Below, in pieces: positions 1 through 64,000 of a stretch of DNA of 64,000 nt. The DNA is from Sphingomonas lacunae (GTDB lineage: Bacteria; Pseudomonadota; Alphaproteobacteria; Sphingomonadales; Sphingomonadaceae), in contig NZ_CP053015.1 in assembly GCF_012979535.1 (NCBI RefSeq), forward strand, positions 2,356,001 to 2,420,000, given 5' to 3'. Each line of letters starts with the position of its first letter. Position 1 is the stretch's first letter. A model generated the notes under the pieces. It was not told the origin of the DNA. It saw only the letters and a list, made by a program, of their open reading frames with translations, and did not search any database. Both the position numbers and the translations under genes were made by a program.

Positions 1-1
1 G

Positions 2-982
2 TTGGGAAAAACCGCGCGGCTCGAATTCCGGATGGTTACTGTTGACCCCGCTGCGGGTGAACCGGTTCCAGCCGTGCCGCCGGTTGGCAGCGAAGTTGTG
101 CCTTATGCCAACGGCCAGGGCATGGAGATCGTCAGCCGCCAGGTGATGATCTCTGGTGACCAGCTTGAAGACGCGCAACAGGGGTTTGACCAGCAGACTG
201 GCCGGGCCGTCGTCAACATCACGTTCAATAGCCAGGGTGCGACGATCTTCTCTCGTGTTACCCGGGAAAATGTCGGCAAACGTTTTGCCATGCTGCTGGA
301 TGGTCAGGTCTTGTCAGCACCATCGATCAATGAACCGATCAATGGCGGTAATGCCCAGATCAGTGGCGGCTTTACCACTGAATCTGCCAATGCCTTGGCC
401 ATATCCCTGAAGTCAGGGGCGCTGCCGGTCAAACTGACGGTGGTCGAGGAACGGACAGTCGGTCCTGACTTAGGCAAGGAATCGATTGAAAAGGGCGCCA
501 TCGCAGCGGCTATCGCCACCTTGCTGACACTGGGATTCATGCTTGTCGTTTATGGGCGGTTTGGCCTCTATGCGGACATCGCGCTGGTCTTCAATATTCT
601 GATGATCGTTGGTGCCATGGCCATCATGGGGTCAACCCTCACTCTGCCCGGTATCGCAGGCTTTGTGTTGACCATTGGCGCGGCCGTTGACGCGAACGTG
701 CTGATCAACGAACGTATCCGGGAAGAACTCAATCGCGGCCGAAAGCCGCTGGCAGCGATCGAAACAGGCTATACCGAGGCCAGTCGCGCCATTTTTGACG
801 CCAACATTACCAATGTTATCGCTGCGGCTCTCATGTTTGCGTTCGGTACCGGTCCGATCAAGGGATTTGCGGTGGTGTTGACCATCGGGATCATCACATC
901 AGTCTTCACTGCCGTGACGGTAACCCGCATGTTTGTCGCCCGTTGGTTCCGGTCAGCACGACCGGCCACCATCAATATTTGA
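2..982 (+). CDS. secD: Protein translocase subunit SecD, C-terminal part (5' truncated by window edge)
   Basis: Partial gene: the frame is open to the first base of the window, so the true start lies upstream; 326 residues are visible. SecD is an inner-membrane partner of SecYEG that uses the proton gradient to help pull exported proteins into the periplasm. The visible part has the end of the periplasmic head (residues ~1-155), then a cluster of membrane helices (~163-320) with the family signature GAAVDANVLINERIREEL around residue 227-244. secF follows after 17 bp on the same strand, the usual secD-secF arrangement. Identification is firm. Confidence 0.97.
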   Translation: MGKTARLEFRMVTVDPAAGEPVPAVPPVGSEVVPYANGQGMEIVSRQVMISGDQLEDAQQGFDQQTGRAVVNITFNSQGATIFSRVTRENVGKRFAMLLDGQVLSAPSINEPINGGNAQISGGFTTESANALAISLKSGALPVKLTVVEERTVGPDLGKESIEKGAIAAAIATLLTLGFMLVVYGRFGLYADIALVFNILMIVGAMAIMGSTLTLPGIAGFVLTIGAAVDANVLINERIREELNRGRKPLAAIETGYTEASRAIFDANITNVIAAALMFAFGTGPIKGFAVVLTIGIITSVFTAVTVTRMFVARWFRSARPATINI

Positions 983-999
983 CGGAAAAGGGCTGAATC

Positions 1000-1992
1000 A
1001 TGAAGCTTCTCAAGCTCGTTCCTGACAATACCAACATCCAGTTTCTCAAATGGCGCAATGTTGCCATGATCATTTCGATCATCACGATTTTGGGATCGAT
1101 TGCGCTTGTCGCTGTACGTGGGCTCAATTTCGGCGTTGACTTTGCCGGCGGCCAGATGGTGCGTGTGGAATTTGCGCAAGCGCCCAATGTCGATCGTTTG
1201 CGTGATCAGCTTTCGTCACTGTCCGAAGGTGACATCAGCGTGCAGACCTTTGGCAAACCTACCGATGTTGCCATTCGTATGCCGCTTCCCGACACATCGA
1301 ACATGAGTGCTGTCGATGCCAAGGCAGCGGCAGATCGCGCGGCCCAGCAGTTGGTGACAGCCATTCAACGCAGCTATCCTGACGCTCAGGTCAGTTCGGT
1401 GGATACGGTGTCCGGGAAGGTGTCGGGAGAACTGCTGAGCACGGGCGCGTGGTCGCTGGCGCTCGCTATGCTGGCTATCTCAATCTATATCTGGTTCCGG
1501 TTTGAATGGCAGTTCGGTGTCGGAGCGCTTTTTGCCCTTTTCCACGACGTCGCATTGACCTTTGGATTCTTTGCGCTGACCCAGCTTGAGTTCAACCTGA
1601 ATGTCGTGGCGGCTTTGCTGACCATCATTGGCTATTCGTTGAACGATACCATCGTCGTTTACGACCGCATTCGGGAAAATTTGAGGAAGTATCGCAAGAT
1701 GCGAATGGTCGAGTTGCTTGACCTGTCGGTGAACGAGACCCTCGCCCGAACCGTTATGACCTCATTGACGATGCTTTTGGCCTTGGCAACTCTGGTGCTG
1801 TTGGGACCGGAAGTCATTTTCGGATTCTCGATCGCTATGCTGCTGGGCATCTTTGTCGGCACATATTCGTCAATTTACATGGCGGCGCCGATCCTAGTTT
1901 GGCTCAAAGTCGGCCCGGACAGCTTCCTGGCGCAGAGTGAGACGGAACCAACGGCCAAGCCGGTAGACCCGAACGCGGGGGCAGTGGTCTGA
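1000..1992 (+). CDS. secF: Protein translocase subunit SecF
   Basis: 330 residues, normal length for SecF. The N-terminal helix (about residues 22-40) is followed by LNFGVDFAGG, the conserved first periplasmic motif, and the C-terminal membrane block carries YSLNDTIVVYDRIREN, the SecF counterpart of the SecD helix-4 motif. It forms the SecDF complex with the upstream gene and is surely cotranscribed with it. The start has AAAAGGG about 7 bases upstream. The C-terminal tail after the last helix is polar and cytoplasmic. Confidence 0.97.
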   Translation: MKLLKLVPDNTNIQFLKWRNVAMIISIITILGSIALVAVRGLNFGVDFAGGQMVRVEFAQAPNVDRLRDQLSSLSEGDISVQTFGKPTDVAIRMPLPDTSNMSAVDAKAAADRAAQQLVTAIQRSYPDAQVSSVDTVSGKVSGELLSTGAWSLALAMLAISIYIWFRFEWQFGVGALFALFHDVALTFGFFALTQLEFNLNVVAALLTIIGYSLNDTIVVYDRIRENLRKYRKMRMVELLDLSVNETLARTVMTSLTMLLALATLVLLGPEVIFGFSIAMLLGIFVGTYSSIYMAAPILVWLKVGPDSFLAQSETEPTAKPVDPNAGAVV

Positions 1993-2003
1993 AGCGGCGC
2001 AGA

Positions 2004-2028
2004 AGCCCCGCTGATCCGGCGGGGTGCC
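2004..2028. terminator. Hairpin between convergent secF and pyrC'
   Basis: CCCCGC (2006-2011) pairs with GCGGGG (2019-2024) across a seven-base loop in the 57-base gap between two convergent genes. A short T-rich stretch (CTGTTTGG) follows on the plus side. It would suit either strand; there is no long T run, so this is a moderate call. Confidence 0.45.
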
Positions 2029-2049
2029 TGTTTGGCAGCACAGCTGGTG

Positions 2050-3276
2050 TCAGGCGACGCGATTGCCGCCCTTCCAGACAGCGGTAACACGACCCTGGAC
2101 GGGGAGGCCGTCAAATGGCGTGTTTCCTGCAAGACCGGGCATCCGCCGTGCGTCGACTTGCCAGGGTACTTCGGAGTCGATCAAGATCATGTCGGCTTCC
2201 AGGCCCAGTTCAAGTTTGCCAGCCGAAACGCCCAGCAATCGAGCCGGAGCGGCGGAAAGTAGTTCAAACAATCGTTGCAGGCTGATCAGGCCGTCGCGGA
2301 CGAAGCCGAGGCCGGATGCCAACAAGGTTTCTGCCCCGGCCATGCCAGGCGCGGCATCCGCGAAAGGAAGGCGCTTGTCCTCTGGTCCGCGTGGATCATG
2401 GCCTGATGCCAAAACATCAATTGTTCCGTCGGAGAGTGCCTGAAGCGCTGCCTGTCTGTCTCGCTCGTGGCGAAGCGGTGGGGAAAGGCGGGAGAAGGTT
2501 CGCCATTCGCCAAGTGCGACCTCCGAAAGCAACAAGTGAGCTGGGGTAATGCCGCAGCTCACTGGCAGCCCGGCAGCTTTTGCCGACCGGATGAGATCAA
2601 ATCCACGAGCCGTGGTTACCTGTCTGAAATGGACTGGTGCGCCGGTCTGCTCCACCAGCGTCAGGTCCCGGGCGATCGCCATCGCTTCGGCCAAGGCCGG
2701 AGCCGCTGGCAATCCCAAGCGCAAAGCCATTTCCCCTTCGGTAGCTACGGCATTGCGGGTGAGACCTTCATCCTCGCTATGGACAATGGTGGTAAGCCCC
2801 AATGCGCTGGCATAGGACAGCAGTCGGGCCATCACGCCTGCATCGGCAATCCTATGCCTGCCCGTTGCAACCGCCCGCGCTCCTGCGCGTTGCATCAAGC
2901 CCACCTCGGCCAGTTCCCTGCCATCGAGGCCGCGGGTTGCTGCGGCCAATGGATGAACCCAAAGGTCAGGCTTGCCACCCTTGGCAGCGCGTTCGATGAG
3001 GCCGGGATTGTCCAGTACCGGTGGACCATCCGGCATCAGGGCCGCACGCGTGATGCCACCGAAATGAAAGGCGCGGCGATCCGTTGCGAAAACGCCAAGG
3101 TCAATAATGCCAGGTGCGAGCAATTGGCCCCGAGCGTCAAAAGTCTCGACATCGAGTGAAGCCGCGTCCGGATTGATCGCGGCGATGCGGCCATTCTCGA
3201 CGAGCAACGTGCCGCTTTGCGATACATCGGCGTCTGATCGCACAAGGCGGGCATTGATAATCAGCATCATGCTCAT
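2050..3276 (-). CDS. pyrC': Dihydroorotase-like protein, probably inactive (PyrC'/PyrX type)
   Basis: 408 residues of amidohydrolase fold, start ATG overlapping the pyrB stop (ATGA). The sequence aligns by eye with class I dihydroorotases, but the metal and catalytic residues are gone. The usual PGFIDMHVH becomes PGIIDLGVF, so both HxH ligands are missing. The HxxH pair is HFRQ. The ATDHAPH motif is ASGHDPRG, so the catalytic Asp is lost. Only HSEDE (usually HCED) and GxExLL near the end resemble the active form. In Pseudomonas and related bacteria such a PyrC' is a structural partner needed to assemble aspartate transcarbamoylase; I infer the same role here because of the translational coupling to pyrB. 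A catalytic dihydroorotase should exist elsewhere in the genome. Confidence 0.88.
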
Positions 3277-4268
3277 GCCCAGCCCTCCGCACCGCGTGCC
3301 TTGCGGGTCAGGACATCGAGGCAAGCCATGCGGACCGCAACGCCCATCTCCACCTGCTCGGTAATCGCAGAGCGTTCAGGATCGTCGGCTATTGCGCTGT
3401 CAATTTCGACGCCCCGGTTCATCGGTCCGGGATGCATGACCAAGGCATCGGGCTTGGCCAGCGCGAGACGGGTTGCGGTCAGGCCGAACAGAGCATGAAA
3501 TTCGCGGGCGCTGGGAATGAAAGTTCCATCCATCCGTTCGTTCTGCAGGCGGAGCATCATCACAACATCCGCGCCGTCGAGCGCATCCTCGATGCGCGTG
3601 AACCGCTGGGCACCCAGCAGCTCAACCTCTTGCGGCACGAGTGTGGCCGGCCCTGCGACTCTCACCTGTGCACCCATGGTCGCAAGGCCAATCATGTTTG
3701 AGCGAGCAACACGGCTGTGGCGGATGTCTCCGCAAATCGCCACAATCAAGCCGTCAAGGCGACCCTTGCGGCGGCGAATGGTGAGGGCGTCGAGCAAGCC
3801 CTGCGTGGGATGTTCGTGCCAACCATCGCCGGCGTTAAGCACAGGGCAGTCCACCTTGTCAGCAATCAGCGCGACGGCGCCGGAACTCATGTGCCGGATA
3901 ACCAGCGCGTCAGCGCGCATGGCGTTGAGCGTCATCGCTGTGTCGATCAGCGTTTCGCCTTTTTTGACGCTGGATTGGGCAACATGCATGTTGACCACAT
4001 CGGCGCCGAGGCGTTTTCCTGCGATTTCGAAACTGAGCAGTGTGCGGGTACTGTTTTCGAAGAAGGCGTTGATCACCGTGAGGCCGTGGAGGACGTCGGC
4101 TTTTTTGACGGCGCCACTGCGCCCCAGATCGACCCAGCGCTCGGCTTCATCGAGCAGGAAGCTGATTTCCCATGGCTGCAGTCCGGCAAGGCCGAGCAGG
4201 TGAGGATGCGGGAAGGCTGCTGACCCGGCTGGGTAGCGGCTGAAGGGGGCGGGCGGTGGCGATGTCAT
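3273..4268 (-). CDS. pyrB: Aspartate carbamoyltransferase catalytic subunit
   Basis: 331 residues with the start at 4268 (MTSPPP); an in-frame ATG 13 codons upstream is also possible. The enzyme joins carbamoyl phosphate and aspartate in pyrimidine synthesis. Visible signatures are FFENSTRT (carbamoyl-phosphate loop, STRT at about residues 73-76), HPTQGLLD in the middle and [12 protein letters not shown] near the C-terminus. It overlaps the downstream pyrC' by four bases, which supports assembly of a PyrB-PyrC' complex; no pyrI regulatory gene is present. Upstream DUF1294 and ruvX genes run in the same direction. Confidence 0.97.
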
Positions 4269-4319
4269 TAAAGCGAAGCCATTACGCCGCGGCAGGGGCT
4301 GGTGCAAGGGGAGGGTGGA

Positions 4320-4616
4320 TCAGGGGCGTGGAAGTAGCTGCGACGCGTAGAAATAGAGGGTCAGACAGAGTGGGATTTCGATCACGACCAAAGTAGTCAA
4401 GATACTGGAAATAGGCTGTTTTGTCGTTTTGTGACGGAGAATCTGCTGAGCGGCAAAGACGCCATTGGCGCCGCCGACGACAGCCCAGAAAATCAGGGTC
4501 GACTCCGCAACCCGCCAACCCCCGGTTTTCGCCTGATGCTTGTCCCAGACCATCAGGGCGAATCCGGTGAAACTGGCGAACAGCAACCAATAGAACGCGA
4601 TCTCGGTTCGGCTCAT
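4320..4616 (-). CDS. DUF1294 family small membrane protein
   Basis: 98 residues. Its ATG overlaps the ruvX stop (ATGA at 4613-4616), so it is translationally coupled. Two to three hydrophobic segments are seen (about residues 7-24, 40-56, 72-92). The motif [17 protein letters not shown] with the following [17 protein letters not shown] is typical of DUF1294 proteins, whose role is unknown. Family assignment is good; function cannot be stated. Confidence 0.85.
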
Positions 4617-5095
4617 GCCTGCCTGACCAGTGCATCGAGGGCCCCCTGGAGGATATAGGCGGCGGCGGCATTGTCGACGCGCTCGGCCCGTTTGGCCCGG
4701 CTCATGTCGGCGGCGATCATTGCCCGTTCGACAGCAGCGGTTGACCAACGTTCATCCCAAAGCAGGATAGGCAGGCCAAGGCTGCGGATATTGCGGGCAA
4801 AGGCGCGGACCGACTGGGTACGCGGGCTGTCACTGCCGTCGAGATTGAGAGGCAGGCCCACGATCAGGCCAACAACATGTTCGCGCTGCACTTGTGCCGT
4901 CAGGCTGGCCAGATCAGCCGAGTATTTGGTCCGCCTGACCAGATCGGCAGGAGTGGCAAAGGACCAGCCGGCATCACAAAGTGCCGTGCCGATGGTTTTT
5001 GTCCCGACATCCAGGCCGATGAGCCGTCCTCCCTCAGGCAGGGCGGCGGAGAAGGCGGCGACATCCTCTGTCAGCAGGACTGGTGCCTCGGTCAC
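4613..5095 (-). CDS. ruvX: YqgF/RuvX family nuclease-like protein, 16S rRNA processing
   Basis: 160 residues starting with GTG at 5095, preceded by GAGGG. The RNase H-like fold signature [15 protein letters not shown] (about residues 27-41) gives the first acidic residue; [15 protein letters not shown] and [12 protein letters not shown] supply the rest, ending with [15 protein letters not shown]. YqgF is associated with pre-16S rRNA 5' end maturation and was earlier proposed as a Holliday junction resolvase. The N-terminal 20 residues before the fold are longer than usual. It lies 3 bp after the DUF3089 gene and overlaps the DUF1294 gene. Confidence 0.93.
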
Positions 5096-5098
5096 CCC

Positions 5099-6268
5099 TC
5101 AGCGTGCCTGAAACGCGGCCAGCCGTCGCCGTGCGTCAGCGCGGACATTGGCCCAGAACAGGGGATAGTCGAAGACATGGTAATTGTTGCCGGGCAGGAC
5201 AAAGGGTCCGACCTCCGGGCCTTCGCCGATCAAGAGGAAACCGCGCCCGCCGTCGCAGCGGGCACCCGTCGCTCCAGGGAAGAGAGTGCCATCGGCAAAG
5301 CCGTCGTCCGCCTTGACAGTCCCGAGATTGGCCGAACGGGGGGCAGTGCCGTTTGCCGTGCCACTGATGGGATTGACGCACAGCATCGCACTGTCGCGAC
5401 GTGACTGCCCATCAAATCCGATGCTGTTGTCATACACTTCGAGTATCAACGAGGGATCTGCGGGTTCGGCAAAGGTCTGCCAACCGAGCACGCAATTGGT
5501 GCTTTCCTGCCCTTCGCAAGCCGGCAGGCCCATCCGCGGCAGGTCGTGGCGAACCGACACAGGCCAGCCGACCACATATGCGGCGACAATACGCGAGGCG
5601 ATGGGCCGCCCGGCTACCTTGTCTCTGAGCAGGCGCGTGAGGTGCAGCGCGCCCTGACTGTGCCCGGCGAGGATGATCGGCCGATCCGGACCGACATCGG
5701 CAAGGAACTGATCAAAGGCAGCCGAGACATCGCCGTAGGCGACATTCAGGGCACGATTGGCGGTATCTGTATCCTCTGTCAAAAAGGCGCCCATGGCCGC
5801 CTGTTGATAGCGGGGCACCCAGACATCGCCGGCCCCGGCCATCGTCGAGGCCATGCCACGAACGAACAGCAAAGCTCGCCAATTGGCTTCGGCGTCATCC
5901 AGCGGCGCATTCCAATGATCCCGCTTGAGATAGCTGGTTGGGTGTATGAAAAAGATGGCAGCATTGCCGCGTTCCGGTTCGACCGGAACGCGCGGCGGAT
6001 TGGCCACAGGGCCTTCGGCAGGGTCGCGGGTAGCCGTGTCGATAGCGCGCGGCATCCAAAGGGTGGGATTATCGCCGGTCATGCCGGCTCGAGCGATCCA
6101 CATGGCATTTTCGGCATAGCCTTGCCGCAGCGGTTGGGGTTCGCGAAACTCCTCTGTTGGTACCATCGCCGCCCGCATGAACGGACCGGGGTTGAGGCGA
6201 TAGGCGACAGCAAGAACGATAACCAGGGCGATAACAAACGCCACCAGATAGAGGAATTTCCGGACCAC
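5099..6268 (-). CDS. DUF3089 family alpha/beta-hydrolase, membrane anchored
   Basis: 389 residues from a GTG at 6268 that has AAAGGA six bases upstream; an ATG 39 bases earlier lacks as good a site. The N-terminus (KFLYLVAFVIALVIVLAVAY) is one hydrophobic helix, a likely membrane anchor or uncleaved signal. GHSQGALHLTRLL around residue 203 is the nucleophile elbow of a serine hydrolase; FFIHPTSYL and the C-terminal NNYHVFDYPLFWANV (likely the catalytic His) are typical of DUF3089. Substrate is unknown. It is the first gene of a minus-strand run leading into ruvX and the pyr genes. Confidence 0.85.
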   Translation of the reverse strand: MVRKFLYLVAFVIALVIVLAVAYRLNPGPFMRAAMVPTEEFREPQPLRQGYAENAMWIARAGMTGDNPTLWMPRAIDTATRDPAEGPVANPPRVPVEPERGNAAIFFIHPTSYLKRDHWNAPLDDAEANWRALLFVRGMASTMAGAGDVWVPRYQQAAMGAFLTEDTDTANRALNVAYGDVSAAFDQFLADVGPDRPIILAGHSQGALHLTRLLRDKVAGRPIASRIVAAYVVGWPVSVRHDLPRMGLPACEGQESTNCVLGWQTFAEPADPSLILEVYDNSIGFDGQSRRDSAMLCVNPISGTANGTAPRSANLGTVKADDGFADGTLFPGATGARCDGGRGFLLIGEGPEVGPFVLPGNNYHVFDYPLFWANVRADARRRLAAFQAR

Positions 6269-6378
6269 AGGCCATCCTTTGCATCCGCCGCGCGCACCAC
6301 CCGGCATCCGGCGAAATAGGTTGCCAGTCCGGGGCGCGCAATGCCAGAGTGATTGTGATCAGACCGGGAGAGCGGGCC

Positions 6379-8118
6379 ATGGCCGAAGGCAGCAGTCAAC
6401 GTATCGATGTCCGCGACATTCCCTGGGCCGCGCGGCCATGGATCATGGCCATGGTCGGCACAGCAGCAGGCTGGATATTCTGGTGGGCGGTTACCTCGGC
6501 CGATCAATCAGGGCAGGACATGGCGCTGTCCCGCGGATGGTCGGTAACAGCGACATTCGTCGCTGTGGCCGCAATCAGCTTCATCATGACAGTGGAGCTT
6601 CGCCGACTCCACTGGGCGACTGGCTTTGCCCTGTTCTGGGGCGCGATCATCGCTTTTGTTGGCTGGTCATCCCTGGGCTATAACCGTGGTTTCGAACTGG
6701 TCAGCCTGTCGTTTCTGGCGTCGATATTCGCCGTTTTGCTGGCCGCCCCACTGTTCCAGACGGCACGTGACGAGGGCGGTTGGCGCTTCCCGCCATTGGC
6801 GGTGCAGATGCATGCATGGACCGACGCGGTAATCGGTGCGACCGGCATGGTTTTCGTGGGAATAAGCTTTGCGCTGTTTGCCCTGATCGCTGGTCTGTTC
6901 GACCTGATTGGCATCGAATTTTTCTCTAACCTGCTCAAGGAAGGCTGGTTCGGCCTGATGCTCGCCGGTTCCGCATTTGGCGCGGCGGTCGGCATCCTGC
7001 GCGAGCGGGATGCATTGGTTGGCACCATGCAGCGGCTGGTGCGGATCATTCTTTCGGTTCTGGCGCCGGTGTTGGCTTTTGCGCTGGTTCTCTTCCTGCT
7101 TTCCCTGCCAGTCACTGGACTCGCCGGGCTGTGGGATGGCTGGGTATCGGCGGCGGTATTGACCCTGCTTGCAGCGGCAGGATGCTTCATTTTGCTCAAT
7201 GCCGCGATTGGCCCAAAGGATGGCGATGAGGTTGGAGACGGGGAGGCCAAGCCGGTTCAACCGGTTTTGCTCTGGTCGGCACTGGTCCTGGCGCTGGTAG
7301 TGCTTCCGTTGGCGCTGCTGGCCGTTTCAGCCCTTTGGTTGCGGATCGGGCAATATGGTTGGACGCCTGAACGCATCTGGGGTCTGCTGTCGGCGCTGAT
7401 TGCCTTGGCCTATGGGATTGCGGGCTGGTGGGCGGTGATTCGTCAGCGGCTCGGCTTTTCCTCCCTGCTTCGGATCCTGGAAACGCGGCTGGCGCTGGCA
7501 GTTTGTGGGCTGGCGTTGTTGCTTTCGCTACCGATTGTTGACTTTGGAGCGATTTCGGCGCGCGACCAGCTGTCACGGCTGCAATCCGGTGCGGTCAAAC
7601 CGGCCGATTTTGACTGGGCAGCGATGGCGTTTGATTTCGGTCCGGCCGGGCGGGCGGCGCTGGAGCGTCTCGCTCGCACTGGTCCGGCGGATCAGCGCGA
7701 ACTGGCTGGTGAGGCGCTTAAGGCCGAGGACCGCTACAGGCTTGCGAATGCGCAGCGCAACGCGCCCGACAGTGCCACGATCAGGCAGGCGATGGTGATC
7801 CGTCCCGCAGGACGCGCCGTGCCTGACGCTGCCGTGAGAGTCATCCGCCAGATGGGTCTGTGCGGCGCCGGAACATGTCTTGTGCAGTGGATAGACGATG
7901 AACGTTTCGTGCTGGTGTCTGGTCGCGAGGAAGGCGAATATCCCCTGGTCGTGCTGTTCACCTCCGCTGAGGATGGTGCCCAATGGTCGAGCAATTACCT
8001 CAACAGCGGGGCTTCCCAGCTGACCGGTGATCTGGAAGCCGTCCGGATTGAGGCGCGCCCGGTCAGCCGGCGACAGGTGTACGTCAATGGCCAGCCGGTC
8101 GGGGATGAGTTCGAATAG
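6379..8118 (+). CDS. DUF4153 family polytopic membrane protein
   Basis: 579 residues when started at the ATG at 6379 (MAEGSS), which has GGGAGAG six bases upstream; an earlier ATG at 6349 is possible. About 11-12 hydrophobic helices fill residues ~20-430, followed by a soluble C-terminal part of about 150 residues (from ISARDQLSRLQSG on) that includes CGAGTCLVQWIDDERFVLVS. This layout matches DUF4153 proteins, whose function is not known. It diverges from the DUF3089 hydrolase with about 110 bp between starts. Confidence 0.8.
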   Translation: MAEGSSQRIDVRDIPWAARPWIMAMVGTAAGWIFWWAVTSADQSGQDMALSRGWSVTATFVAVAAISFIMTVELRRLHWATGFALFWGAIIAFVGWSSLGYNRGFELVSLSFLASIFAVLLAAPLFQTARDEGGWRFPPLAVQMHAWTDAVIGATGMVFVGISFALFALIAGLFDLIGIEFFSNLLKEGWFGLMLAGSAFGAAVGILRERDALVGTMQRLVRIILSVLAPVLAFALVLFLLSLPVTGLAGLWDGWVSAAVLTLLAAAGCFILLNAAIGPKDGDEVGDGEAKPVQPVLLWSALVLALVVLPLALLAVSALWLRIGQYGWTPERIWGLLSALIALAYGIAGWWAVIRQRLGFSSLLRILETRLALAVCGLALLLSLPIVDFGAISARDQLSRLQSGAVKPADFDWAAMAFDFGPAGRAALERLARTGPADQRELAGEALKAEDRYRLANAQRNAPDSATIRQAMVIRPAGRAVPDAAVRVIRQMGLCGAGTCLVQWIDDERFVLVSGREEGEYPLVVLFTSAEDGAQWSSNYLNSGASQLTGDLEAVRIEARPVSRRQVYVNGQPVGDEFE

Positions 8119-8233
8119 GGCAGCGGCGGCCGGGCTGACAGGACCGGGTCGCGGGGTTGGCGCTTGAAGCAAGCGGCTCCCCCTGCTAGCGGCTGATCTC
8201 CGCACTTTTGCAAGCCAAGGATGATGCGCCAGC

Positions 8234-8536
8234 ATGTCTGTCGATAATGCCACCGTGACCAAGATCGCCAAGCTAGCCCGCATCGCCGTGAGCGATGCCG
8301 AGGTTGAAGCCCTGGTCCCCGAACTCAACAATATTCTCGGCTGGGTAGAGCAATTGGGTGAAGTGGATGTGACCGGTGTGGAGCCGATGACAGCGGTGAT
8401 CCCCAACACGCTGCGGTTGCGGGACGATGTGGTCAATGCCGATCCGCTGACCGGTGGCAATGTGCGTGACAAGGTGCTGGCCAATGCCCCTGAACCGCAA
8501 CATGGCTTTTTCGGCGTGCCCAAGGTGATTGAGTGA
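8234..8536 (+). CDS. gatC: Glutamyl-tRNA(Gln)/aspartyl-tRNA(Asn) amidotransferase subunit C
   Basis: 100 residues, standard size. The start follows AAGGATG. The pattern [21 protein letters not shown] followed by [22 protein letters not shown] and a C-terminal FFGVPKVIE is the GatC signature. It wraps the A-B interface of the amidotransferase that makes Gln-tRNA(Gln) by the indirect route. gatA and gatB follow on the same strand. Confidence 0.97.
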
Positions 8537-8557
8537 GTGCCAAAGGCATGAATCCGA

Positions 8558-8654
8558 TCATCCCGTGCAGCCGCGCAGTGGCGACTGGCACGGGATCCAG
8601 AAACGAAAACCGGAATGCGATCCCGCTCTGGGTCCCGGCCTTGGCCGGGGAACT
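8558..8654. repeat. REP-like pair of inverted repeats between gatC and gatA
   Basis: The 133-base gap between gatC and gatA, unusual inside this operon, holds two hairpins. ATCCCGTGC (8560-8568) is perfectly complementary to GCACGGGAT (8588-8596). A second hairpin, CCCGGCC (8634-8640) with GGCCGGG (8643-8649), follows in a GGTCCCGGCCTTGGCCGG context. The latter resembles the dispersed GTCCCGGCC...GGCCGGGA repeats common between genes in sphingomonads. It may be a mobile palindrome or an mRNA-stabilising element; only one copy is seen in this window. Confidence 0.55.
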
Positions 8655-8669
8655 TCGAGAGATTTTGAT

Positions 8670-10154
8670 ATGACCAACCTGACCGACCTTGGCATTGCCG
8701 CGATCCGCGATGGTGTGCGCGATGGCAGCTTTTCGGCTGTCGAGGTGGCCACCGCTTTCAACGCTGCGGTGGATGGCGCGGACGCGCTGAATGCCTTTAT
8801 CGTCAAGACGCCGGAGCATGCGCTTGCTGCTGCCAAGGCTGCCGACGATGCGAGGGCCAAGGGTGAGACGCTGGGCGCAATGGCCGGCGTGCCGATTGGC
8901 ATGAAGGATTTGTTCGCGACGCAGGGCGTGCAGACCACGGCGGCGAGCCACATGCTTGAGGGTTTCGTACCCCAGTATGAATCGACCGTGTCGGCCAAGC
9001 TGTGGGCGGCGGGTGCCGGGATGCTGGGCAAGCTCAACCTCGACCAGTTTGCCATGGGGTCGTCGAACGAAACGAGCTATTTCGGCAATGTGATTTCGCC
9101 CTGGCGTCGCAACAATGGCGATACGGCTCCGCTGGCGCCGGGTGGATCGTCGGGTGGCTCGTCGGCGGCGATTGCCGCACGGCTGTGCCCGGCGGCGACC
9201 GGTACCGACACGGGCGGGTCGATCCGCCAGCCGGCGGCCTTTACCGGCATTTCGGGTATCAAGCCGACCTATGGCCGCTGTTCGCGCTGGGGCATCGTCG
9301 CCTTTGCTTCGAGCCTCGATCAGGCCGGGCCGATGGCGCGTGACGTGCGCGATTGCGCGATCATGCTCGAAGCCATGGCCGGCTTTGACCCCAAGGATGC
9401 GACCAGCCTCGACATGGCGGTGCCGCAGTGGGAAGCAGGCCTGAACGCCGACCTCAAGGGCAAGCGCGTTGGCATTCCCAAGGAATATCGCGTTGATGGC
9501 ATCGACGCCGATATCGCCAGGGTGTGGGATGATGGGATCAAGTGGCTGAAGGACGCGGGCGCGGAGATCGTCGATATCTCGCTGCCGCACACCAAATATG
9601 CGCTGCCGACCTATTATATCATCGCCCCGGCCGAAGCCTCGTCGAACCTCGCCCGCTATGATGGCGTTCGCTATGGCCTGCGTGACCTGCCGCAGGGTGC
9701 GGGTTTGCAGGACATGTATGCGGCGACGCGGGCGGCGGGCTTTGGCCCCGAGGTCAAACGGCGCATCATGATCGGCACCTATGTGTTGAGCGCGGGCTTC
9801 TATGACGCCTATTACACGCAGGCGCAGAAGGTGCGGGCGCTGATCGCCCGGGATTTCGAACAGGCCTGGAACAGTTGCGACGTCATCCTGACGCCAACCG
9901 CGCCGAGCGCGGCATTTGGCCTCGGCGACAAGACCGCTGATCCGCTGTCGATGTATCTCAACGACGTGTTTGCGGTGCCAGCGTCGCTTGCCGGCCTGCC
10001 GGCGATGTCGGTACCCGGCGGACTCGATGCCCAAGGGTTGCCGCTGGGCCTCCAGATCATCGGCAGGGCATTTGACGAGCAGGGCGTTCTCAACGCCGGC
10101 CTCGCAATAGAACAGCGCAGCGGCTTCAACGCGCGCGCGGACAAGTGGTGGTAA
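8670..10154 (+). CDS. gatA: Glutamyl-tRNA(Gln)/aspartyl-tRNA(Asn) amidotransferase subunit A
   Basis: 494 residues from ATG 8670 ([15 protein letters not shown]). The frame is open upstream to 8529 but that part is repeat DNA with no homology. The amidase-signature triad is complete: Lys in [10 protein letters not shown], the cis-Ser in the glycine/serine loop [14 protein letters not shown], and the nucleophile Ser in [13 protein letters not shown]. It releases ammonia from glutamine and passes it to GatB. gatB starts one base after its stop. Confidence 0.97.
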
Positions 10155-10155
10155 G

Positions 10156-11622
10156 ATGAGCAACTATCGTATCAAGGGCGAAACAGGTGAGTGGGAGGTC
10201 GTCATCGGCCTCGAAGTCCATGCCCAGATCACCACGCAGGCCAAGCTCTTCTCTGGCGCGGCCACCGCTTTCGGGGCCGAGCCCAATACGCAGGTGAGCC
10301 TCGTCGACGCGGCGATGCCGGGGATGCTGCCGGTGCCGAACCGTGAATGCATCCGCCAGGCGGTGCGCACGGGTCTCGCCATCGAGGCCGAGATCAACCA
10401 GTGGAGCCGGTTCGACCGCAAGAATTATTTCTATGCCGACTTGCCGCAGGGTTACCAGATCAGCCAGCTGTATCATCCACTTGTTGGCGAAGGCTCGCTG
10501 ACAATCGAGGCGGATGAGAAGGCGGGCATCCCGGAGGCGAAGCGCATTGGCATCGAGCGGATCCACGTCGAGCAGGACGCCGGCAAGCTGATGCATGACC
10601 AGCATCCGTCGATGTCCTTTGTCGATCTCAACCGGTCGGGCGTGGCGTTGATGGAGATTGTCAGCCGGCCGGACATGCGCTCGCCGGCGGAAGCGGGTGC
10701 CTATGTCCGCAAGCTGCGTTCGATCCTGCGCTATGTCGGTTCGTGCGACGGAAACATGGAAGAAGGCTCGATGCGTGCCGACGTCAACGTTTCGGTGCGC
10801 AAACCGGGCGAGGAATTCGGGACGCGGACCGAGACCAAGAACGTCAATTCGGTGCGGTTTGTCATGGCGGCGATTGAGTATGAGGCGAAACGCCAGATCG
10901 AGCTGATCGAGAGCGGCGGCACGGTGGTGCAGGAAACGCGGCTGTTCGATCCCGACAAGGGCGTGACGCGGTCGATGCGATCCAAGGAGGATGCGCATGA
11001 CTATCGCTACTTCCCCGATCCCGACCTGTTGCCGCTGGTGCTCGACGATGCCTTTGTCGCCGAATGCCGGGCGAGCCTGCCCGAGCTGCCCGACGCCAAA
11101 CGGGCACGGTACGAAGGCGCAGGCATAAGCGCCTATGCTGCGGGTGTTCTGACGGCGGAAGTCGAGGCGGCGCGCTGGTTCGATGCGTTGCTGGATACAG
11201 GCGCCAAGCCTGTGGCAGCCGCCAACTGGGTAACCTCCGAGCTATTCGGCGCGCTCAACCGGTTGGGCCGCGAGATCAGCGACAGCCCGGTGAGCCCGAC
11301 GCAGGCAGCCGAGTTGCTGGCGCTGGTCGATGACGGCACCCTGTCTGGCAGCCTTGCCAAGCAGGTCTTTGAGAAAATGCTGGAAACCGGCGATACGGCT
11401 GGGGTCATTGTCGAGCGCGATGGCCTCAGGCAGACAAGCGATACTGGCGCGATCGAGGCGGCGGTTGACGAGGTGCTCGCCGCCAATGCCGACAAGGTCG
11501 AGCAGTATCGGGCGGGCAAGGAAGCCCTGTTCGGATTCTTCGTGGGGCAGACGATGAAGGCGATGGGCGGCAAGGCCAATCCCAAGATGGTCAATGAGGT
11601 GATCCGCGCCAAGCTGGGTTGA
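10156..11622 (+). CDS. gatB: Aspartyl/glutamyl-tRNA amidotransferase subunit B
   Basis: 488 residues. The N-terminal kinase-like cradle begins [22 protein letters not shown]; the middle has [16 protein letters not shown] and DVNVSVRK; the C-terminal YqeY-like tail ends in [15 protein letters not shown], all GatB signatures. It activates the misacylated tRNA and receives ammonia from GatA. The start is one base past the gatA stop, with the operon order gatCAB. Confidence 0.98.
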
Positions 11623-11628
11623 CACCGG

Positions 11629-11814
11629 TCAGGGCGCGGCAGGTAGCTCCTGCGGGCCGCGGCCCGGATAGACGGTATCGCCACCATCCGGCAGGGATTC
11701 GGGGGGCGTCGCATCCGGCCCAGTGGGAACGGGTTGTTCCACCGGTGACGGCGTTGCGGGTGTCTCGTCAGGTGATTGCGGGTTGATCGTGTCGGGTCGT
11801 GGGCTGGTGGCCAT
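11629..11814 (-). CDS. Small proline-rich hypothetical protein
   Basis: 61 residues starting at ATG 11814 with GGGAGA six bases upstream; the ATG two codons earlier sits directly on that site. About a quarter of the residues are proline, with repeated acidic P-x-P stretches (PDTINPQSPDETPATPSP, PGRGPQELPAAP) and no hydrophobic segment, so it should be disordered. It runs convergently into gatB with a 6-base gap. Similar short peptides occur in sphingomonads as I recall them; function unknown. Confidence 0.6.
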   Translation of the reverse strand: MATSPRPDTINPQSPDETPATPSPVEQPVPTGPDATPPESLPDGGDTVYPGRGPQELPAAP

Positions 11815-12062
11815 GGTCATTCTCCCGGGATGGCGAACCGCAAGGGTCCACCGGTTCTGTCCCCTACGGTCTGGCAGGCTGACAGTTCCACGTCATTGAT
11901 CTGGCGCATGACGGGACCGTTTGGAGCAAGAAGGCACAGGGGCTTTCACAGGGGAGGGGACTCGCCCCTTGCCCTATCCCCCCTCGCTGCTATAGAGCCG
12001 CCCGACCGGCGAACCGCCGAGGTCCAGTTCGTGCGCGGAACGCGCATGGCCGGGGCAGACAG

Positions 12063-12147
12063 GCGGGCGTGGCGGAATTGGTAGACGCGCTGGTTTTAGG
12101 TACCAGTATCGCAAGATGTGGGGGTTCGAGTCCCTTCGCCCGCACCA
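12063..12147 (+). tRNA. tRNA-Leu, anticodon UAG
   Basis: Acceptor GCGGGCG (12063-12069) pairs with CGCCCGC (12137-12143), followed by A and an encoded CCA. The anticodon stem CTGGT/ACCAG encloses the loop TTTAGGT, giving anticodon TAG at 12097-12099. A long variable arm (TATCGCAAGATG) marks it as class II, and GGTTCGAGTCC is the T-arm. It lies between gatB and tig and is read in the same direction as tig. Confidence 0.97.
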
Positions 12148-12247
12148 GTTGCCATGCCTGACAGGGCCTTCGCGTCGCGGAGGGCCGGTTGAACAGAGTT
12201 TTTGCTGCATTTGATGCAGGTCGATTGAGAAAGCGCCGGATAAGACG

Positions 12248-13804
12248 ATGAAGCATGTCGAAACGTTGAACGAGGGCCTGAAGCGCGCCTATTCGCTGAC
12301 CATCACCGCTCAGGACATTGAAGCCCGGGTGACTGAGGAACTGAAGGCCATTGCGCCGACCGTGCGCATGCCCGGTTTCCGCCCCGGCAAGGTGCCTGCC
12401 AATCTGGTGCGCAAGCTCCACGGCGAAGCGCTGGCTGGTGAAGCCCTGCAAAAGTCGGTGCAGGAAGGCGTCGATACGCTGATGCGCGCCGAAAAGCTGC
12501 GTCCGGCGATGCAGCCGAGCGTCGCCCTGGGCGAAGGCTATGCCCATGGCAAGGATGCCGAAGTCACGGTTGAGCTGGAAGTGCTCCCGGAATTCGAACT
12601 TCCCTCGCTCGACAATATCGTGCTCGAGCGCCTGACCGTGCCGGCCGATGAAGCCGCGATTGACGCGCAGGTTCAGCGTCTGCTTGGCCAGATGAAGCAG
12701 TTTGAAGATGCCCCTGCCAAGCACAAGGCGAAGAGCGGCGATCAGGTTGTCATCGACTTTGAAGGCAGTGTCGACGGCGTGCTGTTCGATGGCGGCAAGG
12801 GCGAAGACATGGCGGTCGAAATCGGTTCGGGCATGCTGATTCCGGGTTTTGAAGACCAGCTGATCGGGGCCAAGATCGACGAAGAGCGGACGCTCAATGT
12901 CACTTTCCCTGAGGATTATCAGGCAGAGAATCTGAAGGGCAAGGCCGCCCAGTTCGCGATCAAGGTCAAGGCGGTCAAGGTGCCCGCCGAAGCAAGGGCT
13001 GACGACGATTTCGCCAAGCAGCTCGGCCTGGAAAGCATGGAGCAGCTTCGCGGTATCCTCAAGGATCAAGCCGAACAGGAGCTGAATGGTCTGACCCGCA
13101 CCCACATGAAGCGTCGCCTGCTCGACCAGCTGGCCGCCGCCCATGATTTCCCGGTCCCGCCGACCATGGTCGAAGCCGAATATGCCCAGATTTGGCAGCA
13201 GCTTGAGCAGGAAGCCCTGCGTGAGGACGATGTCGAGGCCGCCAAGGCAGAGCTGGAAAAGGACAAGGATGAGTATCGTGGCATTGCCGAACGTCGCGTC
13301 CGCCTCGGCCTGCTCCTCTCGGAAATCGGTCAGGCCAATGGCGTGACGGTTGCCCAGCAGGAAATGAACCGCCTGATCGCTCAGGCCGCGCAGCAGTATC
13401 GTCCGGAAGACCGCCAGCGTTTCGTCGAATATATCCAGCAGGATCCATTGGCGGCTGCCCAGCTGCGCGCGCCGCTGTTCGAGGACAAGGTCGTAGACTT
13501 CCTGTTTGACAAGGCGACGATCACTGATCGTGAAGTGACCCGCGAAGAGCTGGAAGCGGCGATCGAAGCTGACGACGACGGCCATGTCCATGGCCCGGGC
13601 TGTGGCCACGACCACAGCCATGACGAAAAGCCCAAGGCCAAGAAGGCTCCGGCGAAGAAGGCCAAGGCTGACGAGGCTGCCGCAGAAGACAAGCCGGCGA
13701 AGAAGCCGGCGGCCAAGAAGGCCAAGGCTGACGAGGCACCTGCAGCCGAAGCCGCGGAGAAGCCAAAGAAGGCTCCGGCCAAGAAGGCCGCCAAGAAGGA
13801 CTGA
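12248..13804 (+). CDS. tig: Trigger factor with a long His- then Lys/Ala-rich tail
   Basis: 518 residues, longer than the usual ~430-450. The N-terminal ribosome-binding domain has the signature PGFRPGKVP (about residues 41-49). The FKBP-type prolyl isomerase domain covers about 160-245 (GDQVVIDFEGSVDGVLFDGG, GSGMLIPGFEDQLIG), and the helical arms run to about 435. The extra tail (about 443-518) begins with a metal-binding-like cluster HVHGPGCGHDHSHD and continues as KKAPAKKAKADEA-type repeats. Trigger factor binds nascent chains at the ribosome exit. clpP and clpX follow downstream, the conserved tig-clpP-clpX order. Confidence 0.96.
   Translation: MKHVETLNEGLKRAYSLTITAQDIEARVTEELKAIAPTVRMPGFRPGKVPANLVRKLHGEALAGEALQKSVQEGVDTLMRAEKLRPAMQPSVALGEGYAHGKDAEVTVELEVLPEFELPSLDNIVLERLTVPADEAAIDAQVQRLLGQMKQFEDAPAKHKAKSGDQVVIDFEGSVDGVLFDGGKGEDMAVEIGSGMLIPGFEDQLIGAKIDEERTLNVTFPEDYQAENLKGKAAQFAIKVKAVKVPAEARADDDFAKQLGLESMEQLRGILKDQAEQELNGLTRTHMKRRLLDQLAAAHDFPVPPTMVEAEYAQIWQQLEQEALREDDVEAAKAELEKDKDEYRGIAERRVRLGLLLSEIGQANGVTVAQQEMNRLIAQAAQQYRPEDRQRFVEYIQQDPLAAAQLRAPLFEDKVVDFLFDKATITDREVTREELEAAIEADDDGHVHGPGCGHDHSHDEKPKAKKAPAKKAKADEAAAEDKPAKKPAAKKAKADEAPAAEAAEKPKKAPAKKAAKKD
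13655..13737 (+). repeat. Direct repeat in the tig tail
   Basis: A 23-base stretch reading AAGAAGGCCAAGGCTGACGA plus GGC occurs at 13655-13677 and again, identical, at 13715-13737. The spacing is exactly 60 bases (20 codons), encoding two copies of KKAKADEA in the tail of trigger factor. This looks like an in-frame tandem duplication and may vary in copy number between strains. Confidence 0.85.
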
Positions 13805-13812
13805 TGATACCC

Positions 13813-13850
13813 ACCGCCGGCCACTTCACCAGAAGGGCCGGCGGTTTGGT
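13813..13850 (+). terminator. Rho-independent-like terminator after tig
   Basis: ACCGCCGGCC (13813-13822) pairs perfectly with GGCCGGCGGT (13836-13845), with a 13-base loop and TTGGT after the stem. It begins 8 bases past the tig stop. The T tract is weak, so some read-through towards clpP is likely. Confidence 0.7.
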
Positions 13851-13959
13851 AACGGGCTGTCAATAATTGTCCTGAGATATCGGCCCCTCTTGAACGGGCC
13901 TGCGTTGCGTCCGATGTAGGGCGAGAGAGCTGAAGAGTTTGAGAAGGAAGATACGAACC

Positions 13960-14598
13960 ATGCACGATCCGTTTGACACCATCACCAACGCGCTGGTTCC
14001 GATCGTCATCGAACAGTCGAATCGCGGTGAGCGCAGCTTCGACATTTTCTCGCGCCTGCTGCGTGAGCGCATCGTTTTCGTCACGGGCGAGGTTGAGGAC
14101 AATATGGCCTCGCTGATCGTTGCGCAGTTGCTGTTCCTGGAATCGGAAAATCCGACCAAGGACATTTACATGTACATCAACTCGCCGGGTGGCGTGGTGA
14201 CCGCCGGCATGGCGATCCACGACACGATGCAATATATCCGTCCGCGCGTCGGCACGGTGTGCATCGGTCAGGCCGCGTCCATGGGGAGCTTCCTGCTCGC
14301 CGCCGGTGAGCCGGGCATGCGTGTGGCCTTGTCGAATGCCCGCGTGATGATCCACCAGCCGTCAGGCGGTGCGCGTGGTATGGCATCCGACATCGAGATC
14401 CAGGCGCGCGAGATCCTGCGCATCCGCAAGCGGATGAACGAGCTCTATGTGAAATATACGGGCCAGCCGCTCGAAAAGGTGGAAAAGGCGATGGACCGCG
14501 ACACGTTCCTCGAGGCGGAAGAGGCCAAGGAATTCGGCCTGGTCGATCTGGTCTTTGAAAAGCGCCCCACTGGCACTGACGCAGTTGCCGGGGCCTGA
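13960..14598 (+). CDS. clpP: ATP-dependent Clp protease proteolytic subunit
   Basis: 212 residues from ATG 13960 ([14 protein letters not shown]), which has AGAAGGAAG a suitable distance upstream; the open frame extends seven codons further without support. The catalytic Ser is in [14 protein letters not shown] and the His in [18 protein letters not shown], with the Asp expected in the [18 protein letters not shown] segment. ClpP forms the barrel protease that pairs with ClpX, encoded next. Complete and of normal length. Confidence 0.98.
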
Positions 14599-14667
14599 TC
14601 CGGTCCCGGCCCGCGGGGTTGGCTGGTGCCAGCCCCCACAGGCAGACGTGACAGGTTGCAGCCAACA

Positions 14668-14684
14668 CGGGACAGTCTGTCCCG
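14668..14684. promoter_or_regulatory. Perfect palindrome in the clpP-clpX gap
   Basis: CGGGACAG-T-CTGTCCCG is a perfect 8+8 inverted repeat around one base, 102 bases before the clpX start. It has no T tract, so it is more like a protein-binding site or an RNA processing hairpin than a terminator. A possible promoter, TTGTAT-16-TAGGAT, lies just downstream near 14718-14745. The protein that might bind is not known. Confidence 0.45.
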
Positions 14685-14785
14685 CTTAACCTCAACCGTT
14701 CACCCATTTGTCTTATTGTATTCTTGTCGCCCGCGCTTAGGATGGGGGGCGACCGGCAATCTAACGCCGTCTGGACGAGTGATTT

Positions 14786-16057
14786 ATGACGAAATTGAGC
14801 GGCTCGGATTCCAAGAGCACCCTCTATTGCAGTTTCTGCGGGAAGTCGCAGCATGAGGTACGCAAACTGATCGCTGGGCCGACCGTGTTCATCTGTGATG
14901 AATGCGTGGAGCTGTGCAACGACATCATCCGTGAAGAAGCCAAAGGTGCGGCCGCACCGCGCAAGGGCGGCGGCGTGCCGAGCCCCCGCGAAATCTGCGA
15001 TGTCCTCGATGACTATGTGATCGGCCAGTTTGCCGCCAAACGCGTGCTGTCGGTCGCGGTGCACAACCACTACAAGCGGCTCAATCACTCGGGCAAGGGT
15101 GATGACGTCGAACTGGCAAAGTCGAATATCTTGCTTGTCGGTCCGACCGGTTGCGGCAAGACCTTGCTGGCGCAAACGCTGGCGCGCACCTTTGACGTGC
15201 CCTTCACGATGGCCGATGCGACCACCCTGACCGAGGCGGGCTATGTGGGTGAGGATGTCGAGAACATCATTCTCAAGCTTTTGCAGGCCGCCGACTATAA
15301 TGTCGAAAAGGCCCAGCGCGGCATCGTCTATATCGACGAGATCGACAAGATCAGCCGGAAGGCCGAGAATCCGTCGATTACCCGCGACGTGTCGGGTGAA
15401 GGCGTGCAGCAGGCACTGCTCAAGATGATGGAAGGCACTGTGGCCAGCGTTCCGCCTCAGGGTGGACGCAAGCATCCGCAGCAGGAGTTCCTTCAGGTCG
15501 ACACGACCAATATTTTGTTCATTTGCGGCGGCGCCTTTGCTGGTCTGGAAAAGATCATCGGCGACCGCATGCAGGGCAAATCCATCGGATTCGGAGCGCA
15601 TGTTGCGGGACCCGAGGAGCGGCGCACCGGGGAGGTTTTGCGCAATGTCGAACCAGAGGACTTGCTGAAGTTTGGCCTGATCCCGGAATTTGTCGGTCGT
15701 TTGCCGGTCATTGCGACGCTCGAAGACCTGGACGAATCGGCGCTGGTCAAGATCCTGTCAGAGCCGAAGAATGCTCTGGTGAAGCAGTACCGCAAGTTGT
15801 TCGAGCTGGAAGAGGTTGGCCTGACCTTCACGGATGATGCGCTGGTGGCGATTGCCCGCAAGGCGATCCAGCGCAAGACGGGCGCTCGTGGTCTGCGTTC
15901 GATTGTCGAGGCGATCCTGCTTGATACCATGTTCGACCTGCCGCAGCTTGATGGCGTCAGTGAAGTGGTCATCGACAAGGATGTCGTAGCCGGCAGCAAG
16001 GAACCGATTCGCGTGTTTGCCGAAGCTGCAAGGGCAGGGGCGGGCGACGCTGCCTGA
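14786..16057 (+). CDS. clpX: ATP-dependent Clp protease ATPase subunit ClpX
   Basis: 423 residues, typical. The N-terminal zinc-binding domain has two Cys pairs in YCSFCGKSQ and [11 protein letters not shown] (residues ~13-50). The AAA+ module has Walker [11 protein letters not shown], Walker [11 protein letters not shown], the pore loop in the [10 protein letters not shown] region, and the sensor region [16 protein letters not shown]. ClpX unfolds substrates and feeds them to ClpP; in alphaproteobacteria ClpXP also degrades the cell-cycle regulator CtrA. The gene has a 187-base leader and may have its own promoter. Confidence 0.98.
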
Positions 16058-16102
16058 GGCAGAGGACGAATCTTTTTCATTGTTGCATTTTTGCACTGCG
16101 TC

Positions 16103-16136
16103 AAAGGAGTGGAATTCTGCGGAATTCCGCTCCTTT
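16103..16136. terminator. Strong hairpin after clpX
   Basis: AAAGGAGTGGAATTC (16103-16117) pairs with GAATTCCGCTCCTTT (16122-16136) with a single G-T wobble and a four-base loop. It is 45 bases after the clpX stop. No T run follows on the plus strand, so termination may depend on the stem alone; a role as an operator (GGAATTC repeated head to head) cannot be excluded. Confidence 0.6.
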
Positions 16137-16391
16137 CTGCCATGGCGGCATTGATTTTCCTGATTCAGTGGCATGCCACAGCGTGACGCGGTGCTTCGGG
16201 CTTGATAGGGGCCCCGCCATGTAACAGTCCCGACACATTGGCTGTCCAATGCGAAGGGGTTGCCGGATACCCGCACCAGTTGAGGATGCTGAGGCAAACA
16301 GCGGGACCGGAAGACAAGGCAAGGGGCGAGCCGAGCGGTCCAGCCCGTTGCCAGCCGTTTCAGGTTGCACGATTGTTTCAGGGGATTCAGC
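16137..16391. other. Leader region of the TonB-dependent receptor gene, no gene seen
   Basis: Together with the preceding terminator this makes a 334-base gap between clpX and the receptor gene. I see no convincing coding frame, RNA gene or recognisable operator in it. It presumably holds the receptor promoter and a long untranslated leader; CAGGGGATT near 16378-16386 is the ribosome binding site. Confidence 0.5.
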
Positions 16392-19300
16392 ATGAGCATG
16401 CGCATTTATCTTGCCGCCAGCGTGGCGGGCCTTTCGCTGGCTACAGCCATGGCATCGCCAGCCGCGGCACAGGAAACCACCGCTGCTGTGCGCGGTACCG
16501 TCGAGGCCGAAGGCGCCCCGGTGACCGGCGCGACGGTTGTCATCACTCACGGCCCCTCGGGCACGACGGTCCGCACCACGACCGGCTCGGATGGCAGCTT
16601 CTCGGCCAATGGTCTGCGTATTGGCGGGCCCTTCACGGTTACCGTTGACGCGAGCGGTTACGAAACCTCGACCATCACCGACCTCAACCTGACTGCCGGT
16701 CAGGCCTTCCGCCTGCCAATCGTGCTGCAGGCCAGCAACGATATCATCGTGACCGCCGCCAATCTGGGCGGTGCTCTGGAAACCTCGACTGGTCCGATCA
16801 CGGCTCTGGGGCGCACCGAGATTGAAGGGGCCGCCTCGATCAACCGCGACATTCGTGACCTTGCCCGTCGTGACCCGCTGGTGACGATGGACCTGTCCAA
16901 CTCGCGCACCATTGAAATCGCCGGTAACAACGGCCGTCTGAACCGCTTCTCGGTCGACGGTGTGCAGTTCAGTGACGACTTCGGCCTCAACAACGGTGGC
17001 TTGCCGACCTCGCGCGGGCCAGTGCCGTTCGACGCCATCGAACAATTCTCGGTCAAGACCGCTCCTTATGATGTCGCCGAAGGTGACTTCCAGGGTGGCG
17101 CGATCAACGTCGTGCTGCGTTCGGGTGGCAATCGCTTCCGTGGATCAGGCTTCTTCACCTACACCGACGACAGCCTGACCGGTGACAGCACCCGCGGCCG
17201 CGCCGTTTCGCTCGATTTCGATTCGAAGCAGTACGGCGGCCATATCTCTGGCCCGATCGTTCGTGATCGCCTGTTCTTTGCGCTGACCTATGAGCGCACC
17301 GAGGAAAGCGATCCGTTTGATAATGGCGTCGGCGCAGGCTTCTCGAACCAGGTCCCCGGTATCACCCAGGCCCAGATCGACCAGGTCAGCGCGATTGCCC
17401 AGTCGGTTTATGGCTATGATACGCTGGGCCAGATCCAGAATGCCACCGAGACGGACGAGAAGATCGTTGCCAAGCTCGACTGGAACGTCACCGATGATCA
17501 TCGTGCGTCGCTGACCTATATCCGCAACGTCGGGACCCAGCAGTTCCAGCAGAACACCTTCACCACTGCTCCTTTCGCCCTCGGCCTGTTCTCGAACGGG
17601 TATGAACTGTCCGAAGAAGTGAATTCGGGCGTGTTCCAGTTGAACTCGACCTGGTCAGACGACCTGTCCAGCGAATTGCGCGTGTCCTATCGCGACTATA
17701 ACCGCGATCAGACGCCATTCGGCGGTCGTGGTTTCGGCCAGTTTGAAGTCTGTCTTGATCCGACCTCGATCAATGCCGGCACCAACACGGCCATTTCGTG
17801 CGGCGGTTCGCGTCTGTTCTTTGGTCCGGACGTTTCGCGCCAGTCGAACGATCTCAACACCGAGAATCTCTCGGTTGATTTCACCGCACGCTATGAAGCC
17901 GGCGATCACTCGTTCAAGTTCATGGTGGGTTACACCAATGTGAGCGTGTTCAACCTGTTCCTGCAGCGCAGCCTCGGCGATTTCTACTTCGACTCGGTTG
18001 CTGATCTTCAGGCCCGCAATGCCAACCGCCTGCGTCTGGGTGGTGCGGTGCCGAGCCTCGATCCGAACGATGCTGCCGCCAGCTTTGGCACGCAGAACTG
18101 GACGATCGGCCTGCAGGACGACTGGCAGGTGAACGACACGCTGCAGGTCACCCTAGGTGTTCGTTATGACCTGTTCAATAACGACGCCTATCCGCCGCTC
18201 AACCCGAACTTCGTGGGCCGCTATGGTTTCTCGAACCGCGAAACATTCTCGGGCAAGGGTGTGTTCCAGCCGCGCTTCGGCTTTAACTGGCAGGCTTCGG
18301 ACGCGCTGATCGTGCGTGGGGGTGTCGGCATCTTTGCCGGTGGTACGCCGGACGTGTTCGTTTCGAACAGCTTCTCGAATACCGGTCTGCTGACCAACTC
18401 GATCGACATCAACCGGACAAACTGCGCCGCGTCGAACACATGCGCTGGTCTGAATGGCGTGACGGGTCGCACCATTCCGGGTGAAGTCGGCAACTTCCTG
18501 GCGACCAACGTCGGTTCGCTGGCGCTGGCTCCGACCAATGCCATTGACCCCGACCTCGACGTCGCCCGCAAGCTGAAGGCTTCGCTCCAGGCCGATTATG
18601 AAGCCGATCTTGGTGCACTGGGTGACGGCTGGCTGTTCGGTGCCCAGATCCTCTATGATGAGAATCTGCGTGGCTATACCTGGACCGACATCCGTTCGGT
18701 TCCGGGTGGCACGCTGCCGGACGGCCGCGTTCGCTATCGCGCCCTGCCAGGCGTCACGGGAACCAACCAGGATCTGTTGATGACCAACAGCTTCCGTGGC
18801 CGCGGTATCTTTGGCTCGTTGCGCGTTGCCAAGGAGTTCGACTTTGGCCTGTCGTTCGACGCCAGCTACACCCGTTCGGATGTACAGGACGAAGGCGCGC
18901 TGACCTCGGCTACCGCCGGTTCCCTCTATTCGAACAACGCTTTTGCTGACGCCAACTTCGCTGCCTATGGCCGCTCGATCTATGAGATCCGCGATCAGTG
19001 GAAGTTCAGCGTTGATTTCCGTCGCGAGCTGTTTGGCGACAACGAGACCCGCATCTCGCTGTTCGGTGAATATCGTTCGGGTCGGCCCTACTCCATCACC
19101 GCGCTGGACAATTCTTCAGGTCGTCTCGCGACCTGGGGCACGATCGGCAATGGTGGTCGCGTTCTGGCCTATATCCCGACGCTCAACGACCCCCGCGTCA
19201 GCTTTGACACGGCAGCCAGCGAAGCGGCGTTCAACACGCTGGTGACCCAGCTTGGTCTCGATCGCTTCCGTGGTTCGGTCGTTCCGAAGAATTCCCAGAC

Positions 19301-19646
19301 CTCGCCGGACTTCTTCAAGATCGACCTTCACCTCAGCCAGGAGCTTCCGGTTCCGGTGCTGGGCGGCGCCAAGATCCGGCTGTTCGCCGACATCGAGAAC
19401 GTCCTGAACCTGATCGACAGCGATTGGGGTGCCCTTCGCCAGGTCGGCTTCCCCTACACGGCTGCGCTTGCTCGTGTAGCCTGCCTCACCGCGGCGACCC
19501 CGACCGGCACCGCTGGTACGGTGAGCACCAGCACAGCGACCAACTGTGCACAGTATCGTTACTCGAACGTGCTTGCGCCGAACGAAGTGCTGGTCACCCG
19601 CCAGTCGCTGTACGGCATCCGCGTTGGCGTCCGCTTCGAGTTCTGA
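16392..19646 (+). CDS. TonB-dependent receptor, Oar-like, with carboxypeptidase-type regulatory domain
   Basis: 1084 residues from ATG 16392. A signal peptide (MSMRIYLAASVAGLSLATAM, cleaved after ASPAAAQ) is followed by a CarboxypepD_reg-like beta-sandwich (TTAAVRGTVEAEGAPVTGATVVI, about 27-110). The plug domain comes next (ITALGRTEIEGAASINRDIRDL, RFSVDGVQFSDDFGLNNGG), then a long beta-barrel ending in YGIRVGVRFEF with the terminal aromatic residue needed for outer-membrane assembly. Substrate cannot be told from sequence. It stands alone with no TonB, transporter or regulator directly beside it in an operon. Confidence 0.9.
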   Translation: MSMRIYLAASVAGLSLATAMASPAAAQETTAAVRGTVEAEGAPVTGATVVITHGPSGTTVRTTTGSDGSFSANGLRIGGPFTVTVDASGYETSTITDLNLTAGQAFRLPIVLQASNDIIVTAANLGGALETSTGPITALGRTEIEGAASINRDIRDLARRDPLVTMDLSNSRTIEIAGNNGRLNRFSVDGVQFSDDFGLNNGGLPTSRGPVPFDAIEQFSVKTAPYDVAEGDFQGGAINVVLRSGGNRFRGSGFFTYTDDSLTGDSTRGRAVSLDFDSKQYGGHISGPIVRDRLFFALTYERTEESDPFDNGVGAGFSNQVPGITQAQIDQVSAIAQSVYGYDTLGQIQNATETDEKIVAKLDWNVTDDHRASLTYIRNVGTQQFQQNTFTTAPFALGLFSNGYELSEEVNSGVFQLNSTWSDDLSSELRVSYRDYNRDQTPFGGRGFGQFEVCLDPTSINAGTNTAISCGGSRLFFGPDVSRQSNDLNTENLSVDFTARYEAGDHSFKFMVGYTNVSVFNLFLQRSLGDFYFDSVADLQARNANRLRLGGAVPSLDPNDAAASFGTQNWTIGLQDDWQVNDTLQVTLGVRYDLFNNDAYPPLNPNFVGRYGFSNRETFSGKGVFQPRFGFNWQASDALIVRGGVGIFAGGTPDVFVSNSFSNTGLLTNSIDINRTNCAASNTCAGLNGVTGRTIPGEVGNFLATNVGSLALAPTNAIDPDLDVARKLKASLQADYEADLGALGDGWLFGAQILYDENLRGYTWTDIRSVPGGTLPDGRVRYRALPGVTGTNQDLLMTNSFRGRGIFGSLRVAKEFDFGLSFDASYTRSDVQDEGALTSATAGSLYSNNAFADANFAAYGRSIYEIRDQWKFSVDFRRELFGDNETRISLFGEYRSGRPYSITALDNSSGRLATWGTIGNGGRVLAYIPTLNDPRVSFDTAASEAAFNTLVTQLGLDRFRGSVVPKNSQTSPDFFKIDLHLSQELPVPVLGGAKIRLFADIENVLNLIDSDWGALRQVGFPYTAALARVACLTAATPTGTAGTVSTSTATNCAQYRYSNVLAPNEVLVTRQSLYGIRVGVRFEF

Positions 19647-19670
19647 TCCGGACACAGTGTGAATCGAGAC

Positions 19671-19708
19671 AGGGCGCGGTGGCTGAGGTCGCCGCGCCCT
19701 TTCTTTTT
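19671..19708 (+). terminator. Rho-independent terminator after the TonB receptor gene
   Basis: AGGGCGCGG (19671-19679) pairs perfectly with CCGCGCCCT (19692-19700) and is followed by TTCTTTTTGT. This is a textbook stem with a T tract, 25 bases past the stop. Confidence 0.9.
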
Positions 19709-19776
19709 GTCTCTCCAACCTCCGTTGAACGCCAGATTCGTCAATCACCAGATGGTTTGGTGATGTTTTTGAATGG

Positions 19777-20454
19777 TTAGCGCAAGCAGCTGTCCAATCC
19801 GCTGCCTTCTACAATCCGCATGCGGGCTATGATGCTGTTGCCATAGCGTCGCGTGAATCCACGGGGCGCCACGGCGCCACGCTTTTTGGGCAACGGCAAG
19901 ACGGCGGCAATGCGAGCAGCTTCTTCGCGCGAAAGACGGCTGGCATCATGACCGAAATAGCGTTGCGCACCGGCATTGGCTCCATAAGTGCCAATCCCGG
20001 TTTCCGCGATGTTGAGATAGACCTCCATGATCCGCCTTTTCCCCCAGATAGTCTCGATGAGGAAGGTGAACCATGCTTCGGGAATCTTGCGCAGGGCCCG
20101 GCTGGCGACCCCGCTACCTTGCCAGAGGAATGCGTTCTTTGCGGTTTGCTGGCTGATGGTCGATCCGCCCCGCATCCTCCCTCCTTCAGCATTGCGGCGC
20201 ATTGCTTCGCGGATCGCTTCGATCTCGAAACCATTGTGACGGCAGAAATTGCCATCCTCTGCTGCGATTGCAGCTCTGGCCATGTCCGGGTCCATTTCCG
20301 CCAGAGTCATCCATTCCCGGGTGGCCCCGCGATCATCGAGCATCATCGTCAAGGTCGTGGGCGGCGGAATAACCGCATAGGCCAGAACCCATAAAAGCGA
20401 GAGGCCGACAAACCAAAGGATGGATTGGAGCAGGAACCGTAGGGCTTTTATCAT
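19777..20454 (-). CDS. mtgA: Monofunctional biosynthetic peptidoglycan transglycosylase
   Basis: 225 residues. One N-terminal membrane anchor (LRFLLQSILWFVGLSLLWVLAYAV) precedes a GT51 domain. The catalytic Glu lies in AAEDGNFCRHNGF; GGSTISQQTAKN and KRRIMEVYLNIAETG are the other GT51 motifs. No transpeptidase domain follows, so it is the single-function MtgA that polymerises lipid II into glycan strands at the inner membrane. It converges with the TonB receptor gene. Confidence 0.96.
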   Translation of the reverse strand: MIKALRFLLQSILWFVGLSLLWVLAYAVIPPPTTLTMMLDDRGATREWMTLAEMDPDMARAAIAAEDGNFCRHNGFEIEAIREAMRRNAEGGRMRGGSTISQQTAKNAFLWQGSGVASRALRKIPEAWFTFLIETIWGKRRIMEVYLNIAETGIGTYGANAGAQRYFGHDASRLSREEAARIAAVLPLPKKRGAVAPRGFTRRYGNSIIARMRIVEGSGLDSCLR

Positions 20455-20469
20455 CGGGCAAATCTGCCC

Positions 20470-21387
20470 CTAGTTGCCAGCCGGTTGCAAGGGGAGAAGA
20501 TCCGGATCCGGTCGATGGAGACCCTGAAGCGGTGCACCCAGCTGTTCCGCGCGCTTCATCATCGAAAGGCGTGTCATTGGTCGGTCAAGAGCCAGAAATT
20601 TGCTGGGTGCCATGCCCAGGAATTCCTGACAATCGCGCACGAAATGCGCATAATCGAAGTAACGCTGGTCGATAACCCCGCTCCAATTGGTGTCGGGCAT
20701 GCTGATGATGCTGCTGATTGATTTGAGGAAGCGGGTTCGACGCAGCAGCAATTTCGGCGGCAGGCCAAAATGGTTTCGGGCCAAACGGCGCAACTGGCTG
20801 GCGCTCAGATCAAGCACAGTCTGGAGATCAGCGAGTTCGCTATCGTCGGAATGGGTCAGTCTGGAAAACAGGCCGGCAATGGACGGGGCAACTGGCGACG
20901 CCGGGCGCAGACAGCTTGTGAGCCATTCGTCAAAGAGCTGCTGGATAGCCTGAGGTGAGGGATCGTGCCGGGCGCGCTCTATCAATCCTTCCGGCACGTG
21001 CGCGATATGGGGCGAGAGAGGGACAATGCAATCGGTCAAAACATGTGCCGGCACACGGAAAAGACGATGCCAACCCAATGGGGTTATGCCCGCACCGACC
21101 ATCAAGCCGCCAGTTGAACGACTGTGCACGCCACGGCTGGCGGGGCCGAACAGGGCGATTTCCGGAACGGGTCGCATCGGCTCTCCGACCGGCGCGCAGT
21201 GCCAGCCACCATCCTCCAATGTCAGCCGGATATTGCTCCAGCCGGGAAAGAAGAGTTCTTGCCAGACAGGGCTCCCCGGCGGACCGGCGCAATAGACATG
21301 ATAGCCCGAAACCAGTCCTTCGAGGGACGGGGCAGGACGCATGAACTGGACGGACAAGTCCATTTGGTCGACTGGTCGAACTGGCAT
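20470..21387 (-). CDS. AraC-family transcriptional regulator
   Basis: About 305 residues with the start placed at 21387; ATGs at 21477 and 21363 are equally possible because none has a clear ribosome binding site. The C-terminal third carries two helix-turn-helix segments: LSASQLRRLARNHFGLPPKL and YFDYAHFVRDCQEFLGMAPS, the latter matching the second HTH of AraC proteins. The N-terminal part does not show an obvious cupin motif; its ligand is unknown. The target is not evident; the flanking mtgA lies 15 bases downstream in the same direction. Confidence 0.8.
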   Translation of the reverse strand: MPVRPVDQMDLSVQFMRPAPSLEGLVSGYHVYCAGPPGSPVWQELFFPGWSNIRLTLEDGGWHCAPVGEPMRPVPEIALFGPASRGVHSRSTGGLMVGAGITPLGWHRLFRVPAHVLTDCIVPLSPHIAHVPEGLIERARHDPSPQAIQQLFDEWLTSCLRPASPVAPSIAGLFSRLTHSDDSELADLQTVLDLSASQLRRLARNHFGLPPKLLLRRTRFLKSISSIISMPDTNWSGVIDQRYFDYAHFVRDCQEFLGMAPSKFLALDRPMTRLSMMKRAEQLGAPLQGLHRPDPDLLPLQPAGN

Positions 21388-21611
21388 GATGGCGAGGGGG
21401 CCTAGCGGTCTGGTCGCCGCTATCAGCAATAGAATCTGCGCAGATGCAAGCGTAAACCGCTGATTAGGCGCCAGCATCCGCGAGAAACTTGATTGGTGGG
21501 CGCGGGTGGTCGCTCATGCCTGGGTGTGCTGACGCGCAGCATGATCCACGTTTGGAGGTCATTGGGCGGCGAGGCAGTCCAGACTGATTGGCTGACCTGC
21601 TCAATCCGCTA

Positions 21612-22517
21612 TCAATTTGCCGGCAGAAGTTTGCGCTCACCAGCTATCGCGAGCATCGCCTTTTGCAGCTTTTCAAAAGCACGCACCTCAATCTGGCGAA
21701 CCCGCTCTCGGCTGACGTTGTAGGTCTGGCTGAGCTCTTCGAGTGTTTCCGGCTCGTCGGTCAGACGGCGACGGGTGAGAATGTCCCGCTCCCGGTCATT
21801 GAGCCGTTCCATCGCTTCGGCCAACAGCGCATGACGATGATCACGCTCCTGCGCATCGGCAACCCGCTCATCCTGAAGCACAGTGTCGTCCTGGAGCAGG
21901 TCTTGCCACTGGCCTTCGCCATCCTCCCGCATCGGGACGTTGAGCGAGGCATCGCCGCCCATCGACATGCGGCGGTTCATGCTGACCACCTCTTCCTCGG
22001 TCACGCCGAGGTCGGTTGCGATCTTTGCCACATGTTCGGGTGACAAGTCGCCATCCTCAAAGGCGGCGAGGTTATTTTTCATCCGGCGAAGATTGAAGAA
22101 AAGCTTCTTCTGGGCGGCCGTCGTGCCAAGTTTGACGAGACTCCAGCTGCGGAGGATGAACTCCTGGATTGAAGCGCGGATCCACCACATCGCATAGGTC
22201 GCAAGGCGAAAGCCGCGATCAGGGTCAAATTTCTTAACACCCTGCATCAGGCCGATATTGCCTTCAGAAATAAGTTCGCTGACCGGCAGGCCGTAGCCGC
22301 GGTAGCCCATGGCAATCTTTGCAACGAGCCGCAGGTGGGACGTGACAAGTTGCGCTGCAGCATCGGAATCCTGATGCTGCTGATACCTTTTGGCCAGCAT
22401 ATATTCCTGCTCAGGCGTGAGCATCGGGAATTTGCGAATCTCCGACAGGTAACGGTTGAGGCCTGCCTCACCGCCCAATGTGGGCATCGTTGCCGGTACG
22501 TTGCTGCCTTCAGCCAT
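21612..22517 (-). CDS. rpoH: RNA polymerase heat-shock sigma factor (sigma-32)
   Basis: 301 residues. Region 2 has HLRLVAKIAMGYRGYGLPVSELISEGNIGLMQGVKKFDPDRG and YAMWWIRASIQEFIL. The RpoH box, QKKLFFNLRRMK, which sets sigma-32 apart from other sigma-70 family members, is present around residue 135. Region 4 HTH is LEELSQTYNVSRERVRQIEVRA. It directs transcription of chaperone and protease genes, plausibly including tig/clp in this window, though I found no clear -35/-10 for it there. Confidence 0.96.
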   Translation of the reverse strand: MAEGSNVPATMPTLGGEAGLNRYLSEIRKFPMLTPEQEYMLAKRYQQHQDSDAAAQLVTSHLRLVAKIAMGYRGYGLPVSELISEGNIGLMQGVKKFDPDRGFRLATYAMWWIRASIQEFILRSWSLVKLGTTAAQKKLFFNLRRMKNNLAAFEDGDLSPEHVAKIATDLGVTEEEVVSMNRRMSMGGDASLNVPMREDGEGQWQDLLQDDTVLQDERVADAQERDHRHALLAEAMERLNDRERDILTRRRLTDEPETLEELSQTYNVSRERVRQIEVRAFEKLQKAMLAIAGERKLLPAN

Positions 22518-22565
22518 GATCTTATCGTCTTTCCCTGGGCGACTTGCGTGTTTGTTGCGGGAGAA

Positions 22566-23522
22566 TCATACGCTCAGTCGGGTGAACAGTTGCTGCATGT
22601 CCGTTGGCAGGGGGCTGTCGCAAAGGACGGTTGCCCCTGTCACCGGATGAATAAACCCCAGCCGCGCCGCATGCAACGCCTGACGCGCAAAGCCCACGGA
22701 CCGGAGTGTGCCGGCATGACGTGACTGGGCGCGCCCGTATACAGGGTCGCCCAGCAAAGCATGACCGATATGGGTCATATGAACGCGCACCTGGTGTGTG
22801 CGTCCGGTTTCCAGTCGGCATTCCACCAAAGCAGCGCCGGACAGCCGCTCCAAAGTGCGGAAATGCGTCACTGCGCGCTTGCCACGCCCATCGTTGACGA
22901 CTGCGATTTTCTTGCGGTCGTTGGTTGAGCGGGCGAGCGGGGCGTCAACCGTGCCGGCTGGGGGGGCCGGGTGTCCGTTGACGATCGCCTGATAGACGCG
23001 TTCGATACTGTGATCGAAAAATTGCCGGGCCAATCCTTCATGCGCCTTGTCAGTTTTGGCGACCACGATCAAACCGGATGTGTCCTTGTCGATCCGGTGA
23101 ACGATTCCGGGACGCGCGACTCCGCCGATACCAGACAATTGACCGGCGCAATGGTGGAGAAGGCCATTGACCAGTGTACCATCGGGATTGCCGTTGGCAG
23201 GATGGACGACCATCCCGGCTGGTTTGTCGACCACCACCAGATGTTCGTCTTCCCACGCAATGACCAAATCCATCGCTTCGGGACCGGCTTCTGGTGTGAC
23301 GGGTGGGGGCAGGGTGATGGAGAGCAGCATTGGCGACCCGACCCGGGCGGAAGCGCGCGGAACGTCATGTGCGCCGGTTACTGCTATTCGTCCCTCGGCA
23401 AGAAGCGCTTGTACCCTTTCACGCGAGAGGTCCGGAACGCGATTGGCAATCGCGCGATCAAAACGCTCACCCACCTGGCTGGCGTCGATTTCGACCGGCA
23501 AGATTGTGAACCCCCGTTCCAT
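22566..23522 (-). CDS. rluD: RluA-family 23S rRNA pseudouridine synthase
   Basis: 318 residues from ATG 23522. An S4-like domain (VGERFDRAIANRVPDLSRERVQALLAEGRIAVTG) precedes the synthase domain with HRIDKDTSGLIVVAKT (catalytic Asp), VVDKPAGMVVHPANGN and ETGRTHQVRVHMTHIGHALLGDP. Presence of S4 plus these motifs suits RluD, which modifies helix 69 of 23S rRNA. Its start codon is only 16 bases from the divergent JAMM gene start, and no good ribosome binding site is seen. The gene is 48 bases upstream of rpoH and could be cotranscribed with it. Confidence 0.9.
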   Translation of the reverse strand: MERGFTILPVEIDASQVGERFDRAIANRVPDLSRERVQALLAEGRIAVTGAHDVPRASARVGSPMLLSITLPPPVTPEAGPEAMDLVIAWEDEHLVVVDKPAGMVVHPANGNPDGTLVNGLLHHCAGQLSGIGGVARPGIVHRIDKDTSGLIVVAKTDKAHEGLARQFFDHSIERVYQAIVNGHPAPPAGTVDAPLARSTNDRKKIAVVNDGRGKRAVTHFRTLERLSGAALVECRLETGRTHQVRVHMTHIGHALLGDPVYGRAQSRHAGTLRSVGFARQALHAARLGFIHPVTGATVLCDSPLPTDMQQLFTRLSV

Positions 23523-23538
23523 GGAGTAGGAAATGGGT

Positions 23539-23976
23539 ATGGCGGTTCGCATATCAAGAGCGGTGCTGGAAGCGATCATCAGCGATGCTTCGACAACGCC
23601 GACTGTCGAGCGATGCGGCCTCTTGCTGGGTTCGGCCGATCATGTGACCGCATGGCTATCCGTCGCCAATGTTCATCCTGAGCCCGACCAGCATTTTGAG
23701 TTAGACCCGGCGACTTTGATCGCTGTGGAAAGGGCCGCAAGGCAGGGTCATGGCCCGGGTGTGGCCGGCCATTATCATTCCCATCCCAAAGGGTCTGCGG
23801 TGCCGTCACTGGCCGATGCAGAGGCGGCGGCGCCCGACGGGCGGCTTTGGTTGATGACGGCACAAGGCGAATGCCGATTGTGGCGTAGCGTCGCCGCGAT
23901 GCCCCTGGCCAATGATGGTACCGGCGCGCTGTGGTTAAGCCGCTTTGTCGAAGAAGAGATTGACGTGACGGACTGA
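23539..23976 (+). CDS. JAMM/MPN-domain metalloprotease-like protein
   Basis: 145 residues from ATG 23539 with TAGGA seven bases upstream. The complete JAMM metal site is visible: the Glu in TVERCGLLLG and the block GHYHSHPKGSAVPSLADAE (HxHPx7SxxD). Bacterial stand-alone proteins of this family are zinc peptidases cleaving ubiquitin-like or sulfur-carrier fusions, or C-terminal peptides; the substrate here is unknown. No ThiS/MoaD-like partner is adjacent. Confidence 0.88.
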   Translation: MAVRISRAVLEAIISDASTTPTVERCGLLLGSADHVTAWLSVANVHPEPDQHFELDPATLIAVERAARQGHGPGVAGHYHSHPKGSAVPSLADAEAAAPDGRLWLMTAQGECRLWRSVAAMPLANDGTGALWLSRFVEEEIDVTD

Positions 23977-24064
23977 GTGGCTGCTTGCCAGTCGCGGTCA
24001 GCCACCCTAACAGCCATCGGGACCGGACCGGTGTCAAGGTTCAGCAACGCAGGGAAGCAGTGCC

Positions 24065-24703
24065 ATGGCTGATGATGCCATTGATTTCGCCAGCATGATG
24101 GTTTCACGACTGTGCCATGACCTGCTCAGTCCGGTGGGTTCCTTTGGCAACGGTCTGGAGCTTCTTGCCGACGAACAGGATGCGGAGATGCAGAAGCGGT
24201 GCATCGAACTGCTTGAATCATCGGCAAGAGTAGCCATCAACCGACTGAAATATTTCCGTATCGCCTTTGGATCGGCCGGCGGGTACGGGGATGCGATTGC
24301 CGCTGCTGATATCCGCGAGGCGCTCCTTGGTCTGGTACCAGAGGGCCGTGCGGTGGAGCTGAACTGGATTGGCGGCGAATCCGGTGTGCCAAAATCAGCT
24401 GCGCGTTTGCTGTTACTGTTTGGCATGGTGACGGTAGACGCGCTGGTGCGCGGCGGGCGCATCGACATGGCGATTGAAAGCCGGGGTGAGACACTGGAGC
24501 TTGCGGTGCGCGGGTCCGGTGACCGGTTAGTGATCGATACGGCCAGTGAGGCACATTTTGCCGGCGGCACTGAGCCGCTGGCGCCCAAGACCGTGCCAAT
24601 AGAACTTGCGCGCCGTATTGCACGGGAGCGGGGCGGAGACATCATGATGTCGCGCCCGTCTCCGACTGAACTGGTGGTCGGTGCGATTATCAAAGCGGAA
24701 TAG
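24065..24703 (+). CDS. chpT: Histidine phosphotransferase ChpT-like
   Basis: 212 residues. The DHp helix carries SRLCHDLLSPVGSFGNGLELL (about residues 14-34), the ChpT signature with His18 as phosphoacceptor. A degenerate ATPase-like domain follows (ESGVPKSAARLLLLFGMVTVDAL, IELARRIARERGGDI) without ATP-binding boxes. In Caulobacter ChpT passes phosphate from CckA to CtrA and CpdR. Here it lies 76 bases upstream of cheA on the same strand, so it may alternatively or additionally serve the chemotaxis kinase. Confidence 0.88.
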   Translation: MADDAIDFASMMVSRLCHDLLSPVGSFGNGLELLADEQDAEMQKRCIELLESSARVAINRLKYFRIAFGSAGGYGDAIAAADIREALLGLVPEGRAVELNWIGGESGVPKSAARLLLLFGMVTVDALVRGGRIDMAIESRGETLELAVRGSGDRLVIDTASEAHFAGGTEPLAPKTVPIELARRIARERGGDIMMSRPSPTELVVGAIIKAE

Positions 24704-24730
24704 GCACTTCCTCCGGATTTCAACAAGGCG

Positions 24731-24769
24731 TTAACCATGGTTGTGCATAGCTGATCCCGATGATCGGGA
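24731..24769 (+). promoter_or_regulatory. Possible CtrA half-site and palindrome upstream of cheA
   Basis: TTAACCAT (24731-24738) matches a CtrA-type half-site seen upstream of alphaproteobacterial motility genes. TCCCGAT-G-ATCGGGA (24755-24769) is a perfect palindrome 10 bases before the cheA start and could fold over the ribosome binding region. Both are only pattern matches. Confidence 0.3.
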
Positions 24770-24779
24770 CAGGCGTGCC

Positions 24780-27227
24780 ATGGATGACCTGCTGAAAGAA
24801 TTTGTCGGCGAAACGCTCGACATGATGGATGCCGTTGCCGGCGATCTGGTCGCTTGGGAAGCGGACCCCGCCGACCGTTCCGGCCTCGACGGGATTTTCC
24901 GCACAGTTCACACGGTCAAAGGTAGCAGCAGCTTTTTTGACCTGCCCCGTATCACCGCCATTGCCCACGCTACTGAGGAATTGCTGGACGTTTTGCGATC
25001 GCGCAAGGGCGCGCCCACCCGGGCCAGCGTTGCCGTGGTACTGGTCGCCTTTGACAAGATTCGAGAGATAGCCGTTCACCTTTCTGCCTCAGGTGGCGAG
25101 CCGCTTGGTGACGACAGCCGGTTGATAGCGGCGCTGCTTGCCGACGTGCGTTCAGCTGATCGTCAGTCTGTTGTTTCCGCGTCCGGCGAAGCGCAGCTTG
25201 GCCACGCCAAAGGGTCAGCGCCGGCGCTCGAAGAATTGCCCCAGGCCTGGCGAACAGTCCGGGTTCCGCTGGCCCTGCTTGATGAACTGATGATCGGTGT
25301 TTCGGATCTGGTTCTGTCGCGCAACGAGGTGGCCGCTCAGTTGCGGGCTCGTGGCGAGGATATGGAAGCCTTCGCGGCCTTTGGGCGGATGAGCCAATTG
25401 CTGGGTTCGGTGAGGGCGATGGTCAGCACCATGCGCATGGTGCCGCTACGTCACCTTTACGCGCCATTGCCTCGACTGGTGCGCCAGCTAGCGGGCGAAC
25501 TGGACAAGCAAGTGCAACTGTCGCTTGAAGGCGGCGATGTAGAAATAGACCGGGAACTGGTTGAAGTCCTTCGCGACCCGATCATCCATATGCTGCGGAA
25601 CGCGGTTGACCATGGTGTCGAAGGCGAGACGCATAGGCAGTATGCGGGCAAGCCGGCGGCCGGACACATTCGGGTTTGCGCCCGGCAGGCAGGCAATCGC
25701 ATCCTGATCAGCATCAGTGACGACGGCAAAGGATTGCCGATCGAGGCGATTGTGGCCAGTGCGATCAGGGCGGGACATGTCACGCCGGATGATGTTGCGG
25801 CGATGGACGAAGCCGGCAAGGCGGACTTGGTGTTTCTGCCGGGCCTGTCAACGGCGGCAACCATCAGCGGCATTTCCGGGCGGGGAGTCGGCATGGATGT
25901 CGTGAGGGCCAATATCGAGAGGCTCGGCGGGGTCATCCGGATTGACTCAAGGTCTGGGCATGGAGTCACGCTAACACTCGATGTGCCAATGACACTGACG
26001 GTCATATCGGCCCTGGCTGTCGATGCAGGCAATCAAAGCTTTGCTATTCCCCGCAGTGCTATTGACGAGGTGATGTTGCTGTCCAGCGACGCCGTGCAGC
26101 AGCATGATCAGCCGGCCACCGCTGGCCTAGTCCGGGTCAGAGAGCGGATGCTGCCGATGCTCAGGCTTGAGTCGATTTTGGGCGTTGGTGACGATGGCGC
26201 GGATGAAGAGGGTGACCGCGCACTGATTATCTGCCGCCATGGCAATGCCGCTGCCTTTGCCCTTGATGTACCGGATGTGCGCGATCATGAGGAGCTGGTG
26301 ATCAAGCCCCTGCCGCCGGTGCTGCTGTCGATTGGCATGTACAGCGGGCTGAGCCTGCCGGACAGCGGCAAACCCATGCTGGTGCTGGATATTGATGAAA
26401 TTGCGCGTCGGCACATCGGCACGGTTCCGGCCAGCATCAAGCCGGATCGCAAGGATGCGGTGGTGCCGGCTGAGAAGAGAGGCAGATCCTGGCTGACCTA
26501 TAGGGCCGAAACTGGCGGCCCCTGGCGCGCTGTGCCGATGGACCATGTCGAACGCCTCTACGATGTTCCCGCCAATCATGTGCATGCAAGCGGTGGCGGC
26601 CTCGTCGCACAGGTTGACGACCGGTTGATCGCGGTCGCCGGAGACCGGTTGCCCGAGGCAGCTTTGGCACACTATCGCATGATAAGGTTGAACGATGGCT
26701 GTCGTGTCGCAATGCTGCCGGTGTGGCAGATTGGCGATACAGTGGAGTTGAAAGCGGAACTGCCACCCGCTGATCTGAATGCGGGCCTGAGTGGTCTCAC
26801 CCTGATGGACGGCGATTTGGTCGAACTGGTGGACAGCTATGTGCTGCTGGCCAGGTATGGCAATCTGCCGGGACGGCGCGATGTACCTTGCAGCCCAGAC
26901 CGTCCCGAGCCGGTTGAACATAACCGTGAATTGTGGATTGTTGACCCCGCCGGAAGCGAATGGACCACATCCTTCCTTGTCCCCACCCTGGTTGCGGCGG
27001 GTTACCGTCTGGCCATTGTCACCGAGCGGAACCAGGTGACAACCGAAAGAAGCCCGGTCATCCTGCTATCGCCCAAGGGGCCGGCAGATCCGCTGACATT
27101 GGAAACAGGGGAAGCGGTGCATCACTTGTCGGCTTATGATCGGGAGGGATTGCTGAGCATCATCGGTGGCGGACCAGCTCCGAGCGCACCGATACCGGTC
27201 GTCAGGGACGAAGGGGCGGCGGCATGA
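24780..27227 (+). CDS. cheA: CheA-type chemotaxis histidine kinase with extra CheW-like and dead receiver-like domains
   Basis: 815 residues from ATG 24780. The Hpt domain (1-125) has FRTVHTVKGSSSFF with His44. P2 is missing: a ~30-residue linker leads to the P3 dimer helices (155-245). The ATPase domain (250-400) has LRNAVDHGVE, ISDDGKGLP and GRGVGMDVV. The P5 CheW-like domain spans about 405-547. A second CheW-like stretch follows (568-692: WLTYRAETGGPWRAVPMDHVER...). The tail (717-796) begins ELWIVDPAGS like a receiver domain, but ILLSPKG stands where the phospho-Asp should be. All kinase residues look intact. It is coupled to cheW by ATGA. Confidence 0.93.
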   Translation: MDDLLKEFVGETLDMMDAVAGDLVAWEADPADRSGLDGIFRTVHTVKGSSSFFDLPRITAIAHATEELLDVLRSRKGAPTRASVAVVLVAFDKIREIAVHLSASGGEPLGDDSRLIAALLADVRSADRQSVVSASGEAQLGHAKGSAPALEELPQAWRTVRVPLALLDELMIGVSDLVLSRNEVAAQLRARGEDMEAFAAFGRMSQLLGSVRAMVSTMRMVPLRHLYAPLPRLVRQLAGELDKQVQLSLEGGDVEIDRELVEVLRDPIIHMLRNAVDHGVEGETHRQYAGKPAAGHIRVCARQAGNRILISISDDGKGLPIEAIVASAIRAGHVTPDDVAAMDEAGKADLVFLPGLSTAATISGISGRGVGMDVVRANIERLGGVIRIDSRSGHGVTLTLDVPMTLTVISALAVDAGNQSFAIPRSAIDEVMLLSSDAVQQHDQPATAGLVRVRERMLPMLRLESILGVGDDGADEEGDRALIICRHGNAAAFALDVPDVRDHEELVIKPLPPVLLSIGMYSGLSLPDSGKPMLVLDIDEIARRHIGTVPASIKPDRKDAVVPAEKRGRSWLTYRAETGGPWRAVPMDHVERLYDVPANHVHASGGGLVAQVDDRLIAVAGDRLPEAALAHYRMIRLNDGCRVAMLPVWQIGDTVELKAELPPADLNAGLSGLTLMDGDLVELVDSYVLLARYGNLPGRRDVPCSPDRPEPVEHNRELWIVDPAGSEWTTSFLVPTLVAAGYRLAIVTERNQVTTERSPVILLSPKGPADPLTLETGEAVHHLSAYDREGLLSIIGGGPAPSAPIPVVRDEGAAA

Positions 27228-27670
27228 GCGGATCAGGATCAGCCAGTTTGCATCTGCTGTGCCTTATAGGTGGCAGCACCGTTGCCTTTCCAGCTGCCGA
27301 GATCGAAGCTGTCGTATCGGTTGATGCGATTGTTCCGGTTCCGGGCGCGCCATCGATGGTGCGGGGACTTGCAGCCATGCGCAGCCGGTTGCTGACCGTG
27401 CTGGATTGCCCGTTGATGGTTGGTGCGCCACATGAGCGGGCAGGACTGATGGCTGTCATCACTGTGGCTGGCCATGGCTATGGCCTGTTGATTGATGATG
27501 TTGTTGATGTGGTTGAGTTGACCTTGGTCGAACCATTGCCTGGTCGACCAGACGCTGCCTGGCAGAAGTTGCAGCCAATGCTGGCCGACCATCATGGCGA
27601 ACCAGTTTTAGTCGTTGATCCGTCGCGATTTGTTGACATGCCGAGGGCGAGTTTCCCGCATGCGGCTTAA
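27224..27670 (+). CDS. cheW: CheW-like coupling protein
   Basis: 148 residues, overlapping the cheA stop by four bases. A single CheW fold: LHLLCLIGGSTVAFPAAEIEAVV at the N-terminus, VPGAPSMVRGLAAMRSRLLTVLDC in the centre (the usual PxxxxGxxxxRGxxxPVxDL motif, here with Met/Leu changes) and GHGYGLLIDDVVDVVEL near the end. It would link receptors to CheA; no receptor gene is in the window. Confidence 0.9.
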   Translation: MSGSGSASLHLLCLIGGSTVAFPAAEIEAVVSVDAIVPVPGAPSMVRGLAAMRSRLLTVLDCPLMVGAPHERAGLMAVITVAGHGYGLLIDDVVDVVELTLVEPLPGRPDAAWQKLQPMLADHHGEPVLVVDPSRFVDMPRASFPHAA

Positions 27671-27729
27671 CCGGTCATGCACCAGTTGTGTTTAACTGTA
27701 TCGGCAGCGTGATCAGGGAGTAATGCAGC

Positions 27730-28095
27730 ATGGCCACATGTCTGGTGGTGGATGACAGCAAGGTAATCCGCAAGGTTGCACGTCACATCATCGAAGGATT
27801 AGGGCTGACCGTGGAAGAGGCCGGAGACGGCAGCGAAGCGTTGTCTGCCTGCCGGGAACGTCATTTTGACCTTGTCCTGCTCGACTGGAACATGCCCGTG
27901 ATGAACGGCATGGAGTTTCTTTCAGCAATCAACGGTCATGGCCTGGCGCACCGCCCCAAGATCATGTTCTGCACGACGGAAAATGGCACTGCCCATATTC
28001 GCGCTGCAATCGAGAATGGCGCAGACGAATATGTCATGAAGCCTTTCGACCGGGATACGCTCGAACGGAAATTGCACCTGATCGGGCTCGCCTGA
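27730..28095 (+). CDS. cheY: CheY-type single-domain response regulator
   Basis: 121 residues, a stand-alone receiver domain. The acidic pocket is VVDDSKVIRK, the phospho-Asp is in LVLLDWNMPVMNGMEF, the switch Thr in FCTTENG and the Lys in YVMKPFDRDTL. It is the expected CheA phosphorylation target. TTAAC elements at 27667 and 27692 lie in the 59-base gap after cheW. Confidence 0.95.
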   Translation: MATCLVVDDSKVIRKVARHIIEGLGLTVEEAGDGSEALSACRERHFDLVLLDWNMPVMNGMEFLSAINGHGLAHRPKIMFCTTENGTAHIRAAIENGADEYVMKPFDRDTLERKLHLIGLA

Positions 28096-28107
28096 GGGGG
28101 CGGGACG

Positions 28108-29205
28108 ATGTCCGCACATGCAGCACAGCCGATCACCGCCCAGACGGGGCCCGACGGACATATCAGCGTCATGCTGGTCGATGACAGTATTGTTGTGCGT
28201 TCGATCGTCGAGCGCATCATAGAATCGGATGCAGGTTTGCATATCGTGGCCTCGGTAGCCACTGCACCGGAGGCGCTGGCGATTCTGGAGCGGGAAAGGG
28301 TGGATGTCATCCTGCTCGATCTGGAAATGCCTGCGATGCACGGTCTCGAGGCCTTGCCTCTGTTACTGGCAAAGCAATCCGATACGCGCATCATCATCCT
28401 CTCGGCAAATTGCGAGGACGGTGGCACGGCAGCGGTTGAGGCATTGTCACTGGGTGCGGCAGACACATTGCTGAAGCCAGGCCGGGGCACATTCGCCGGG
28501 CGCTTTGGCGTGACGCTGATCGAGCGGATACGGGCCCTTTCAGAGCGTGGTCCGGTTGGAGCTATCAGTGAGGAGAAGGCGCCGCTTCGCCACTGTTCGG
28601 TCCCTGACTCTGTGCCATCGCGAAGTATCGGCGCTGTGGGCATCGGGGCATCGACCGGCGGCATCATGGCAATCAACCAGTTCCTTGCTAGCCTGCCGCG
28701 CTGGTTCGAAGCACCCCTGTTCATCACACAGCATCTGCCAGCCGGATTTATCAGCTATTTTGCCGAGCAGCTGCAAAGGGCAAATGAACGCGCAATAAGG
28801 GTTGCGGCCGACGGAATGGCGGTCGAGGCCGGCCATGTCTATGTTGCACCCGGCGATGGGCATTTGCGCGTGGTTGGAACGACAACCGGAACCCGGATCA
28901 TTATTGATCGCGCAGCAATGCCTTCAGGCGCCACACCTTCGGTTGACCCGATGCTGGCTTCGCTGGCCGACGCCTATGGCCCGCAACTATGTGGTGTCAT
29001 GTTATCAGGGATGGGGCGTGACGGGTTGGAGGGAGCACGCCGGCTGTGCGCGCATGGCGGGATCATGCTGGCACAGACAATGAGCAGCAGTGTTGTTTGG
29101 GGTATGCCGGGCGCTGTGGTGCGCGAGGGGCTGGCGCAAGGACAAGGCGATCCGGCCGAACTGGCCCGTTTGATTGGCCGCATCGTTCGGGGATTGCATC
29201 GATGA
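28108..29205 (+). CDS. cheB: Chemotaxis protein-glutamate methylesterase/deamidase
   Basis: 365 residues. An N-terminal receiver domain (VMLVDDSIVVRS; LLDLEMPAMHG; LKPGRG) is joined to the methylesterase domain. The catalytic triad is Ser in GIGASTGGIMA, His in ITQHLPAGF and Asp in MLSGMGRDGLEG. It removes methyl groups from receptors for adaptation. It follows cheY by 12 bases, and its stop overlaps the cheR start. Confidence 0.96.
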   Translation: MSAHAAQPITAQTGPDGHISVMLVDDSIVVRSIVERIIESDAGLHIVASVATAPEALAILERERVDVILLDLEMPAMHGLEALPLLLAKQSDTRIIILSANCEDGGTAAVEALSLGAADTLLKPGRGTFAGRFGVTLIERIRALSERGPVGAISEEKAPLRHCSVPDSVPSRSIGAVGIGASTGGIMAINQFLASLPRWFEAPLFITQHLPAGFISYFAEQLQRANERAIRVAADGMAVEAGHVYVAPGDGHLRVVGTTTGTRIIIDRAAMPSGATPSVDPMLASLADAYGPQLCGVMLSGMGRDGLEGARRLCAHGGIMLAQTMSSSVVWGMPGAVVREGLAQGQGDPAELARLIGRIVRGLHR

Positions 29206-30068
29206 CTGTTCGCAATCCGTCTGATCAGGCTGCGGAACGGATCCTTGCTGCCTTGCTGGAGGCACGGGCTGGCCATGCCCTGTCGCCGGAACGGATGTGG
29301 CGGATTGAAACCGTATTGCACCCTATCTTGCGCGAGCGGGGATATCCTTCGCTCGAAGCGTTGGTGGTGGCTCTTGCATCAGAGGCGGACCGCAATCTGG
29401 TTGACCAGGTGGTCGATGCATTGATCAATCACGAAACATATTTCTTTCGTGATCACGCCCAGTTCCTCGACATCGAACGGGTTGCTCTGGAATGCCTCAG
29501 GGAAAGACGGACGCGTCATCGCACATTGTCGGTCTGGTCGGTCGGATGCAGCACCGGGCAGGAGCCCTATTCACTCGCCATGGCCCTTGCCGAACGGCCT
29601 GAGCATTGGGCCGGTTGGGACATCAACATATTGGCCACAGACATCAGTCCATCAGTGATCCGGACGGCCCGGGCCGGGCGTTACAGTCATTTCGAGATCC
29701 AGCGCGGCCTCCCCACGCGGCTGATGCTGCGCTGGTTCGAACCCGATGGTTCCGACTGGTTGTTGCGGGGTGATATCCGCGACAGAGTCCGTTTTGCCGA
29801 ACACAACCTGTTGTCCGATACACTGCCGCCGGGTCCGTTTGATCTCATCCTGTGCCGGAACATGTTATTCTATCTGACCCCGGAGCATCGCAGTCGTGCC
29901 GTGACACGGCTGGCCGCGGCTTTGGCGCCTGATGGCCTTTTTATGCTTGGCGCGTTTGAAACCATGTTGACACAGGGGGCGGCATTTGCGCCCGATCCTG
30001 AAGCGCGCGGATTTTACCGCTTGTCTGCCGCCGAAGCGAGACCGCAGGGCAGATTGCAGGCGCGCTGA
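29202..30068 (+). CDS. cheR: Chemotaxis protein methyltransferase
   Basis: 288 residues from ATG 29202, overlapping the cheB stop (ATGA). The N-terminal helical domain is followed by INHETYFFRDHAQF. The SAM-binding site is VWSVGCSTGQEPYSLAM, with ILATDISPSVIRTAR and DLILCRNMLFYL completing the Rossmann methyltransferase. It methylates receptor glutamates. Last gene of the chpT-cheAWYBR block. Confidence 0.95.
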   Translation: MTVRNPSDQAAERILAALLEARAGHALSPERMWRIETVLHPILRERGYPSLEALVVALASEADRNLVDQVVDALINHETYFFRDHAQFLDIERVALECLRERRTRHRTLSVWSVGCSTGQEPYSLAMALAERPEHWAGWDINILATDISPSVIRTARAGRYSHFEIQRGLPTRLMLRWFEPDGSDWLLRGDIRDRVRFAEHNLLSDTLPPGPFDLILCRNMLFYLTPEHRSRAVTRLAAALAPDGLFMLGAFETMLTQGAAFAPDPEARGFYRLSAAEARPQGRLQAR

Positions 30069-30164
30069 CACTCGGCGCTTGCCTGTGCCGGTGCCGGGTG
30101 GCATGCCGGCTCTGAGGAGCGGCGCCGCCGCATCGGAGGCATTGCACACTATGGTGGGACAGCG

Positions 30165-30854
30165 ATGAGCAGGATGATCGAGCGCTGGTCGCCCAATTTC
30201 GACGAACGCACCTCTCCGATCTCCATGATCGTGTTGCACTATACCGGTATGCCTGATGGACCTTCGGCAATCGACTGGCTTGCAAATCCCGAAAGCCGGG
30301 TTTCGTCCCATTATGTTGTCAGCGAGGACGGAACCGTCACCTATATGGTGCCGGAGGACAAGCGCGCCTGGCACGCCGGGCGCAGCTATTGGCGCGGTGT
30401 GGTCGACATCAACTCGGCGAGCATCGGCATCGAGATCGTCAATCCGGGGCATGAATTTGGGTATCGGCCCTTTCCCGACGAGCAGATCGACAGCGTGATC
30501 CGTCTGGTCCATGGCATCAAGGACCGGTACCAGATCACGCGCGGAAACATCGTCGGCCATTCCGACATTGCGCCGCAGCGCAAGCAGGACCCGGGAGAAT
30601 TGTTTCCCTGGAACAAGCTCGCGCGGCTCCGGCTGGCCCTGCCTCGCCCGACACGCAACCTCACGGATCCGCTATGGTCGGATGCCGGGTTTCTGCTAGC
30701 CCTCGAACGCTTTGGCTATGACGTGTCCGACAAGCTGGCGGCCGTCGTGGCGTTTCAGCGGCGGTTCCGGCCCGAACTGGTAGACGGCACGATCGACGGC
30801 GAGTGCCGGGCGATCCTGCTGGCGCTGCTCTTGCCACAGCCACAGGGGGATTGA
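30165..30854 (+). CDS. N-acetylmuramoyl-L-alanine amidase (amidase_2 with peptidoglycan-binding domain)
   Basis: 229 residues. The zinc amidase fold gives the first His in MIVLHYTGM, SSHYVVSEDGTV, AWHAGRSYW, and GHSDIAPQRKQDPGELFPW with the last ligand His and the catalytic Lys. The C-terminal ~60 residues (LALERFGYD...VVAFQRRFRP) are a PG_binding_1 domain. This is the AmiD/AmpD-like group that cleaves the amide bond between MurNAc and the stem peptide. No signal peptide is visible, which suggests a cytoplasmic AmpD-like recycling role. Confidence 0.92.
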   Translation: MSRMIERWSPNFDERTSPISMIVLHYTGMPDGPSAIDWLANPESRVSSHYVVSEDGTVTYMVPEDKRAWHAGRSYWRGVVDINSASIGIEIVNPGHEFGYRPFPDEQIDSVIRLVHGIKDRYQITRGNIVGHSDIAPQRKQDPGELFPWNKLARLRLALPRPTRNLTDPLWSDAGFLLALERFGYDVSDKLAAVVAFQRRFRPELVDGTIDGECRAILLALLLPQPQGD

Positions 30855-30856
30855 CC

Positions 30857-31234
30857 GTGCATCATGAGGGCAGCTGTCTATGTGGCGAAGTCCGTGTGCG
30901 TGTGGACGGCGAACTTGGGCCTCCCGATGCATGCCACTGTAGCCAGTGCCGCAAATGGTCGGGTCACGTCTGGGCATCGACCGATGTGCTGCGCGAACAG
31001 GTGGCATTGGAGGGCGAAGAGCATCTCCGCTGGTTCCAGTCATCCGAAAAGGTGAGGCGGGGATTTTGTTCCCGCTGCGGCTCGTCCCTGTTGTGGGACG
31101 TCGAGGGCAGGTCGCGGCTGGCGATCGCGATGGGTGTGTTTGATACGCCGACCGGTGCGCGCTTGCACGCGCATATCTTCACCGCCGACAAGGGCGACTA
31201 TTATCCGCTGGATGAGGGAATCCCGCAGGAGTGA
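30857..31234 (+). CDS. GFA (CENP-V) family zinc protein
   Basis: 125 residues from a GTG at 30857, three bases after the amidase stop, with AGGGGG seven bases upstream. Zinc-binding cysteines are in GSCLCGEV, ACHCSQCRKWSG and FCSRCGSSL, the GFA pattern. Family members were named after glutathione-dependent formaldehyde activation, but most are of unknown function. Confidence 0.9.
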   Translation: MHHEGSCLCGEVRVRVDGELGPPDACHCSQCRKWSGHVWASTDVLREQVALEGEEHLRWFQSSEKVRRGFCSRCGSSLLWDVEGRSRLAIAMGVFDTPTGARLHAHIFTADKGDYYPLDEGIPQE

Positions 31235-31278
31235 TCCGGCGATTTGCGCTTGGCAAGACGATAGCCTAAAGCGGTTGG

Positions 31279-31689
31279 GCCAGAGGGCCGGGCGGCCGCG
31301 GGTGCAGTGATGCGCGCGAGGAAAGTCCGGGCTCCGCATAACCACGGTGCCGGATAACGTCCGGCGGGGGCAACCCCAGGGACAGTGCCACAGAGAAGAG
31401 ACCGCCTATGGCCGTCGTCCGGGCAACCGGATACGCGGTCAGGCAAGGGTGAAACGGTGCGGCAAGAGCGCACCGCGCGACTGGCAACAGAAGCGGCACG
31501 GCAAACCCCACCGGGAGCAAGACCGAATAGGGATGGCGCGAACGCTGGCGAAAGTTGGGGTTCAGGGTGTGGTTGTCACCCAGTCGTCCGGGTTGGTTGC
31601 TTGAGCCCGTCGGCAACGGCGGGCCTAGAGGAATGGTCGCCCAGTCGCAGCGATGTGATGGACAGAACCCGGCTTACAGGCCCTCTGGC
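31279..31689 (+). ncRNA. rnpB: RNase P RNA, bacterial type A
   Basis: About 411 bases. GCCAGAGGGCC at 31279-31289 pairs with GGCCCTCTGGC at 31679-31689 to form P1. The universally conserved GAGGAAAGTCCGGGCTCC starts near 31317; AGGGACAGTGCCACAGAGA and GACCGAATAGGG and the 3' ACAGAACCCGGCTTACAGG are all present in order. It is the catalytic RNA that trims tRNA 5' ends. The ends are set by the P1 pairing and could be off by a few bases. Confidence 0.95.
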
Positions 31690-31754
31690 ACCTTTTATCC
31701 AAACGTTGCCAGCCATGGCTGGCAATCCCTCCTTGCCCGAAGTAAGGGGAGGTC

Positions 31755-32288
31755 ATGGTGCGACAGACCCGAAGTGATAATTGGGGTTTTCCCAGCTGGC
31801 GAGGCTATGGCAAGTCACGCGAGACGGTAAAGGTGCGGATCTGTGACCGGCATGGTTGCACGGCGCCCGGCATTTGCCCGGCACCGAAATCACCCAACAG
31901 CCCCGAACGCTGGATGTTCTGTCAGGACCATGCGGCAGAATATAACCGGGGCTGGGATTATTTCGAGGGACTGTCCGCCGAAGAAGCCGCCGAGCGCGAG
32001 CGGCAGGAGAGGGCGACTGCTGCCGGTTATACCACGTCCAAGCATCAGCAATGGGCGGTTCGTGGTGATGAAGGTCGGAGCGCCGATGAAATGCGGGCGC
32101 TCGATGTGTTCGACCTTGCGCCGGATTGCTCGTTTGAGGATGTTCGCAAGGCATGGCGGGCGCTGGCCAAGGAAACGCACCCCGACGTGTGTCCCAATGA
32201 TCCCGCTGCCGCCAAGCGGTTCCACGCCGGACAAACGGCGTTTGAGGTGCTGCGACAGGCCGAGGAGCGGCGCAGCTGGAAGGGTTGA
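31755..32288 (+). CDS. Protein with C-terminal J domain
   Basis: 177 residues. The C-terminal 65 residues form a J domain (ALDVFDLAPDCSFEDVRKAWRALAKETHPDVCPND...) with the HPD motif that stimulates Hsp70 ATPase. The N-terminal part has paired cysteines (ICDRHGCTAPGICPAP, MFCQDHAAEYNRGWDYFEGLS), a possible metal site. This small DnaJ-like layout is common in alphaproteobacteria and its partner is unknown. Confidence 0.88.
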   Translation: MVRQTRSDNWGFPSWRGYGKSRETVKVRICDRHGCTAPGICPAPKSPNSPERWMFCQDHAAEYNRGWDYFEGLSAEEAAERERQERATAAGYTTSKHQQWAVRGDEGRSADEMRALDVFDLAPDCSFEDVRKAWRALAKETHPDVCPNDPAAAKRFHAGQTAFEVLRQAEERRSWKG

Positions 32289-32368
32289 ACAAGGTCGCCC
32301 GATGGCAGCACATTGTTGCCCGTGTCTTGCCGCAATTGCCCGTGAAGAAGGCCCCCGAGTATGGGGGG

Positions 32369-32872
32369 ATGAAAATGGTCAGAATGGCTTTGGCGGGGTT
32401 GGTGCTGTGCGGGTTGCTGGTTCAGCCGGTGCAGGCGCAAATGCATCCGCTCAATGGCGCAACAACCGTAACCGCTCGCGGAGCAGAGGTGCGTGCCACG
32501 CTGCGGCTTGCACTTGGCAGCCGGGCGCAAGTGCGACGAGATCGGCAGCCGATTCGCCTTGAGCTGATGGCCGGGCCCAATATGCGTGTCGCCGACGGCG
32601 CGCCGATCGGCAGGACAGCCGTGCTGGGTGGTGACGGCGTCCGGTTCAGCTTTTCGCCCGGCCATTCGGCTGAAGTTGCGCTAGCCGGCGTCCCCGTTTT
32701 CACTCGCTATGCCAATGCCCGGGTTGCCGCTGCAGAGAATGCAGAGCAGGGAGGCGGGGTCAACGGATGGGCAATCGCCGGCGGGGCCGTCCTGATTGGA
32801 CTGGGCGTCGCCTTTCTGGCGTTGGAAGACGCGATCGATTGCAATGAGAATGGCGATTATGTTTGCGAATGA
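32369..32872 (+). CDS. Exported hypothetical protein with C-terminal transmembrane helix
   Basis: 167 residues if started at 32369 (MKMVRMALAG), just after a run of Gs; an open frame reaches back to 32285, overlapping the J-domain gene stop. A signal peptide (MALAGLVLCGLLVQPVQAQ) is followed by a beta-rich region, then a hydrophobic helix near the end (WAIAGGAVLIGLGVAFLALE) and an acidic tail. I do not recognise the family. Confidence 0.6.
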   Translation: MKMVRMALAGLVLCGLLVQPVQAQMHPLNGATTVTARGAEVRATLRLALGSRAQVRRDRQPIRLELMAGPNMRVADGAPIGRTAVLGGDGVRFSFSPGHSAEVALAGVPVFTRYANARVAAAENAEQGGGVNGWAIAGGAVLIGLGVAFLALEDAIDCNENGDYVCE

Positions 32873-32905
32873 CGCCGGCATCGATTGACGCGCGATTGGA
32901 GCCTT

Positions 32906-33316
32906 TCAGGCGTAGCGATTGGCTGTTTCGCGGATCAGGGCGATCATGTTGGGGATACCTTGCGTCCGGTTGGACGACAATTGCCTGGTCAGATCAAAGG
33001 GCGCCAGTTCCGCTGCAATGTCGGTTGCCAATATGGCGGCTGGCTCGCGATCCTGCACTGCGATCAGTACGAGTGCGATGATGCCTTTGGTAATGGCGGC
33101 GTTGCTGTCTGCCAGAAAATGGAGCCGGCCATTGTCGTTGCGGACCGGATAGACCCAAACCGATGCCGAACATCCGCGCACGAGTGTGGCATCGGTCTTC
33201 AGCGCATCGGGCATGGGTTCAAGGCTACGGCCGAGATCTATCAACAGTCGATAGCGATCATCAGCGTCGAGGAAATCATATTCCTCTGCGATTTCAGAGA
33301 GAGTCGTGGCGGTCAT
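32906..33316 (-). CDS. sufE: SufE family sulfur acceptor protein
   Basis: 136 residues. The active Cys is in LVRGCSASVWVYP; HFLADSNAAITKGIIALVL and LSSNRTQGIPNMIALIRE are the other SufE motifs. SufE takes persulfide from the cysteine desulfurase SufS and passes it to the scaffold SufB in iron-sulfur assembly. It sits alone here; no suf genes are adjacent. It lies 72 bases downstream of the psp small-gene array on the same strand. Confidence 0.95.
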   Translation of the reverse strand: MTATTLSEIAEEYDFLDADDRYRLLIDLGRSLEPMPDALKTDATLVRGCSASVWVYPVRNDNGRLHFLADSNAAITKGIIALVLIAVQDREPAAILATDIAAELAPFDLTRQLSSNRTQGIPNMIALIRETANRYA

Positions 33317-33353
33317 GCCGGGCCTATAGCCGCTGCGCTCCCCTTACGTCACC

Positions 33354-33375
33354 CCCGCCGCTGATGGGCGGCGGG
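33354..33375. terminator. GC-rich hairpin between the psp array and sufE
   Basis: CCCGCCGC (33354-33361) pairs with GCGGCGGG (33368-33375), loop TGATGG. It sits 14 bases past the last psp-array gene on the minus strand. No T run follows, so partial termination or mRNA protection are both possible. Confidence 0.4.
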
Positions 33376-33388
33376 CACGTCACCGGGT

Positions 33389-33646
33389 TTAGAGATCGAC
33401 TCCTGCGGCAATGGCTTCGAGTTTGCGCAGCCGCTCCCGAAGATCGGCAATCTCTATGCGGCTGGCGGTGTCCTGGCTGCTTCCAGAGGCGTCGCCCCGC
33501 ACGTGGCCGGCACCAGCATGTTCAATCTCGAACCGTTTGAGATTGACCCAGTCACGCCAGCCATTGAGCGCCACAAGGCTCATGACGGCAACTGACAGAA
33601 AGCCGAGCGAAGCCGATGTCAGATAGAGCATCTGGTCAGTCATCAT
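33389..33646 (-). CDS. Small membrane/coiled-coil protein, fourth of the psp-linked array
   Basis: 85 residues; the ATG overlaps the upstream gene stop (ATGA). One hydrophobic helix (LYLTSASLGFLSVAVMSLVAL), then GWRDWVNLKRFEIEH and a short C-terminal coiled segment IADLRERLRKLEAIAAGVDL. It is the most divergent of the four and lacks the LAxEIxxLR ending, but keeps the helix-plus-RxRLxxLE plan of PspB. Probably last gene of the psp transcript. Confidence 0.65.
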   Translation of the reverse strand: MMTDQMLYLTSASLGFLSVAVMSLVALNGWRDWVNLKRFEIEHAGAGHVRGDASGSSQDTASRIEIADLRERLRKLEAIAAGVDL

Positions 33647-33933
33647 GCATCTCCCTTGGGAAAATCCGCGCGCGGTGCATCGGGCAGGGCGCGCAGGGCA
33701 TCAATTTCATCGGCAATAGCGGTGCCGCGATCGGTGAGAATACGTTCCAATACCCGTACCCGATGTTCGAGTCGTTCGACATGGGCCGCATATTGCGCTG
33801 ATTTTTCAGCGGTCAGTTCCGACTGCCTTTCGAGCTGTCGCTCCTTGAGATCGATCCAGCGTTTCCAGGCGGCGAACAGCATACCAAAAATCGGAATCGA
33901 CAGGGCCAGGATCGGGATGAAAAGCGGGCTCAT
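33643..33933 (-). CDS. Small membrane/coiled-coil protein, PspB-like, third of the array
   Basis: 96 residues from ATG 33933. An N-terminal helix (LFIPILALSIPIFGMLFAAW) is followed by a long charged helix and the motif LEHRVRVLERILTDRGTAIADEIDALR, which matches the C-termini of the two upstream genes and of PspC. The heptad-like RVRVLERI also resembles PspB's RMHTVERIV. No family name can be given beyond PspB-like. Confidence 0.7.
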   Translation of the reverse strand: MSPLFIPILALSIPIFGMLFAAWKRWIDLKERQLERQSELTAEKSAQYAAHVERLEHRVRVLERILTDRGTAIADEIDALRALPDAPRADFPKGDA

Positions 33934-33955
33934 GCAGGCGTCCTCATATTGGCGT

Positions 33956-34273
33956 TCAATTGGCAGGACCGCGAAGGGCCTCGATCTCCGCTGCGAGATG
34001 GACCCCGCGATCGGTGACGATGCGCTCGACATTGGCGAGACGATCCTTGATTGAACCGAGCTCAGCGCGAAGCTGCGCATTTTCCTGGGTCAGCAACTTG
34101 ATCCGCTCGCCCTCGTCGTTGCGCATCGGGTAGAGGGACTGACCCCAAGCGCCATCGAGCGGGTAGCCATTTTTCACCCGGAGCCAGGTGGTGAACACCC
34201 ACCCCACCAGTCCGATAACGCCCAAGATGGCGATGGTTGGTGCCATGGCTTCAAAAAATGCCAGCTTGTCCAT
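33956..34273 (-). CDS. Small membrane/coiled-coil protein, PspB-like, second of the array
   Basis: 105 residues from ATG 34273. A helix (IAILGVIGLVGWVFTTWLRV) is followed by NGYPLDGAWG, closely matching HGYPLEDEWG in the upstream gene, then LLTQENAQLRAELGSIKDRL and VERIVTDRGVHLAAEIEALR. The pair are clear paralogues. An open frame six codons longer is possible. Confidence 0.72.
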   Translation of the reverse strand: MDKLAFFEAMAPTIAILGVIGLVGWVFTTWLRVKNGYPLDGAWGQSLYPMRNDEGERIKLLTQENAQLRAELGSIKDRLANVERIVTDRGVHLAAEIEALRGPAN

Positions 34274-34307
34274 TGCAACTCTCTCTTTCACCCGAAGTGC
34301 GGCTTGG

Positions 34308-34595
34308 TCAGCGCAGATTCTCGATTTCCTCGGCGAGGCGGGTCGACTTGTCCGTGGCGATACGCTCCAGCACAGCGACGCGTTCCTCGATCCGCAGCAG
34401 CTTGCCCTTCAATTCGGCATTCTCCTGGCTCAACAGGTCGATCTGGCGGTTATCGGGCAGGCTTGGCCTTTCAGTCTTGCCGCCCCATTCGTCTTCCAGC
34501 GGATAGCCATGACGGGCGCGTATCCAGTTGTTTACCAGCCAGCCGACAGTGCAGAGCAGCACGATGGCAACAACCATTGAAGGTCCTTCAAACAT
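34308..34595 (-). CDS. Small membrane/coiled-coil protein, PspB-like, first of the array
   Basis: 95 residues from ATG 34595 (AGGAGA eight bases upstream); a second ATG at 34577 with GAAGGA is also good. Hydrophobic helix MVVAIVLLCTVGWLVNNWI, then ARHGYPLEDEWG, then the coiled segment LLSQENAELKGKLLRIEERV and VLERIATDKSTRLAEEIENLR at the very end. It lies 26 bases after pspC in the same direction. Confidence 0.72.
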   Translation of the reverse strand: MFEGPSMVVAIVLLCTVGWLVNNWIRARHGYPLEDEWGGKTERPSLPDNRQIDLLSQENAELKGKLLRIEERVAVLERIATDKSTRLAEEIENLR

Positions 34596-34621
34596 GGGTC
34601 TGGTCTCCTGTGACTGAGTGA

Positions 34622-35002
34622 TCAGCGAAGGCTGTCGATTTCGTCGGCCAACCGCTTGTTCCGGCTGGTGTAAAACAGTTCGATGTCGGCAAGGCGACGG
34701 TCAATGTCGCGGAAACTGGCGCGGACATCACGGGTCGATCGGGCAGGGTTGGCGCGGACACCCTGCCAGAAACGCTGCTCTTCCGGACCTGCATAGAGGT
34801 CACGTGGCTTGGGTTGGGCAAACCAGCCGGCGCAGACATAGGCTATCAACGTCCAGGGAAATCCGCCCATCAGGGTGAGCAGCACCATCGCTACACGAAC
34901 CCAGACCGTATCGATGCCGGTATAGTCCGCGATACCCGAGCAAACGCCCATCCATTTGGCATTCTGCTTGTCGAGATAGAATTGGGTGCGGCGTGCAGAC
35001 AT
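34622..35002 (-). CDS. pspC: Phage shock protein C
   Basis: 126 residues from ATG 35002, one base after the pspB stop. The PspC domain is FYLDKQNAKWMGVCSGIADYTGIDTVWVRVAMVLL with a membrane helix LLTLMGGFPWTLIAYVCAGWF. With PspB it senses inner-membrane stress and releases PspF from PspA. The C-terminal tail RRLADIELFYTSRNKRLADEIDSLR shares the motif found in the small genes downstream. Confidence 0.92.
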   Translation of the reverse strand: MSARRTQFYLDKQNAKWMGVCSGIADYTGIDTVWVRVAMVLLTLMGGFPWTLIAYVCAGWFAQPKPRDLYAGPEEQRFWQGVRANPARSTRDVRASFRDIDRRLADIELFYTSRNKRLADEIDSLR

Positions 35003-35003
35003 C

Positions 35004-35285
35004 TCAGTTGCTCCTGTCTTTGCGATAGTCGAGCCGCGGTTCATCATCGCGTTCGGATCTGATGGCCGGGCGCCAGTCGGGATTGTCGGCGGCAACGATC
35101 CGCTCAACGGTGTGCATGCGGTCTTCGAGGCGACGGGCGAGATCATAGAGATCCTCTAGCAGCCGTTCATCCTCTACCGGCAGCGTCGCGGCACTCTTCC
35201 ATTTCGTGACATAATGGAGGATCAGCCAAGGCAGGCCGACAAACAGCATGCCAACGACCATGACGGGTCCGAGTACATCTTCCAT
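35004..35285 (-). CDS. pspB: Phage shock protein B
   Basis: 93 residues. The N-terminal helix (GPVMVVGMLFVGLPWLILHYVTKWK) and the following amphipathic LEDLYDLARRLEDRMHTVERIVAADNPDWR match PspB; the final WR is conserved. Inner-membrane partner of PspC. It is five bases after pspA and one base from pspC. Confidence 0.93.
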   Translation of the reverse strand: MEDVLGPVMVVGMLFVGLPWLILHYVTKWKSAATLPVEDERLLEDLYDLARRLEDRMHTVERIVAADNPDWRPAIRSERDDEPRLDYRKDRSN

Positions 35286-35289
35286 GGGA

Positions 35290-35958
35290 TCAGCCCTCCC
35301 GCTTGGCGGCAGCAGCTTTCATGGCCGCCAGTTCTTCTTCGATTGAATCCTCAGCGCGCAGATCGGCGAACTCGTCCTCGAGCGTGCGCGGTTGGCCGAG
35401 GTTCAGGGCGTCGGCGCGGCCTTCCGCGTCATCAACCCGGCGTTCCAGATCGTCGAACCTGGAAAAGGCTTCCTGCACGCGCTCACCATTGGTCAGCTCA
35501 CGCAAGCGGATCTTGTTCTCCGCTGATTCCAGACGGTTGGAGATGCTGGTCTGTCGCGTGCGCGCTTCCCGCAGCTTGGCCTGCAATTTGGTGATGTCAT
35601 CCTCATACCCGCGCAAGGCTTCGTCGAGCACAGCGATTTCGCCTGTCAACCGTTCCGCCATCTCACTGGCTTTGCGCTTTTCACCCAATGCTGCTTTGGC
35701 CAGATCCTCACGGCCCTTGGACAAGGCCAGTTCGGCCTTTTCATGCCAATTGTCCTGGAGTGCTTCGAGCTTGGAGATGTGCCGACGCATTTCCTTCTGG
35801 TCGGCGATGGTCCGGGCGGCGGACGCGCGCACCTCGACCAGCGTTTCCTCCATTTCGAAAATGATCATGCGGATCATCTTGGCCGGATCTTCCGAACGGT
35901 CGAGAAGATCGGTCACATTGGCGGCAACGATGTCACGGGTTCGTGAAAAGATGCCCAT
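35290..35958 (-). CDS. pspA: Phage shock protein A
   Basis: 222 residues from ATG 35958 (MGIFSRTRDIVAANVTDLLD), with GGAGAAAAAA upstream. A coiled-coil protein of the PspA/IM30 family; the N-terminal amphipathic helix and EDPAKMIRMIIFEMEETLVEVR are typical. PspA inhibits PspF in quiet cells and coats damaged inner membrane under stress. First of the pspABC genes, 140 bases after the small ORF at 36099. Confidence 0.96.
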   Translation of the reverse strand: MGIFSRTRDIVAANVTDLLDRSEDPAKMIRMIIFEMEETLVEVRASAARTIADQKEMRRHISKLEALQDNWHEKAELALSKGREDLAKAALGEKRKASEMAERLTGEIAVLDEALRGYEDDITKLQAKLREARTRQTSISNRLESAENKIRLRELTNGERVQEAFSRFDDLERRVDDAEGRADALNLGQPRTLEDEFADLRAEDSIEEELAAMKAAAAKREG

Positions 35959-36098
35959 GATTTTTTCTCCTTTTGGCCCGCGGGGGGCTTGCGACGCTGT
36001 CTGTATCGGGAAAGGGCGGGAAGGAACGGGTGGAAAAAAGTGGTGCCGGGGCAGGGCAAGGGGGGGGAAGTGCCCCGGCACCACATCGGCCAGGCGGG

Positions 36099-36272
36099 TC
36101 ATGCCAGGCCGGCTTTTACTCCGACAGCCACCAGGAGGGCAGCCGAAGGAGCGGGAAGGTCGGGCCGAAAGGACTGGTTCATGCCCAACACCAGCGGGAT
36201 CAGCAGCATCACGGCAGCGATGCTTGCCTGTGTTGCACGAAGGGTGGTGGCGGTCATGGTCATCATCCTCAT
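36099..36272 (-). CDS. Possible small membrane protein at the head of the psp operon
   Basis: Up to 57 residues; ATGs at 36272, 36266, 36263 and 36257 are all possible. It lies exactly between the sigma-54 promoter (expected RNA start about 36287) and pspA, so it must be transcribed with the operon. One hydrophobic stretch (ASIAAVMLLIPLVLGM) follows TATTLRATQ, and the end is LLVAVGVKAGLA. It could be a real Psp-associated peptide or a chance frame in the leader. Confidence 0.45.
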   Translation of the reverse strand: MRMMTMTATTLRATQASIAAVMLLIPLVLGMNQSFRPDLPAPSAALLVAVGVKAGLA

Positions 36273-36298
36273 CGGAATATGTCGTTCGAAACATGTAT

Positions 36299-36315
36299 CG
36301 CAGGAACTGTGCCAA
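36299..36315 (-). promoter_or_regulatory. Sigma-54 promoter of the psp operon
   Basis: On the minus strand the sequence is TTGGCACAGTTCCTGCG: GG at -24 and GC at -12 with exactly ten bases between, matching the YTGGCAC-N-TTGC consensus. It faces pspA and lies between pspA and the divergent pspF, whose product is the cognate activator. Confidence 0.9.
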
Positions 36316-36326
36316 TTTCGCGAAAT
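36315..36326. promoter_or_regulatory. Palindrome adjoining the -24 box
   Basis: ATTTCGCGAAAT is a perfect 12-base palindrome touching the upstream edge of the sigma-54 promoter. Its half-site GAAAT resembles the two upstream GAAATTTC elements, so it may be a third, weaker binding site or a repressor site. Confidence 0.4.
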
Positions 36327-36366
36327 CCCGAAAATCTGCGGTTTCGATGAAAGTGTGACGGCTGAG

Positions 36367-36401
36367 TGGGAAATTTCGCTTGCCTTTGGTTGGGAAATTT
36401 C
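36367..36401. promoter_or_regulatory. Two PspF enhancer-like sites
   Basis: TGGGAAATTTC occurs at 36367-36377 and again at 36391-36401, 24 bases apart, each containing the palindrome GAAATTTC. They lie about 55-85 bases upstream of the -24 box and just before the pspF start, as expected for the tandem upstream activating sites of PspF, which would also allow pspF to regulate itself. Confidence 0.7.
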
Positions 36402-36414
36402 ACCATCTATTGGG

Positions 36415-37440
36415 ATGCAACGCGAAACTCGCTTCGTCGGCCAATCCAGCGCCTTTCTCGACAGTGTCGAACGGGCAACCTCTGCCGCTCTGCTGCACCG
36501 TCCCGTTTTGGTGATTGGTGAGCGAGGCACGGGCAAGGAATTGATTGCCGAGCGTTTGCATCGCCACAGCAACCGCTGGTCCGGACCGCTGGTCACGATG
36601 AACTGTGCAGCGCTACCCGAAACACTCATTGAGGCTGAGCTTTTCGGCCATGAAGCCGGTGCCTTTACCGGTGCCACGCGCGCGCGACCCGGCCGCTTTG
36701 AAGAGGCTGACGGCGGTACTTTGTTTCTTGACGAACTGGCCACCCTGTCGACCGCTGCACAGGAGCGGCTGTTGCGGGCTGTGGAGTATGGCGAAGTCAC
36801 GCGGATAGGATCGTCAAAGCCGCTGCGGGTGGATTGCCGGATCGTGGCGGCGACCAACGAACATTTGCCGGACTTGGTCGCACGAGGGAAATTTCGTGCC
36901 GATTTGCTCGATCGCCTGTCGTTTGAAGTGATAACCTTGCCGCCGTTGCGGGCCCGCGAGGGAGATATTGCCGTGCTGGCTGAGCATTTTGGCCAGCGGA
37001 TGGCAGCCGAACTCGGGTGGAGCATGTGGCCCGGTTGGGGTCCGCAGGCATCTGCATTGCTCGAAGCGCATGACTGGCCGGGCAATGTGCGGGAATTGCG
37101 CAATGTGGTCGAGCGGGCGGTCTATCGCTGGCCGGCACCGGACAAGCCGGTCAATGAGATCACATTTGACCCCTTTGCCAGCCCCTGGGCGCCGCAGGGC
37201 AGCGGATCGCGAAAGGTCACCGGAGACGGAAATGCATCGCCGGATGCCAAAATCGTGCCCAATCCATCGGCCTCGCCTTTGTGCTCTGATTTGAAGGCAA
37301 CAGTTGACGCTTATGAGAAGTCGCTGATTGAAGCGGCCTTCGCGCGTTGTCGCTACAACCAGAGGGCAACGGCCACGGCGCTCGGTCTGACCTATGACCA
37401 GCTTCGCCATGCGATGAAGAAGCACGGGATCGGCGCCTGA
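36415..37440 (+). CDS. pspF: Psp operon transcriptional activator PspF
   Basis: 341 residues from ATG 36415. No receiver domain; the AAA+ domain starts at once (Walker A VIGERGTGKELIAERLH). GHEAGAFTGAT is the loop that contacts sigma-54, and GGTLFLDELATL is Walker B. The C-terminal Fis-type HTH is NQRATATALGLTYDQLRHAM. PspF activates the sigma-54 promoter of the divergent psp operon and is held back by PspA. Confidence 0.95.
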   Translation: MQRETRFVGQSSAFLDSVERATSAALLHRPVLVIGERGTGKELIAERLHRHSNRWSGPLVTMNCAALPETLIEAELFGHEAGAFTGATRARPGRFEEADGGTLFLDELATLSTAAQERLLRAVEYGEVTRIGSSKPLRVDCRIVAATNEHLPDLVARGKFRADLLDRLSFEVITLPPLRAREGDIAVLAEHFGQRMAAELGWSMWPGWGPQASALLEAHDWPGNVRELRNVVERAVYRWPAPDKPVNEITFDPFASPWAPQGSGSRKVTGDGNASPDAKIVPNPSASPLCSDLKATVDAYEKSLIEAAFARCRYNQRATATALGLTYDQLRHAMKKHGIGA

Positions 37441-37448
37441 GCCTCAAC

Positions 37449-37488
37449 AAAAAAGGCGCCCTGATCGTTCGACCAAGGCGCCTTCTTC
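37449..37488. terminator. Bidirectional terminator between pspF and the PuuD-like gene
   Basis: AAGGCGCC (37453-37460) pairs with GGCGCCTT (37477-37484). The stem is flanked by AAAAAA on the left and TTCTTC on the right, so it can end transcription from both convergent genes. Confidence 0.85.
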
Positions 37489-37503
37489 AGCGTCAAGGGA
37501 TGA

Positions 37504-38070
37504 TCAGCCGTGGTTCGCGGCAATCATCGCGAAGAACATCGGGATCGAGAGCAGCGTGTTGGTGCGGCTGAAGATCATCGCCCGCGTTGCGGAAGCGGCT
37601 TTTGTCGCGTCATCGGCTTCGACGAGGCCAAGGGCCTTTTTCTGTGCCGGCCAGATGATGAACCAAACGTTGAAAGCCATGATCAGCGCAATCCACATGC
37701 CGATGCCGATCAGGCGGTAGTTGGGATCGGTCAGGGTGAACGCCTGATGGGCGTAATTCCCATGAATGGCGATAGCCAAGCCGGTGAGGACTGTGAACGC
37801 CGCACCCCAGCGGAAGAAGAACAGCGCCTTGGGAGCGATGTATTTCGATACGCCCGGTTTCAGTTCGGCAGGCACGCTAGGCATGGTGGGGATCTGTACG
37901 AAATTGAAATAATAGAGGAGACCGATCCAGACCACCCCGAAAAAGAGGTGTAACCAGCGCAAAACGCTCGTCACCATTTCGCCATTGCCGCCGACCAAGG
38001 CGATCAGCGCTATGGCGGCGACCAGGCCGACGCCGAGCACCGCGTGAAGATTTCCGAAGAATTTTGTCAT
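37504..38070 (-). CDS. Urate oxidase N-terminal-like (PuuD-type) membrane protein
   Basis: 188 residues from ATG 38070. Four to five hydrophobic helices; WLHLFFGVVWIGLLYYFNFVQIPTM and YIAPKALFFFRWGAAFTVLTG match the membrane domain of PuuD. Full PuuD has a C-terminal cytochrome c domain that is absent here, so urate oxidation should not be assumed. Conserved His in WLHLF and the NFVQIP region might bind haem. Function uncertain. Confidence 0.75.
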   Translation of the reverse strand: MTKFFGNLHAVLGVGLVAAIALIALVGGNGEMVTSVLRWLHLFFGVVWIGLLYYFNFVQIPTMPSVPAELKPGVSKYIAPKALFFFRWGAAFTVLTGLAIAIHGNYAHQAFTLTDPNYRLIGIGMWIALIMAFNVWFIIWPAQKKALGLVEADDATKAASATRAMIFSRTNTLLSIPMFFAMIAANHG

Positions 38071-38236
38071 GCGAATCCCCTGATGTTGCGAAGGCAAGGC
38101 GCGACGCAAGTCCCGGTTGCCCCGTGTAATTCCTGCAAAGGGCTTATGGCACTGCCCGGCACAGGGGGCAAGCGGTTGCGCGGGTTGCCGTCACAGTCAT
38201 CAACGGGCGAGACCGAGAGACGGATTGCCGGTCAGG

Positions 38237-38887
38237 TTACCGATCCCCGAGGTTGAGGCCGTGGCGCATGAGGAGCGGCACCTGGCTCATCGCAAAGAGG
38301 AACGAGACGGCGGTGATGCCCCAAGTCTTTATGGTAAGCCATTGATCAAACGAAAAAAAGGCGCGCATCCCTTCGTTGGCGATAGCCATGGCGAGGAAGA
38401 AAAGTCCCCAATTACGAGACAGCTTCAGCCACCCCTCCTGGGAGAGGCCGTCATAAGCGGCCTGCAGCAGATATTTGAGCAAAGGCTTGCCACGCATCCA
38501 GCCACCAAGCAGCAGCAGGGCGAAGCCGGCATAGATGATCGTCGGCTTGATCTGGATGAAAGCGGCATCATGGAAATAGATGGTCAGCGCGCCAAAGCCG
38601 AGCACGAGAATGGCCGACAGCCACAGCATCGGCGAAACCTTCTTGAGTTTCCATTGGGAGACCAGCAAGGCGATGATGATGGCGATCATGAAGGCGATCG
38701 TGCCCTTGATCGCACCACCAGTGGCCGCAAAGGCGCCTTCACCCTTGGTAAGCTGGAACACCGCGAAAAACACCAGCAGCGGACCGAAATCGATAACGAA
38801 GGGCAGCCATGACGGGTGCGCCGGCTTGGCAGCCTCTGGCGGGCCACCAGCGACTTCGACTGCATCCTGCGGCATTTCCTCGCTCAT
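38237..38887 (-). CDS. yciB: Inner membrane-spanning protein YciB (septation protein A family)
   Basis: 216 residues. After a 25-residue polar N-terminus come FVIDFGPLLVFFAVFQ, then about five helices, with LSRNWGLFFLAMAIANEGM and TIKTWGITAVSFLFAMSQ, both family marks. IspA/YciB proteins take part in cell envelope and septum functions. The start overlaps the ftsY stop (ATGA at 38884-38887). Confidence 0.93.
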   Translation of the reverse strand: MSEEMPQDAVEVAGGPPEAAKPAHPSWLPFVIDFGPLLVFFAVFQLTKGEGAFAATGGAIKGTIAFMIAIIIALLVSQWKLKKVSPMLWLSAILVLGFGALTIYFHDAAFIQIKPTIIYAGFALLLLGGWMRGKPLLKYLLQAAYDGLSQEGWLKLSRNWGLFFLAMAIANEGMRAFFSFDQWLTIKTWGITAVSFLFAMSQVPLLMRHGLNLGDR

Positions 38888-39831
38888 TTCATTCGTCCTG
38901 CAATGGCATCGGCAAGTTGGCGGGGGTCAAACGGGCGGAGATCGTCAATGGTCTCACCGACTCCGATGGCATGCACTGGCAAGCCGAACTTTTCGGCCGC
39001 TGCCACCAGCACACCGCCGCGCGCGGTCCCATCCAGCTTGGTCATGACGAGGCCGGTTATACCAGCCAGTTCGCGGAAGGTTTCAATCTGGGTCAGTGCG
39101 TTCTGGCCGGTGGTGGCGTCCAGCACCAGCACGACATCATGCGGTGAAGCGGCATTGAGCCGACCCAGCACCCGCTTGATCTTGGCGAGTTCGTCCATCA
39201 ATTCACGCTTGTTGTGCAGCCGACCGGCGGTGTCGACGATGAGGACGTCGATCCCTTCGGCAGTGGCCCGCTTGACCGCATCATAGACCAGCCCGGCAGC
39301 GTCGCCGCCTTCAGGTCCGGTCACGATGGGCACGCCGATGCGGTCCGCCCAGATTTTGAGCTGGCCGATGGCGGCGGCGCGGAACGTGTCCCCTGCTGCC
39401 AGCATCACGCCATAATCCTGTTCAACAAAATTATGGGCAAGCTTGGCAATGGTTGTTGTCTTGCCCGATCCGTTGACGCCAACCACCAGAATGACTTGCG
39501 GACGGGGAAAAGCGACAATGTCGAGCGGTTTGGCCACCGGGGCCAGCACCTTTTCGATTTCGTCCGCAATCAGGGCCCGCAAGGCGGTTTCATCGCCCGG
39601 GGTGTCCAGTTTTTCGTCGGCAAGCCTGGACCGGATGCGCGCCGCCATGGCCGGGCCCAGGTCGGAAACGATCAGGGCATCCTCGATCCGGTCGAGGGTC
39701 GCGTTATCCAGCTTTCCACCGGAGAATAATCCGCCCAGATTTTCACTGAGCCGTTCTGACGTGCGCTTCAGGCCTCCAAAGAGGCGGTCCTGCCATGTCG
39801 TTGCGGCAGATTGAGGGAGGTCATCGGTCAT
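38884..39831 (-). CDS. ftsY: Signal recognition particle receptor FtsY
   Basis: 315 residues from ATG 39831, which overlaps the mtaB stop. The short N-terminal A domain (about 30 residues) suits alphaproteobacteria. The N domain is followed by the G domain: GVNGSGKTTTIAKLA, GDTFRAAAIGQL, DTAGRLHNKRELMDEL, TKLDGTARGG and GVGETIDDLRPF. It docks Ffh-bound ribosomes to the membrane; ffh is at 43.9 kb in this window. Confidence 0.97.
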   Translation of the reverse strand: MTDDLPQSAATTWQDRLFGGLKRTSERLSENLGGLFSGGKLDNATLDRIEDALIVSDLGPAMAARIRSRLADEKLDTPGDETALRALIADEIEKVLAPVAKPLDIVAFPRPQVILVVGVNGSGKTTTIAKLAHNFVEQDYGVMLAAGDTFRAAAIGQLKIWADRIGVPIVTGPEGGDAAGLVYDAVKRATAEGIDVLIVDTAGRLHNKRELMDELAKIKRVLGRLNAASPHDVVLVLDATTGQNALTQIETFRELAGITGLVMTKLDGTARGGVLVAAAEKFGLPVHAIGVGETIDDLRPFDPRQLADAIAGRMK

Positions 39832-41114
39832 GCCGCCTCCTTGCCGATCAGGCCGCGTTCGTCCAGTCCGATGATGGTTACCGCGCATATCGACCCGGCA
39901 GCCGCCGGTGCGTTCAGGCGAACGCGGGCAAAATTGTCGAGATGTCCGCTCATCCCGTCCCTTTCAACCAGCATCCTCTGCCGGGTGCCAACAAGGCTGC
40001 TGAGCCAGCCATTGCGATGGGTGCTGCCGACCAGTCTCAGGGCCGTTGCCCTTGCCTTTACCGTGGTACGGGACAGTTGGGGCATACGGGCTGCCGGTGT
40101 GCCTTCCCGCGGGCTGTAGGGAAAGATGTGGGAAAAGACGATGTCGCAGGCGTCGATCAGGCTTTCATTGGCCAGGGCGGCGCTCTCGTCCTCGGTTGGG
40201 AATCCCGCAATCAAATCGGCGCCGATGGCAATTTCTGGCCGGGCCGATTTGAGCCGTTCAACCATGGCGATAGCCTGAGCGCGGCTATGCCGCCGTTTCA
40301 TCCGCTTGAGCATCAGATCATCGCCATGCTGCAGCGACAGGTGCACATGAGGCATCATGCGCGGTTCATCAGTGAGCAGCTCAAACAGGGCATCGTCAAT
40401 CTCGGCGACGTCGATCGAGCCTAGGCGGAGGCGATGTACAGCCGGGACCGCATCGAGCAAGGTCCGGATCAGACTGGCCAACGTTGGCGTGCCCGGCAGA
40501 TCATGACCGTAGCTGGTAAGGTCAACCCCAGTCAGAACCAGCTCGGCATGTCCGCCGCCTGTCAAACGGCGGGCGGCAGCAATAGCGTGATCTATGTTGA
40601 CGGAGCGCGAAGGGCCGCGGCCATAGGGAATGACGCAAAATGTGCAGCGATGATCGCAACCGTTCTGCACCTCGAGAAAGCCGCGCGCATGATCGGCGAA
40701 CGCAGGGATGAGTTGGGGTGCTGTCCGTGTCAGCGCCATGGCGTCGCCGACAATGATGCGATGCATAACATTTGCGTCAAAGCGGTAATGGATGGGATCG
40801 AATTTTTCGGCATTGCCAAGCACCCGATCAACCTCGGGCATGGCTGCGAAACGGGCCGGATCGACCTGGGCGGCGCAGCCAGTAACGATGATGCGGGCAT
40901 CAGGTTGTTCGCGTCGCGCGCGACGGACGGCGGCTGAAGCATCCCGCATGGCGCCCGAGGTGACAGCACAGCCATTGACGACAACGAGCTGGTCTACCGC
41001 GCCTGATCCTAAAGATGCCAGAGAGGTGCGGATAGCCTCGCTTTCGGCAATGTTGAGGCGGCAGCCGAAACTTTTGATGGTGAGGGCCGGACCGGACTTA
41101 TTGTCGAGATTCAT
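39828..41114 (-). CDS. mtaB: tRNA methylthiotransferase MtaB-like (radical SAM)
   Basis: 428 residues. N-terminal UPF0004 domain with SFGCRLNIAESE, VVNGCAVT and VTGCAAQV supplying three Cys of one cluster. The radical SAM motif is NGCDHRCTFCVIPYGRG (CxxxCxxC). The GCRLN form and PYGRGPSRS point to MtaB, which makes ms2t6A37 in tRNA, rather than MiaB. The TRAM-like tail is short. Stop/start overlaps on both sides couple it to dapF and ftsY. Confidence 0.93.
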   Translation of the reverse strand: MNLDNKSGPALTIKSFGCRLNIAESEAIRTSLASLGSGAVDQLVVVNGCAVTSGAMRDASAAVRRARREQPDARIIVTGCAAQVDPARFAAMPEVDRVLGNAEKFDPIHYRFDANVMHRIIVGDAMALTRTAPQLIPAFADHARGFLEVQNGCDHRCTFCVIPYGRGPSRSVNIDHAIAAARRLTGGGHAELVLTGVDLTSYGHDLPGTPTLASLIRTLLDAVPAVHRLRLGSIDVAEIDDALFELLTDEPRMMPHVHLSLQHGDDLMLKRMKRRHSRAQAIAMVERLKSARPEIAIGADLIAGFPTEDESAALANESLIDACDIVFSHIFPYSPREGTPAARMPQLSRTTVKARATALRLVGSTHRNGWLSSLVGTRQRMLVERDGMSGHLDNFARVRLNAPAAAGSICAVTIIGLDERGLIGKEAA

Positions 41115-41917
41115 TCGAAGCGGGCCCAGTCGGTTGTGCCACGGAACACCTCCACCGCTGGCCCTTGCATGACCAGGCTGCCATCCGCCCGCTGATCGAT
41201 GATCAGTTCACCGCCCGGCAGGCTTACCGTCACCGGACCGGTCACGCGGCGTGACCGTAAAGCGGCGGCCGCTGTCGCAATGGCGCCAGTGCCGCAAGCG
41301 CGAGTAAGCCCGACTCCCCTTTCCCAGACACGCAGCCGGATGGCTGATGGACCGGTAACAGTCGCCACATTGACGTTGATCCGTTCGGGGAACAGCGCAT
41401 CATGCTCAATCAGGGGGCCCAGCCGATCCAATTCGACCGAGTCACAATCGGGCACGAAGAAGATGATGTGAGGATTGCCAACATTGATTGCGATGGGGCC
41501 GGACAAGTCATCCCACGAGACTGGCATGGCCAGCGTATCTATCGGGTAGGCCAGTGGAATGGCATCCCAGTCAAAGGCGGGCGGAGGAAAGTCGATGCTG
41601 ATCAGGCCACCCGACAGGTCTGCACAAAGCAGGCCGCCTGACGTTTCAATACGCGGAGACCCTCCGACCAGGCGGGCGACACAGCGGGTCGCATTGCCGC
41701 AGGATTCAACTTCTGACCCATCCGCGTTCCAGATGCGCATGCGGACATCGGCGACAGTTGAGGGCTCGACCAGGATCAGCTGGTCGCAGCCGATCCCTTC
41801 GTGGCGGTCAGCAATGGCGCGGGCGCTTTCAGCCGTGATGGTGACCGGCGTCTGACGGGCATCAATCACGACAAAGTCGTTGCCCAGCCCGTGCATCTTG
41901 ATGAATTCGCCAATCAT
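41111..41917 (-). CDS. dapF: Diaminopimelate epimerase
   Basis: 268 residues from ATG 41917 (MIGEFIKMHGLGNDFVVID). The first catalytic Cys is in ESCGNATRCVA and the second in RACGTGAIATA. It converts LL- to meso-diaminopimelate for peptidoglycan and lysine. Head gene of dapF-mtaB-ftsY-yciB; asd of the same pathway is at 48.8 kb. Confidence 0.97.
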   Translation of the reverse strand: MIGEFIKMHGLGNDFVVIDARQTPVTITAESARAIADRHEGIGCDQLILVEPSTVADVRMRIWNADGSEVESCGNATRCVARLVGGSPRIETSGGLLCADLSGGLISIDFPPPAFDWDAIPLAYPIDTLAMPVSWDDLSGPIAINVGNPHIIFFVPDCDSVELDRLGPLIEHDALFPERINVNVATVTGPSAIRLRVWERGVGLTRACGTGAIATAAAALRSRRVTGPVTVSLPGGELIIDQRADGSLVMQGPAVEVFRGTTDWARFE

Positions 41918-41988
41918 GGGGCGCAAATAAGCGTGCAACGCATACATGTCCATGACCGGCGGGTCTCGCCCCGTTCGCCATGCACTGG

Positions 41989-43614
41989 TCAGGCAGAGTG
42001 GCGGTGGCCTGAGTGATCCAGTTCGGGGAAAAGGTTGGGAGCGACTTCAGTGTGGCGCTGTTGCACCATCTCGGCTGTCAACGCCCCGCCAAAATAGTGA
42101 CCCTGACCGATCGCGCATGAAAGTTCGCTCAACCGGCGAGCCGTGTCATCGCATTCGATACCCTCGGCAACGACCGGAAGTCCAAGCGATTTGCCGAGCT
42201 GCAGCACGGCTTCGGCGACCGAGTCAGGGGCTTGGTGCTTAGACATTTGGGCAATGAACTCACGATCGATCTTGACACTGTCGAATGGCAGTGCGCGCAG
42301 GCTGGCGATCGAGGAATAGCCGGTGCCGAAATCGTCAAGCGCCATACGGATACCTTGATTGCGCAGACTGGTGAAAATGGTCTGGGCCATCGGCAGATTA
42401 TCAACAATGGCGCTTTCGGTGATCTCAAGAATCAGCCGCTGCGCGGGAAAGCCCGTTTCCGCCAGCAGCTTCAGAAGCTTTTGCGCGAACCAAGGGTCAC
42501 GCAGCTGCAATGGGGATACATTGATGGAAAGGCTCAGGTCTGCCGGCCACAGGATGGCATCAGCAAAGGCGCGACGGAACATCTGATCCGACAGGGCGGA
42601 AATCAGCCCCTTTTCCTCGGCCACGGGAATGAAGTCAGAGGGTGGCACAATGCCCAGACTGGACGAGTGCCAACGCGCCAGCATTTCATACCCAACCGGT
42701 TCTCCACTCGCCAAGTCTATCAGCGGTTCATAGACTGGATACAGGGCATTGCTCGCCAGCGCGAGGCGCAACTCTCCCTCGATCCTGTCGCGTTTGGCGA
42801 GCGCTTCGCCCATGCTGGCATCAAAGCCGGTATAGCGGCTGCGGCCTAGGCGCTTTGACTGGTACATTGCCGCATCGGCATTGCGAAGTAATTGTTCTAT
42901 GGTGATCGAGGGATTGTCGGCGAGAGCCCCCCCGAGCGAGCTGCTGGTCGATGCGGCGAGGGCTTCAATCTGCACCGGATCAGTAAGGAAGCTGACGAGA
43001 GCTTCCCCCAGCTTGTGGAGTGCCTCATGATCTTCCGTTGGCAACGGAAGAAGAACGGCAAATTCATCGCCGCCAAGGCGGGCACACAGCGCGCTGGGCG
43101 GGCAGGCCCTGGCTATGCGGTTGGCCGTTTCCTTGAGAAGCCGATCGCCACCGGCATGGCCATAGAGATCGTTGATGCTTTTGAAGGAGTCGAGGTCGAT
43201 CACCAAGGCGGCAACGGAATGACCTGCAGCGCGCCACTCAGCGAGGCGGGCGCTGCCGATCTCATCCAGCGCTCGTCGGTTCAGAAAGCCGGTAAGTGCA
43301 TCATACTGGGCGAGTTCAAGAGCCTTGGCTTCGGCAAGCGTGCGGCGGACGACTTCGGAACGAAGGTCTCGATATCGGCGCCAGCCGAACAGGATGAGGG
43401 CAATATTGAGTAACAGGGTGCCAGCCACCGCGGACTGTGACTGGCCTACCATGTTTGTGAAGCCGAGTATTGAGCGCAGCCACGCTGTCCCTGTGCCGAC
43501 CAGCAACAGGATGGCGGCAAGGGTGATCCCGCCGACCAAAAAGTCGTGGCCGACGCTGTTCATGACCTGCCGGGTGGCGGTCTTGGTAAGGGTCGGGTCT
43601 GTCGAGAGGCTCAA
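41989..43614 (-). CDS. Membrane-bound GGDEF-EAL protein
   Basis: 541 residues. Two N-terminal helices (LVGGITLAAILLLVGTGTAW and AVAGTLLLNIALILFGW) and no sensor domain to speak of. GGDEF is intact (LCARLGGDEFAVLLP), but the inhibitory RxxD site is absent. The EAL domain has GYEMLARW instead of EAL-W, keeping the metal-binding Glu; LEITES, DDFGTGYSS, VKIDREF and VVAEGIE are present. It may make and break c-di-GMP; which activity dominates cannot be told. Confidence 0.92.
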   Translation of the reverse strand: MSLSTDPTLTKTATRQVMNSVGHDFLVGGITLAAILLLVGTGTAWLRSILGFTNMVGQSQSAVAGTLLLNIALILFGWRRYRDLRSEVVRRTLAEAKALELAQYDALTGFLNRRALDEIGSARLAEWRAAGHSVAALVIDLDSFKSINDLYGHAGGDRLLKETANRIARACPPSALCARLGGDEFAVLLPLPTEDHEALHKLGEALVSFLTDPVQIEALAASTSSSLGGALADNPSITIEQLLRNADAAMYQSKRLGRSRYTGFDASMGEALAKRDRIEGELRLALASNALYPVYEPLIDLASGEPVGYEMLARWHSSSLGIVPPSDFIPVAEEKGLISALSDQMFRRAFADAILWPADLSLSINVSPLQLRDPWFAQKLLKLLAETGFPAQRLILEITESAIVDNLPMAQTIFTSLRNQGIRMALDDFGTGYSSIASLRALPFDSVKIDREFIAQMSKHQAPDSVAEAVLQLGKSLGLPVVAEGIECDDTARRLSELSCAIGQGHYFGGALTAEMVQQRHTEVAPNLFPELDHSGHRHSA

Positions 43615-43661
43615 GTGCAGGGCCTTTAATGATTGATGCCGCTGGTTTAGAACTGCTTTGG

Positions 43662-43676
43662 TAACTTTGTGGTTAA
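43662..43676 (-). promoter_or_regulatory. Possible CtrA-like site upstream of the GGDEF-EAL gene
   Basis: Minus strand TTAACCACAAAGTTA is close to TTAA-N7-TTAA, with one half changed to GTTA. It lies 48 bases upstream of the GGDEF-EAL start. Pattern match only. Confidence 0.25.
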
Positions 43677-43855
43677 TGGCTCTTTGGCTTGCCTATCGGC
43701 CATAGCGACGCTAAGGGACGTCCAGTTTCGGGGCGGGCCAATCGGCCGCGCCGGACCTATCACCACGCTGGTCGGCGAGTTTTCGCCCACCGGCGTTTTT
43801 CGCGTTCACCTGCGCTGCTCCGATTCGGGCGTGCCGGGACAAGACAGGAATGGCC

Positions 43856-45292
43856 ATGTTCGATAGTTTGAGCGAACGCCTCGGCGACGTCTTTACCCGG
43901 CTAAAGGGTCGCGGCGCGCTGAATGAGAATGACGTTCGCGAAGCGATGCGTGAGGTGCGGGTTGCGCTGCTGGAGGCAGATGTGGCCTTGCCGGTGGTGC
44001 GCAGTTTCATCGACCAGGTGACCGAACTGGCTATCGGTCAGAATGTCCTGAAGTCGATCACACCTGGTCAGCAGGTTATCAAGATCGTTTCCGATGCGCT
44101 GACCGAAATGCTCGGATCAACCACGTCTGACCTCGTGATTGATGTGGTGCCCCCGGCCGTTATCATGATGGTCGGACTGCAGGGCTCCGGTAAAACCACG
44201 ACAACGGCCAAACTGGCCAAGCGACTGAAGGAAAAGGATCGCAAGAAGGTCCTGATGGCGTCGCTCGACGTCAATCGCCCGGCGGCTCAGGAACAGTTGG
44301 CAACGCTCGGCACACAGGTTGATGTGGCGACATTGCCTATCGTGCCAGGCCAGCAGCCGGCGGAAATCGCCCGACGGGCGATGCAGGCCGCCAAGCTGCA
44401 GGGCTTTGACGTGTTGATGCTCGACACGGCAGGTCGTCTCCACGTTGACCAGCAGCTCATGGACGAGATGCGCGCGGTCGAGGCAGAGGCCAAGCCGGCG
44501 GAAACCTTGCTGGTAGTGGACTCGCTGACCGGTCAGGATGCGGTGCAGGTGGCGCAGCGCTTCTCTGATGATATTGCCCTGACTGGTGTTGTGCTGACCC
44601 GGATGGACGGCGATGCGCGCGGTGGTGCGGCGCTTTCGATGCGTGCCGTTACCGGAAAGCCGATCAAGTTCGCTGGCACCGGCGAAAAGATGGACGCCAT
44701 CGAACCCTTCCATCCGGAGCGGGTCGCTGGACGCATCCTTGGCATGGGCGATGTCGTCAGCCTGGTCGAGCGGGCGGCGGAAACGATCCAGCAGGATGAG
44801 GCTGAGAAGATTGCGGCGCGGGTTGCCAAGGGGCAGTTCGACCTCAATGATCTGCGTGCGCAGTTGGGCCAGATGCGCCGCATGGGCGGCATTGGCGCTA
44901 TTGCGGGGATGATACCCGGCCTGAAAAAGGCGCAAGCGCAAATGGCGCAGGGTGGCATGGATGAACGTATCCTGTTGCGCATGGACGCGATTATCTCATC
45001 GATGACGGCCACCGAGCGGGCGCGGCCGGCGATCATCAACGCCAAGCGCAAGATCCGCATCGCCAAGGGGTCGGGCACGCAGGTGCAGGACGTCAACAAG
45101 CTCCTCAAGATGCATCAGGAAATGGAAGGCGCCATGAAGCGCCTGAAGAAGATGGGTGGATTGAAGGGGCTGGGCGCTATGTTTGGTCGCGGCGGCGCTG
45201 GTGGCATGGGCGGTCTTGGCGGCCTGATGGGTGGCGGCGGCGGCATGGGGGCCATTCCGCCGGACATCCAGAATTTGCTCAGGAAGAAATGA
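43856..45292 (+). CDS. ffh: Signal recognition particle protein Ffh
   Basis: 478 residues from ATG 43856 (MFDSLSERLGDVFTRLKGRG), which has AGGA six bases upstream; the ATG two codons earlier overlaps that site. NG domain: GLQGSGKTTTTAKLA, LDVNRPAAQEQL, DTAGRLHVDQQLMDEM, TRMDGDARGG. The M domain is methionine-rich and ends with a Gly/Met-rich tail. It binds 4.5S RNA and signal sequences and meets FtsY at the membrane. rpsP follows. Confidence 0.97.
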   Translation: MFDSLSERLGDVFTRLKGRGALNENDVREAMREVRVALLEADVALPVVRSFIDQVTELAIGQNVLKSITPGQQVIKIVSDALTEMLGSTTSDLVIDVVPPAVIMMVGLQGSGKTTTTAKLAKRLKEKDRKKVLMASLDVNRPAAQEQLATLGTQVDVATLPIVPGQQPAEIARRAMQAAKLQGFDVLMLDTAGRLHVDQQLMDEMRAVEAEAKPAETLLVVDSLTGQDAVQVAQRFSDDIALTGVVLTRMDGDARGGAALSMRAVTGKPIKFAGTGEKMDAIEPFHPERVAGRILGMGDVVSLVERAAETIQQDEAEKIAARVAKGQFDLNDLRAQLGQMRRMGGIGAIAGMIPGLKKAQAQMAQGGMDERILLRMDAIISSMTATERARPAIINAKRKIRIAKGSGTQVQDVNKLLKMHQEMEGAMKRLKKMGGLKGLGAMFGRGGAGGMGGLGGLMGGGGGMGAIPPDIQNLLRKK

Positions 45293-45377
45293 GTTTGGCC
45301 TGGTCCCGCTGAAGCGGGGGAGGGCGGATTGCACAGTAACATAGATAGACGAACAGACAGAAAGAAGGATTATAACA

Positions 45378-45836
45378 ATGGCAGTCAGCATTCGCCTTTC
45401 GCGCGGTGGTTCCAAGAAGCGCCCTTATTACAAGATCGTCGTTGCCGATGCGCGCAGCCCGCGTGACGGCCGCTTCATCGAGCGTATCGGCAGCTACAAT
45501 CCGCTGCTGGCGAAGGACAATCCCGAGCGCGTCAAGCTTGACGTCGAGCGCGCCAAGCATTGGGTAGAAGTCGGCGCCCAGCCGACCGACCGTGTCGCTC
45601 GCTTCCTCGACGCCGCTGGCGTGAAGGAGCGCGCCGCGCGTAACAACCCGAACAAGGCTGAGCCGGGCAAGAAGGCCAAGGATCGCGCCGAAGAGCGTGC
45701 TGCCAAGGCTGCTGAAGCGGCTGAAGCCGCTGCTGCCGCCGCCGCCGCTCCGGCGGTCGAAGAAGCACCGGCTGCTGAAGAAGCCGTCGCAGAAGCCCCT
45801 GCCGCTGAAGCGACCGAAGAGCAGGCCGAAGGCTGA
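45378..45836 (+). CDS. rpsP: 30S ribosomal protein S16 with Ala/Glu-rich tail
   Basis: 152 residues; the ribosomal part (about 1-85) begins [21 protein letters not shown] and is complete. The extra 60-70 residues ([20 protein letters not shown]...) are low-complexity Ala/Glu, longer than in most S16 proteins and probably disordered. Starts after GAAGGATT. First ribosomal gene of the rpsP-rimM-trmD-rplS group. Confidence 0.96.
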
Positions 45837-45844
45837 GCCTCGCC

Positions 45845-46357
45845 ATGCGCAACCCCGACCGCCCGGTGATGCTCGCCGTGATTACCGGCGCGCATGCCCT
45901 GGGCGGCGAGGTGCGGCTGAAACTGTTCGGCGAGGGCGCCGACGCATTGAAGCGCTACAAGAGCTTCAACGGCGGCACCCTTGTCCTGTCATCCATCCGT
46001 CCCGACAAGGGCGGGGCGATTGCCCGGTTCAAGGAAATCGCCGATCGCAGCGCGGCTGAAAAGGCCCGGGGAACCGAACTCACCATCCCGCGCAGCGCCC
46101 TGCCTCCCCTGGCTGAGGGCGAATATTATCACCACGACCTGATCGGACTGCCAGCTGTCGCTACGGATGGCACAGTGCTCGGCGAAGTGGTGCAGGTGGA
46201 CAATTTCGGCGCCGCGGACATTCTCGATATCCAACGCCGACCGCAGATTGATGGCAAGGCGGGGAAGCGCTTCATGGTGCCGATGACTGTCCAGGCTGTG
46301 CCGGAATGGAATGACGAACGGCTGGTGATCGCAGATGAATTTGTCGAGCCGGAATAG
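45845..46357 (+). CDS. rimM: Ribosome maturation factor RimM
   Basis: 170 residues. VMLAVITGAHALGGEVRLKLFGE is the RimM N-terminal domain, and LPPLAEGEYYHHDLIGLPAVATDG starts the PRC barrel that binds S19. It helps assemble the 30S head. It starts 8 bases after rpsP; downstream the operon is interrupted by a toxin-antitoxin pair. Confidence 0.95.
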   Translation: MRNPDRPVMLAVITGAHALGGEVRLKLFGEGADALKRYKSFNGGTLVLSSIRPDKGGAIARFKEIADRSAAEKARGTELTIPRSALPPLAEGEYYHHDLIGLPAVATDGTVLGEVVQVDNFGAADILDIQRRPQIDGKAGKRFMVPMTVQAVPEWNDERLVIADEFVEPE

Positions 46358-46404
46358 CCGATCCCCGCTAAGCAGCCTGGCTGTTTGACCCTGCTACCGC
46401 AATT

Positions 46405-46425
46405 GTATATACAGAACGTATATAC
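46405..46425. promoter_or_regulatory. Likely VapB operator
   Basis: GTATATAC, itself a palindrome, appears at 46405-46412 and 46418-46425, 13 bases apart, just before GGAGGG and the antitoxin start. Paired short palindromes at this position are typical autoregulatory sites of VapB-type antitoxins. The AT-rich pair stands out from the GC-rich surroundings. Confidence 0.65.
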
Positions 46426-46435
46426 GGAGGGCGGC

Positions 46436-46732
46436 ATGGGCAAGGAATATCGCGCCAAGGTGTTCAAGTCTGGCAATTCGTTGGCGTTGCGGTTGCCCAA
46501 GGATCTGGGGCTCAAGGAGGGATCGATCATGGTGTTGCGCGAGCAGGCCACGGGATTCGTCGTCGAGCCTGAGGACCGGTCCCAGCGGAAGATCGACATC
46601 AGCGGCTTTGCCGGAAAGGCACCATGGCTGAAGCCAATTCCTGCTGAATTGCGTGAATTTGAGGAACGACCGACTACTGTCGCGGCCCGTGAGGCAGAGG
46701 CGCAAAAGGCGAAAGAGCGACGTCAGCCGTGA
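46436..46732 (+). CDS. vapB: AbrB/MazE-type antitoxin (VapB-like)
   Basis: 98 residues from ATG 46436 (GGAGGG four to five bases upstream). The N-terminal swapped-hairpin DNA-binding domain is EYRAKVFKSGNSLALRLPKDLGLKEGS; the charged C-terminus (LREFEERPTTVAAREAEAQKAKER) would bind the toxin. It overlaps the toxin start by GTGA. Confidence 0.88.
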   Translation: MGKEYRAKVFKSGNSLALRLPKDLGLKEGSIMVLREQATGFVVEPEDRSQRKIDISGFAGKAPWLKPIPAELREFEERPTTVAAREAEAQKAKERRQP

Positions 46733-47106
46733 TCCGTTACATGCTTGATGCAAATTGCGCCATTTATGCCATGATTGATGCGTCGTGCGCGATCAGCCAA
46801 CGCATCGCTGGATTGTCTCCGGGGGACATCGTCATGTCGGCGGTCAGCTTCTCGGAAGTGGCGCTGGGGACTCAAAATCAGCGACCGCCTCCGCCCGAGG
46901 TTCTTGATGCCTTTGTCGAGGCGGTGCCGATCCTTCCCTTTGATGAGGCTGCCGCTCGGGTATATGCAAGGCTTCCGTTCAAACATGCGCACTTTGACCG
47001 GTTGCTGGCCGCCCATGCGCTGAGCCTCGGGGCGATTGTCGTGACCACCAATGAAGCCGACCTTGCTGATGTGCCGGGGTTGGTGGTTGAGAATTGGGCT
47101 GTTTAA
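46729..47106 (+). CDS. vapC: PIN-domain toxin (VapC-like)
   Basis: 125 residues starting with GTG that overlaps the antitoxin stop. The PIN fold acidic residues are in YMLDANCAIYA, SAVSFSEVALG and HFDRLLAAHAL, with VTTNEADLADVPGL at the end. VapC toxins are RNases that cut tRNA or rRNA. The four acidic positions look intact, so it is probably active. Confidence 0.88.
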   Translation: MIRYMLDANCAIYAMIDASCAISQRIAGLSPGDIVMSAVSFSEVALGTQNQRPPPPEVLDAFVEAVPILPFDEAAARVYARLPFKHAHFDRLLAAHALSLGAIVVTTNEADLADVPGLVVENWAV

Positions 47107-47450
47107 TGCTGTCACCACTTTGCGACCCGGATAACGCGACCTTTTGGCTCTATATGGCCATGGCCGTCTTCGCTGCGCTGGTAGTGGGTTTCGGCTATGG
47201 ACGCTGGGCTGGATCTCGAGTTCGCGGCGGCGGATTGATCAGTGCGCAGTCTTGGTTGATCTTGATGCTTTCGATCGCATTTCCCTTTGCCGCCACGCTG
47301 TTGGCGGCACTCATCTATGATGCGCTGTTTCCAAGTGTTGATCATTGCGGAACGACGGATCGTCACGTGCTTCCAATTCTAATGACATTGGCGACATTTC
47401 CGAGCATCTGGTTTGCTGCTGTGGTAGGCAGTCGACGTAAAGCGCTATGA
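47106..47450 (+). CDS. Small three-helix membrane protein next to vapBC
   Basis: 114 residues; ATG overlaps the vapC stop by one base (TAATG) and the gene ends overlapping trmD. Hydrophobic helices at about 17-35 ([18 protein letters not shown]), 47-70 and 85-108. I do not recognise the family. Position suggests it came with the vapBC insertion. Confidence 0.6.
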
Positions 47451-48307
47451 CCTTCATCACCCACATCCTCACCCTGTACCCGGACATGTTTCCGGGGCCC
47501 TTGGGGCACAGCATGGCAGGGCGCGCGCTGGAGCGGGGGCTGTGGTCCTGCGCCGCGACCAACATTCGCGACTTTGCCACTGATAAGCATCGCACGGTGG
47601 ATGACACTCCGGCGGGTGGCGGGGCGGGGATGGTATTGCGCGCTGATGTGCTGGCGGCGGCGCTGGACGGGGTGGTGCGCAACGTAGACCGGTCCGTTTG
47701 TCTTGAGCCCGTCGAAGGGTGGTCCTTATCTGAAACCGAAGAGAGCAAGAGCGGTCCTTCGACAAGCTCAGGACGAACGGATTCTGGGGACGGGGAGAAT
47801 CAGCCCCTCCCCGTTCTCGCCATGACGCCGCGTGGCAAACCCATCACGCAGCAGCGCATCCGCGAGTTGGCCGCTGGCCCCGGAGTGATCATCCTCTGCG
47901 GGCGGTTTGAGGGGTTTGACGAGCGGCTATTCGAGGGGCGGCCCGCGATCGAGCAGGTCAGCATGGGCGACATTATCCTTTCCGGCGGGGAGATGGGCGC
48001 GCTGATGCTGCTTGATGCTTGCATTCGGCTGCTTCCCGGCGTAATGGGCGCGGCTTCTAGCGGGGATGAGGAGTCGTTTGAAAACGGTCTCCTCGAATAT
48101 CCCCACTATACCCGACCCCAAGAATGGGAAGGGCGCACGATCCCTGAAGTGCTGCGATCGGGGGATCATGCGAAGATCGCCGCCTGGCGGAAACAAAGGG
48201 CGGAGATGGACACACGGTTACGCAGACCGGACCTTTGGGAGCGCCATGTCGGCGCTCGGGACCAGTCTGCCTCTGGCGCGCGGCGTGAGACAGAGGAAGA
48301 GGCATGA
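47447..48307 (+). CDS. trmD: tRNA (guanine37-N1)-methyltransferase with an in-frame palindromic insertion
   Basis: 286 residues, about 30 longer than usual. The knot methyltransferase motifs are present: [71 protein letters not shown] and [15 protein letters not shown]. Residues about 83-112 (from [12 protein letters not shown] to PSTSSGRTD) are encoded by an inverted-repeat element and have no counterpart in normal TrmD; they fall in a surface loop between the first methyltransferase helix and the next strand. It methylates G37 in tRNAs and is essential. Confidence 0.95.
47694..47780. repeat. Palindromic (REP-like) element inserted in trmD
   Basis: The left arm (47694-47718) and right arm (47756-47780) are 25 bases each and are complementary at 21 positions. 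The right arm contains TTCGACAAGCTCAGGACGAA, a form typical of dispersed repeats in sphingomonads and other proteobacteria (their reverse begins CCGTTCGTCCTGAGC). The 87-base element is exactly 29 codons and contains no stop in the trmD frame. Confidence 0.8.
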
Positions 48308-48681
48308 ACCTCCTGCAACAGATCGAGGCCGAAGAAGTCGCCAAGGCGATGGAAGGCAAGACCATTCCCGATTTCCGTCCGGGTGACACGCTGCGCGTCG
48401 GCGTGAAGGTCGTTGAAGGTGAGCGCACCCGCGTGCAGAACTATGAAGGCGTCTGCATCGCCCGCTCGAACAAGAGCATCGGTTCGAACTTCACCGTTCG
48501 CAAGATTTCGTTCGGCGAAGGCGTGGAACGCGTGTTCCCGCTGTACAGCCCGAACATCGACAGCATCACCGTCGTCCGCAAGGGCGCCGTGCGTCGCGCC
48601 AAACTCTATTATTTGCGCGGTCGCCGCGGCAAGTCGGCGCGTATCGCTGAACGTCGCGACAATCGTCAGGACGCTGAATAA
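48304..48681 (+). CDS. rplS: 50S ribosomal protein L19
   Basis: 125 residues; ATG overlaps the trmD stop. [35 protein letters not shown] and [21 protein letters not shown] are the L19 signatures, then [20 protein letters not shown]19 lies at the 30S-50S interface. Final gene of the operon. Confidence 0.97.
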
Positions 48682-48733
48682 GCGCCGGTCGGGCAAGCTG
48701 TGCTTGTCCGGACAACAGCAGAAACGCTTTTGT

Positions 48734-48773
48734 GAAAGGGACCGGTTGCTCCAAGGGGCGACCGGTCCTTTTG
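48734..48773 (+). terminator. Terminator after rplS
   Basis: GAAAGGGACCGGTTGC (from 48734) pairs, with minor slips, with GCGACCGGTCCTTTT (ending about 48772). The T run lies in the stem end. It sits about 50 bases after the rplS stop. Confidence 0.75.
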
Positions 48774-48833
48774 CCATATAACCATTTGCCATTGCCGACC
48801 GCCTGAACGGTCGCACAAGCAGGGAATTTCGCC

Positions 48834-49859
48834 ATGGGTTATCGGGTTGCAGTTGCAGGCGCCACCGGCAATGTCGGCCGCGAGATGATCAATATCCTCG
48901 CCGAGCGGGCCTTCCCGATAGATGAACTGGCGGCACTGGCCTCGTCCCGTTCGGTGGGTGAGGTGATCGATTTGGCCGACACCGGCAAGACGGTGAAGGT
49001 ACAGAACATCGAGCATTTCGATCCCACCGGCTGGGACATCGCCCTGTTCGCCATCGGTTCGGAAGCGACCAAGATTTATGCGCCCAAATTTGCGCTGGCT
49101 GGCTGCGTGGTAATCGACAACAGCTCCCTGTACCGCATGGATCCGGATGTGCCGCTGATCGTGCCGGAAGTGAACCCGGATGCCATTGATGGCTATACCC
49201 GGCGCAACATCATCGCCAACCCCAACTGCTCGACCGCGCAGATGGTGGTGGCGCTCAAGCCGCTGCATGATGCTGCGACAATCAAGCGCGTTGTGGTCTC
49301 GACCTACCAATCGGTGTCAGGCGCCGGCAAGGCGGGCATGGATGAGCTGTTCAACCAGACACGGCAGATTTTCGTTGGCGACGAAAAGGACGTCAGCAAG
49401 TTCACCAAGCAGATCGCCTTCAACGTCATCCCGCACATCGACAGCTTCCTCGACGACGGCTCGACCAAGGAAGAATGGAAGATGGTGGTCGAGACCAAGA
49501 AGATCCTCGATCCCAAGATCAAGGTGCATGCCACCTGCGTGCGCGTGCCGGTGTTTGTCGGCCACTCGGAATCGATCAACATCGAAATGGAGCGCGAACT
49601 GGGGGCCGAGGAAGCGCAGGCGATCCTGCGCGAAGCACCGGGCATCATGCTCGTCGACAAGCGTGAGGATGGCGGTTACGCAACGCCGATCGAAGCGGCA
49701 GGCGATGACGCGACCTATGTCAGTCGCGTGCGTGAGGACCCGACGGTGGACAATGGTCTGGCGCTGTGGTGCGTCAGCGACAATCTGCGCAAGGGCGCGG
49801 CATTGAACGCCGTCCAGATCGCTGAACTGCTCGGGCGGCGACATCTGAAAAAGGGCTGA
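48834..49859 (+). CDS. asd: Aspartate-semialdehyde dehydrogenase
   Basis: 341 residues. NADP-binding start VAVAGATGNVGREMINIL; the active Cys is in NPNCSTAQMVV; the His/Arg region includes HATCVRVPVFVGHSESINIE. It makes aspartate semialdehyde for lysine, threonine, methionine and diaminopimelate. Ribosome binding site AGGGAATTTCGCC. Confidence 0.97.
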   Translation: MGYRVAVAGATGNVGREMINILAERAFPIDELAALASSRSVGEVIDLADTGKTVKVQNIEHFDPTGWDIALFAIGSEATKIYAPKFALAGCVVIDNSSLYRMDPDVPLIVPEVNPDAIDGYTRRNIIANPNCSTAQMVVALKPLHDAATIKRVVVSTYQSVSGAGKAGMDELFNQTRQIFVGDEKDVSKFTKQIAFNVIPHIDSFLDDGSTKEEWKMVVETKKILDPKIKVHATCVRVPVFVGHSESINIEMERELGAEEAQAILREAPGIMLVDKREDGGYATPIEAAGDDATYVSRVREDPTVDNGLALWCVSDNLRKGAALNAVQIAELLGRRHLKKG

Positions 49860-49867
49860 GAAGGGGG

Positions 49868-50503
49868 GTGTCCGCGCTTGGCCTTTCGCGCTTTCAATTG
49901 ACTGCCTTGGCGATTTTGGCCCTGCTGGTTATGCTCGTCAATATTCGGCAGCCATTCCCGAGCGTGGCGCCTTTGCATCATGTCCCGACGGTTGCTGTGA
50001 TTCTCTGCGCACCGTGGTGGCTGCGACGCTGGCCGCTCGGCAATGTGGCACTGGTTTGCCTGTTGGGCTTTTTCGCACTGCACAGCTTTGGTGCACGATG
50101 GACCTATAGCAGCGTTCCCTATGACGCATGGTTCAGGACCTTGGTTGGTACTGATTCCTCACATTTGTTCGGTTGGACGCGCAATCACTATGACCGCCTC
50201 GTACACTTTGCCTTTGGCGGATTGATGATGATGCCCGTGATGGAATGGCTGCGTCCGGTCTTGCCGGGGCTGTCAAGCAGGGTTCGATGTGTCGCAACGG
50301 TCGTTACCCTGCTGTCCGCAAGCGCGGTTTATGAATTATTCGAGGGGCTGCTCGCCCTTGCGGTGCCAGCAGACCTTGCAGAGGACTATAATGGGCAACA
50401 GGGTGACCCTTGGGATGCACACAAGGACATGGCGCTCGCATTGGCTGGTTCATTGCTGGTCGCTGCGGGATTGAGATGGAACCGCCCGGTCCTTAGTCAC
50501 TGA
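49868..50503 (+). CDS. DUF2238 (YjdF-like) membrane protein
   Basis: 211 residues from GTG 49868, preceded by AAGGGG. Five to six hydrophobic helices. NHYDRLVHFAFGGLMMMPVMEWL and YNGQQGDPWDAHKDMALALAG (conserved HF...and GDxWDxxKDM) mark the DUF2238 family, of unknown function. It starts eight bases after asd and its end overlaps the convergent emrB by 11 bases. Confidence 0.82.
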   Translation: MSALGLSRFQLTALAILALLVMLVNIRQPFPSVAPLHHVPTVAVILCAPWWLRRWPLGNVALVCLLGFFALHSFGARWTYSSVPYDAWFRTLVGTDSSHLFGWTRNHYDRLVHFAFGGLMMMPVMEWLRPVLPGLSSRVRCVATVVTLLSASAVYELFEGLLALAVPADLAEDYNGQQGDPWDAHKDMALALAGSLLVAAGLRWNRPVLSH

Positions 50504-52076
50504 TCGGCGGGGGCTTGCCGATCATTTTGGGCTCCTTGGCGAGGAAAATCAGCGGGACACACAGGGCCACCAGCCAAGTCAGCAACCAGAAATCATCGAG
50601 ATAGGCGATCATCGCCGCTTGCTGTGTCACCATGGCATTGAGTGCGGTCAATGCACCATCCCCGACAGGGCCCAACCGATCGATGCTCGACAGGTCAACG
50701 CCCGGCGTGTTGAACGGTGTGAGGGCGGTGCCAATGTCGGCATGGCTTTGCTGCATGTTGCGGTAGAGCAGGGTGGTGATGAGCGAGATTGAGGCGCTGG
50801 CGCCGATCGACCGGAACAGGTTGAGCAGGCCGGCGCCGTCGGTGCGATAGGCCGGCGGCAGAGTCGCGAAGGCGATGACGTTGAGCGGCATAAAGCACAG
50901 ACCTGTTCCCAGCCCTTGTATAAGGCCGACAATGACAAAGGGCTCCCACCCCATTTCTATGGTCCAGCCGGTCGACATCCACAGCGAGTATGCGCAAATG
51001 GCGAAGCCGATGGCGATCAACCAGCGCGGGCCGATGACCGTGACGAGGCGAGAGGCAATGAACATTGAAATCAGCACACCAACACCGCGTGGCGCGAGGA
51101 TCAGGCCCGTGTCGAGCACACTATAACCGTAGATCCCCTGCAGCATCGGGGGCAGCAGGGCGGATATCGCTATCATCACCATGCCCATGATGAGCATGTA
51201 GACGAGGGCGGTCAGAAAATTGGTGTTCGTGACAAGACCGCGAGGAAATATGGGATTTTTGGCGGTGAACAGATACACGCCAAACATCCACAACGCCGCT
51301 ACCGCGATGAACAGTTCGACAATGACTTCGGTTGATTCCAGCCAGTCTTCGGTTTGACCGCGGTCGAGCATCAACTGAAGCGAGGCAAGGCCAATGGCAA
51401 AAAGCAGATAGCCGACATAATCCAGCCTGCGGCGCGTGATAGGACGCGACGGCAACAGCCACCACAACATCAGCAGTGTTGGAATGCCGATGGGTATATT
51501 GATGTAGAACACCCATCGCCAGCTATAGCTTTCGGTCAACCATCCGCCAATCATCGGTCCGCTGATCGGGCCAATCATGACGCCCATGCCCCAAATGGCC
51601 ATGGCCTTTGCCTGTTGTGACGGCCGATTGATGTCGAGCATGATGGTCTGGCTGATCGGGCCGATGAAGGCGGCGCAGACACCCTGGAATATACGGAACA
51701 GCACCATTTCCGTGAGGTTTTGGGCAATGCCGCAAAGCATCGAAGCGACCAGGAAACCAAACACTGCCCAGAGAAAGAGATTGCGGGAGCCGACGCGGTC
51801 GGAAAGCCAGCCGGTTATCGGTGTCGCGACAGCCGAGGCTATGATGAAGCTGGTAAGCACCCAGGTGACCGATTCCGACGTGGCCCCAAGGCTGGTTTGC
51901 ATGTGCGGAATCGCGACATTGGCGATCGTGGAATCGAGAAACTGGATGATCGAGGCGCCCATCACGGCCACCATCAACAGACCGCGATGCTTGACCGGCA
52001 AGGCCGCAACATCGGTATCGGGCACTGCCGCCGCGGGAACGGTGTTCCGTTCAGGCTGGCCCGCAACCGATGCCAT
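50493..52076 (-). CDS. emrB: MFS efflux pump, DHA2/EmrB family
   Basis: 527 residues and about 14 helices. LDSTIANVAIPHMQTSLGATSESVTWVLTSFIIASA is motif D1; GWLSDRVGSRNLFLWAV is motif A; WRWVFYINIPIGI is the DHA2 motif. Proton-driven drug exporter that works with the membrane-fusion protein encoded upstream. Preceded by a 2-base gap from emrA. Confidence 0.93.
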   Translation of the reverse strand: MASVAGQPERNTVPAAAVPDTDVAALPVKHRGLLMVAVMGASIIQFLDSTIANVAIPHMQTSLGATSESVTWVLTSFIIASAVATPITGWLSDRVGSRNLFLWAVFGFLVASMLCGIAQNLTEMVLFRIFQGVCAAFIGPISQTIMLDINRPSQQAKAMAIWGMGVMIGPISGPMIGGWLTESYSWRWVFYINIPIGIPTLLMLWWLLPSRPITRRRLDYVGYLLFAIGLASLQLMLDRGQTEDWLESTEVIVELFIAVAALWMFGVYLFTAKNPIFPRGLVTNTNFLTALVYMLIMGMVMIAISALLPPMLQGIYGYSVLDTGLILAPRGVGVLISMFIASRLVTVIGPRWLIAIGFAICAYSLWMSTGWTIEMGWEPFVIVGLIQGLGTGLCFMPLNVIAFATLPPAYRTDGAGLLNLFRSIGASASISLITTLLYRNMQQSHADIGTALTPFNTPGVDLSSIDRLGPVGDGALTALNAMVTQQAAMIAYLDDFWLLTWLVALCVPLIFLAKEPKMIGKPPPISD

Positions 52077-52078
52077 CG

Positions 52079-53248
52079 TCAGCGATTCTGATTGTCAAAA
52101 TGGACAGTCACATGGGCTGAAAGCCCGGCGATCAGCGGGCGCGAGGACCGTTGATCAATGGCAATCCGTACCGGCACACGCTGGGTCACCTTTACCCAGT
52201 TGCCCGTGGCATTCTGGGCGGGAAGTACCGAGAACTCACTGCCGGTGCCGGCACCGATACTTTCGACATGACCAGTGAGGGAAAGGTTTGGGTAGGCGTC
52301 AAATTCAATGGTGGCGCGCTGGCCGACGCGCATCCTGTCCAGATCGGTCTCCTTGAAGTTGGCTTCAACCCAGCTTTGCCCGTTAGCCACGATGCTGACG
52401 GCGGGCAGTCCGGCAACGATCATCTGGCCAACGTGCAGGCGTTCGGCCTGGCTGATCACACCTGAAGTAGGCGCCCTGACTTCGGTTCTCCGCAATTGCA
52501 GCATGGCTTGGTCGCGGCGGACTTCGGCAGACAGAATGCCGGGATTGACCCCGGGCGCGATGGAACCCGTTGCCAATTGCGCCATTGCCCTTGCCTGTGC
52601 CGCCTGTGCGTCGGCAAGCCGCCCTCTAGCCTCGTTCACTGCATTCTCGGCAGCGTCGATTCGGGCACGGGTATTGAATCCGCGTGCCATCAAAGCCTGT
52701 TCACGCGCCAAATTGGTCTGGGCAAAGGTGAGGGCACGTCTCGCCGTTTCGATATCTGCTCCCATGGTGTCAGCGGTCAGTTGCAGGGTGGTGACATTGG
52801 CCTGCGCACTCGCAATGTCGGCATTGGCCTCGGCAATCGCGATCCGATGGGGCTCCGGATCGATGCGGAACAACAGGTCTCCGGCCTTGACCTGCTGATT
52901 TTCACGGACAGCCACTTCCACGATCACTCCACCGATCTCGCTGCTGACCGAGACCTTGTTCTGGGCAACATAGGCGTTGTCGGTGGAAACTGATCGGCCG
53001 CTGGTCAGCCACAGATAGCCACCAGCAAGCGCCAGAAGCAGAGGCACGCTGAGCATCAGGCCATAGCGCCTTAGTTTGCCACCGATGGCAGAGTCTCCTT
53101 CTGCTTCAGCCTCGATAGATGGCTTTGCTAAATCGGCAACCGGCGGCACCGCCGATGCAGTGTGCTGGGGCGCCGGTTCTGACGGCCGCATGTCGTCGGT
53201 TTCCGGGGACGAGAATCCTTGGCGGTTGTCCTGTTCAAGCGGTGGCAT
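52079..53248 (-). CDS. emrA: Membrane fusion protein of the EmrA/HlyD family
   Basis: 389 residues from ATG 53248 (MPPLEQDNRQ), overlapping marR by 14 bases. A polar N-terminus, one helix (YGLMLSVPLLLALAGGYLWL), the biotinyl-lipoyl half-motifs DNAYVAQNKVSVSSEIGGVI and RAPTSGVISQAERLHVGQ, the coiled hairpin between them, and a beta-barrel. It links EmrB to an outer-membrane channel, not encoded here. Confidence 0.92.
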   Translation of the reverse strand: MPPLEQDNRQGFSSPETDDMRPSEPAPQHTASAVPPVADLAKPSIEAEAEGDSAIGGKLRRYGLMLSVPLLLALAGGYLWLTSGRSVSTDNAYVAQNKVSVSSEIGGVIVEVAVRENQQVKAGDLLFRIDPEPHRIAIAEANADIASAQANVTTLQLTADTMGADIETARRALTFAQTNLAREQALMARGFNTRARIDAAENAVNEARGRLADAQAAQARAMAQLATGSIAPGVNPGILSAEVRRDQAMLQLRRTEVRAPTSGVISQAERLHVGQMIVAGLPAVSIVANGQSWVEANFKETDLDRMRVGQRATIEFDAYPNLSLTGHVESIGAGTGSEFSVLPAQNATGNWVKVTQRVPVRIAIDQRSSRPLIAGLSAHVTVHFDNQNR

Positions 53249-53702
53249 GGGTTGCCTCACTCTTGCGGTCATCATTATCAATCTGTCTGGAGGCGACATT
53301 GTTGCGGAACCGGTCAACAAAGTCCGCAAAACTGGCCAGCTCAGTTGTCGTGAATCCCTCCAGGGCCACTTCAAGCAGACGATTGGCTATGGCGCGCATG
53401 TCTTCGACCAAGGGAATGGCCTGATCTGTGAGATAGAGACACCAGGCCCGACGATCGGCTGGGTCAGCCCGACGTTCGACCATTCCCGATTCCTGCAACC
53501 GGTCGATCATCCGGGAAAGGGTGATGGGTTCGACCTCCATCAAGTCTGCAGCTTGACCCTGTTTGATACCCGGATGTCTGGCAAGCGCTGCGAGAACGCG
53601 CCACTGTTGACCGGTAATGCCAATGGATCGGGCCTCGGCGTCAAAGGCCCTGCGGAAAAGGCGCGAAGCATCGGCCATGAGAAAGGTTATAGGTTCGCTC
53701 AT
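53235..53702 (-). CDS. MarR-family regulator of the efflux operon
   Basis: 155 residues from ATG 53702 (MSEPITFLMADASRLF). Winged-helix: LTGQQWRVLAALARHPG-like ITGQQWRVLAAL, GQAADLMEVEPITLSRMIDRLQESGMVERRADPADRRA (recognition helix and wing Asp-Arg). Likely represses marR-emrAB. The predicted RNA start falls at the ATG, so the mRNA may be leaderless. Confidence 0.92.
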   Translation of the reverse strand: MSEPITFLMADASRLFRRAFDAEARSIGITGQQWRVLAALARHPGIKQGQAADLMEVEPITLSRMIDRLQESGMVERRADPADRRAWCLYLTDQAIPLVEDMRAIANRLLEVALEGFTTTELASFADFVDRFRNNVASRQIDNDDRKSEATHATA

Positions 53703-53704
53703 AA

Positions 53705-53738
53705 CACTGACTATAATAGCAGTGCTTATAATAATCAA
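53705..53738 (-). promoter_or_regulatory. Promoter and MarR operator of marR-emrAB
   Basis: Minus strand: TTGATT (-35, 53733-53738), 17 bases, TATAGT (-10, 53710-53715). An inverted repeat CACTG (53705-53709) / CAGTG (53720-53724) covers the -10, suitable for MarR repression. Confidence 0.65.
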
Positions 53739-53858
53739 TGCTCAGTGGGCGCGATTCAAAACCGATGCAAGCCGGCAACTGTGCCTGTTCCTGCCGGACG
53801 TGCTATGCCAAGAAAGCTCACGGATCTGGGTTCCGCGAAAGGGGAGAAAGCAGACGCT

Positions 53859-54629
53859 ATGTCAGAGGCACACAGGATCAGTAAGGGCAGCTTTCGTGCC
53901 TCGGACGGCTGTGCGCTGGTCTGGCACGAGATGGGCCGAGGGCGACCGGTGATTTTGCTGCATGGCCTGTTTTCAAATGCCAACGTCAACTGGATCCGCT
54001 TTGGCACAGCGGCGCGGATTGTTGAACAGGGGTATCGGGTCATTATGGCCGATCTCAGGGCGCATGGCGAGAGTTCGGCCCCCCACGATCCCGCATGTTA
54101 TCCTGACGATGTCCTGGCGCGTGATTGTGAAGAATTGATCGCCCACCTTGGGCTCTCCGAATTTGATCTTGGTGGATTTTCGCTGGGAGCAAGAACAACG
54201 GTGCGTGCGGTGGTCGGCGGGCTGCGCCCCGACCGGGTGATCCTTGGCGGTATGGGACTGGCTGGCCTTGCCGGGTGGAGCGGTCGCCGGGATTTTTTCC
54301 TCCGGGCCATTGACGCCTACGCCACCGCCAGGCGCGGTGACGATGTGTGGATGGCAATCCAGTTCATGAAGACGATGAAGGTTGATCTGGTGGCCGCGCG
54401 CCTGTTGCTGGGCACATTTGCCGATACTAGTCCGCAAGCGCTCAAAGCGATTTCAATGCCGACGCTGGTGGTATGCGGGGCAGATGATGAGGACAATGGA
54501 TCGCCATGCGAACTGGTTGCGGCATTGCCGGACGCGAAGCTGGCCACCATTCCCGGAACGCATATGAGTTCGGTCACCGAACCGGCTTTGGGGGAGGCGA
54601 TGGCCGCTTTTCTGGGGCCCCCATCCTGA
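53859..54629 (+). CDS. Alpha/beta-fold hydrolase
   Basis: 256 residues from ATG 53859 with GGGGAGAAAG upstream. VILLHGLFSNANVNW gives the oxyanion loop, DLGGFSLGART the nucleophile Ser (GFSLG), LVVCGADDEDNG the acid region and PGTHMSS the His. Substrate unknown. Divergent from marR. Confidence 0.85.
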   Translation: MSEAHRISKGSFRASDGCALVWHEMGRGRPVILLHGLFSNANVNWIRFGTAARIVEQGYRVIMADLRAHGESSAPHDPACYPDDVLARDCEELIAHLGLSEFDLGGFSLGARTTVRAVVGGLRPDRVILGGMGLAGLAGWSGRRDFFLRAIDAYATARRGDDVWMAIQFMKTMKVDLVAARLLLGTFADTSPQALKAISMPTLVVCGADDEDNGSPCELVAALPDAKLATIPGTHMSSVTEPALGEAMAAFLGPPS

Positions 54630-54711
54630 TCATCGCCTTTCGCGGCTTGACCCCCGCCAGTCACGGTTTCACTCTGATCGCCAACAGGAATTTTTTGTGA
54701 GGATGCAGTCA

Positions 54712-56622
54712 ATGAAGAGTCGCTTGCCGCGGGCCATCTGGGCGCTGTCGATTGCCGTTTCACCCTTGGCCGTCGCCTCGGTTGCCCAGGCCGAGGAACT
54801 GGAAGGGGGAGGCGATCGGCCAATGGCAGTGGCCAGTGCAGCTGTTTTCCAGCCTGCACCAGCCACCGCGCGGACCAATGCCGCACCGACTGCGGCAGAG
54901 GCGGAACGATTTGTTATCGAAGCAGAGCGCCAATTGCTTGAGTACAGCAACCGGGCCCAGCGTGTGGCCTGGGTTTATGAAACCTATATCACCCCGGACA
55001 CCGAGGCGATGACGGCTGCGGCGGGCGCGGAAGGCACCGAGCTTTCGGTCAGGCTGGCGCTGGAAGCGGCGCGCTTTGCAACAGTGCCGGGATTGCAGCA
55101 GGAAACCGTGCGCAAGCTCAACATGCTACGCACCGGCATAACCTTGCCCGCACCGACTACCGATGGGGCGGCTGATCAGCTTGCGTCTGTGGTAACGCGG
55201 ATGCAATCGGCCTATGGCGCAGGTCGTGGAACGTTGCGTGGCCAACCAATCAACGGTTCCGATATTGAGGCTGAAATGGGAACCAATCGTAATCCGGCAG
55301 AGCTGGAGGAGATGTGGACCAGTTGGCACGACAATGTTGGCGCACCGATGCATGATGATTATGCGCGGATGGTCGAGATCGCCAACCGTGGCGCGCGGGA
55401 GCTCGGTTATGCGGACGTCGGTGCGCTGTGGCGGTCCAATTACGACATGCCTCCGGCAGAGTTTGCCGGGCTGACTGAGCGGTTGTGGCAGGAAGTCAAA
55501 CCGCTCTATGACGAATTGCATTGTTTTGTCCGGGCGGGGCTCAACGCGCGTTACGGCGAAGAAGTGCAACCGGCGGCAGGACCGATCCGCGCCGACCTTC
55601 TGGGCAACATGTGGGCGCAAGAATGGGGCAACATCTATGACGTGGTTGCGCCCGTCGGTGCCGGCGAACTGGGCTATGATGTCACCGATCTGCTGACCAG
55701 CAACAATTTCGACGCACTGCGCATGGTACGTCAGGGTGAGGCCTTTTACTCGTCACTCGGTTTCGAACCGCTGCCGCAGACATTCTGGGATCGTTCGCAG
55801 TTCCTCAAGCCTGCCGACCGGGAGGTCATTTGTCATGCATCTGCCTGGAACATAGACAATGTCGACGATATCCGGATCAAGATGTGCATCAAGGTGAATG
55901 GCGATGACTTTGTCACCATCCATCATGAGCTGGGCCACAACTATTACCAGCGGGCCTATAACCGGCAGAGCTTTCTCTATCTTAACGGTGCCAATGACGG
56001 CTTCCATGAAGCGATCGGAGACACGGTGGCGCTGTCAATGACCCCCGATTATCTGGTGCAGATTGGCCTGCTCGATCCGCTCAATGTGCCGGGGCCGGAA
56101 CGCGACGTAGGCCTGTTGCTACGGCAAGCGCTGGACAAGGTGGCTTTCCTGCCATTCGGATTGCTGATTGACCGCTATCGCTGGGGCATTTTCTCAGGTC
56201 AGATCCGGCCTGATGGCTATAATGCGGCCTGGAACGCGCTTCGCCTGCAATATCAAGGTATCATGCCGCCCGGGGATCGGCCTGCCAACGGCTTTGACGC
56301 CGGGGCGAAGTATCACATACCGGCGAGCGTTCCCTATACTCGCTATTTCCTCGCCCGGATCCTGCAGTTCCAGTTTTACGAGGCCGCATGCCAGCAGGCT
56401 GGCTGGACCGGGCCGCTGCATCGCTGTTCCTTTTATAACAACCGCGAAGTTGGAACACGACTTAACGCGATGCTGGAAATGGGCGCGAGCCGCCCATGGC
56501 CTGACGCACTGGAAGCCTTTACCGGCAGCCGGGAAATGTCGGGGCGGTCAATGGTGGCCTATTTCCAGCCACTGCTTGACTGGCTCCGGACCCAGAATGA
56601 AGGCCGCGCTTGCGGCTGGTAA
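54712..56622 (+). CDS. M2-family peptidyl-dipeptidase (ACE-like), exported
   Basis: 636 residues from ATG 54712 with GAGGA eight bases upstream; starts at 54697 and 54703 are possible. A signal peptide (MKSRLPRAIWALSIAVSPLA ending VASVAQA). The zinc site is TIHHELGHNYYQ (HExxH) with GANDGFHEAIGDTVALS supplying the third Glu; RDVGLLLRQALDKVAFLPFGLLID and WKFSVFSGQ-like WGIFSGQI match M2 peptidases. It removes C-terminal dipeptides from peptides in the periplasm. Confidence 0.93.
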   Translation: MKSRLPRAIWALSIAVSPLAVASVAQAEELEGGGDRPMAVASAAVFQPAPATARTNAAPTAAEAERFVIEAERQLLEYSNRAQRVAWVYETYITPDTEAMTAAAGAEGTELSVRLALEAARFATVPGLQQETVRKLNMLRTGITLPAPTTDGAADQLASVVTRMQSAYGAGRGTLRGQPINGSDIEAEMGTNRNPAELEEMWTSWHDNVGAPMHDDYARMVEIANRGARELGYADVGALWRSNYDMPPAEFAGLTERLWQEVKPLYDELHCFVRAGLNARYGEEVQPAAGPIRADLLGNMWAQEWGNIYDVVAPVGAGELGYDVTDLLTSNNFDALRMVRQGEAFYSSLGFEPLPQTFWDRSQFLKPADREVICHASAWNIDNVDDIRIKMCIKVNGDDFVTIHHELGHNYYQRAYNRQSFLYLNGANDGFHEAIGDTVALSMTPDYLVQIGLLDPLNVPGPERDVGLLLRQALDKVAFLPFGLLIDRYRWGIFSGQIRPDGYNAAWNALRLQYQGIMPPGDRPANGFDAGAKYHIPASVPYTRYFLARILQFQFYEAACQQAGWTGPLHRCSFYNNREVGTRLNAMLEMGASRPWPDALEAFTGSREMSGRSMVAYFQPLLDWLRTQNEGRACGW

Positions 56623-56672
56623 GCAAGGGCGGGGAGCGGGCTGATGCGCCCGCTTCCCCTCCCCGGCCATAA

Positions 56673-57695
56673 TCAGTCGGTAACAGCTGCGTGCCATGGG
56701 GCAAAAGGTCCGTTCCCAAGGGCGGCAGACTGGACCTGGGCCGCGCAGGCGTTGATTGCGTCTGTTCCCCGGGTGTTGGGATGCACCGGGCGGCGAAGTG
56801 GGCGTCTTCCCAGTGGCAAGGCGATAATCTCGATAATCGCCTTGGCCACATCGTCGGGGTCGGTTGTGCCGCCTCCGGCAAAGCGACGGCGCGATGCAGC
56901 CAGAAACTCTGCATAGGCGGCGCGCTGTTCCTCACCTGAGCGCGCAACCATTTCATCTGACAGTCGCTCGCCTGTCCGCCAGATGTTGGTCGGATAACCG
57001 CCTGGCTGGACAATAGTGACCTCTACACCATGTGGTGCCAGCTCATAGGCCATCGCCTCGAACATTGCTTCAACGGCATGTTTGGTTGCCGCATAGGCCC
57101 CAACGCCAGGCATAACGACGCGCCCTAGTTGCGATGAGACATTGATAATGAGCCCACGCCTTGCCCGTCGCATGGCAGGCAGGGCCGCCCGGGCCGTGCG
57201 CATATAGCCAAACACATTGGTATCAAAAATGAGGTCGAGTCCCTGGTCGTCCGTCAGTTCGACCGGTCCGGAAAGGCCGATTCCAGCGTTGTTGACCAAG
57301 GCATCAAGAGCACCTCCGGCCAGACGCTCGCCCTCGGCAACCGCACTGCGAACCATCATGGCGTCATTGACATCAAGCTCGACCAGATGAAGGTCGAGCT
57401 GTTCTCTTGCCGCAATTTCGGCGAGTTCGCGCGCCTCGCTGCGGCGTCCCCCATCAAGGTTGCGCATGGTGGCGATGGTCTTTGCGCCCGAACGAGCCGC
57501 GCGCAGGGCGGCCAGCCGACCAAAGCCCGAGGAAGCACCAGTGATCAAAACTGATTTGCCCGAAAGATCCGCTGTTTGAGCCGGGGTGCTCGCCGAAGCA
57601 GCCCCTTCGAAAAGGGATGCCGTGGCAAGTGTTCCCAGCGCGGCGCCCGCTCCCAGCAAGGACCGGCGGGTGGGAGCGATGGGATGGTCAGACAT
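56673..57695 (-). CDS. SDR-family oxidoreductase with Tat signal
   Basis: 340 residues. N-terminus PTRRSLLGAGAALGTLATAS is a twin-arginine signal with a hydrophobic core ending ASAS. The Rossmann fold has VLITGASSGFGRLAAL, LVNNAGIGLSG, NVSSQLG and the catalytic YAATK. An exported short-chain dehydrogenase is unusual because NAD(P) is cytoplasmic; Tat export of a folded, cofactor-loaded enzyme would explain it. Substrate unknown. Confidence 0.88.
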   Translation of the reverse strand: MSDHPIAPTRRSLLGAGAALGTLATASLFEGAASASTPAQTADLSGKSVLITGASSGFGRLAALRAARSGAKTIATMRNLDGGRRSEARELAEIAAREQLDLHLVELDVNDAMMVRSAVAEGERLAGGALDALVNNAGIGLSGPVELTDDQGLDLIFDTNVFGYMRTARAALPAMRRARRGLIINVSSQLGRVVMPGVGAYAATKHAVEAMFEAMAYELAPHGVEVTIVQPGGYPTNIWRTGERLSDEMVARSGEEQRAAYAEFLAASRRRFAGGGTTDPDDVAKAIIEIIALPLGRRPLRRPVHPNTRGTDAINACAAQVQSAALGNGPFAPWHAAVTD

Positions 57696-57743
57696 CTGTA
57701 GTTCCTCTCTTGATATACAACTGGGGGGAAGGAAATCTGTCGA

Positions 57744-58529
57744 TCAGGCGTTGCGTGCCATCAGGCCACCATCGACCGGAATGACAGCGCCCGTAATGTA
57801 GCTGGCAGCCGGGAGAACGAGGCTGAGAGTGATGTTGGCGACTTCCTCTGGCAGTCCATAGCGTTTGAGGGCCGTTCGCCGCTTGGCAAAGATGATCTTG
57901 TGCTCATCGGGGACCTTGGCCGTCATGCCTGTATCAATTGGGCCTGGGCATATGCAGTTGACAGTGATGCCTTCAGGGCCAAGGTCGACCGCCAGTCCCC
58001 TGGTGAGGCCGGTCACGCCGGTTTTTGCAGCGACATAGGGTGTGTCGCCGGGTGTCGCGCCCAGCCCTTCGGTCGAGGCAATGTTGACGATCCGCGCCGC
58101 ATCGCTTTGTCGCAACCAGGGCAGGGCCGCGCGCACCATGCGCTGATGCGCCGTCAACATGACAGTGAGGGCACGGGCCCAGTCCTCGTCATACGCATCG
58201 CCATCAAGGGCGCTGAAACAAGAGATCCCCGCATTGTTGACGATGATGTCGATGCCGCCAAAAGCGCCGGCAATGGCTGCAACGGTGGCTTTGATTGCGT
58301 CATGGTCGGCGACATTGAGGGCAAAGGCGCGGGCAGAGGTGATGCCGTCAGCGGCCAGCTCATCAACAACCGCTTGGCAGGCATCCAGTGAAACATCGGT
58401 GACGGCAACCTGGGCGCCTTCCCGCGCGAACAGATGGGCTGTGGCCCGGCCCATGCCAGACGCTGCACCAGTCACAATCGCGGTGCGCCCGGCAATCGAA
58501 CGGTCAAGAGGGCGATAGGGTGGCATCAT
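57744..58529 (-). CDS. SDR-family oxidoreductase
   Basis: 261 residues. TAIVTGAASGMGRATAHLF (cofactor), DIIVNNAGISCFS, NIASTEG and YVAAKTG (catalytic Tyr-Lys), VNCICPGPIDTGM, then SYITGAVIPVDGGLMARN. A classical NAD(P)-dependent dehydrogenase; the DVS after the first strand suggests NAD. Overlaps the thioesterase-like gene by ATGA. Confidence 0.92.
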   Translation of the reverse strand: MMPPYRPLDRSIAGRTAIVTGAASGMGRATAHLFAREGAQVAVTDVSLDACQAVVDELAADGITSARAFALNVADHDAIKATVAAIAGAFGGIDIIVNNAGISCFSALDGDAYDEDWARALTVMLTAHQRMVRAALPWLRQSDAARIVNIASTEGLGATPGDTPYVAAKTGVTGLTRGLAVDLGPEGITVNCICPGPIDTGMTAKVPDEHKIIFAKRRTALKRYGLPEEVANITLSLVLPAASYITGAVIPVDGGLMARNA

Positions 58530-59347
58530 CGGGTAACGTCCTTTTGCACGGCGTTGCTGCGGTCTCGCAGGATCATCGACTGGCTGGCGGATGCCATCAG
58601 CGTTCCGTCGCGCGCAAAGATGCGCATCGTGCCGAGCGTAAATCCATTGGCGATGGCTTCAAGAAATACCTCGCACAATACCCAGTCGGTGGCCACCAGC
58701 GAGCCATAGCGAATGGTGTTGTCGAGACTGTTGCCACCCAGAACCTTGCCCGTCGCATTGCGGATTCCAGGCGTGAAAAAATCAGCCATGACGGCCAAAA
58801 CGGTACGGTTTATCGGCACATCCTCTGTTGGGCGCATCCAGAACAGGAGCCGCCCATCCTCCTGCCTTCCGGCGGTCGGAGCATAGCCAAAATAGCCATG
58901 GGCAGGCCTGAACACAAAACGGCCGCCGATGCTGGCATCGGTGTTCCAATGCGCAATCTCGGAACAGTCCTCGGGTGGCGGAGCTACCGCGGGGCGGGCC
59001 CACTGGTCGCTCGGACCATCCCGCTGACCCAGCGCGGCGGTCGCTGTGATGATTTCCCGCCCTTCATGGCGGATGGTTGCCCGTGCCTGAGTGATGGCAC
59101 GTCCGACAGTTGCCAGATCGACAGCAATATCAATTGTGCTGCCTGGACGAACATAGGACAGATATTGCGCGGTGGCCCATATTGCGGGTCGGCCGCTGGC
59201 ATGTTGCATGGCCTCCACCGCGCAGGCGAGACCGGCTCCGCCGAACAGGAAGCGATGATCGCCTCGTCCAGCGGCCAGCCCGTCTGTGACTGTCATCGTC
59301 CAGCGTTGATCGCCGGAGGGTCGAAGAGTAAGGAAATCCTTGGTCAT
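58526..59347 (-). CDS. Acyl-CoA thioesterase-like double hotdog protein
   Basis: 273 residues. LFGGAGLACAVEAMQHASGRPAIWATAQYLSYVRPGSTIDI is the first hotdog; SLDNTIRYGSLVATDWVLCEV with GFTLGTMRIFARDGTLMASASQSMIL is the second, as in TesB-like proteins. It would hydrolyse an acyl-CoA; the pairing with an SDR suggests lipid or aromatic acid metabolism. Substrate unknown. Confidence 0.82.
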   Translation of the reverse strand: MTKDFLTLRPSGDQRWTMTVTDGLAAGRGDHRFLFGGAGLACAVEAMQHASGRPAIWATAQYLSYVRPGSTIDIAVDLATVGRAITQARATIRHEGREIITATAALGQRDGPSDQWARPAVAPPPEDCSEIAHWNTDASIGGRFVFRPAHGYFGYAPTAGRQEDGRLLFWMRPTEDVPINRTVLAVMADFFTPGIRNATGKVLGGNSLDNTIRYGSLVATDWVLCEVFLEAIANGFTLGTMRIFARDGTLMASASQSMILRDRSNAVQKDVTR

Positions 59348-59359
59348 CCCGTGGCTGTA

Positions 59360-61432
59360 TCAGCGCGGCGGGCCGCTGAAACCTACTGCCTCTCGCAGGG
59401 CGTTGGCGTCGATCAGGCGACCATCGGTCATTACCCAGAGCGTGTGCCGCAGGTCACCGATGCGTTGACTGGGGTCACCATCGACCAGAACGAGATCGGC
59501 TTCCTTGCCGACGGTGATCGAGCCGGTGCTATTGTCTGCACCAACCAGCCGGGCAGGCCGGATGGTTGCCGACTGAAGCGCCTCGGCTGGCGTCATACCG
59601 GCTTGAACATACAGCTCCAGCTCATGGATCAGTTCCAGCCCGCTTCCATCGGTACCGGCAACGATGGGCACGCCAGCGGCCTGCATCCGTCCGACCAGTT
59701 CAACCAGCTTGGCAAAGCTGGCCTGATAGTCGGCGCGGGTCAGATCGGCGGGGGGCGCGAAACCACCGGCGCGGAACGCACGTTCGGTTTGTGGTGGCAA
59801 GGTGCCCACGAACGGGGCGTACGAGGCAGATACCTGCCCGGATTCAGCGTTTAGAATTCCCGCAAAGGCAACCAGGGTCGGATCGCTGACGATGCCTTCG
59901 CTGGCCATGCGGGTGATCAGTGTCGATATTGGCGGGGCCGTCAGATCCAGCGTCCGGGCGTAACGCCCCGGTCCTTCAAAACGGGCAAAGCCGTTGGACA
60001 CATTGACCACACTGTCCGGCATGGCCTGCATGGCTATGAAATTGATGTGGGTTATCTCGTCATAACCGGCATCAATCGCATCCATCGCGCGCATGGTCGC
60101 CGGGACATGGCCATGGACATGCATGCCCAGACGATGCGCCTCTGCGATGCCGGCACGCAACCAGTCCGGTTGCATTGACGTGTAGAATTTGATTGCGCGG
60201 AACCCATTGTCATGCGCTTGGCGCACGGCGTTAGCCGCCTCCTCGGAGGAGGTGACCGTGACGCCGCCCTGAGCAGCTAAGGGGCCGGCGCCGTCGATCA
60301 GGACCGATGTGAAAACCGTCGGGCTAAGCAATTGCCCGGTCGCGACGCGCTGTTGCCGAGCCAGTGCAGGTTGCACGTCGGCGCCGGGATCCCGGGCACT
60401 GGTGACGCCGAGCGTGAGCAGCATCGGTCCGCTGGCATCGTCACCCATGTGCATGTGCGCGTCCCACAAGCCGGGCACCAGCGTCTTGCCGCGCCCGTCG
60501 ATCCGGCGGGCATTGGCCGGAACCGGAGTGCTCGCTGCAGGGCCAGTCGCAGTGATCAATCGGCCGTCGACCACCACCGTTTGATCCTCGCGCCACGCGC
60601 CCTCAATACTGTCAAAGAGGCGAACATTCTCAAAAGCGACAGGAGTAGACGGCAGCTGGCCAAAACGCTCGACAAAGGCAGGATTGCGCCGGGCCATGGC
60701 CTCATCCTGGATCTGTTGCAGACGCGCCATTTCGCCTGCCGCTGCGGATGGCATCAATGAAATCCAGGACGTGATTGCGAAAAATTTTCCGTCATCCATC
60801 CAGATGGGGAAAGCCGATAGCGCGAGGCCGCTGATCGCCCATAGCTGGATTTCGTTCTGGCCGATGGTTGCTGTCGCAATCTGTTCGGCCCGTGCCTGAC
60901 CACTTGGTAACAGGGCAAGCCTGTGTTCGGGCGCTGCTATCAACCGTTCAGCAAAGTCAGCGCTGGCGACAAATGGGCCGCCAAAGCTCGAATAGACCGC
61001 AGCACCGTCACCGGCGCTTTCCCCGCTGTCAACCGGGCTGGACCAGCGTGCTCTGCCATTGGCAAAGCTGTAACTTTCAGCGGCGTTGCCGTTTGGCGTG
61101 AAACCGCGGATGATCAAGCTGGTGATGTGGCCATTGGCATTGACGGCTATGCGCGTGTCCTGCTCAAAAACCTGTCCGCGCAGGTTCATGGATTCTCGAA
61201 AAAGGTTGTCGCCGTTGGCGTCGCGCCAGCGAAAAGCGGTGCCGTGCTGTCCTGCGGTCGAAAGCAGCAAGAAGGGCTCCGCATCCGTGGGCGGGGCGGC
61301 AAGCTGATCAACAGGAGTGGGCACTTCGGAGTCAGTTGCGCTTACGGCGGCAGGTGGCGGCTGATCTATATGCGCCATGGCGGGAACCGAAACGGCGGCA
61401 AGAAGCATGGCTGCTGCATGGGTGAAGCGCAT
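59360..61432 (-). CDS. Exported amidohydrolase with N-terminal domain of unknown type
   Basis: 690 residues from ATG 61432. A signal peptide (MRFTHAAAMLLAAVSVPAMA) and about 200 beta-rich residues I cannot place come first. The amidohydrolase domain (about 240-690) has VPGLWDAHMHMG (HxH), FRAIKFYTSM (Lys), GMHVHGHVPATM and ITHINFI (His) and AGTDGSGLELIHEL (Asp), all ligands present. Similar enzymes cut imidazolonepropionate-like or dipeptide substrates. Last of the four minus-strand genes as read 5' to 3' it is the first. Confidence 0.86.
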   Translation of the reverse strand: MRFTHAAAMLLAAVSVPAMAHIDQPPPAAVSATDSEVPTPVDQLAAPPTDAEPFLLLSTAGQHGTAFRWRDANGDNLFRESMNLRGQVFEQDTRIAVNANGHITSLIIRGFTPNGNAAESYSFANGRARWSSPVDSGESAGDGAAVYSSFGGPFVASADFAERLIAAPEHRLALLPSGQARAEQIATATIGQNEIQLWAISGLALSAFPIWMDDGKFFAITSWISLMPSAAAGEMARLQQIQDEAMARRNPAFVERFGQLPSTPVAFENVRLFDSIEGAWREDQTVVVDGRLITATGPAASTPVPANARRIDGRGKTLVPGLWDAHMHMGDDASGPMLLTLGVTSARDPGADVQPALARQQRVATGQLLSPTVFTSVLIDGAGPLAAQGGVTVTSSEEAANAVRQAHDNGFRAIKFYTSMQPDWLRAGIAEAHRLGMHVHGHVPATMRAMDAIDAGYDEITHINFIAMQAMPDSVVNVSNGFARFEGPGRYARTLDLTAPPISTLITRMASEGIVSDPTLVAFAGILNAESGQVSASYAPFVGTLPPQTERAFRAGGFAPPADLTRADYQASFAKLVELVGRMQAAGVPIVAGTDGSGLELIHELELYVQAGMTPAEALQSATIRPARLVGADNSTGSITVGKEADLVLVDGDPSQRIGDLRHTLWVMTDGRLIDANALREAVGFSGPPR

Positions 61433-61552
61433 GAAAATCCCCTTGGTCCAATGGAGTCGGACCAAGACTGACATTCATGCCGGGAGAGAGCAAGCGCCTA
61501 GGTGGCGTGGACAAATTGGCTGCGGCCAGCAGATTTGCTATTGGGGCTTGAG

Positions 61553-61855
61553 ATGACCTGTGCACGCTGCGAAAACCTGGCCGAGGATGTACGCTTTCGG
61601 TCGCGAGGCGAACTCTTCCGCGCGATTGAGACAGTCCGACAGGCTTTGGCGAACGGTGACGTCGTAGAGGTCGATGCAGGGCCGATGAGGGGAGTGGTTG
61701 CGTTCAGCGACCTATCGGATGCCGGTCCGCTCGACGACCTCTTACTCTATCGCTTCCGCTGCCCTGACTGCGGGCAGATCTTTGTGCTGGGCGCGGAAAC
61801 CTATCACGGCAGCGGTGGCTCTTGGGGCAAATCAGAGCCGCTCGGGCCACCGTGA
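61553..61855 (+). CDS. Small zinc-ribbon-like hypothetical protein
   Basis: 100 residues from ATG 61553. CARCENLAEDVRF at the start and FRCPDCGQIFVLGAETYHG near the end give two CxxC pairs likely to bind zinc; between them is a helix and SDLSDAGPLDDLLLY. Family not recognised. It diverges from the amidohydrolase. Confidence 0.65.
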   Translation: MTCARCENLAEDVRFRSRGELFRAIETVRQALANGDVVEVDAGPMRGVVAFSDLSDAGPLDDLLLYRFRCPDCGQIFVLGAETYHGSGGSWGKSEPLGPP

Positions 61856-62092
61856 TTGACGTGGCTTCCCCGGATAGATTCAAGGCTGCTTTTTGGAGGC
61901 AGGCTTGAGCAGGGGCGATGTCACTGGAGCAGAATGGCGCGTTCCGAAGGGCTAGTCGCACTTCGGGGCCGAGAGCCGTGGTCGAGACCGGCCACCCTGT
62001 ACAACCAGCATGCCAACTCCTTCCTCGGACAGGTTCATATCGCCGCGACCAGATACTGGCGCAAATTTGTCCACGCCGGTCAGGCAGGCACC
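61856..62092. other. 237-base gap with no clear gene
   Basis: An open frame crosses it on the plus strand and runs antisense into AMP nucleosidase; its arginine-rich composition and lack of a ribosome binding site suggest it is not a gene. No terminator with a T run is visible between these convergent genes. Confidence 0.4.
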
Positions 62093-63547
62093 TCAGCGGA
62101 AAGGTGGCTCATTGAAGGCGCGCAGCTTGCGGCTGTGCAACTTGGCGCCTTCCTTGCGCAACAGGTTGATCGTTTCGACACCAATCTGAAGGTGAGCCGC
62201 GATCGCTTCCTCATAAAACCGGTTGGCCTGTCCGGGCAGTTTGAGTTCCCCGTGCAGCGGCTTGTCGGACACACACAGCAAAGTCCCGTAAGGCACGCGG
62301 AAGCGATAGCCTTGGGCCGCTATCGTAGCCGATTCCATGTCTATGCCGATGGCGCGTGACTGGCTGAACCGAAGGGCGCTTTCCGAGTAACGCAATTCCC
62401 AGTTTCGGTCATCGGTCGTGACAACAGTGCCAGTGCGCATCCGACGTTTCAGATCTGCACCGCTCTCGCCCGACACTTTTTCTGCGGCCTCGGCGAGGCT
62501 GACTTGCACTTCGGCAATCGCCGGAATCGGGATTTCGCGTGGCAAGACAGTGTCCAGCACATGATCATCGCGCAAATAGGCATGGGCCAGAACATAGTCG
62601 CCAATGCGTTGGGTGGGGCGCAAGCCTCCGCAGTGGCCGATCATCAACCAGGCCTCGGGACGAAGCACGGCCAGATGGTCCGTGACCGTCTTCGCGTTGG
62701 ACGGACCGACGCCGATGTTGACCAGGGTGATGCCGGAACGGTCCGGAGCGATCAGGTGATAGGCCGGCATCTGGTGGCGGCGCCAAGCACTGTCCGCGAC
62801 AAGTTGTGTCGGGTCCGCGCCCGGTGCTTCGGTATAGAGACCACCTGCGCCCGACAAGGCAGTGTAACCGTCCTTGCCGACCTGATCTGCAGCCCAGGCA
62901 ACAAATTCATCGACATAGCGATGATAGTTGGTGAACAGGATGAACTTTTGGAAATGCTCCGGCGGTGTGCCGGTATAATGTTTGAGCCGGGCGAGGGAAA
63001 AATCCGTGCGCAGCGCATCAAACAGTGTCAGCGGATGGTTGTTGCCGACTTCGGTGATGAACAGGCCGTCGGCCAGCTCGTCACCAATGTCGGCCAGCTC
63101 CGTCGAAGGGAAATGGCGGGATAATTCTTGCGTGGAAACGCCGCCCAGTGCTCCACCGGTGAGCCCGTCGAGAACATAAGGAAAGGGAATTTCCTGTTTG
63201 CTGGAGACCACTTCAAAACGGACGCCATATTGGCCGGAAATCAGACTGAGCTGTTCGCGCAAATAGGGTTCGAACAGGTCTGGCCTGGTGATGGTGGTAG
63301 CATAGCAGCCCGGACCAGGCAGGCGGCCAAAGGCCACTGACCGGTCACCGCCAAGTTCTTCACCATCGTAATGGATGCGCAGTTCCGGGTAACAAAATGC
63401 GCCCGTGGATCTGACAACCGGGTCCGGCAATGTCCCTTTCGCCACATAGCCGGCCACGGCTTCGCGCAAGCGGTGAACCGCCGCATCATATCGCCGGTGG
63501 ATCTGGTCTATGGCTGTATCGACAGCTGCGCGGTCCCGGTTGGTCAT
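62093..63547 (-). CDS. amn: AMP nucleosidase
   Basis: 484 residues from ATG 63547. The N-terminal domain (FCYPELRIHYDGEE, TRPDLFEPYLREQL) precedes a phosphorylase-like catalytic domain: ITLVNIGVGPSNAKTVTDHLAVLRPEAWLMIGHCGGL, DYVLAHAYLRDDHVLD and AIGIDMESATIAAQGYRFRVPYGTLLCVSDKPLHGELK. It splits AMP into adenine and ribose 5-phosphate and helps set the adenylate pool. The peroxiredoxin gene upstream ends 14 bases earlier. Confidence 0.95.
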   Translation of the reverse strand: MTNRDRAAVDTAIDQIHRRYDAAVHRLREAVAGYVAKGTLPDPVVRSTGAFCYPELRIHYDGEELGGDRSVAFGRLPGPGCYATTITRPDLFEPYLREQLSLISGQYGVRFEVVSSKQEIPFPYVLDGLTGGALGGVSTQELSRHFPSTELADIGDELADGLFITEVGNNHPLTLFDALRTDFSLARLKHYTGTPPEHFQKFILFTNYHRYVDEFVAWAADQVGKDGYTALSGAGGLYTEAPGADPTQLVADSAWRRHQMPAYHLIAPDRSGITLVNIGVGPSNAKTVTDHLAVLRPEAWLMIGHCGGLRPTQRIGDYVLAHAYLRDDHVLDTVLPREIPIPAIAEVQVSLAEAAEKVSGESGADLKRRMRTGTVVTTDDRNWELRYSESALRFSQSRAIGIDMESATIAAQGYRFRVPYGTLLCVSDKPLHGELKLPGQANRFYEEAIAAHLQIGVETINLLRKEGAKLHSRKLRAFNEPPFR

Positions 63548-63561
63548 TTGGAGAGCCCCGA

Positions 63562-64000
63562 TCAAAGCTGACCGAGCATATGCTCCGCGCTGCTGACATT
63601 GTATTCGCCGGGCGCTTCGACGTTCAGTTGCTCGACTACACCGTCATTGACGACCATCGAGAAGCGCTGGCCACGGGTGCCCATGCCAAATTTGCTGCCA
63701 TCCATCGTGAGGCCAAGGGCGGAGACAAATTCGCCATTGCCATCTGCGAGCATGGTGATGCCGTCGGCGCCGGCTTGCTTGGCCCAGGCGCCCATAACAA
63801 ATGCATCATTGACCGCTGTTGCGGCGATTTCCTCTATGCCCTTGGCCTTCAGCTCGTCTCGCTTTTCAATGAAGCTCGGCAGATGGCGGGCCGAGCAGGT
63901 CGGAGTGAAGGCACCCGGAACCGAAAAAACGGCAACTCGGCGTCCCTTGAAATAGTCGGTCGTCGCAACCTGTTCGGGGCCGCCTTCGGTGACCTTGACA
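63562..64000 (-). CDS. Peroxiredoxin, Prx5 type (N-terminus cut by window edge)
   Basis: The frame is open to the window edge; about 146 residues are visible. The peroxidatic Cys is in VPGAFTPTCSARHLPSF, with the FSVPG and GIEEIAATAVNDAFVMGAWAK motifs and ending in MLADGNGEFVSALGLTMDGS...SSAEHMLGQL. Prx5/AhpE-like thiol peroxidases reduce H2O2 and organic peroxides. Only a few N-terminal residues are missing. Confidence 0.93.
   Translation of the reverse strand, partial: VKVTEGGPEQVATTDYFKGRRVAVFSVPGAFTPTCSARHLPSFIEKRDELKAKGIEEIAATAVNDAFVMGAWAKQAGADGITMLADGNGEFVSALGLTMDGSKFGMGTRGQRFSMVVNDGVVEQLNVEAPGEYNVSSAEHMLGQL

Follow-up and report, generated by a model that had tools for sequence, protein, structure and literature searches.

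To our knowledge, the mechanism by which PspB and PspC sense stress is unsettled, and the psp locus of Sphingomonas lacunae raises a related question: what are the four small genes behind pspC (O1 to O4, hereafter referred to as the array), and what might their products add to the Psp system? We analyzed the locus in a window of 64,000 nt, the whole stretch of DNA under study, from a genome of 2.98 Mb on a single contig. The Yersinia PspB and PspC proteins assemble into a membrane complex with off/on switching, and the cytoplasmic C-terminal domain of PspC binds PspA in the ON state, so that PspF is freed (PMC5596341).

Layout of the psp locus in Sphingomonas lacunae

The genes on the minus strand are ordered pspA, pspB, pspC, O1, O2, O3 and O4, followed by a sufE-like gene (Table 1). 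Gaps are short (26, 34, 22 and -4 nt for pspC-O1, O1-O2, O2-O3 and O3-O4, respectively), sufE lies 72 nt downstream of O4, and the coordinates place neighbouring array genes in different reading frames. Each of O1-O4 has a single hydrophobic helix at the N-terminus and, besides it, a charged one. An earlier sequence-only reading had described four tight minus-strand genes of 85-105 codons downstream of pspABC, each with an N-terminal membrane helix and a charged helix; the coordinates and lengths were right, and the motifs quoted with them are all present. The divergent ORF on the plus strand is one that we take to be pspF from its appearance and position.

Table 1. Features of the psp locus in the S. 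lacunae window
Feature	Position	Strand	Description
sufE-like gene, array boundary	32906..33316	minus	PF02657 117.2 bits
O4	33389..33646	minus	85 aa; final array gene; one TM helix; C-terminus KLEAIAAGVDL; at most a distant member by profile
O3	33643..33933	minus	96 aa; TM + helix, VLERILTDRGTAIADEIDALR; weak PspB match (TIGR02976 E 0.006)
O2	33956..34273	minus	105 aa; TM + NGYPLDGAWG + helix, VERIVTDRGVHLAAEIEALR; TIGR02978 positions 84-121, E 0.011
O1	34308..34595	minus	95 aa; TM + HGYPLEDEWG + helix, VLERIATDKSTRLAEEIENLR; TIGR02978 positions 84-121, E 0.037
pspC	34622..35002	minus	126 aa; tail DIELFYTSRNKRLADEIDSLR; TIGR02978 118.8 bits (cut-off 104)
pspB	35004..35285	minus	93 aa; TIGR02976 85.7 bits (cut-off 51.7)
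pspA	35290..35958	minus	222 aa; TIGR02977 278.8 bits (cut-off 242.95)
Leader ORF	36100-36257	minus	52 aa; one hydrophobic segment; between sigma-54-like site and pspA
Sigma-54-like -24/-12 site, TGGCACAGTTCCTGC	36300..36314	minus	pattern match, 356 nt upstream of pspA
ORF, putative divergent pspF	35989..37440	plus	listed ORF extends upstream of likely start near 36410

Distribution of the array

The gene order was pspB-C-O1-O2-O3-X-O4-sufE in all 29 congener loci examined (L005-L033; 34 congeners had a match), where X is a fifth gene (MGPFEMVVGIV...VLERIATD...EIEKLRD). Whole-genome profile searches did not find X in S. lacunae, where O3 and O4 overlap. Hence, the description of the array as four genes holds for this genome but not for its relatives. 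O3 was matched in 34 of 35 same-genus genomes, the sole miss being a genome 85% complete.

We further examined the DNA around pspC in 60 genomes picked by pspC rather than by the array. They were drawn from genomes whose PspC place was listed, each genus being represented by one or a few, and three of the regions (L073, L083 and L086) are cut by contig ends. A script assigned the start codons of the relatives' genes, and the group labels O1-O4 and X were assigned from the best profile scores. Array genes were present at every one of the own family's 34 pspC loci, which span 27 genera (167 genes in total), with 3-8 genes at 33 loci and one gene at the other. O3 was found at 33 of the 34 loci, X at 31, O2 and O4 at 30 each and O1 at 17, and both the copy number (1-8) and the order of the genes varied. 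The survey thus places the array beside pspABC in the sampled relatives; the absence from close relatives that the sequence-only reading had named as refuting was not observed.

None of the 21 loci from five sister families (f2, f3, f5, f6 and f7) carried array genes (genus profiles, E ≤ 0.01), and at 8 of the 21 no more than 700 nt separate pspC from the end of a sufE-like ORF, an arrangement resembling a pre-array state. Four of five loci in family f8 had one X/O3-like gene and a second, tailless pspC, and the fifth had neither. At L089, L091, L092 and L093 of this family, the short tailless PspC lies directly behind pspC and is followed by the single X/O3-like gene, with the PspC domain and the tail apparently divided between two proteins. 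Among the loci sampled in the order, apart from the single f8 genes, the array was confined to one family, Sphingomonadaceae in the broad sense. At L081, one of the 21 sister-family loci, an extra PspB-scoring gene follows pspC on the same strand (1934-2158), which is perhaps a separate PspB duplication.

In a sample of 299 genomes from across the phylum, an X-like profile (E ≤ 1e-5) matched 27, and the own family accounts for 13 of these. Copies of such genes in psp operons occur in some contigs titled Gammaproteobacteria or Sedimenticola, but many relatives from outside the family are not located near psp. The neighbours of these relatives give no functional clue, because ten such loci had, besides the relative itself, no gene common to more than three, and the sigma-54-like site was absent from their 10 upstream stretches. 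In an Emcibacter MAG (L094, 5001-5267), an rpoD-like gene, in which Pfam finds Sigma70 regions, precedes the relative by 23 nt.

Operon structure and tie to pspA

Across the 34 family loci, 66 of the 167 array genes overlap the preceding gene, and 158 of the 167 gaps are ≤ 50 nt. Among 149 genomes of the family, 134 had both array and pspA, 9 had neither, 3 had the array only and 3 pspA only (Fisher test, P = 6e-10, without correction for shared ancestry). Two of the three array-only genomes (G514, G554 and G562) are less than 90% complete, and 9 of the 12 genomes without array matches also had no PspC match (E ≤ 1e-8). The three pspA-only genomes are G544, G559 and G575, the last with a contig that ends at pspC. 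In G544 (L205), pspABC adjoins sufE and the array is absent, and in G559 (L206), pspABC is kept with the array reduced to O4. The array is thus dispensable in G544 and G559, where pspABC stands without all or most of it.

A sigma-54-like site was found within 700 nt upstream at 51 of the 67 loci with pspA and enough upstream DNA, and none was found within the 34 arrays. In the window itself, the sigma-54 pattern had one minus-strand match (Table 1) and seven plus-strand matches, so that a single match can arise by chance. A pattern scan of 32850-36450 gave no match for a sigma-70-like promoter, and between pspC and O4 the array strand showed nothing resembling a terminator.

Two further observations concern the psp region and genome. 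Several named loci have a leader TM ORF similar in size to the 52-aa ORF in Table 1, often with an LA end; the S. lacunae ORF had no phmmer match in the named loci and might encode another small member of the Psp system. In addition, the S. lacunae genome has a second PspC-like place (TIGR02978, 2 matches).

Tail motif common to O1-O3 and PspC

The C-termini of O1-O3 follow (V/L)ERIxTD-x4-(L/I)xxEI(E/D)xLR, in the same register as the PspC tail both here and in E. coli, whose PspC C-terminus (MERYVTSDTFTLRSRFRQL) has the same spacing and matches O1-O3 without gaps. O1 and O2 also have (H/N)GYPL(E/D)xxWG in common, and O4 is without the tail motif and ends in LEAIAAGVDL. It had been noted correctly that three of the four genes end in a motif like the PspC tail, and that the first two share a second one.

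From these same sequences we derived the tail pattern [VLIM]E..[ILVAFY]T[DES]x4[LVAITM]x3[IF]xx[LM]. It was matched by 4 of the 570 stop-to-stop ORFs of the window, namely PspC, O1, O2 and O3, and by E. coli PspC; no match was found in O4, window PspB or E. coli PspB. Among the non-O4 array proteins of the 34 family loci, 105 of 137 matched (mean of 200 residue shuffles, 0.0), including 19/20 of O1, 30/31 of O2, 49/54 of O3 and 7/32 of X. Counts for whole proteins of the other groups were 0/30 for O4, 42/90 for PspC and 0/89 for PspB.

Kinship with PspB and the PspC tail

Profile-profile comparison returned probabilities of 98-100 for O1, O2, O3 and X among themselves, 73-96 for these groups with the PspC tail and 52-93 with PspB, as against ≤ 21 for eight PspA-window controls. 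Reversed-profile controls gave ≤ 5 for PspB with the array groups and 1-24 for the PspC tail with O1, O3 and X; since reversed O2 still gives 62-68, the pair of O2 and the PspC tail is unsafe if judged by this comparison by itself. Neither the PspC tail nor PspB detected the other (only 1.5-17). O4 reached 78-88 with O3 and X, 2-18 with O1 and O2, and ≤ 5 with PspB and the PspC tail; judged by its profile, it is at most a distant member of the array family.

Whole-genome ranking is stronger evidence of kinship than the profile-profile scores. An array profile of 20 relatives' proteins had seven places in the 2.98-Mb genome at E ≤ 10, in the order O2, O1 and O3 (E 1.6e-27 to 7.1e-17), the PspC tail (0.021), O4 (0.026), one stray (0.74) and, seventh, PspB (3.84). 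Profile A2 was made from outside-family relatives; its 20 rows were chosen by hand, two from a set of 4 single genes and 18 from a further 28. In the four genomes with a known pspC place (nine were searched), its first match below the family members lay near pspC, directly before the gene in G039, G045 and G092 (E 3.5e-4 to 0.0013) and at the pspC tail in G048 (E 0.14). Profile A4 comprised 20 of 38 proteins drawn randomly from the 137 non-O4 ones (the first of each group, one X skipped), and it finds kin in the family genome sample because it consists of array members.

Matches to curated models were also compared. Outside-family relatives matched TIGR02978 in 17 of 20 cases (best 3.2e-6) and TIGR02976 in 13 of 20 (best 2.2e-10) at E ≤ 0.01, and array proteins matched them in 10 of 20 and 8 of 20 cases, respectively, at E ≤ 0.05. 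The O1-O4 proteins of the window score far under the curated PspB and PspC cut-offs: O3, the best of them for PspB, had 16.8 bits with TIGR02976 (cut-off 51.7) and 13.6 with PF06667 (cut-off 25.6), O1, O2 and O4 had no match to these two models, and none of the four matched the PspC domain (PF04024) in a scan at E ≤ 10. Among structures, no solved PspB was found at E ≤ 1, the PspC search returned two weak, unrelated-looking matches, and the X-like profile matched generic coiled coils in the PDB; generic coiled-coil matches also came from Pfam.

Taken together, these profiles make it well supported that O1, O2, O3 and X are kin to each other and, detectably, to PspB and the PspC tail, and part of the likeness could be that of generic coiled coils. 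Of the PspB-like ancestry proposed earlier, the mutual kinship and a PspB signal above controls stood, but the psp protein of this genome nearest to the array profile is the PspC tail; the likeness of O1, O2, O3 and X to PspB, the PspC tail and each other does exceed the PspA-window controls and, apart from O2 with the tail, clearly exceeds the reversed-profile controls, so that the lack of profile similarity named as refuting by the sequence-only reading was not observed either. The Pfam and NCBIfam matches obtained included no model dedicated to the PspB/PspC-tail family.

Evolutionary history

A tree of 202 proteins (95 columns; 20 single rows reduced to 16 by name clashes) was poorly resolved, with 103 of 199 inner branches open. 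The labels O1, O2, O3, X, O4 and single changed 9 times on it, against a shuffled mean of 123, although part of this clustering is built in because the labels derive from profile scores. O4 formed one clade (support 99), as did 34 O2 rows including S. lacunae O2 (support 99). The data support related genes standing head to tail behind pspC, in old paralogue groups, and mostly kept or lost with pspA. The simplest history is one X-like psp-operon gene, copied before the family radiated, with gains and losses thereafter. The best candidate for the ancestor is the PspB/PspC-tail-like family of other Proteobacteria, which occurs there in one or two copies within or outside psp operons.

Possible roles of the array proteins

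We give an even chance to the reading that a PspB/PspC-tail-like gene of the psp operon underwent an ancient tandem expansion throughout the family and that the resulting array supplies docking helices, whose partners we infer. The array proteins would be single-pass inner-membrane proteins with a cytoplasmic second helix; the C side of the TM segment is the more positive one in 151 of 167 (hydropathy is weak in 4 of 167), and a predicted O2 model, which shows layout only, has helices H2-35 and H53-100 (pLDDT 79, pTM 0.33). They would presumably be made together with PspABC from the sigma-54/PspF promoter. By analogy with PspC, each could offer an extra PspC-tail-like helix, with O1-O3 carrying the PspC-tail register on separate TM anchors of their own, and the proteins may pair mutually and with PspB, PspC or PspA through the same coiled-coil exchange. 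PspA recruitment and PspF release might as a result be tunable, or be fed by several different membrane segments.

Instead of signalling through PspF, the array might be an effector scaffold, in which hetero-oligomeric inner-membrane coiled coils hold PspA at sites of damage or stiffen the membrane. The many tightly linked paralogues fit this idea, as do the variable membrane segment of O2 with its conserved part behind and the protection against secretins by PspB and PspC alone (PMC5596341). However, what is conserved at the end resembles the tail of PspC, described as the PspA-binding regulatory domain; a double role is still compatible with this, and we hold a pure scaffold to be possible but rather unlikely.

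A more elaborate form of sensing is a doubtful prospect: the five conserved groups, with their differing membrane segments, might compete for PspA and turn the PspBC switch into one with multiple inputs, each group, O4 excepted, reporting a different inner-membrane disturbance via the common PspC-tail helix. It is improbable that the array proteins are decoys that occupy PspB or the PspC tail, keep the system OFF and raise the induction threshold. They do have the PspC-tail register without a PspC domain, but the array seems to lie behind the same sigma-54-like site and would rise on induction, so that a brake on a strong response fits better than a resting lock. Least credible, and by a long way improbable, is that unrelated small TM and coiled-coil proteins merely sit beside psp with a generic motif, as the weak single-sequence scores, the generic coiled-coil matches and the reversed-profile scores of up to 68 could suggest, given the rankings in the own and other genomes, the joint loss with pspA and the restriction of the tail pattern in the window to psp and array genes.

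Comparison with known systems

Returning to the docking-helix reading, the array proteins resemble several known Psp components. Like PspB (TIGR02976/PF06667), they are small, single-pass proteins of the psp operon with an N-terminal TM segment and a helix with (V/L)E(R/S)I, but the second half of their tail follows PspC, and a true pspB is present besides the array. O1-O3 have the same ungapped register as the PspC tail (TIGR02978 positions about 84-121), whereas O1-O4 are without the PF04024 domain and the array tail has its own TM anchor. PspD, in the psp operon of E. coli, is likewise encoded by a small gene directly after pspC, a likeness of size and position.

The nearest published parallel is in PMC11237479, one clause of which notes that the operon can contain duplicates of PspB as well as a PspC fusion with a divergent PspB. 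These duplicates are, like the array, extra PspB-like units in pspFABC operons, and the example AOL22920.1 may be of the array kind; the passages concerned are without the 3-8-gene array, its paralogue groups, its family-wide spread and its joint loss. No description of the array was found in searches of an open-access library. The sequence-only reading had known of none either, which stands for the array itself but not for PspB duplicates as such. The array provides 3-8 natural versions of a PspC-like tail, each with a TM anchor of its own, and together with the natural losses (G544, G559 and those joint with pspA) these would allow the function of the tail to be tested in environmental bacteria. 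Members of the family may thus have a set of exchangeable components with which to detect membrane damage or mend it.
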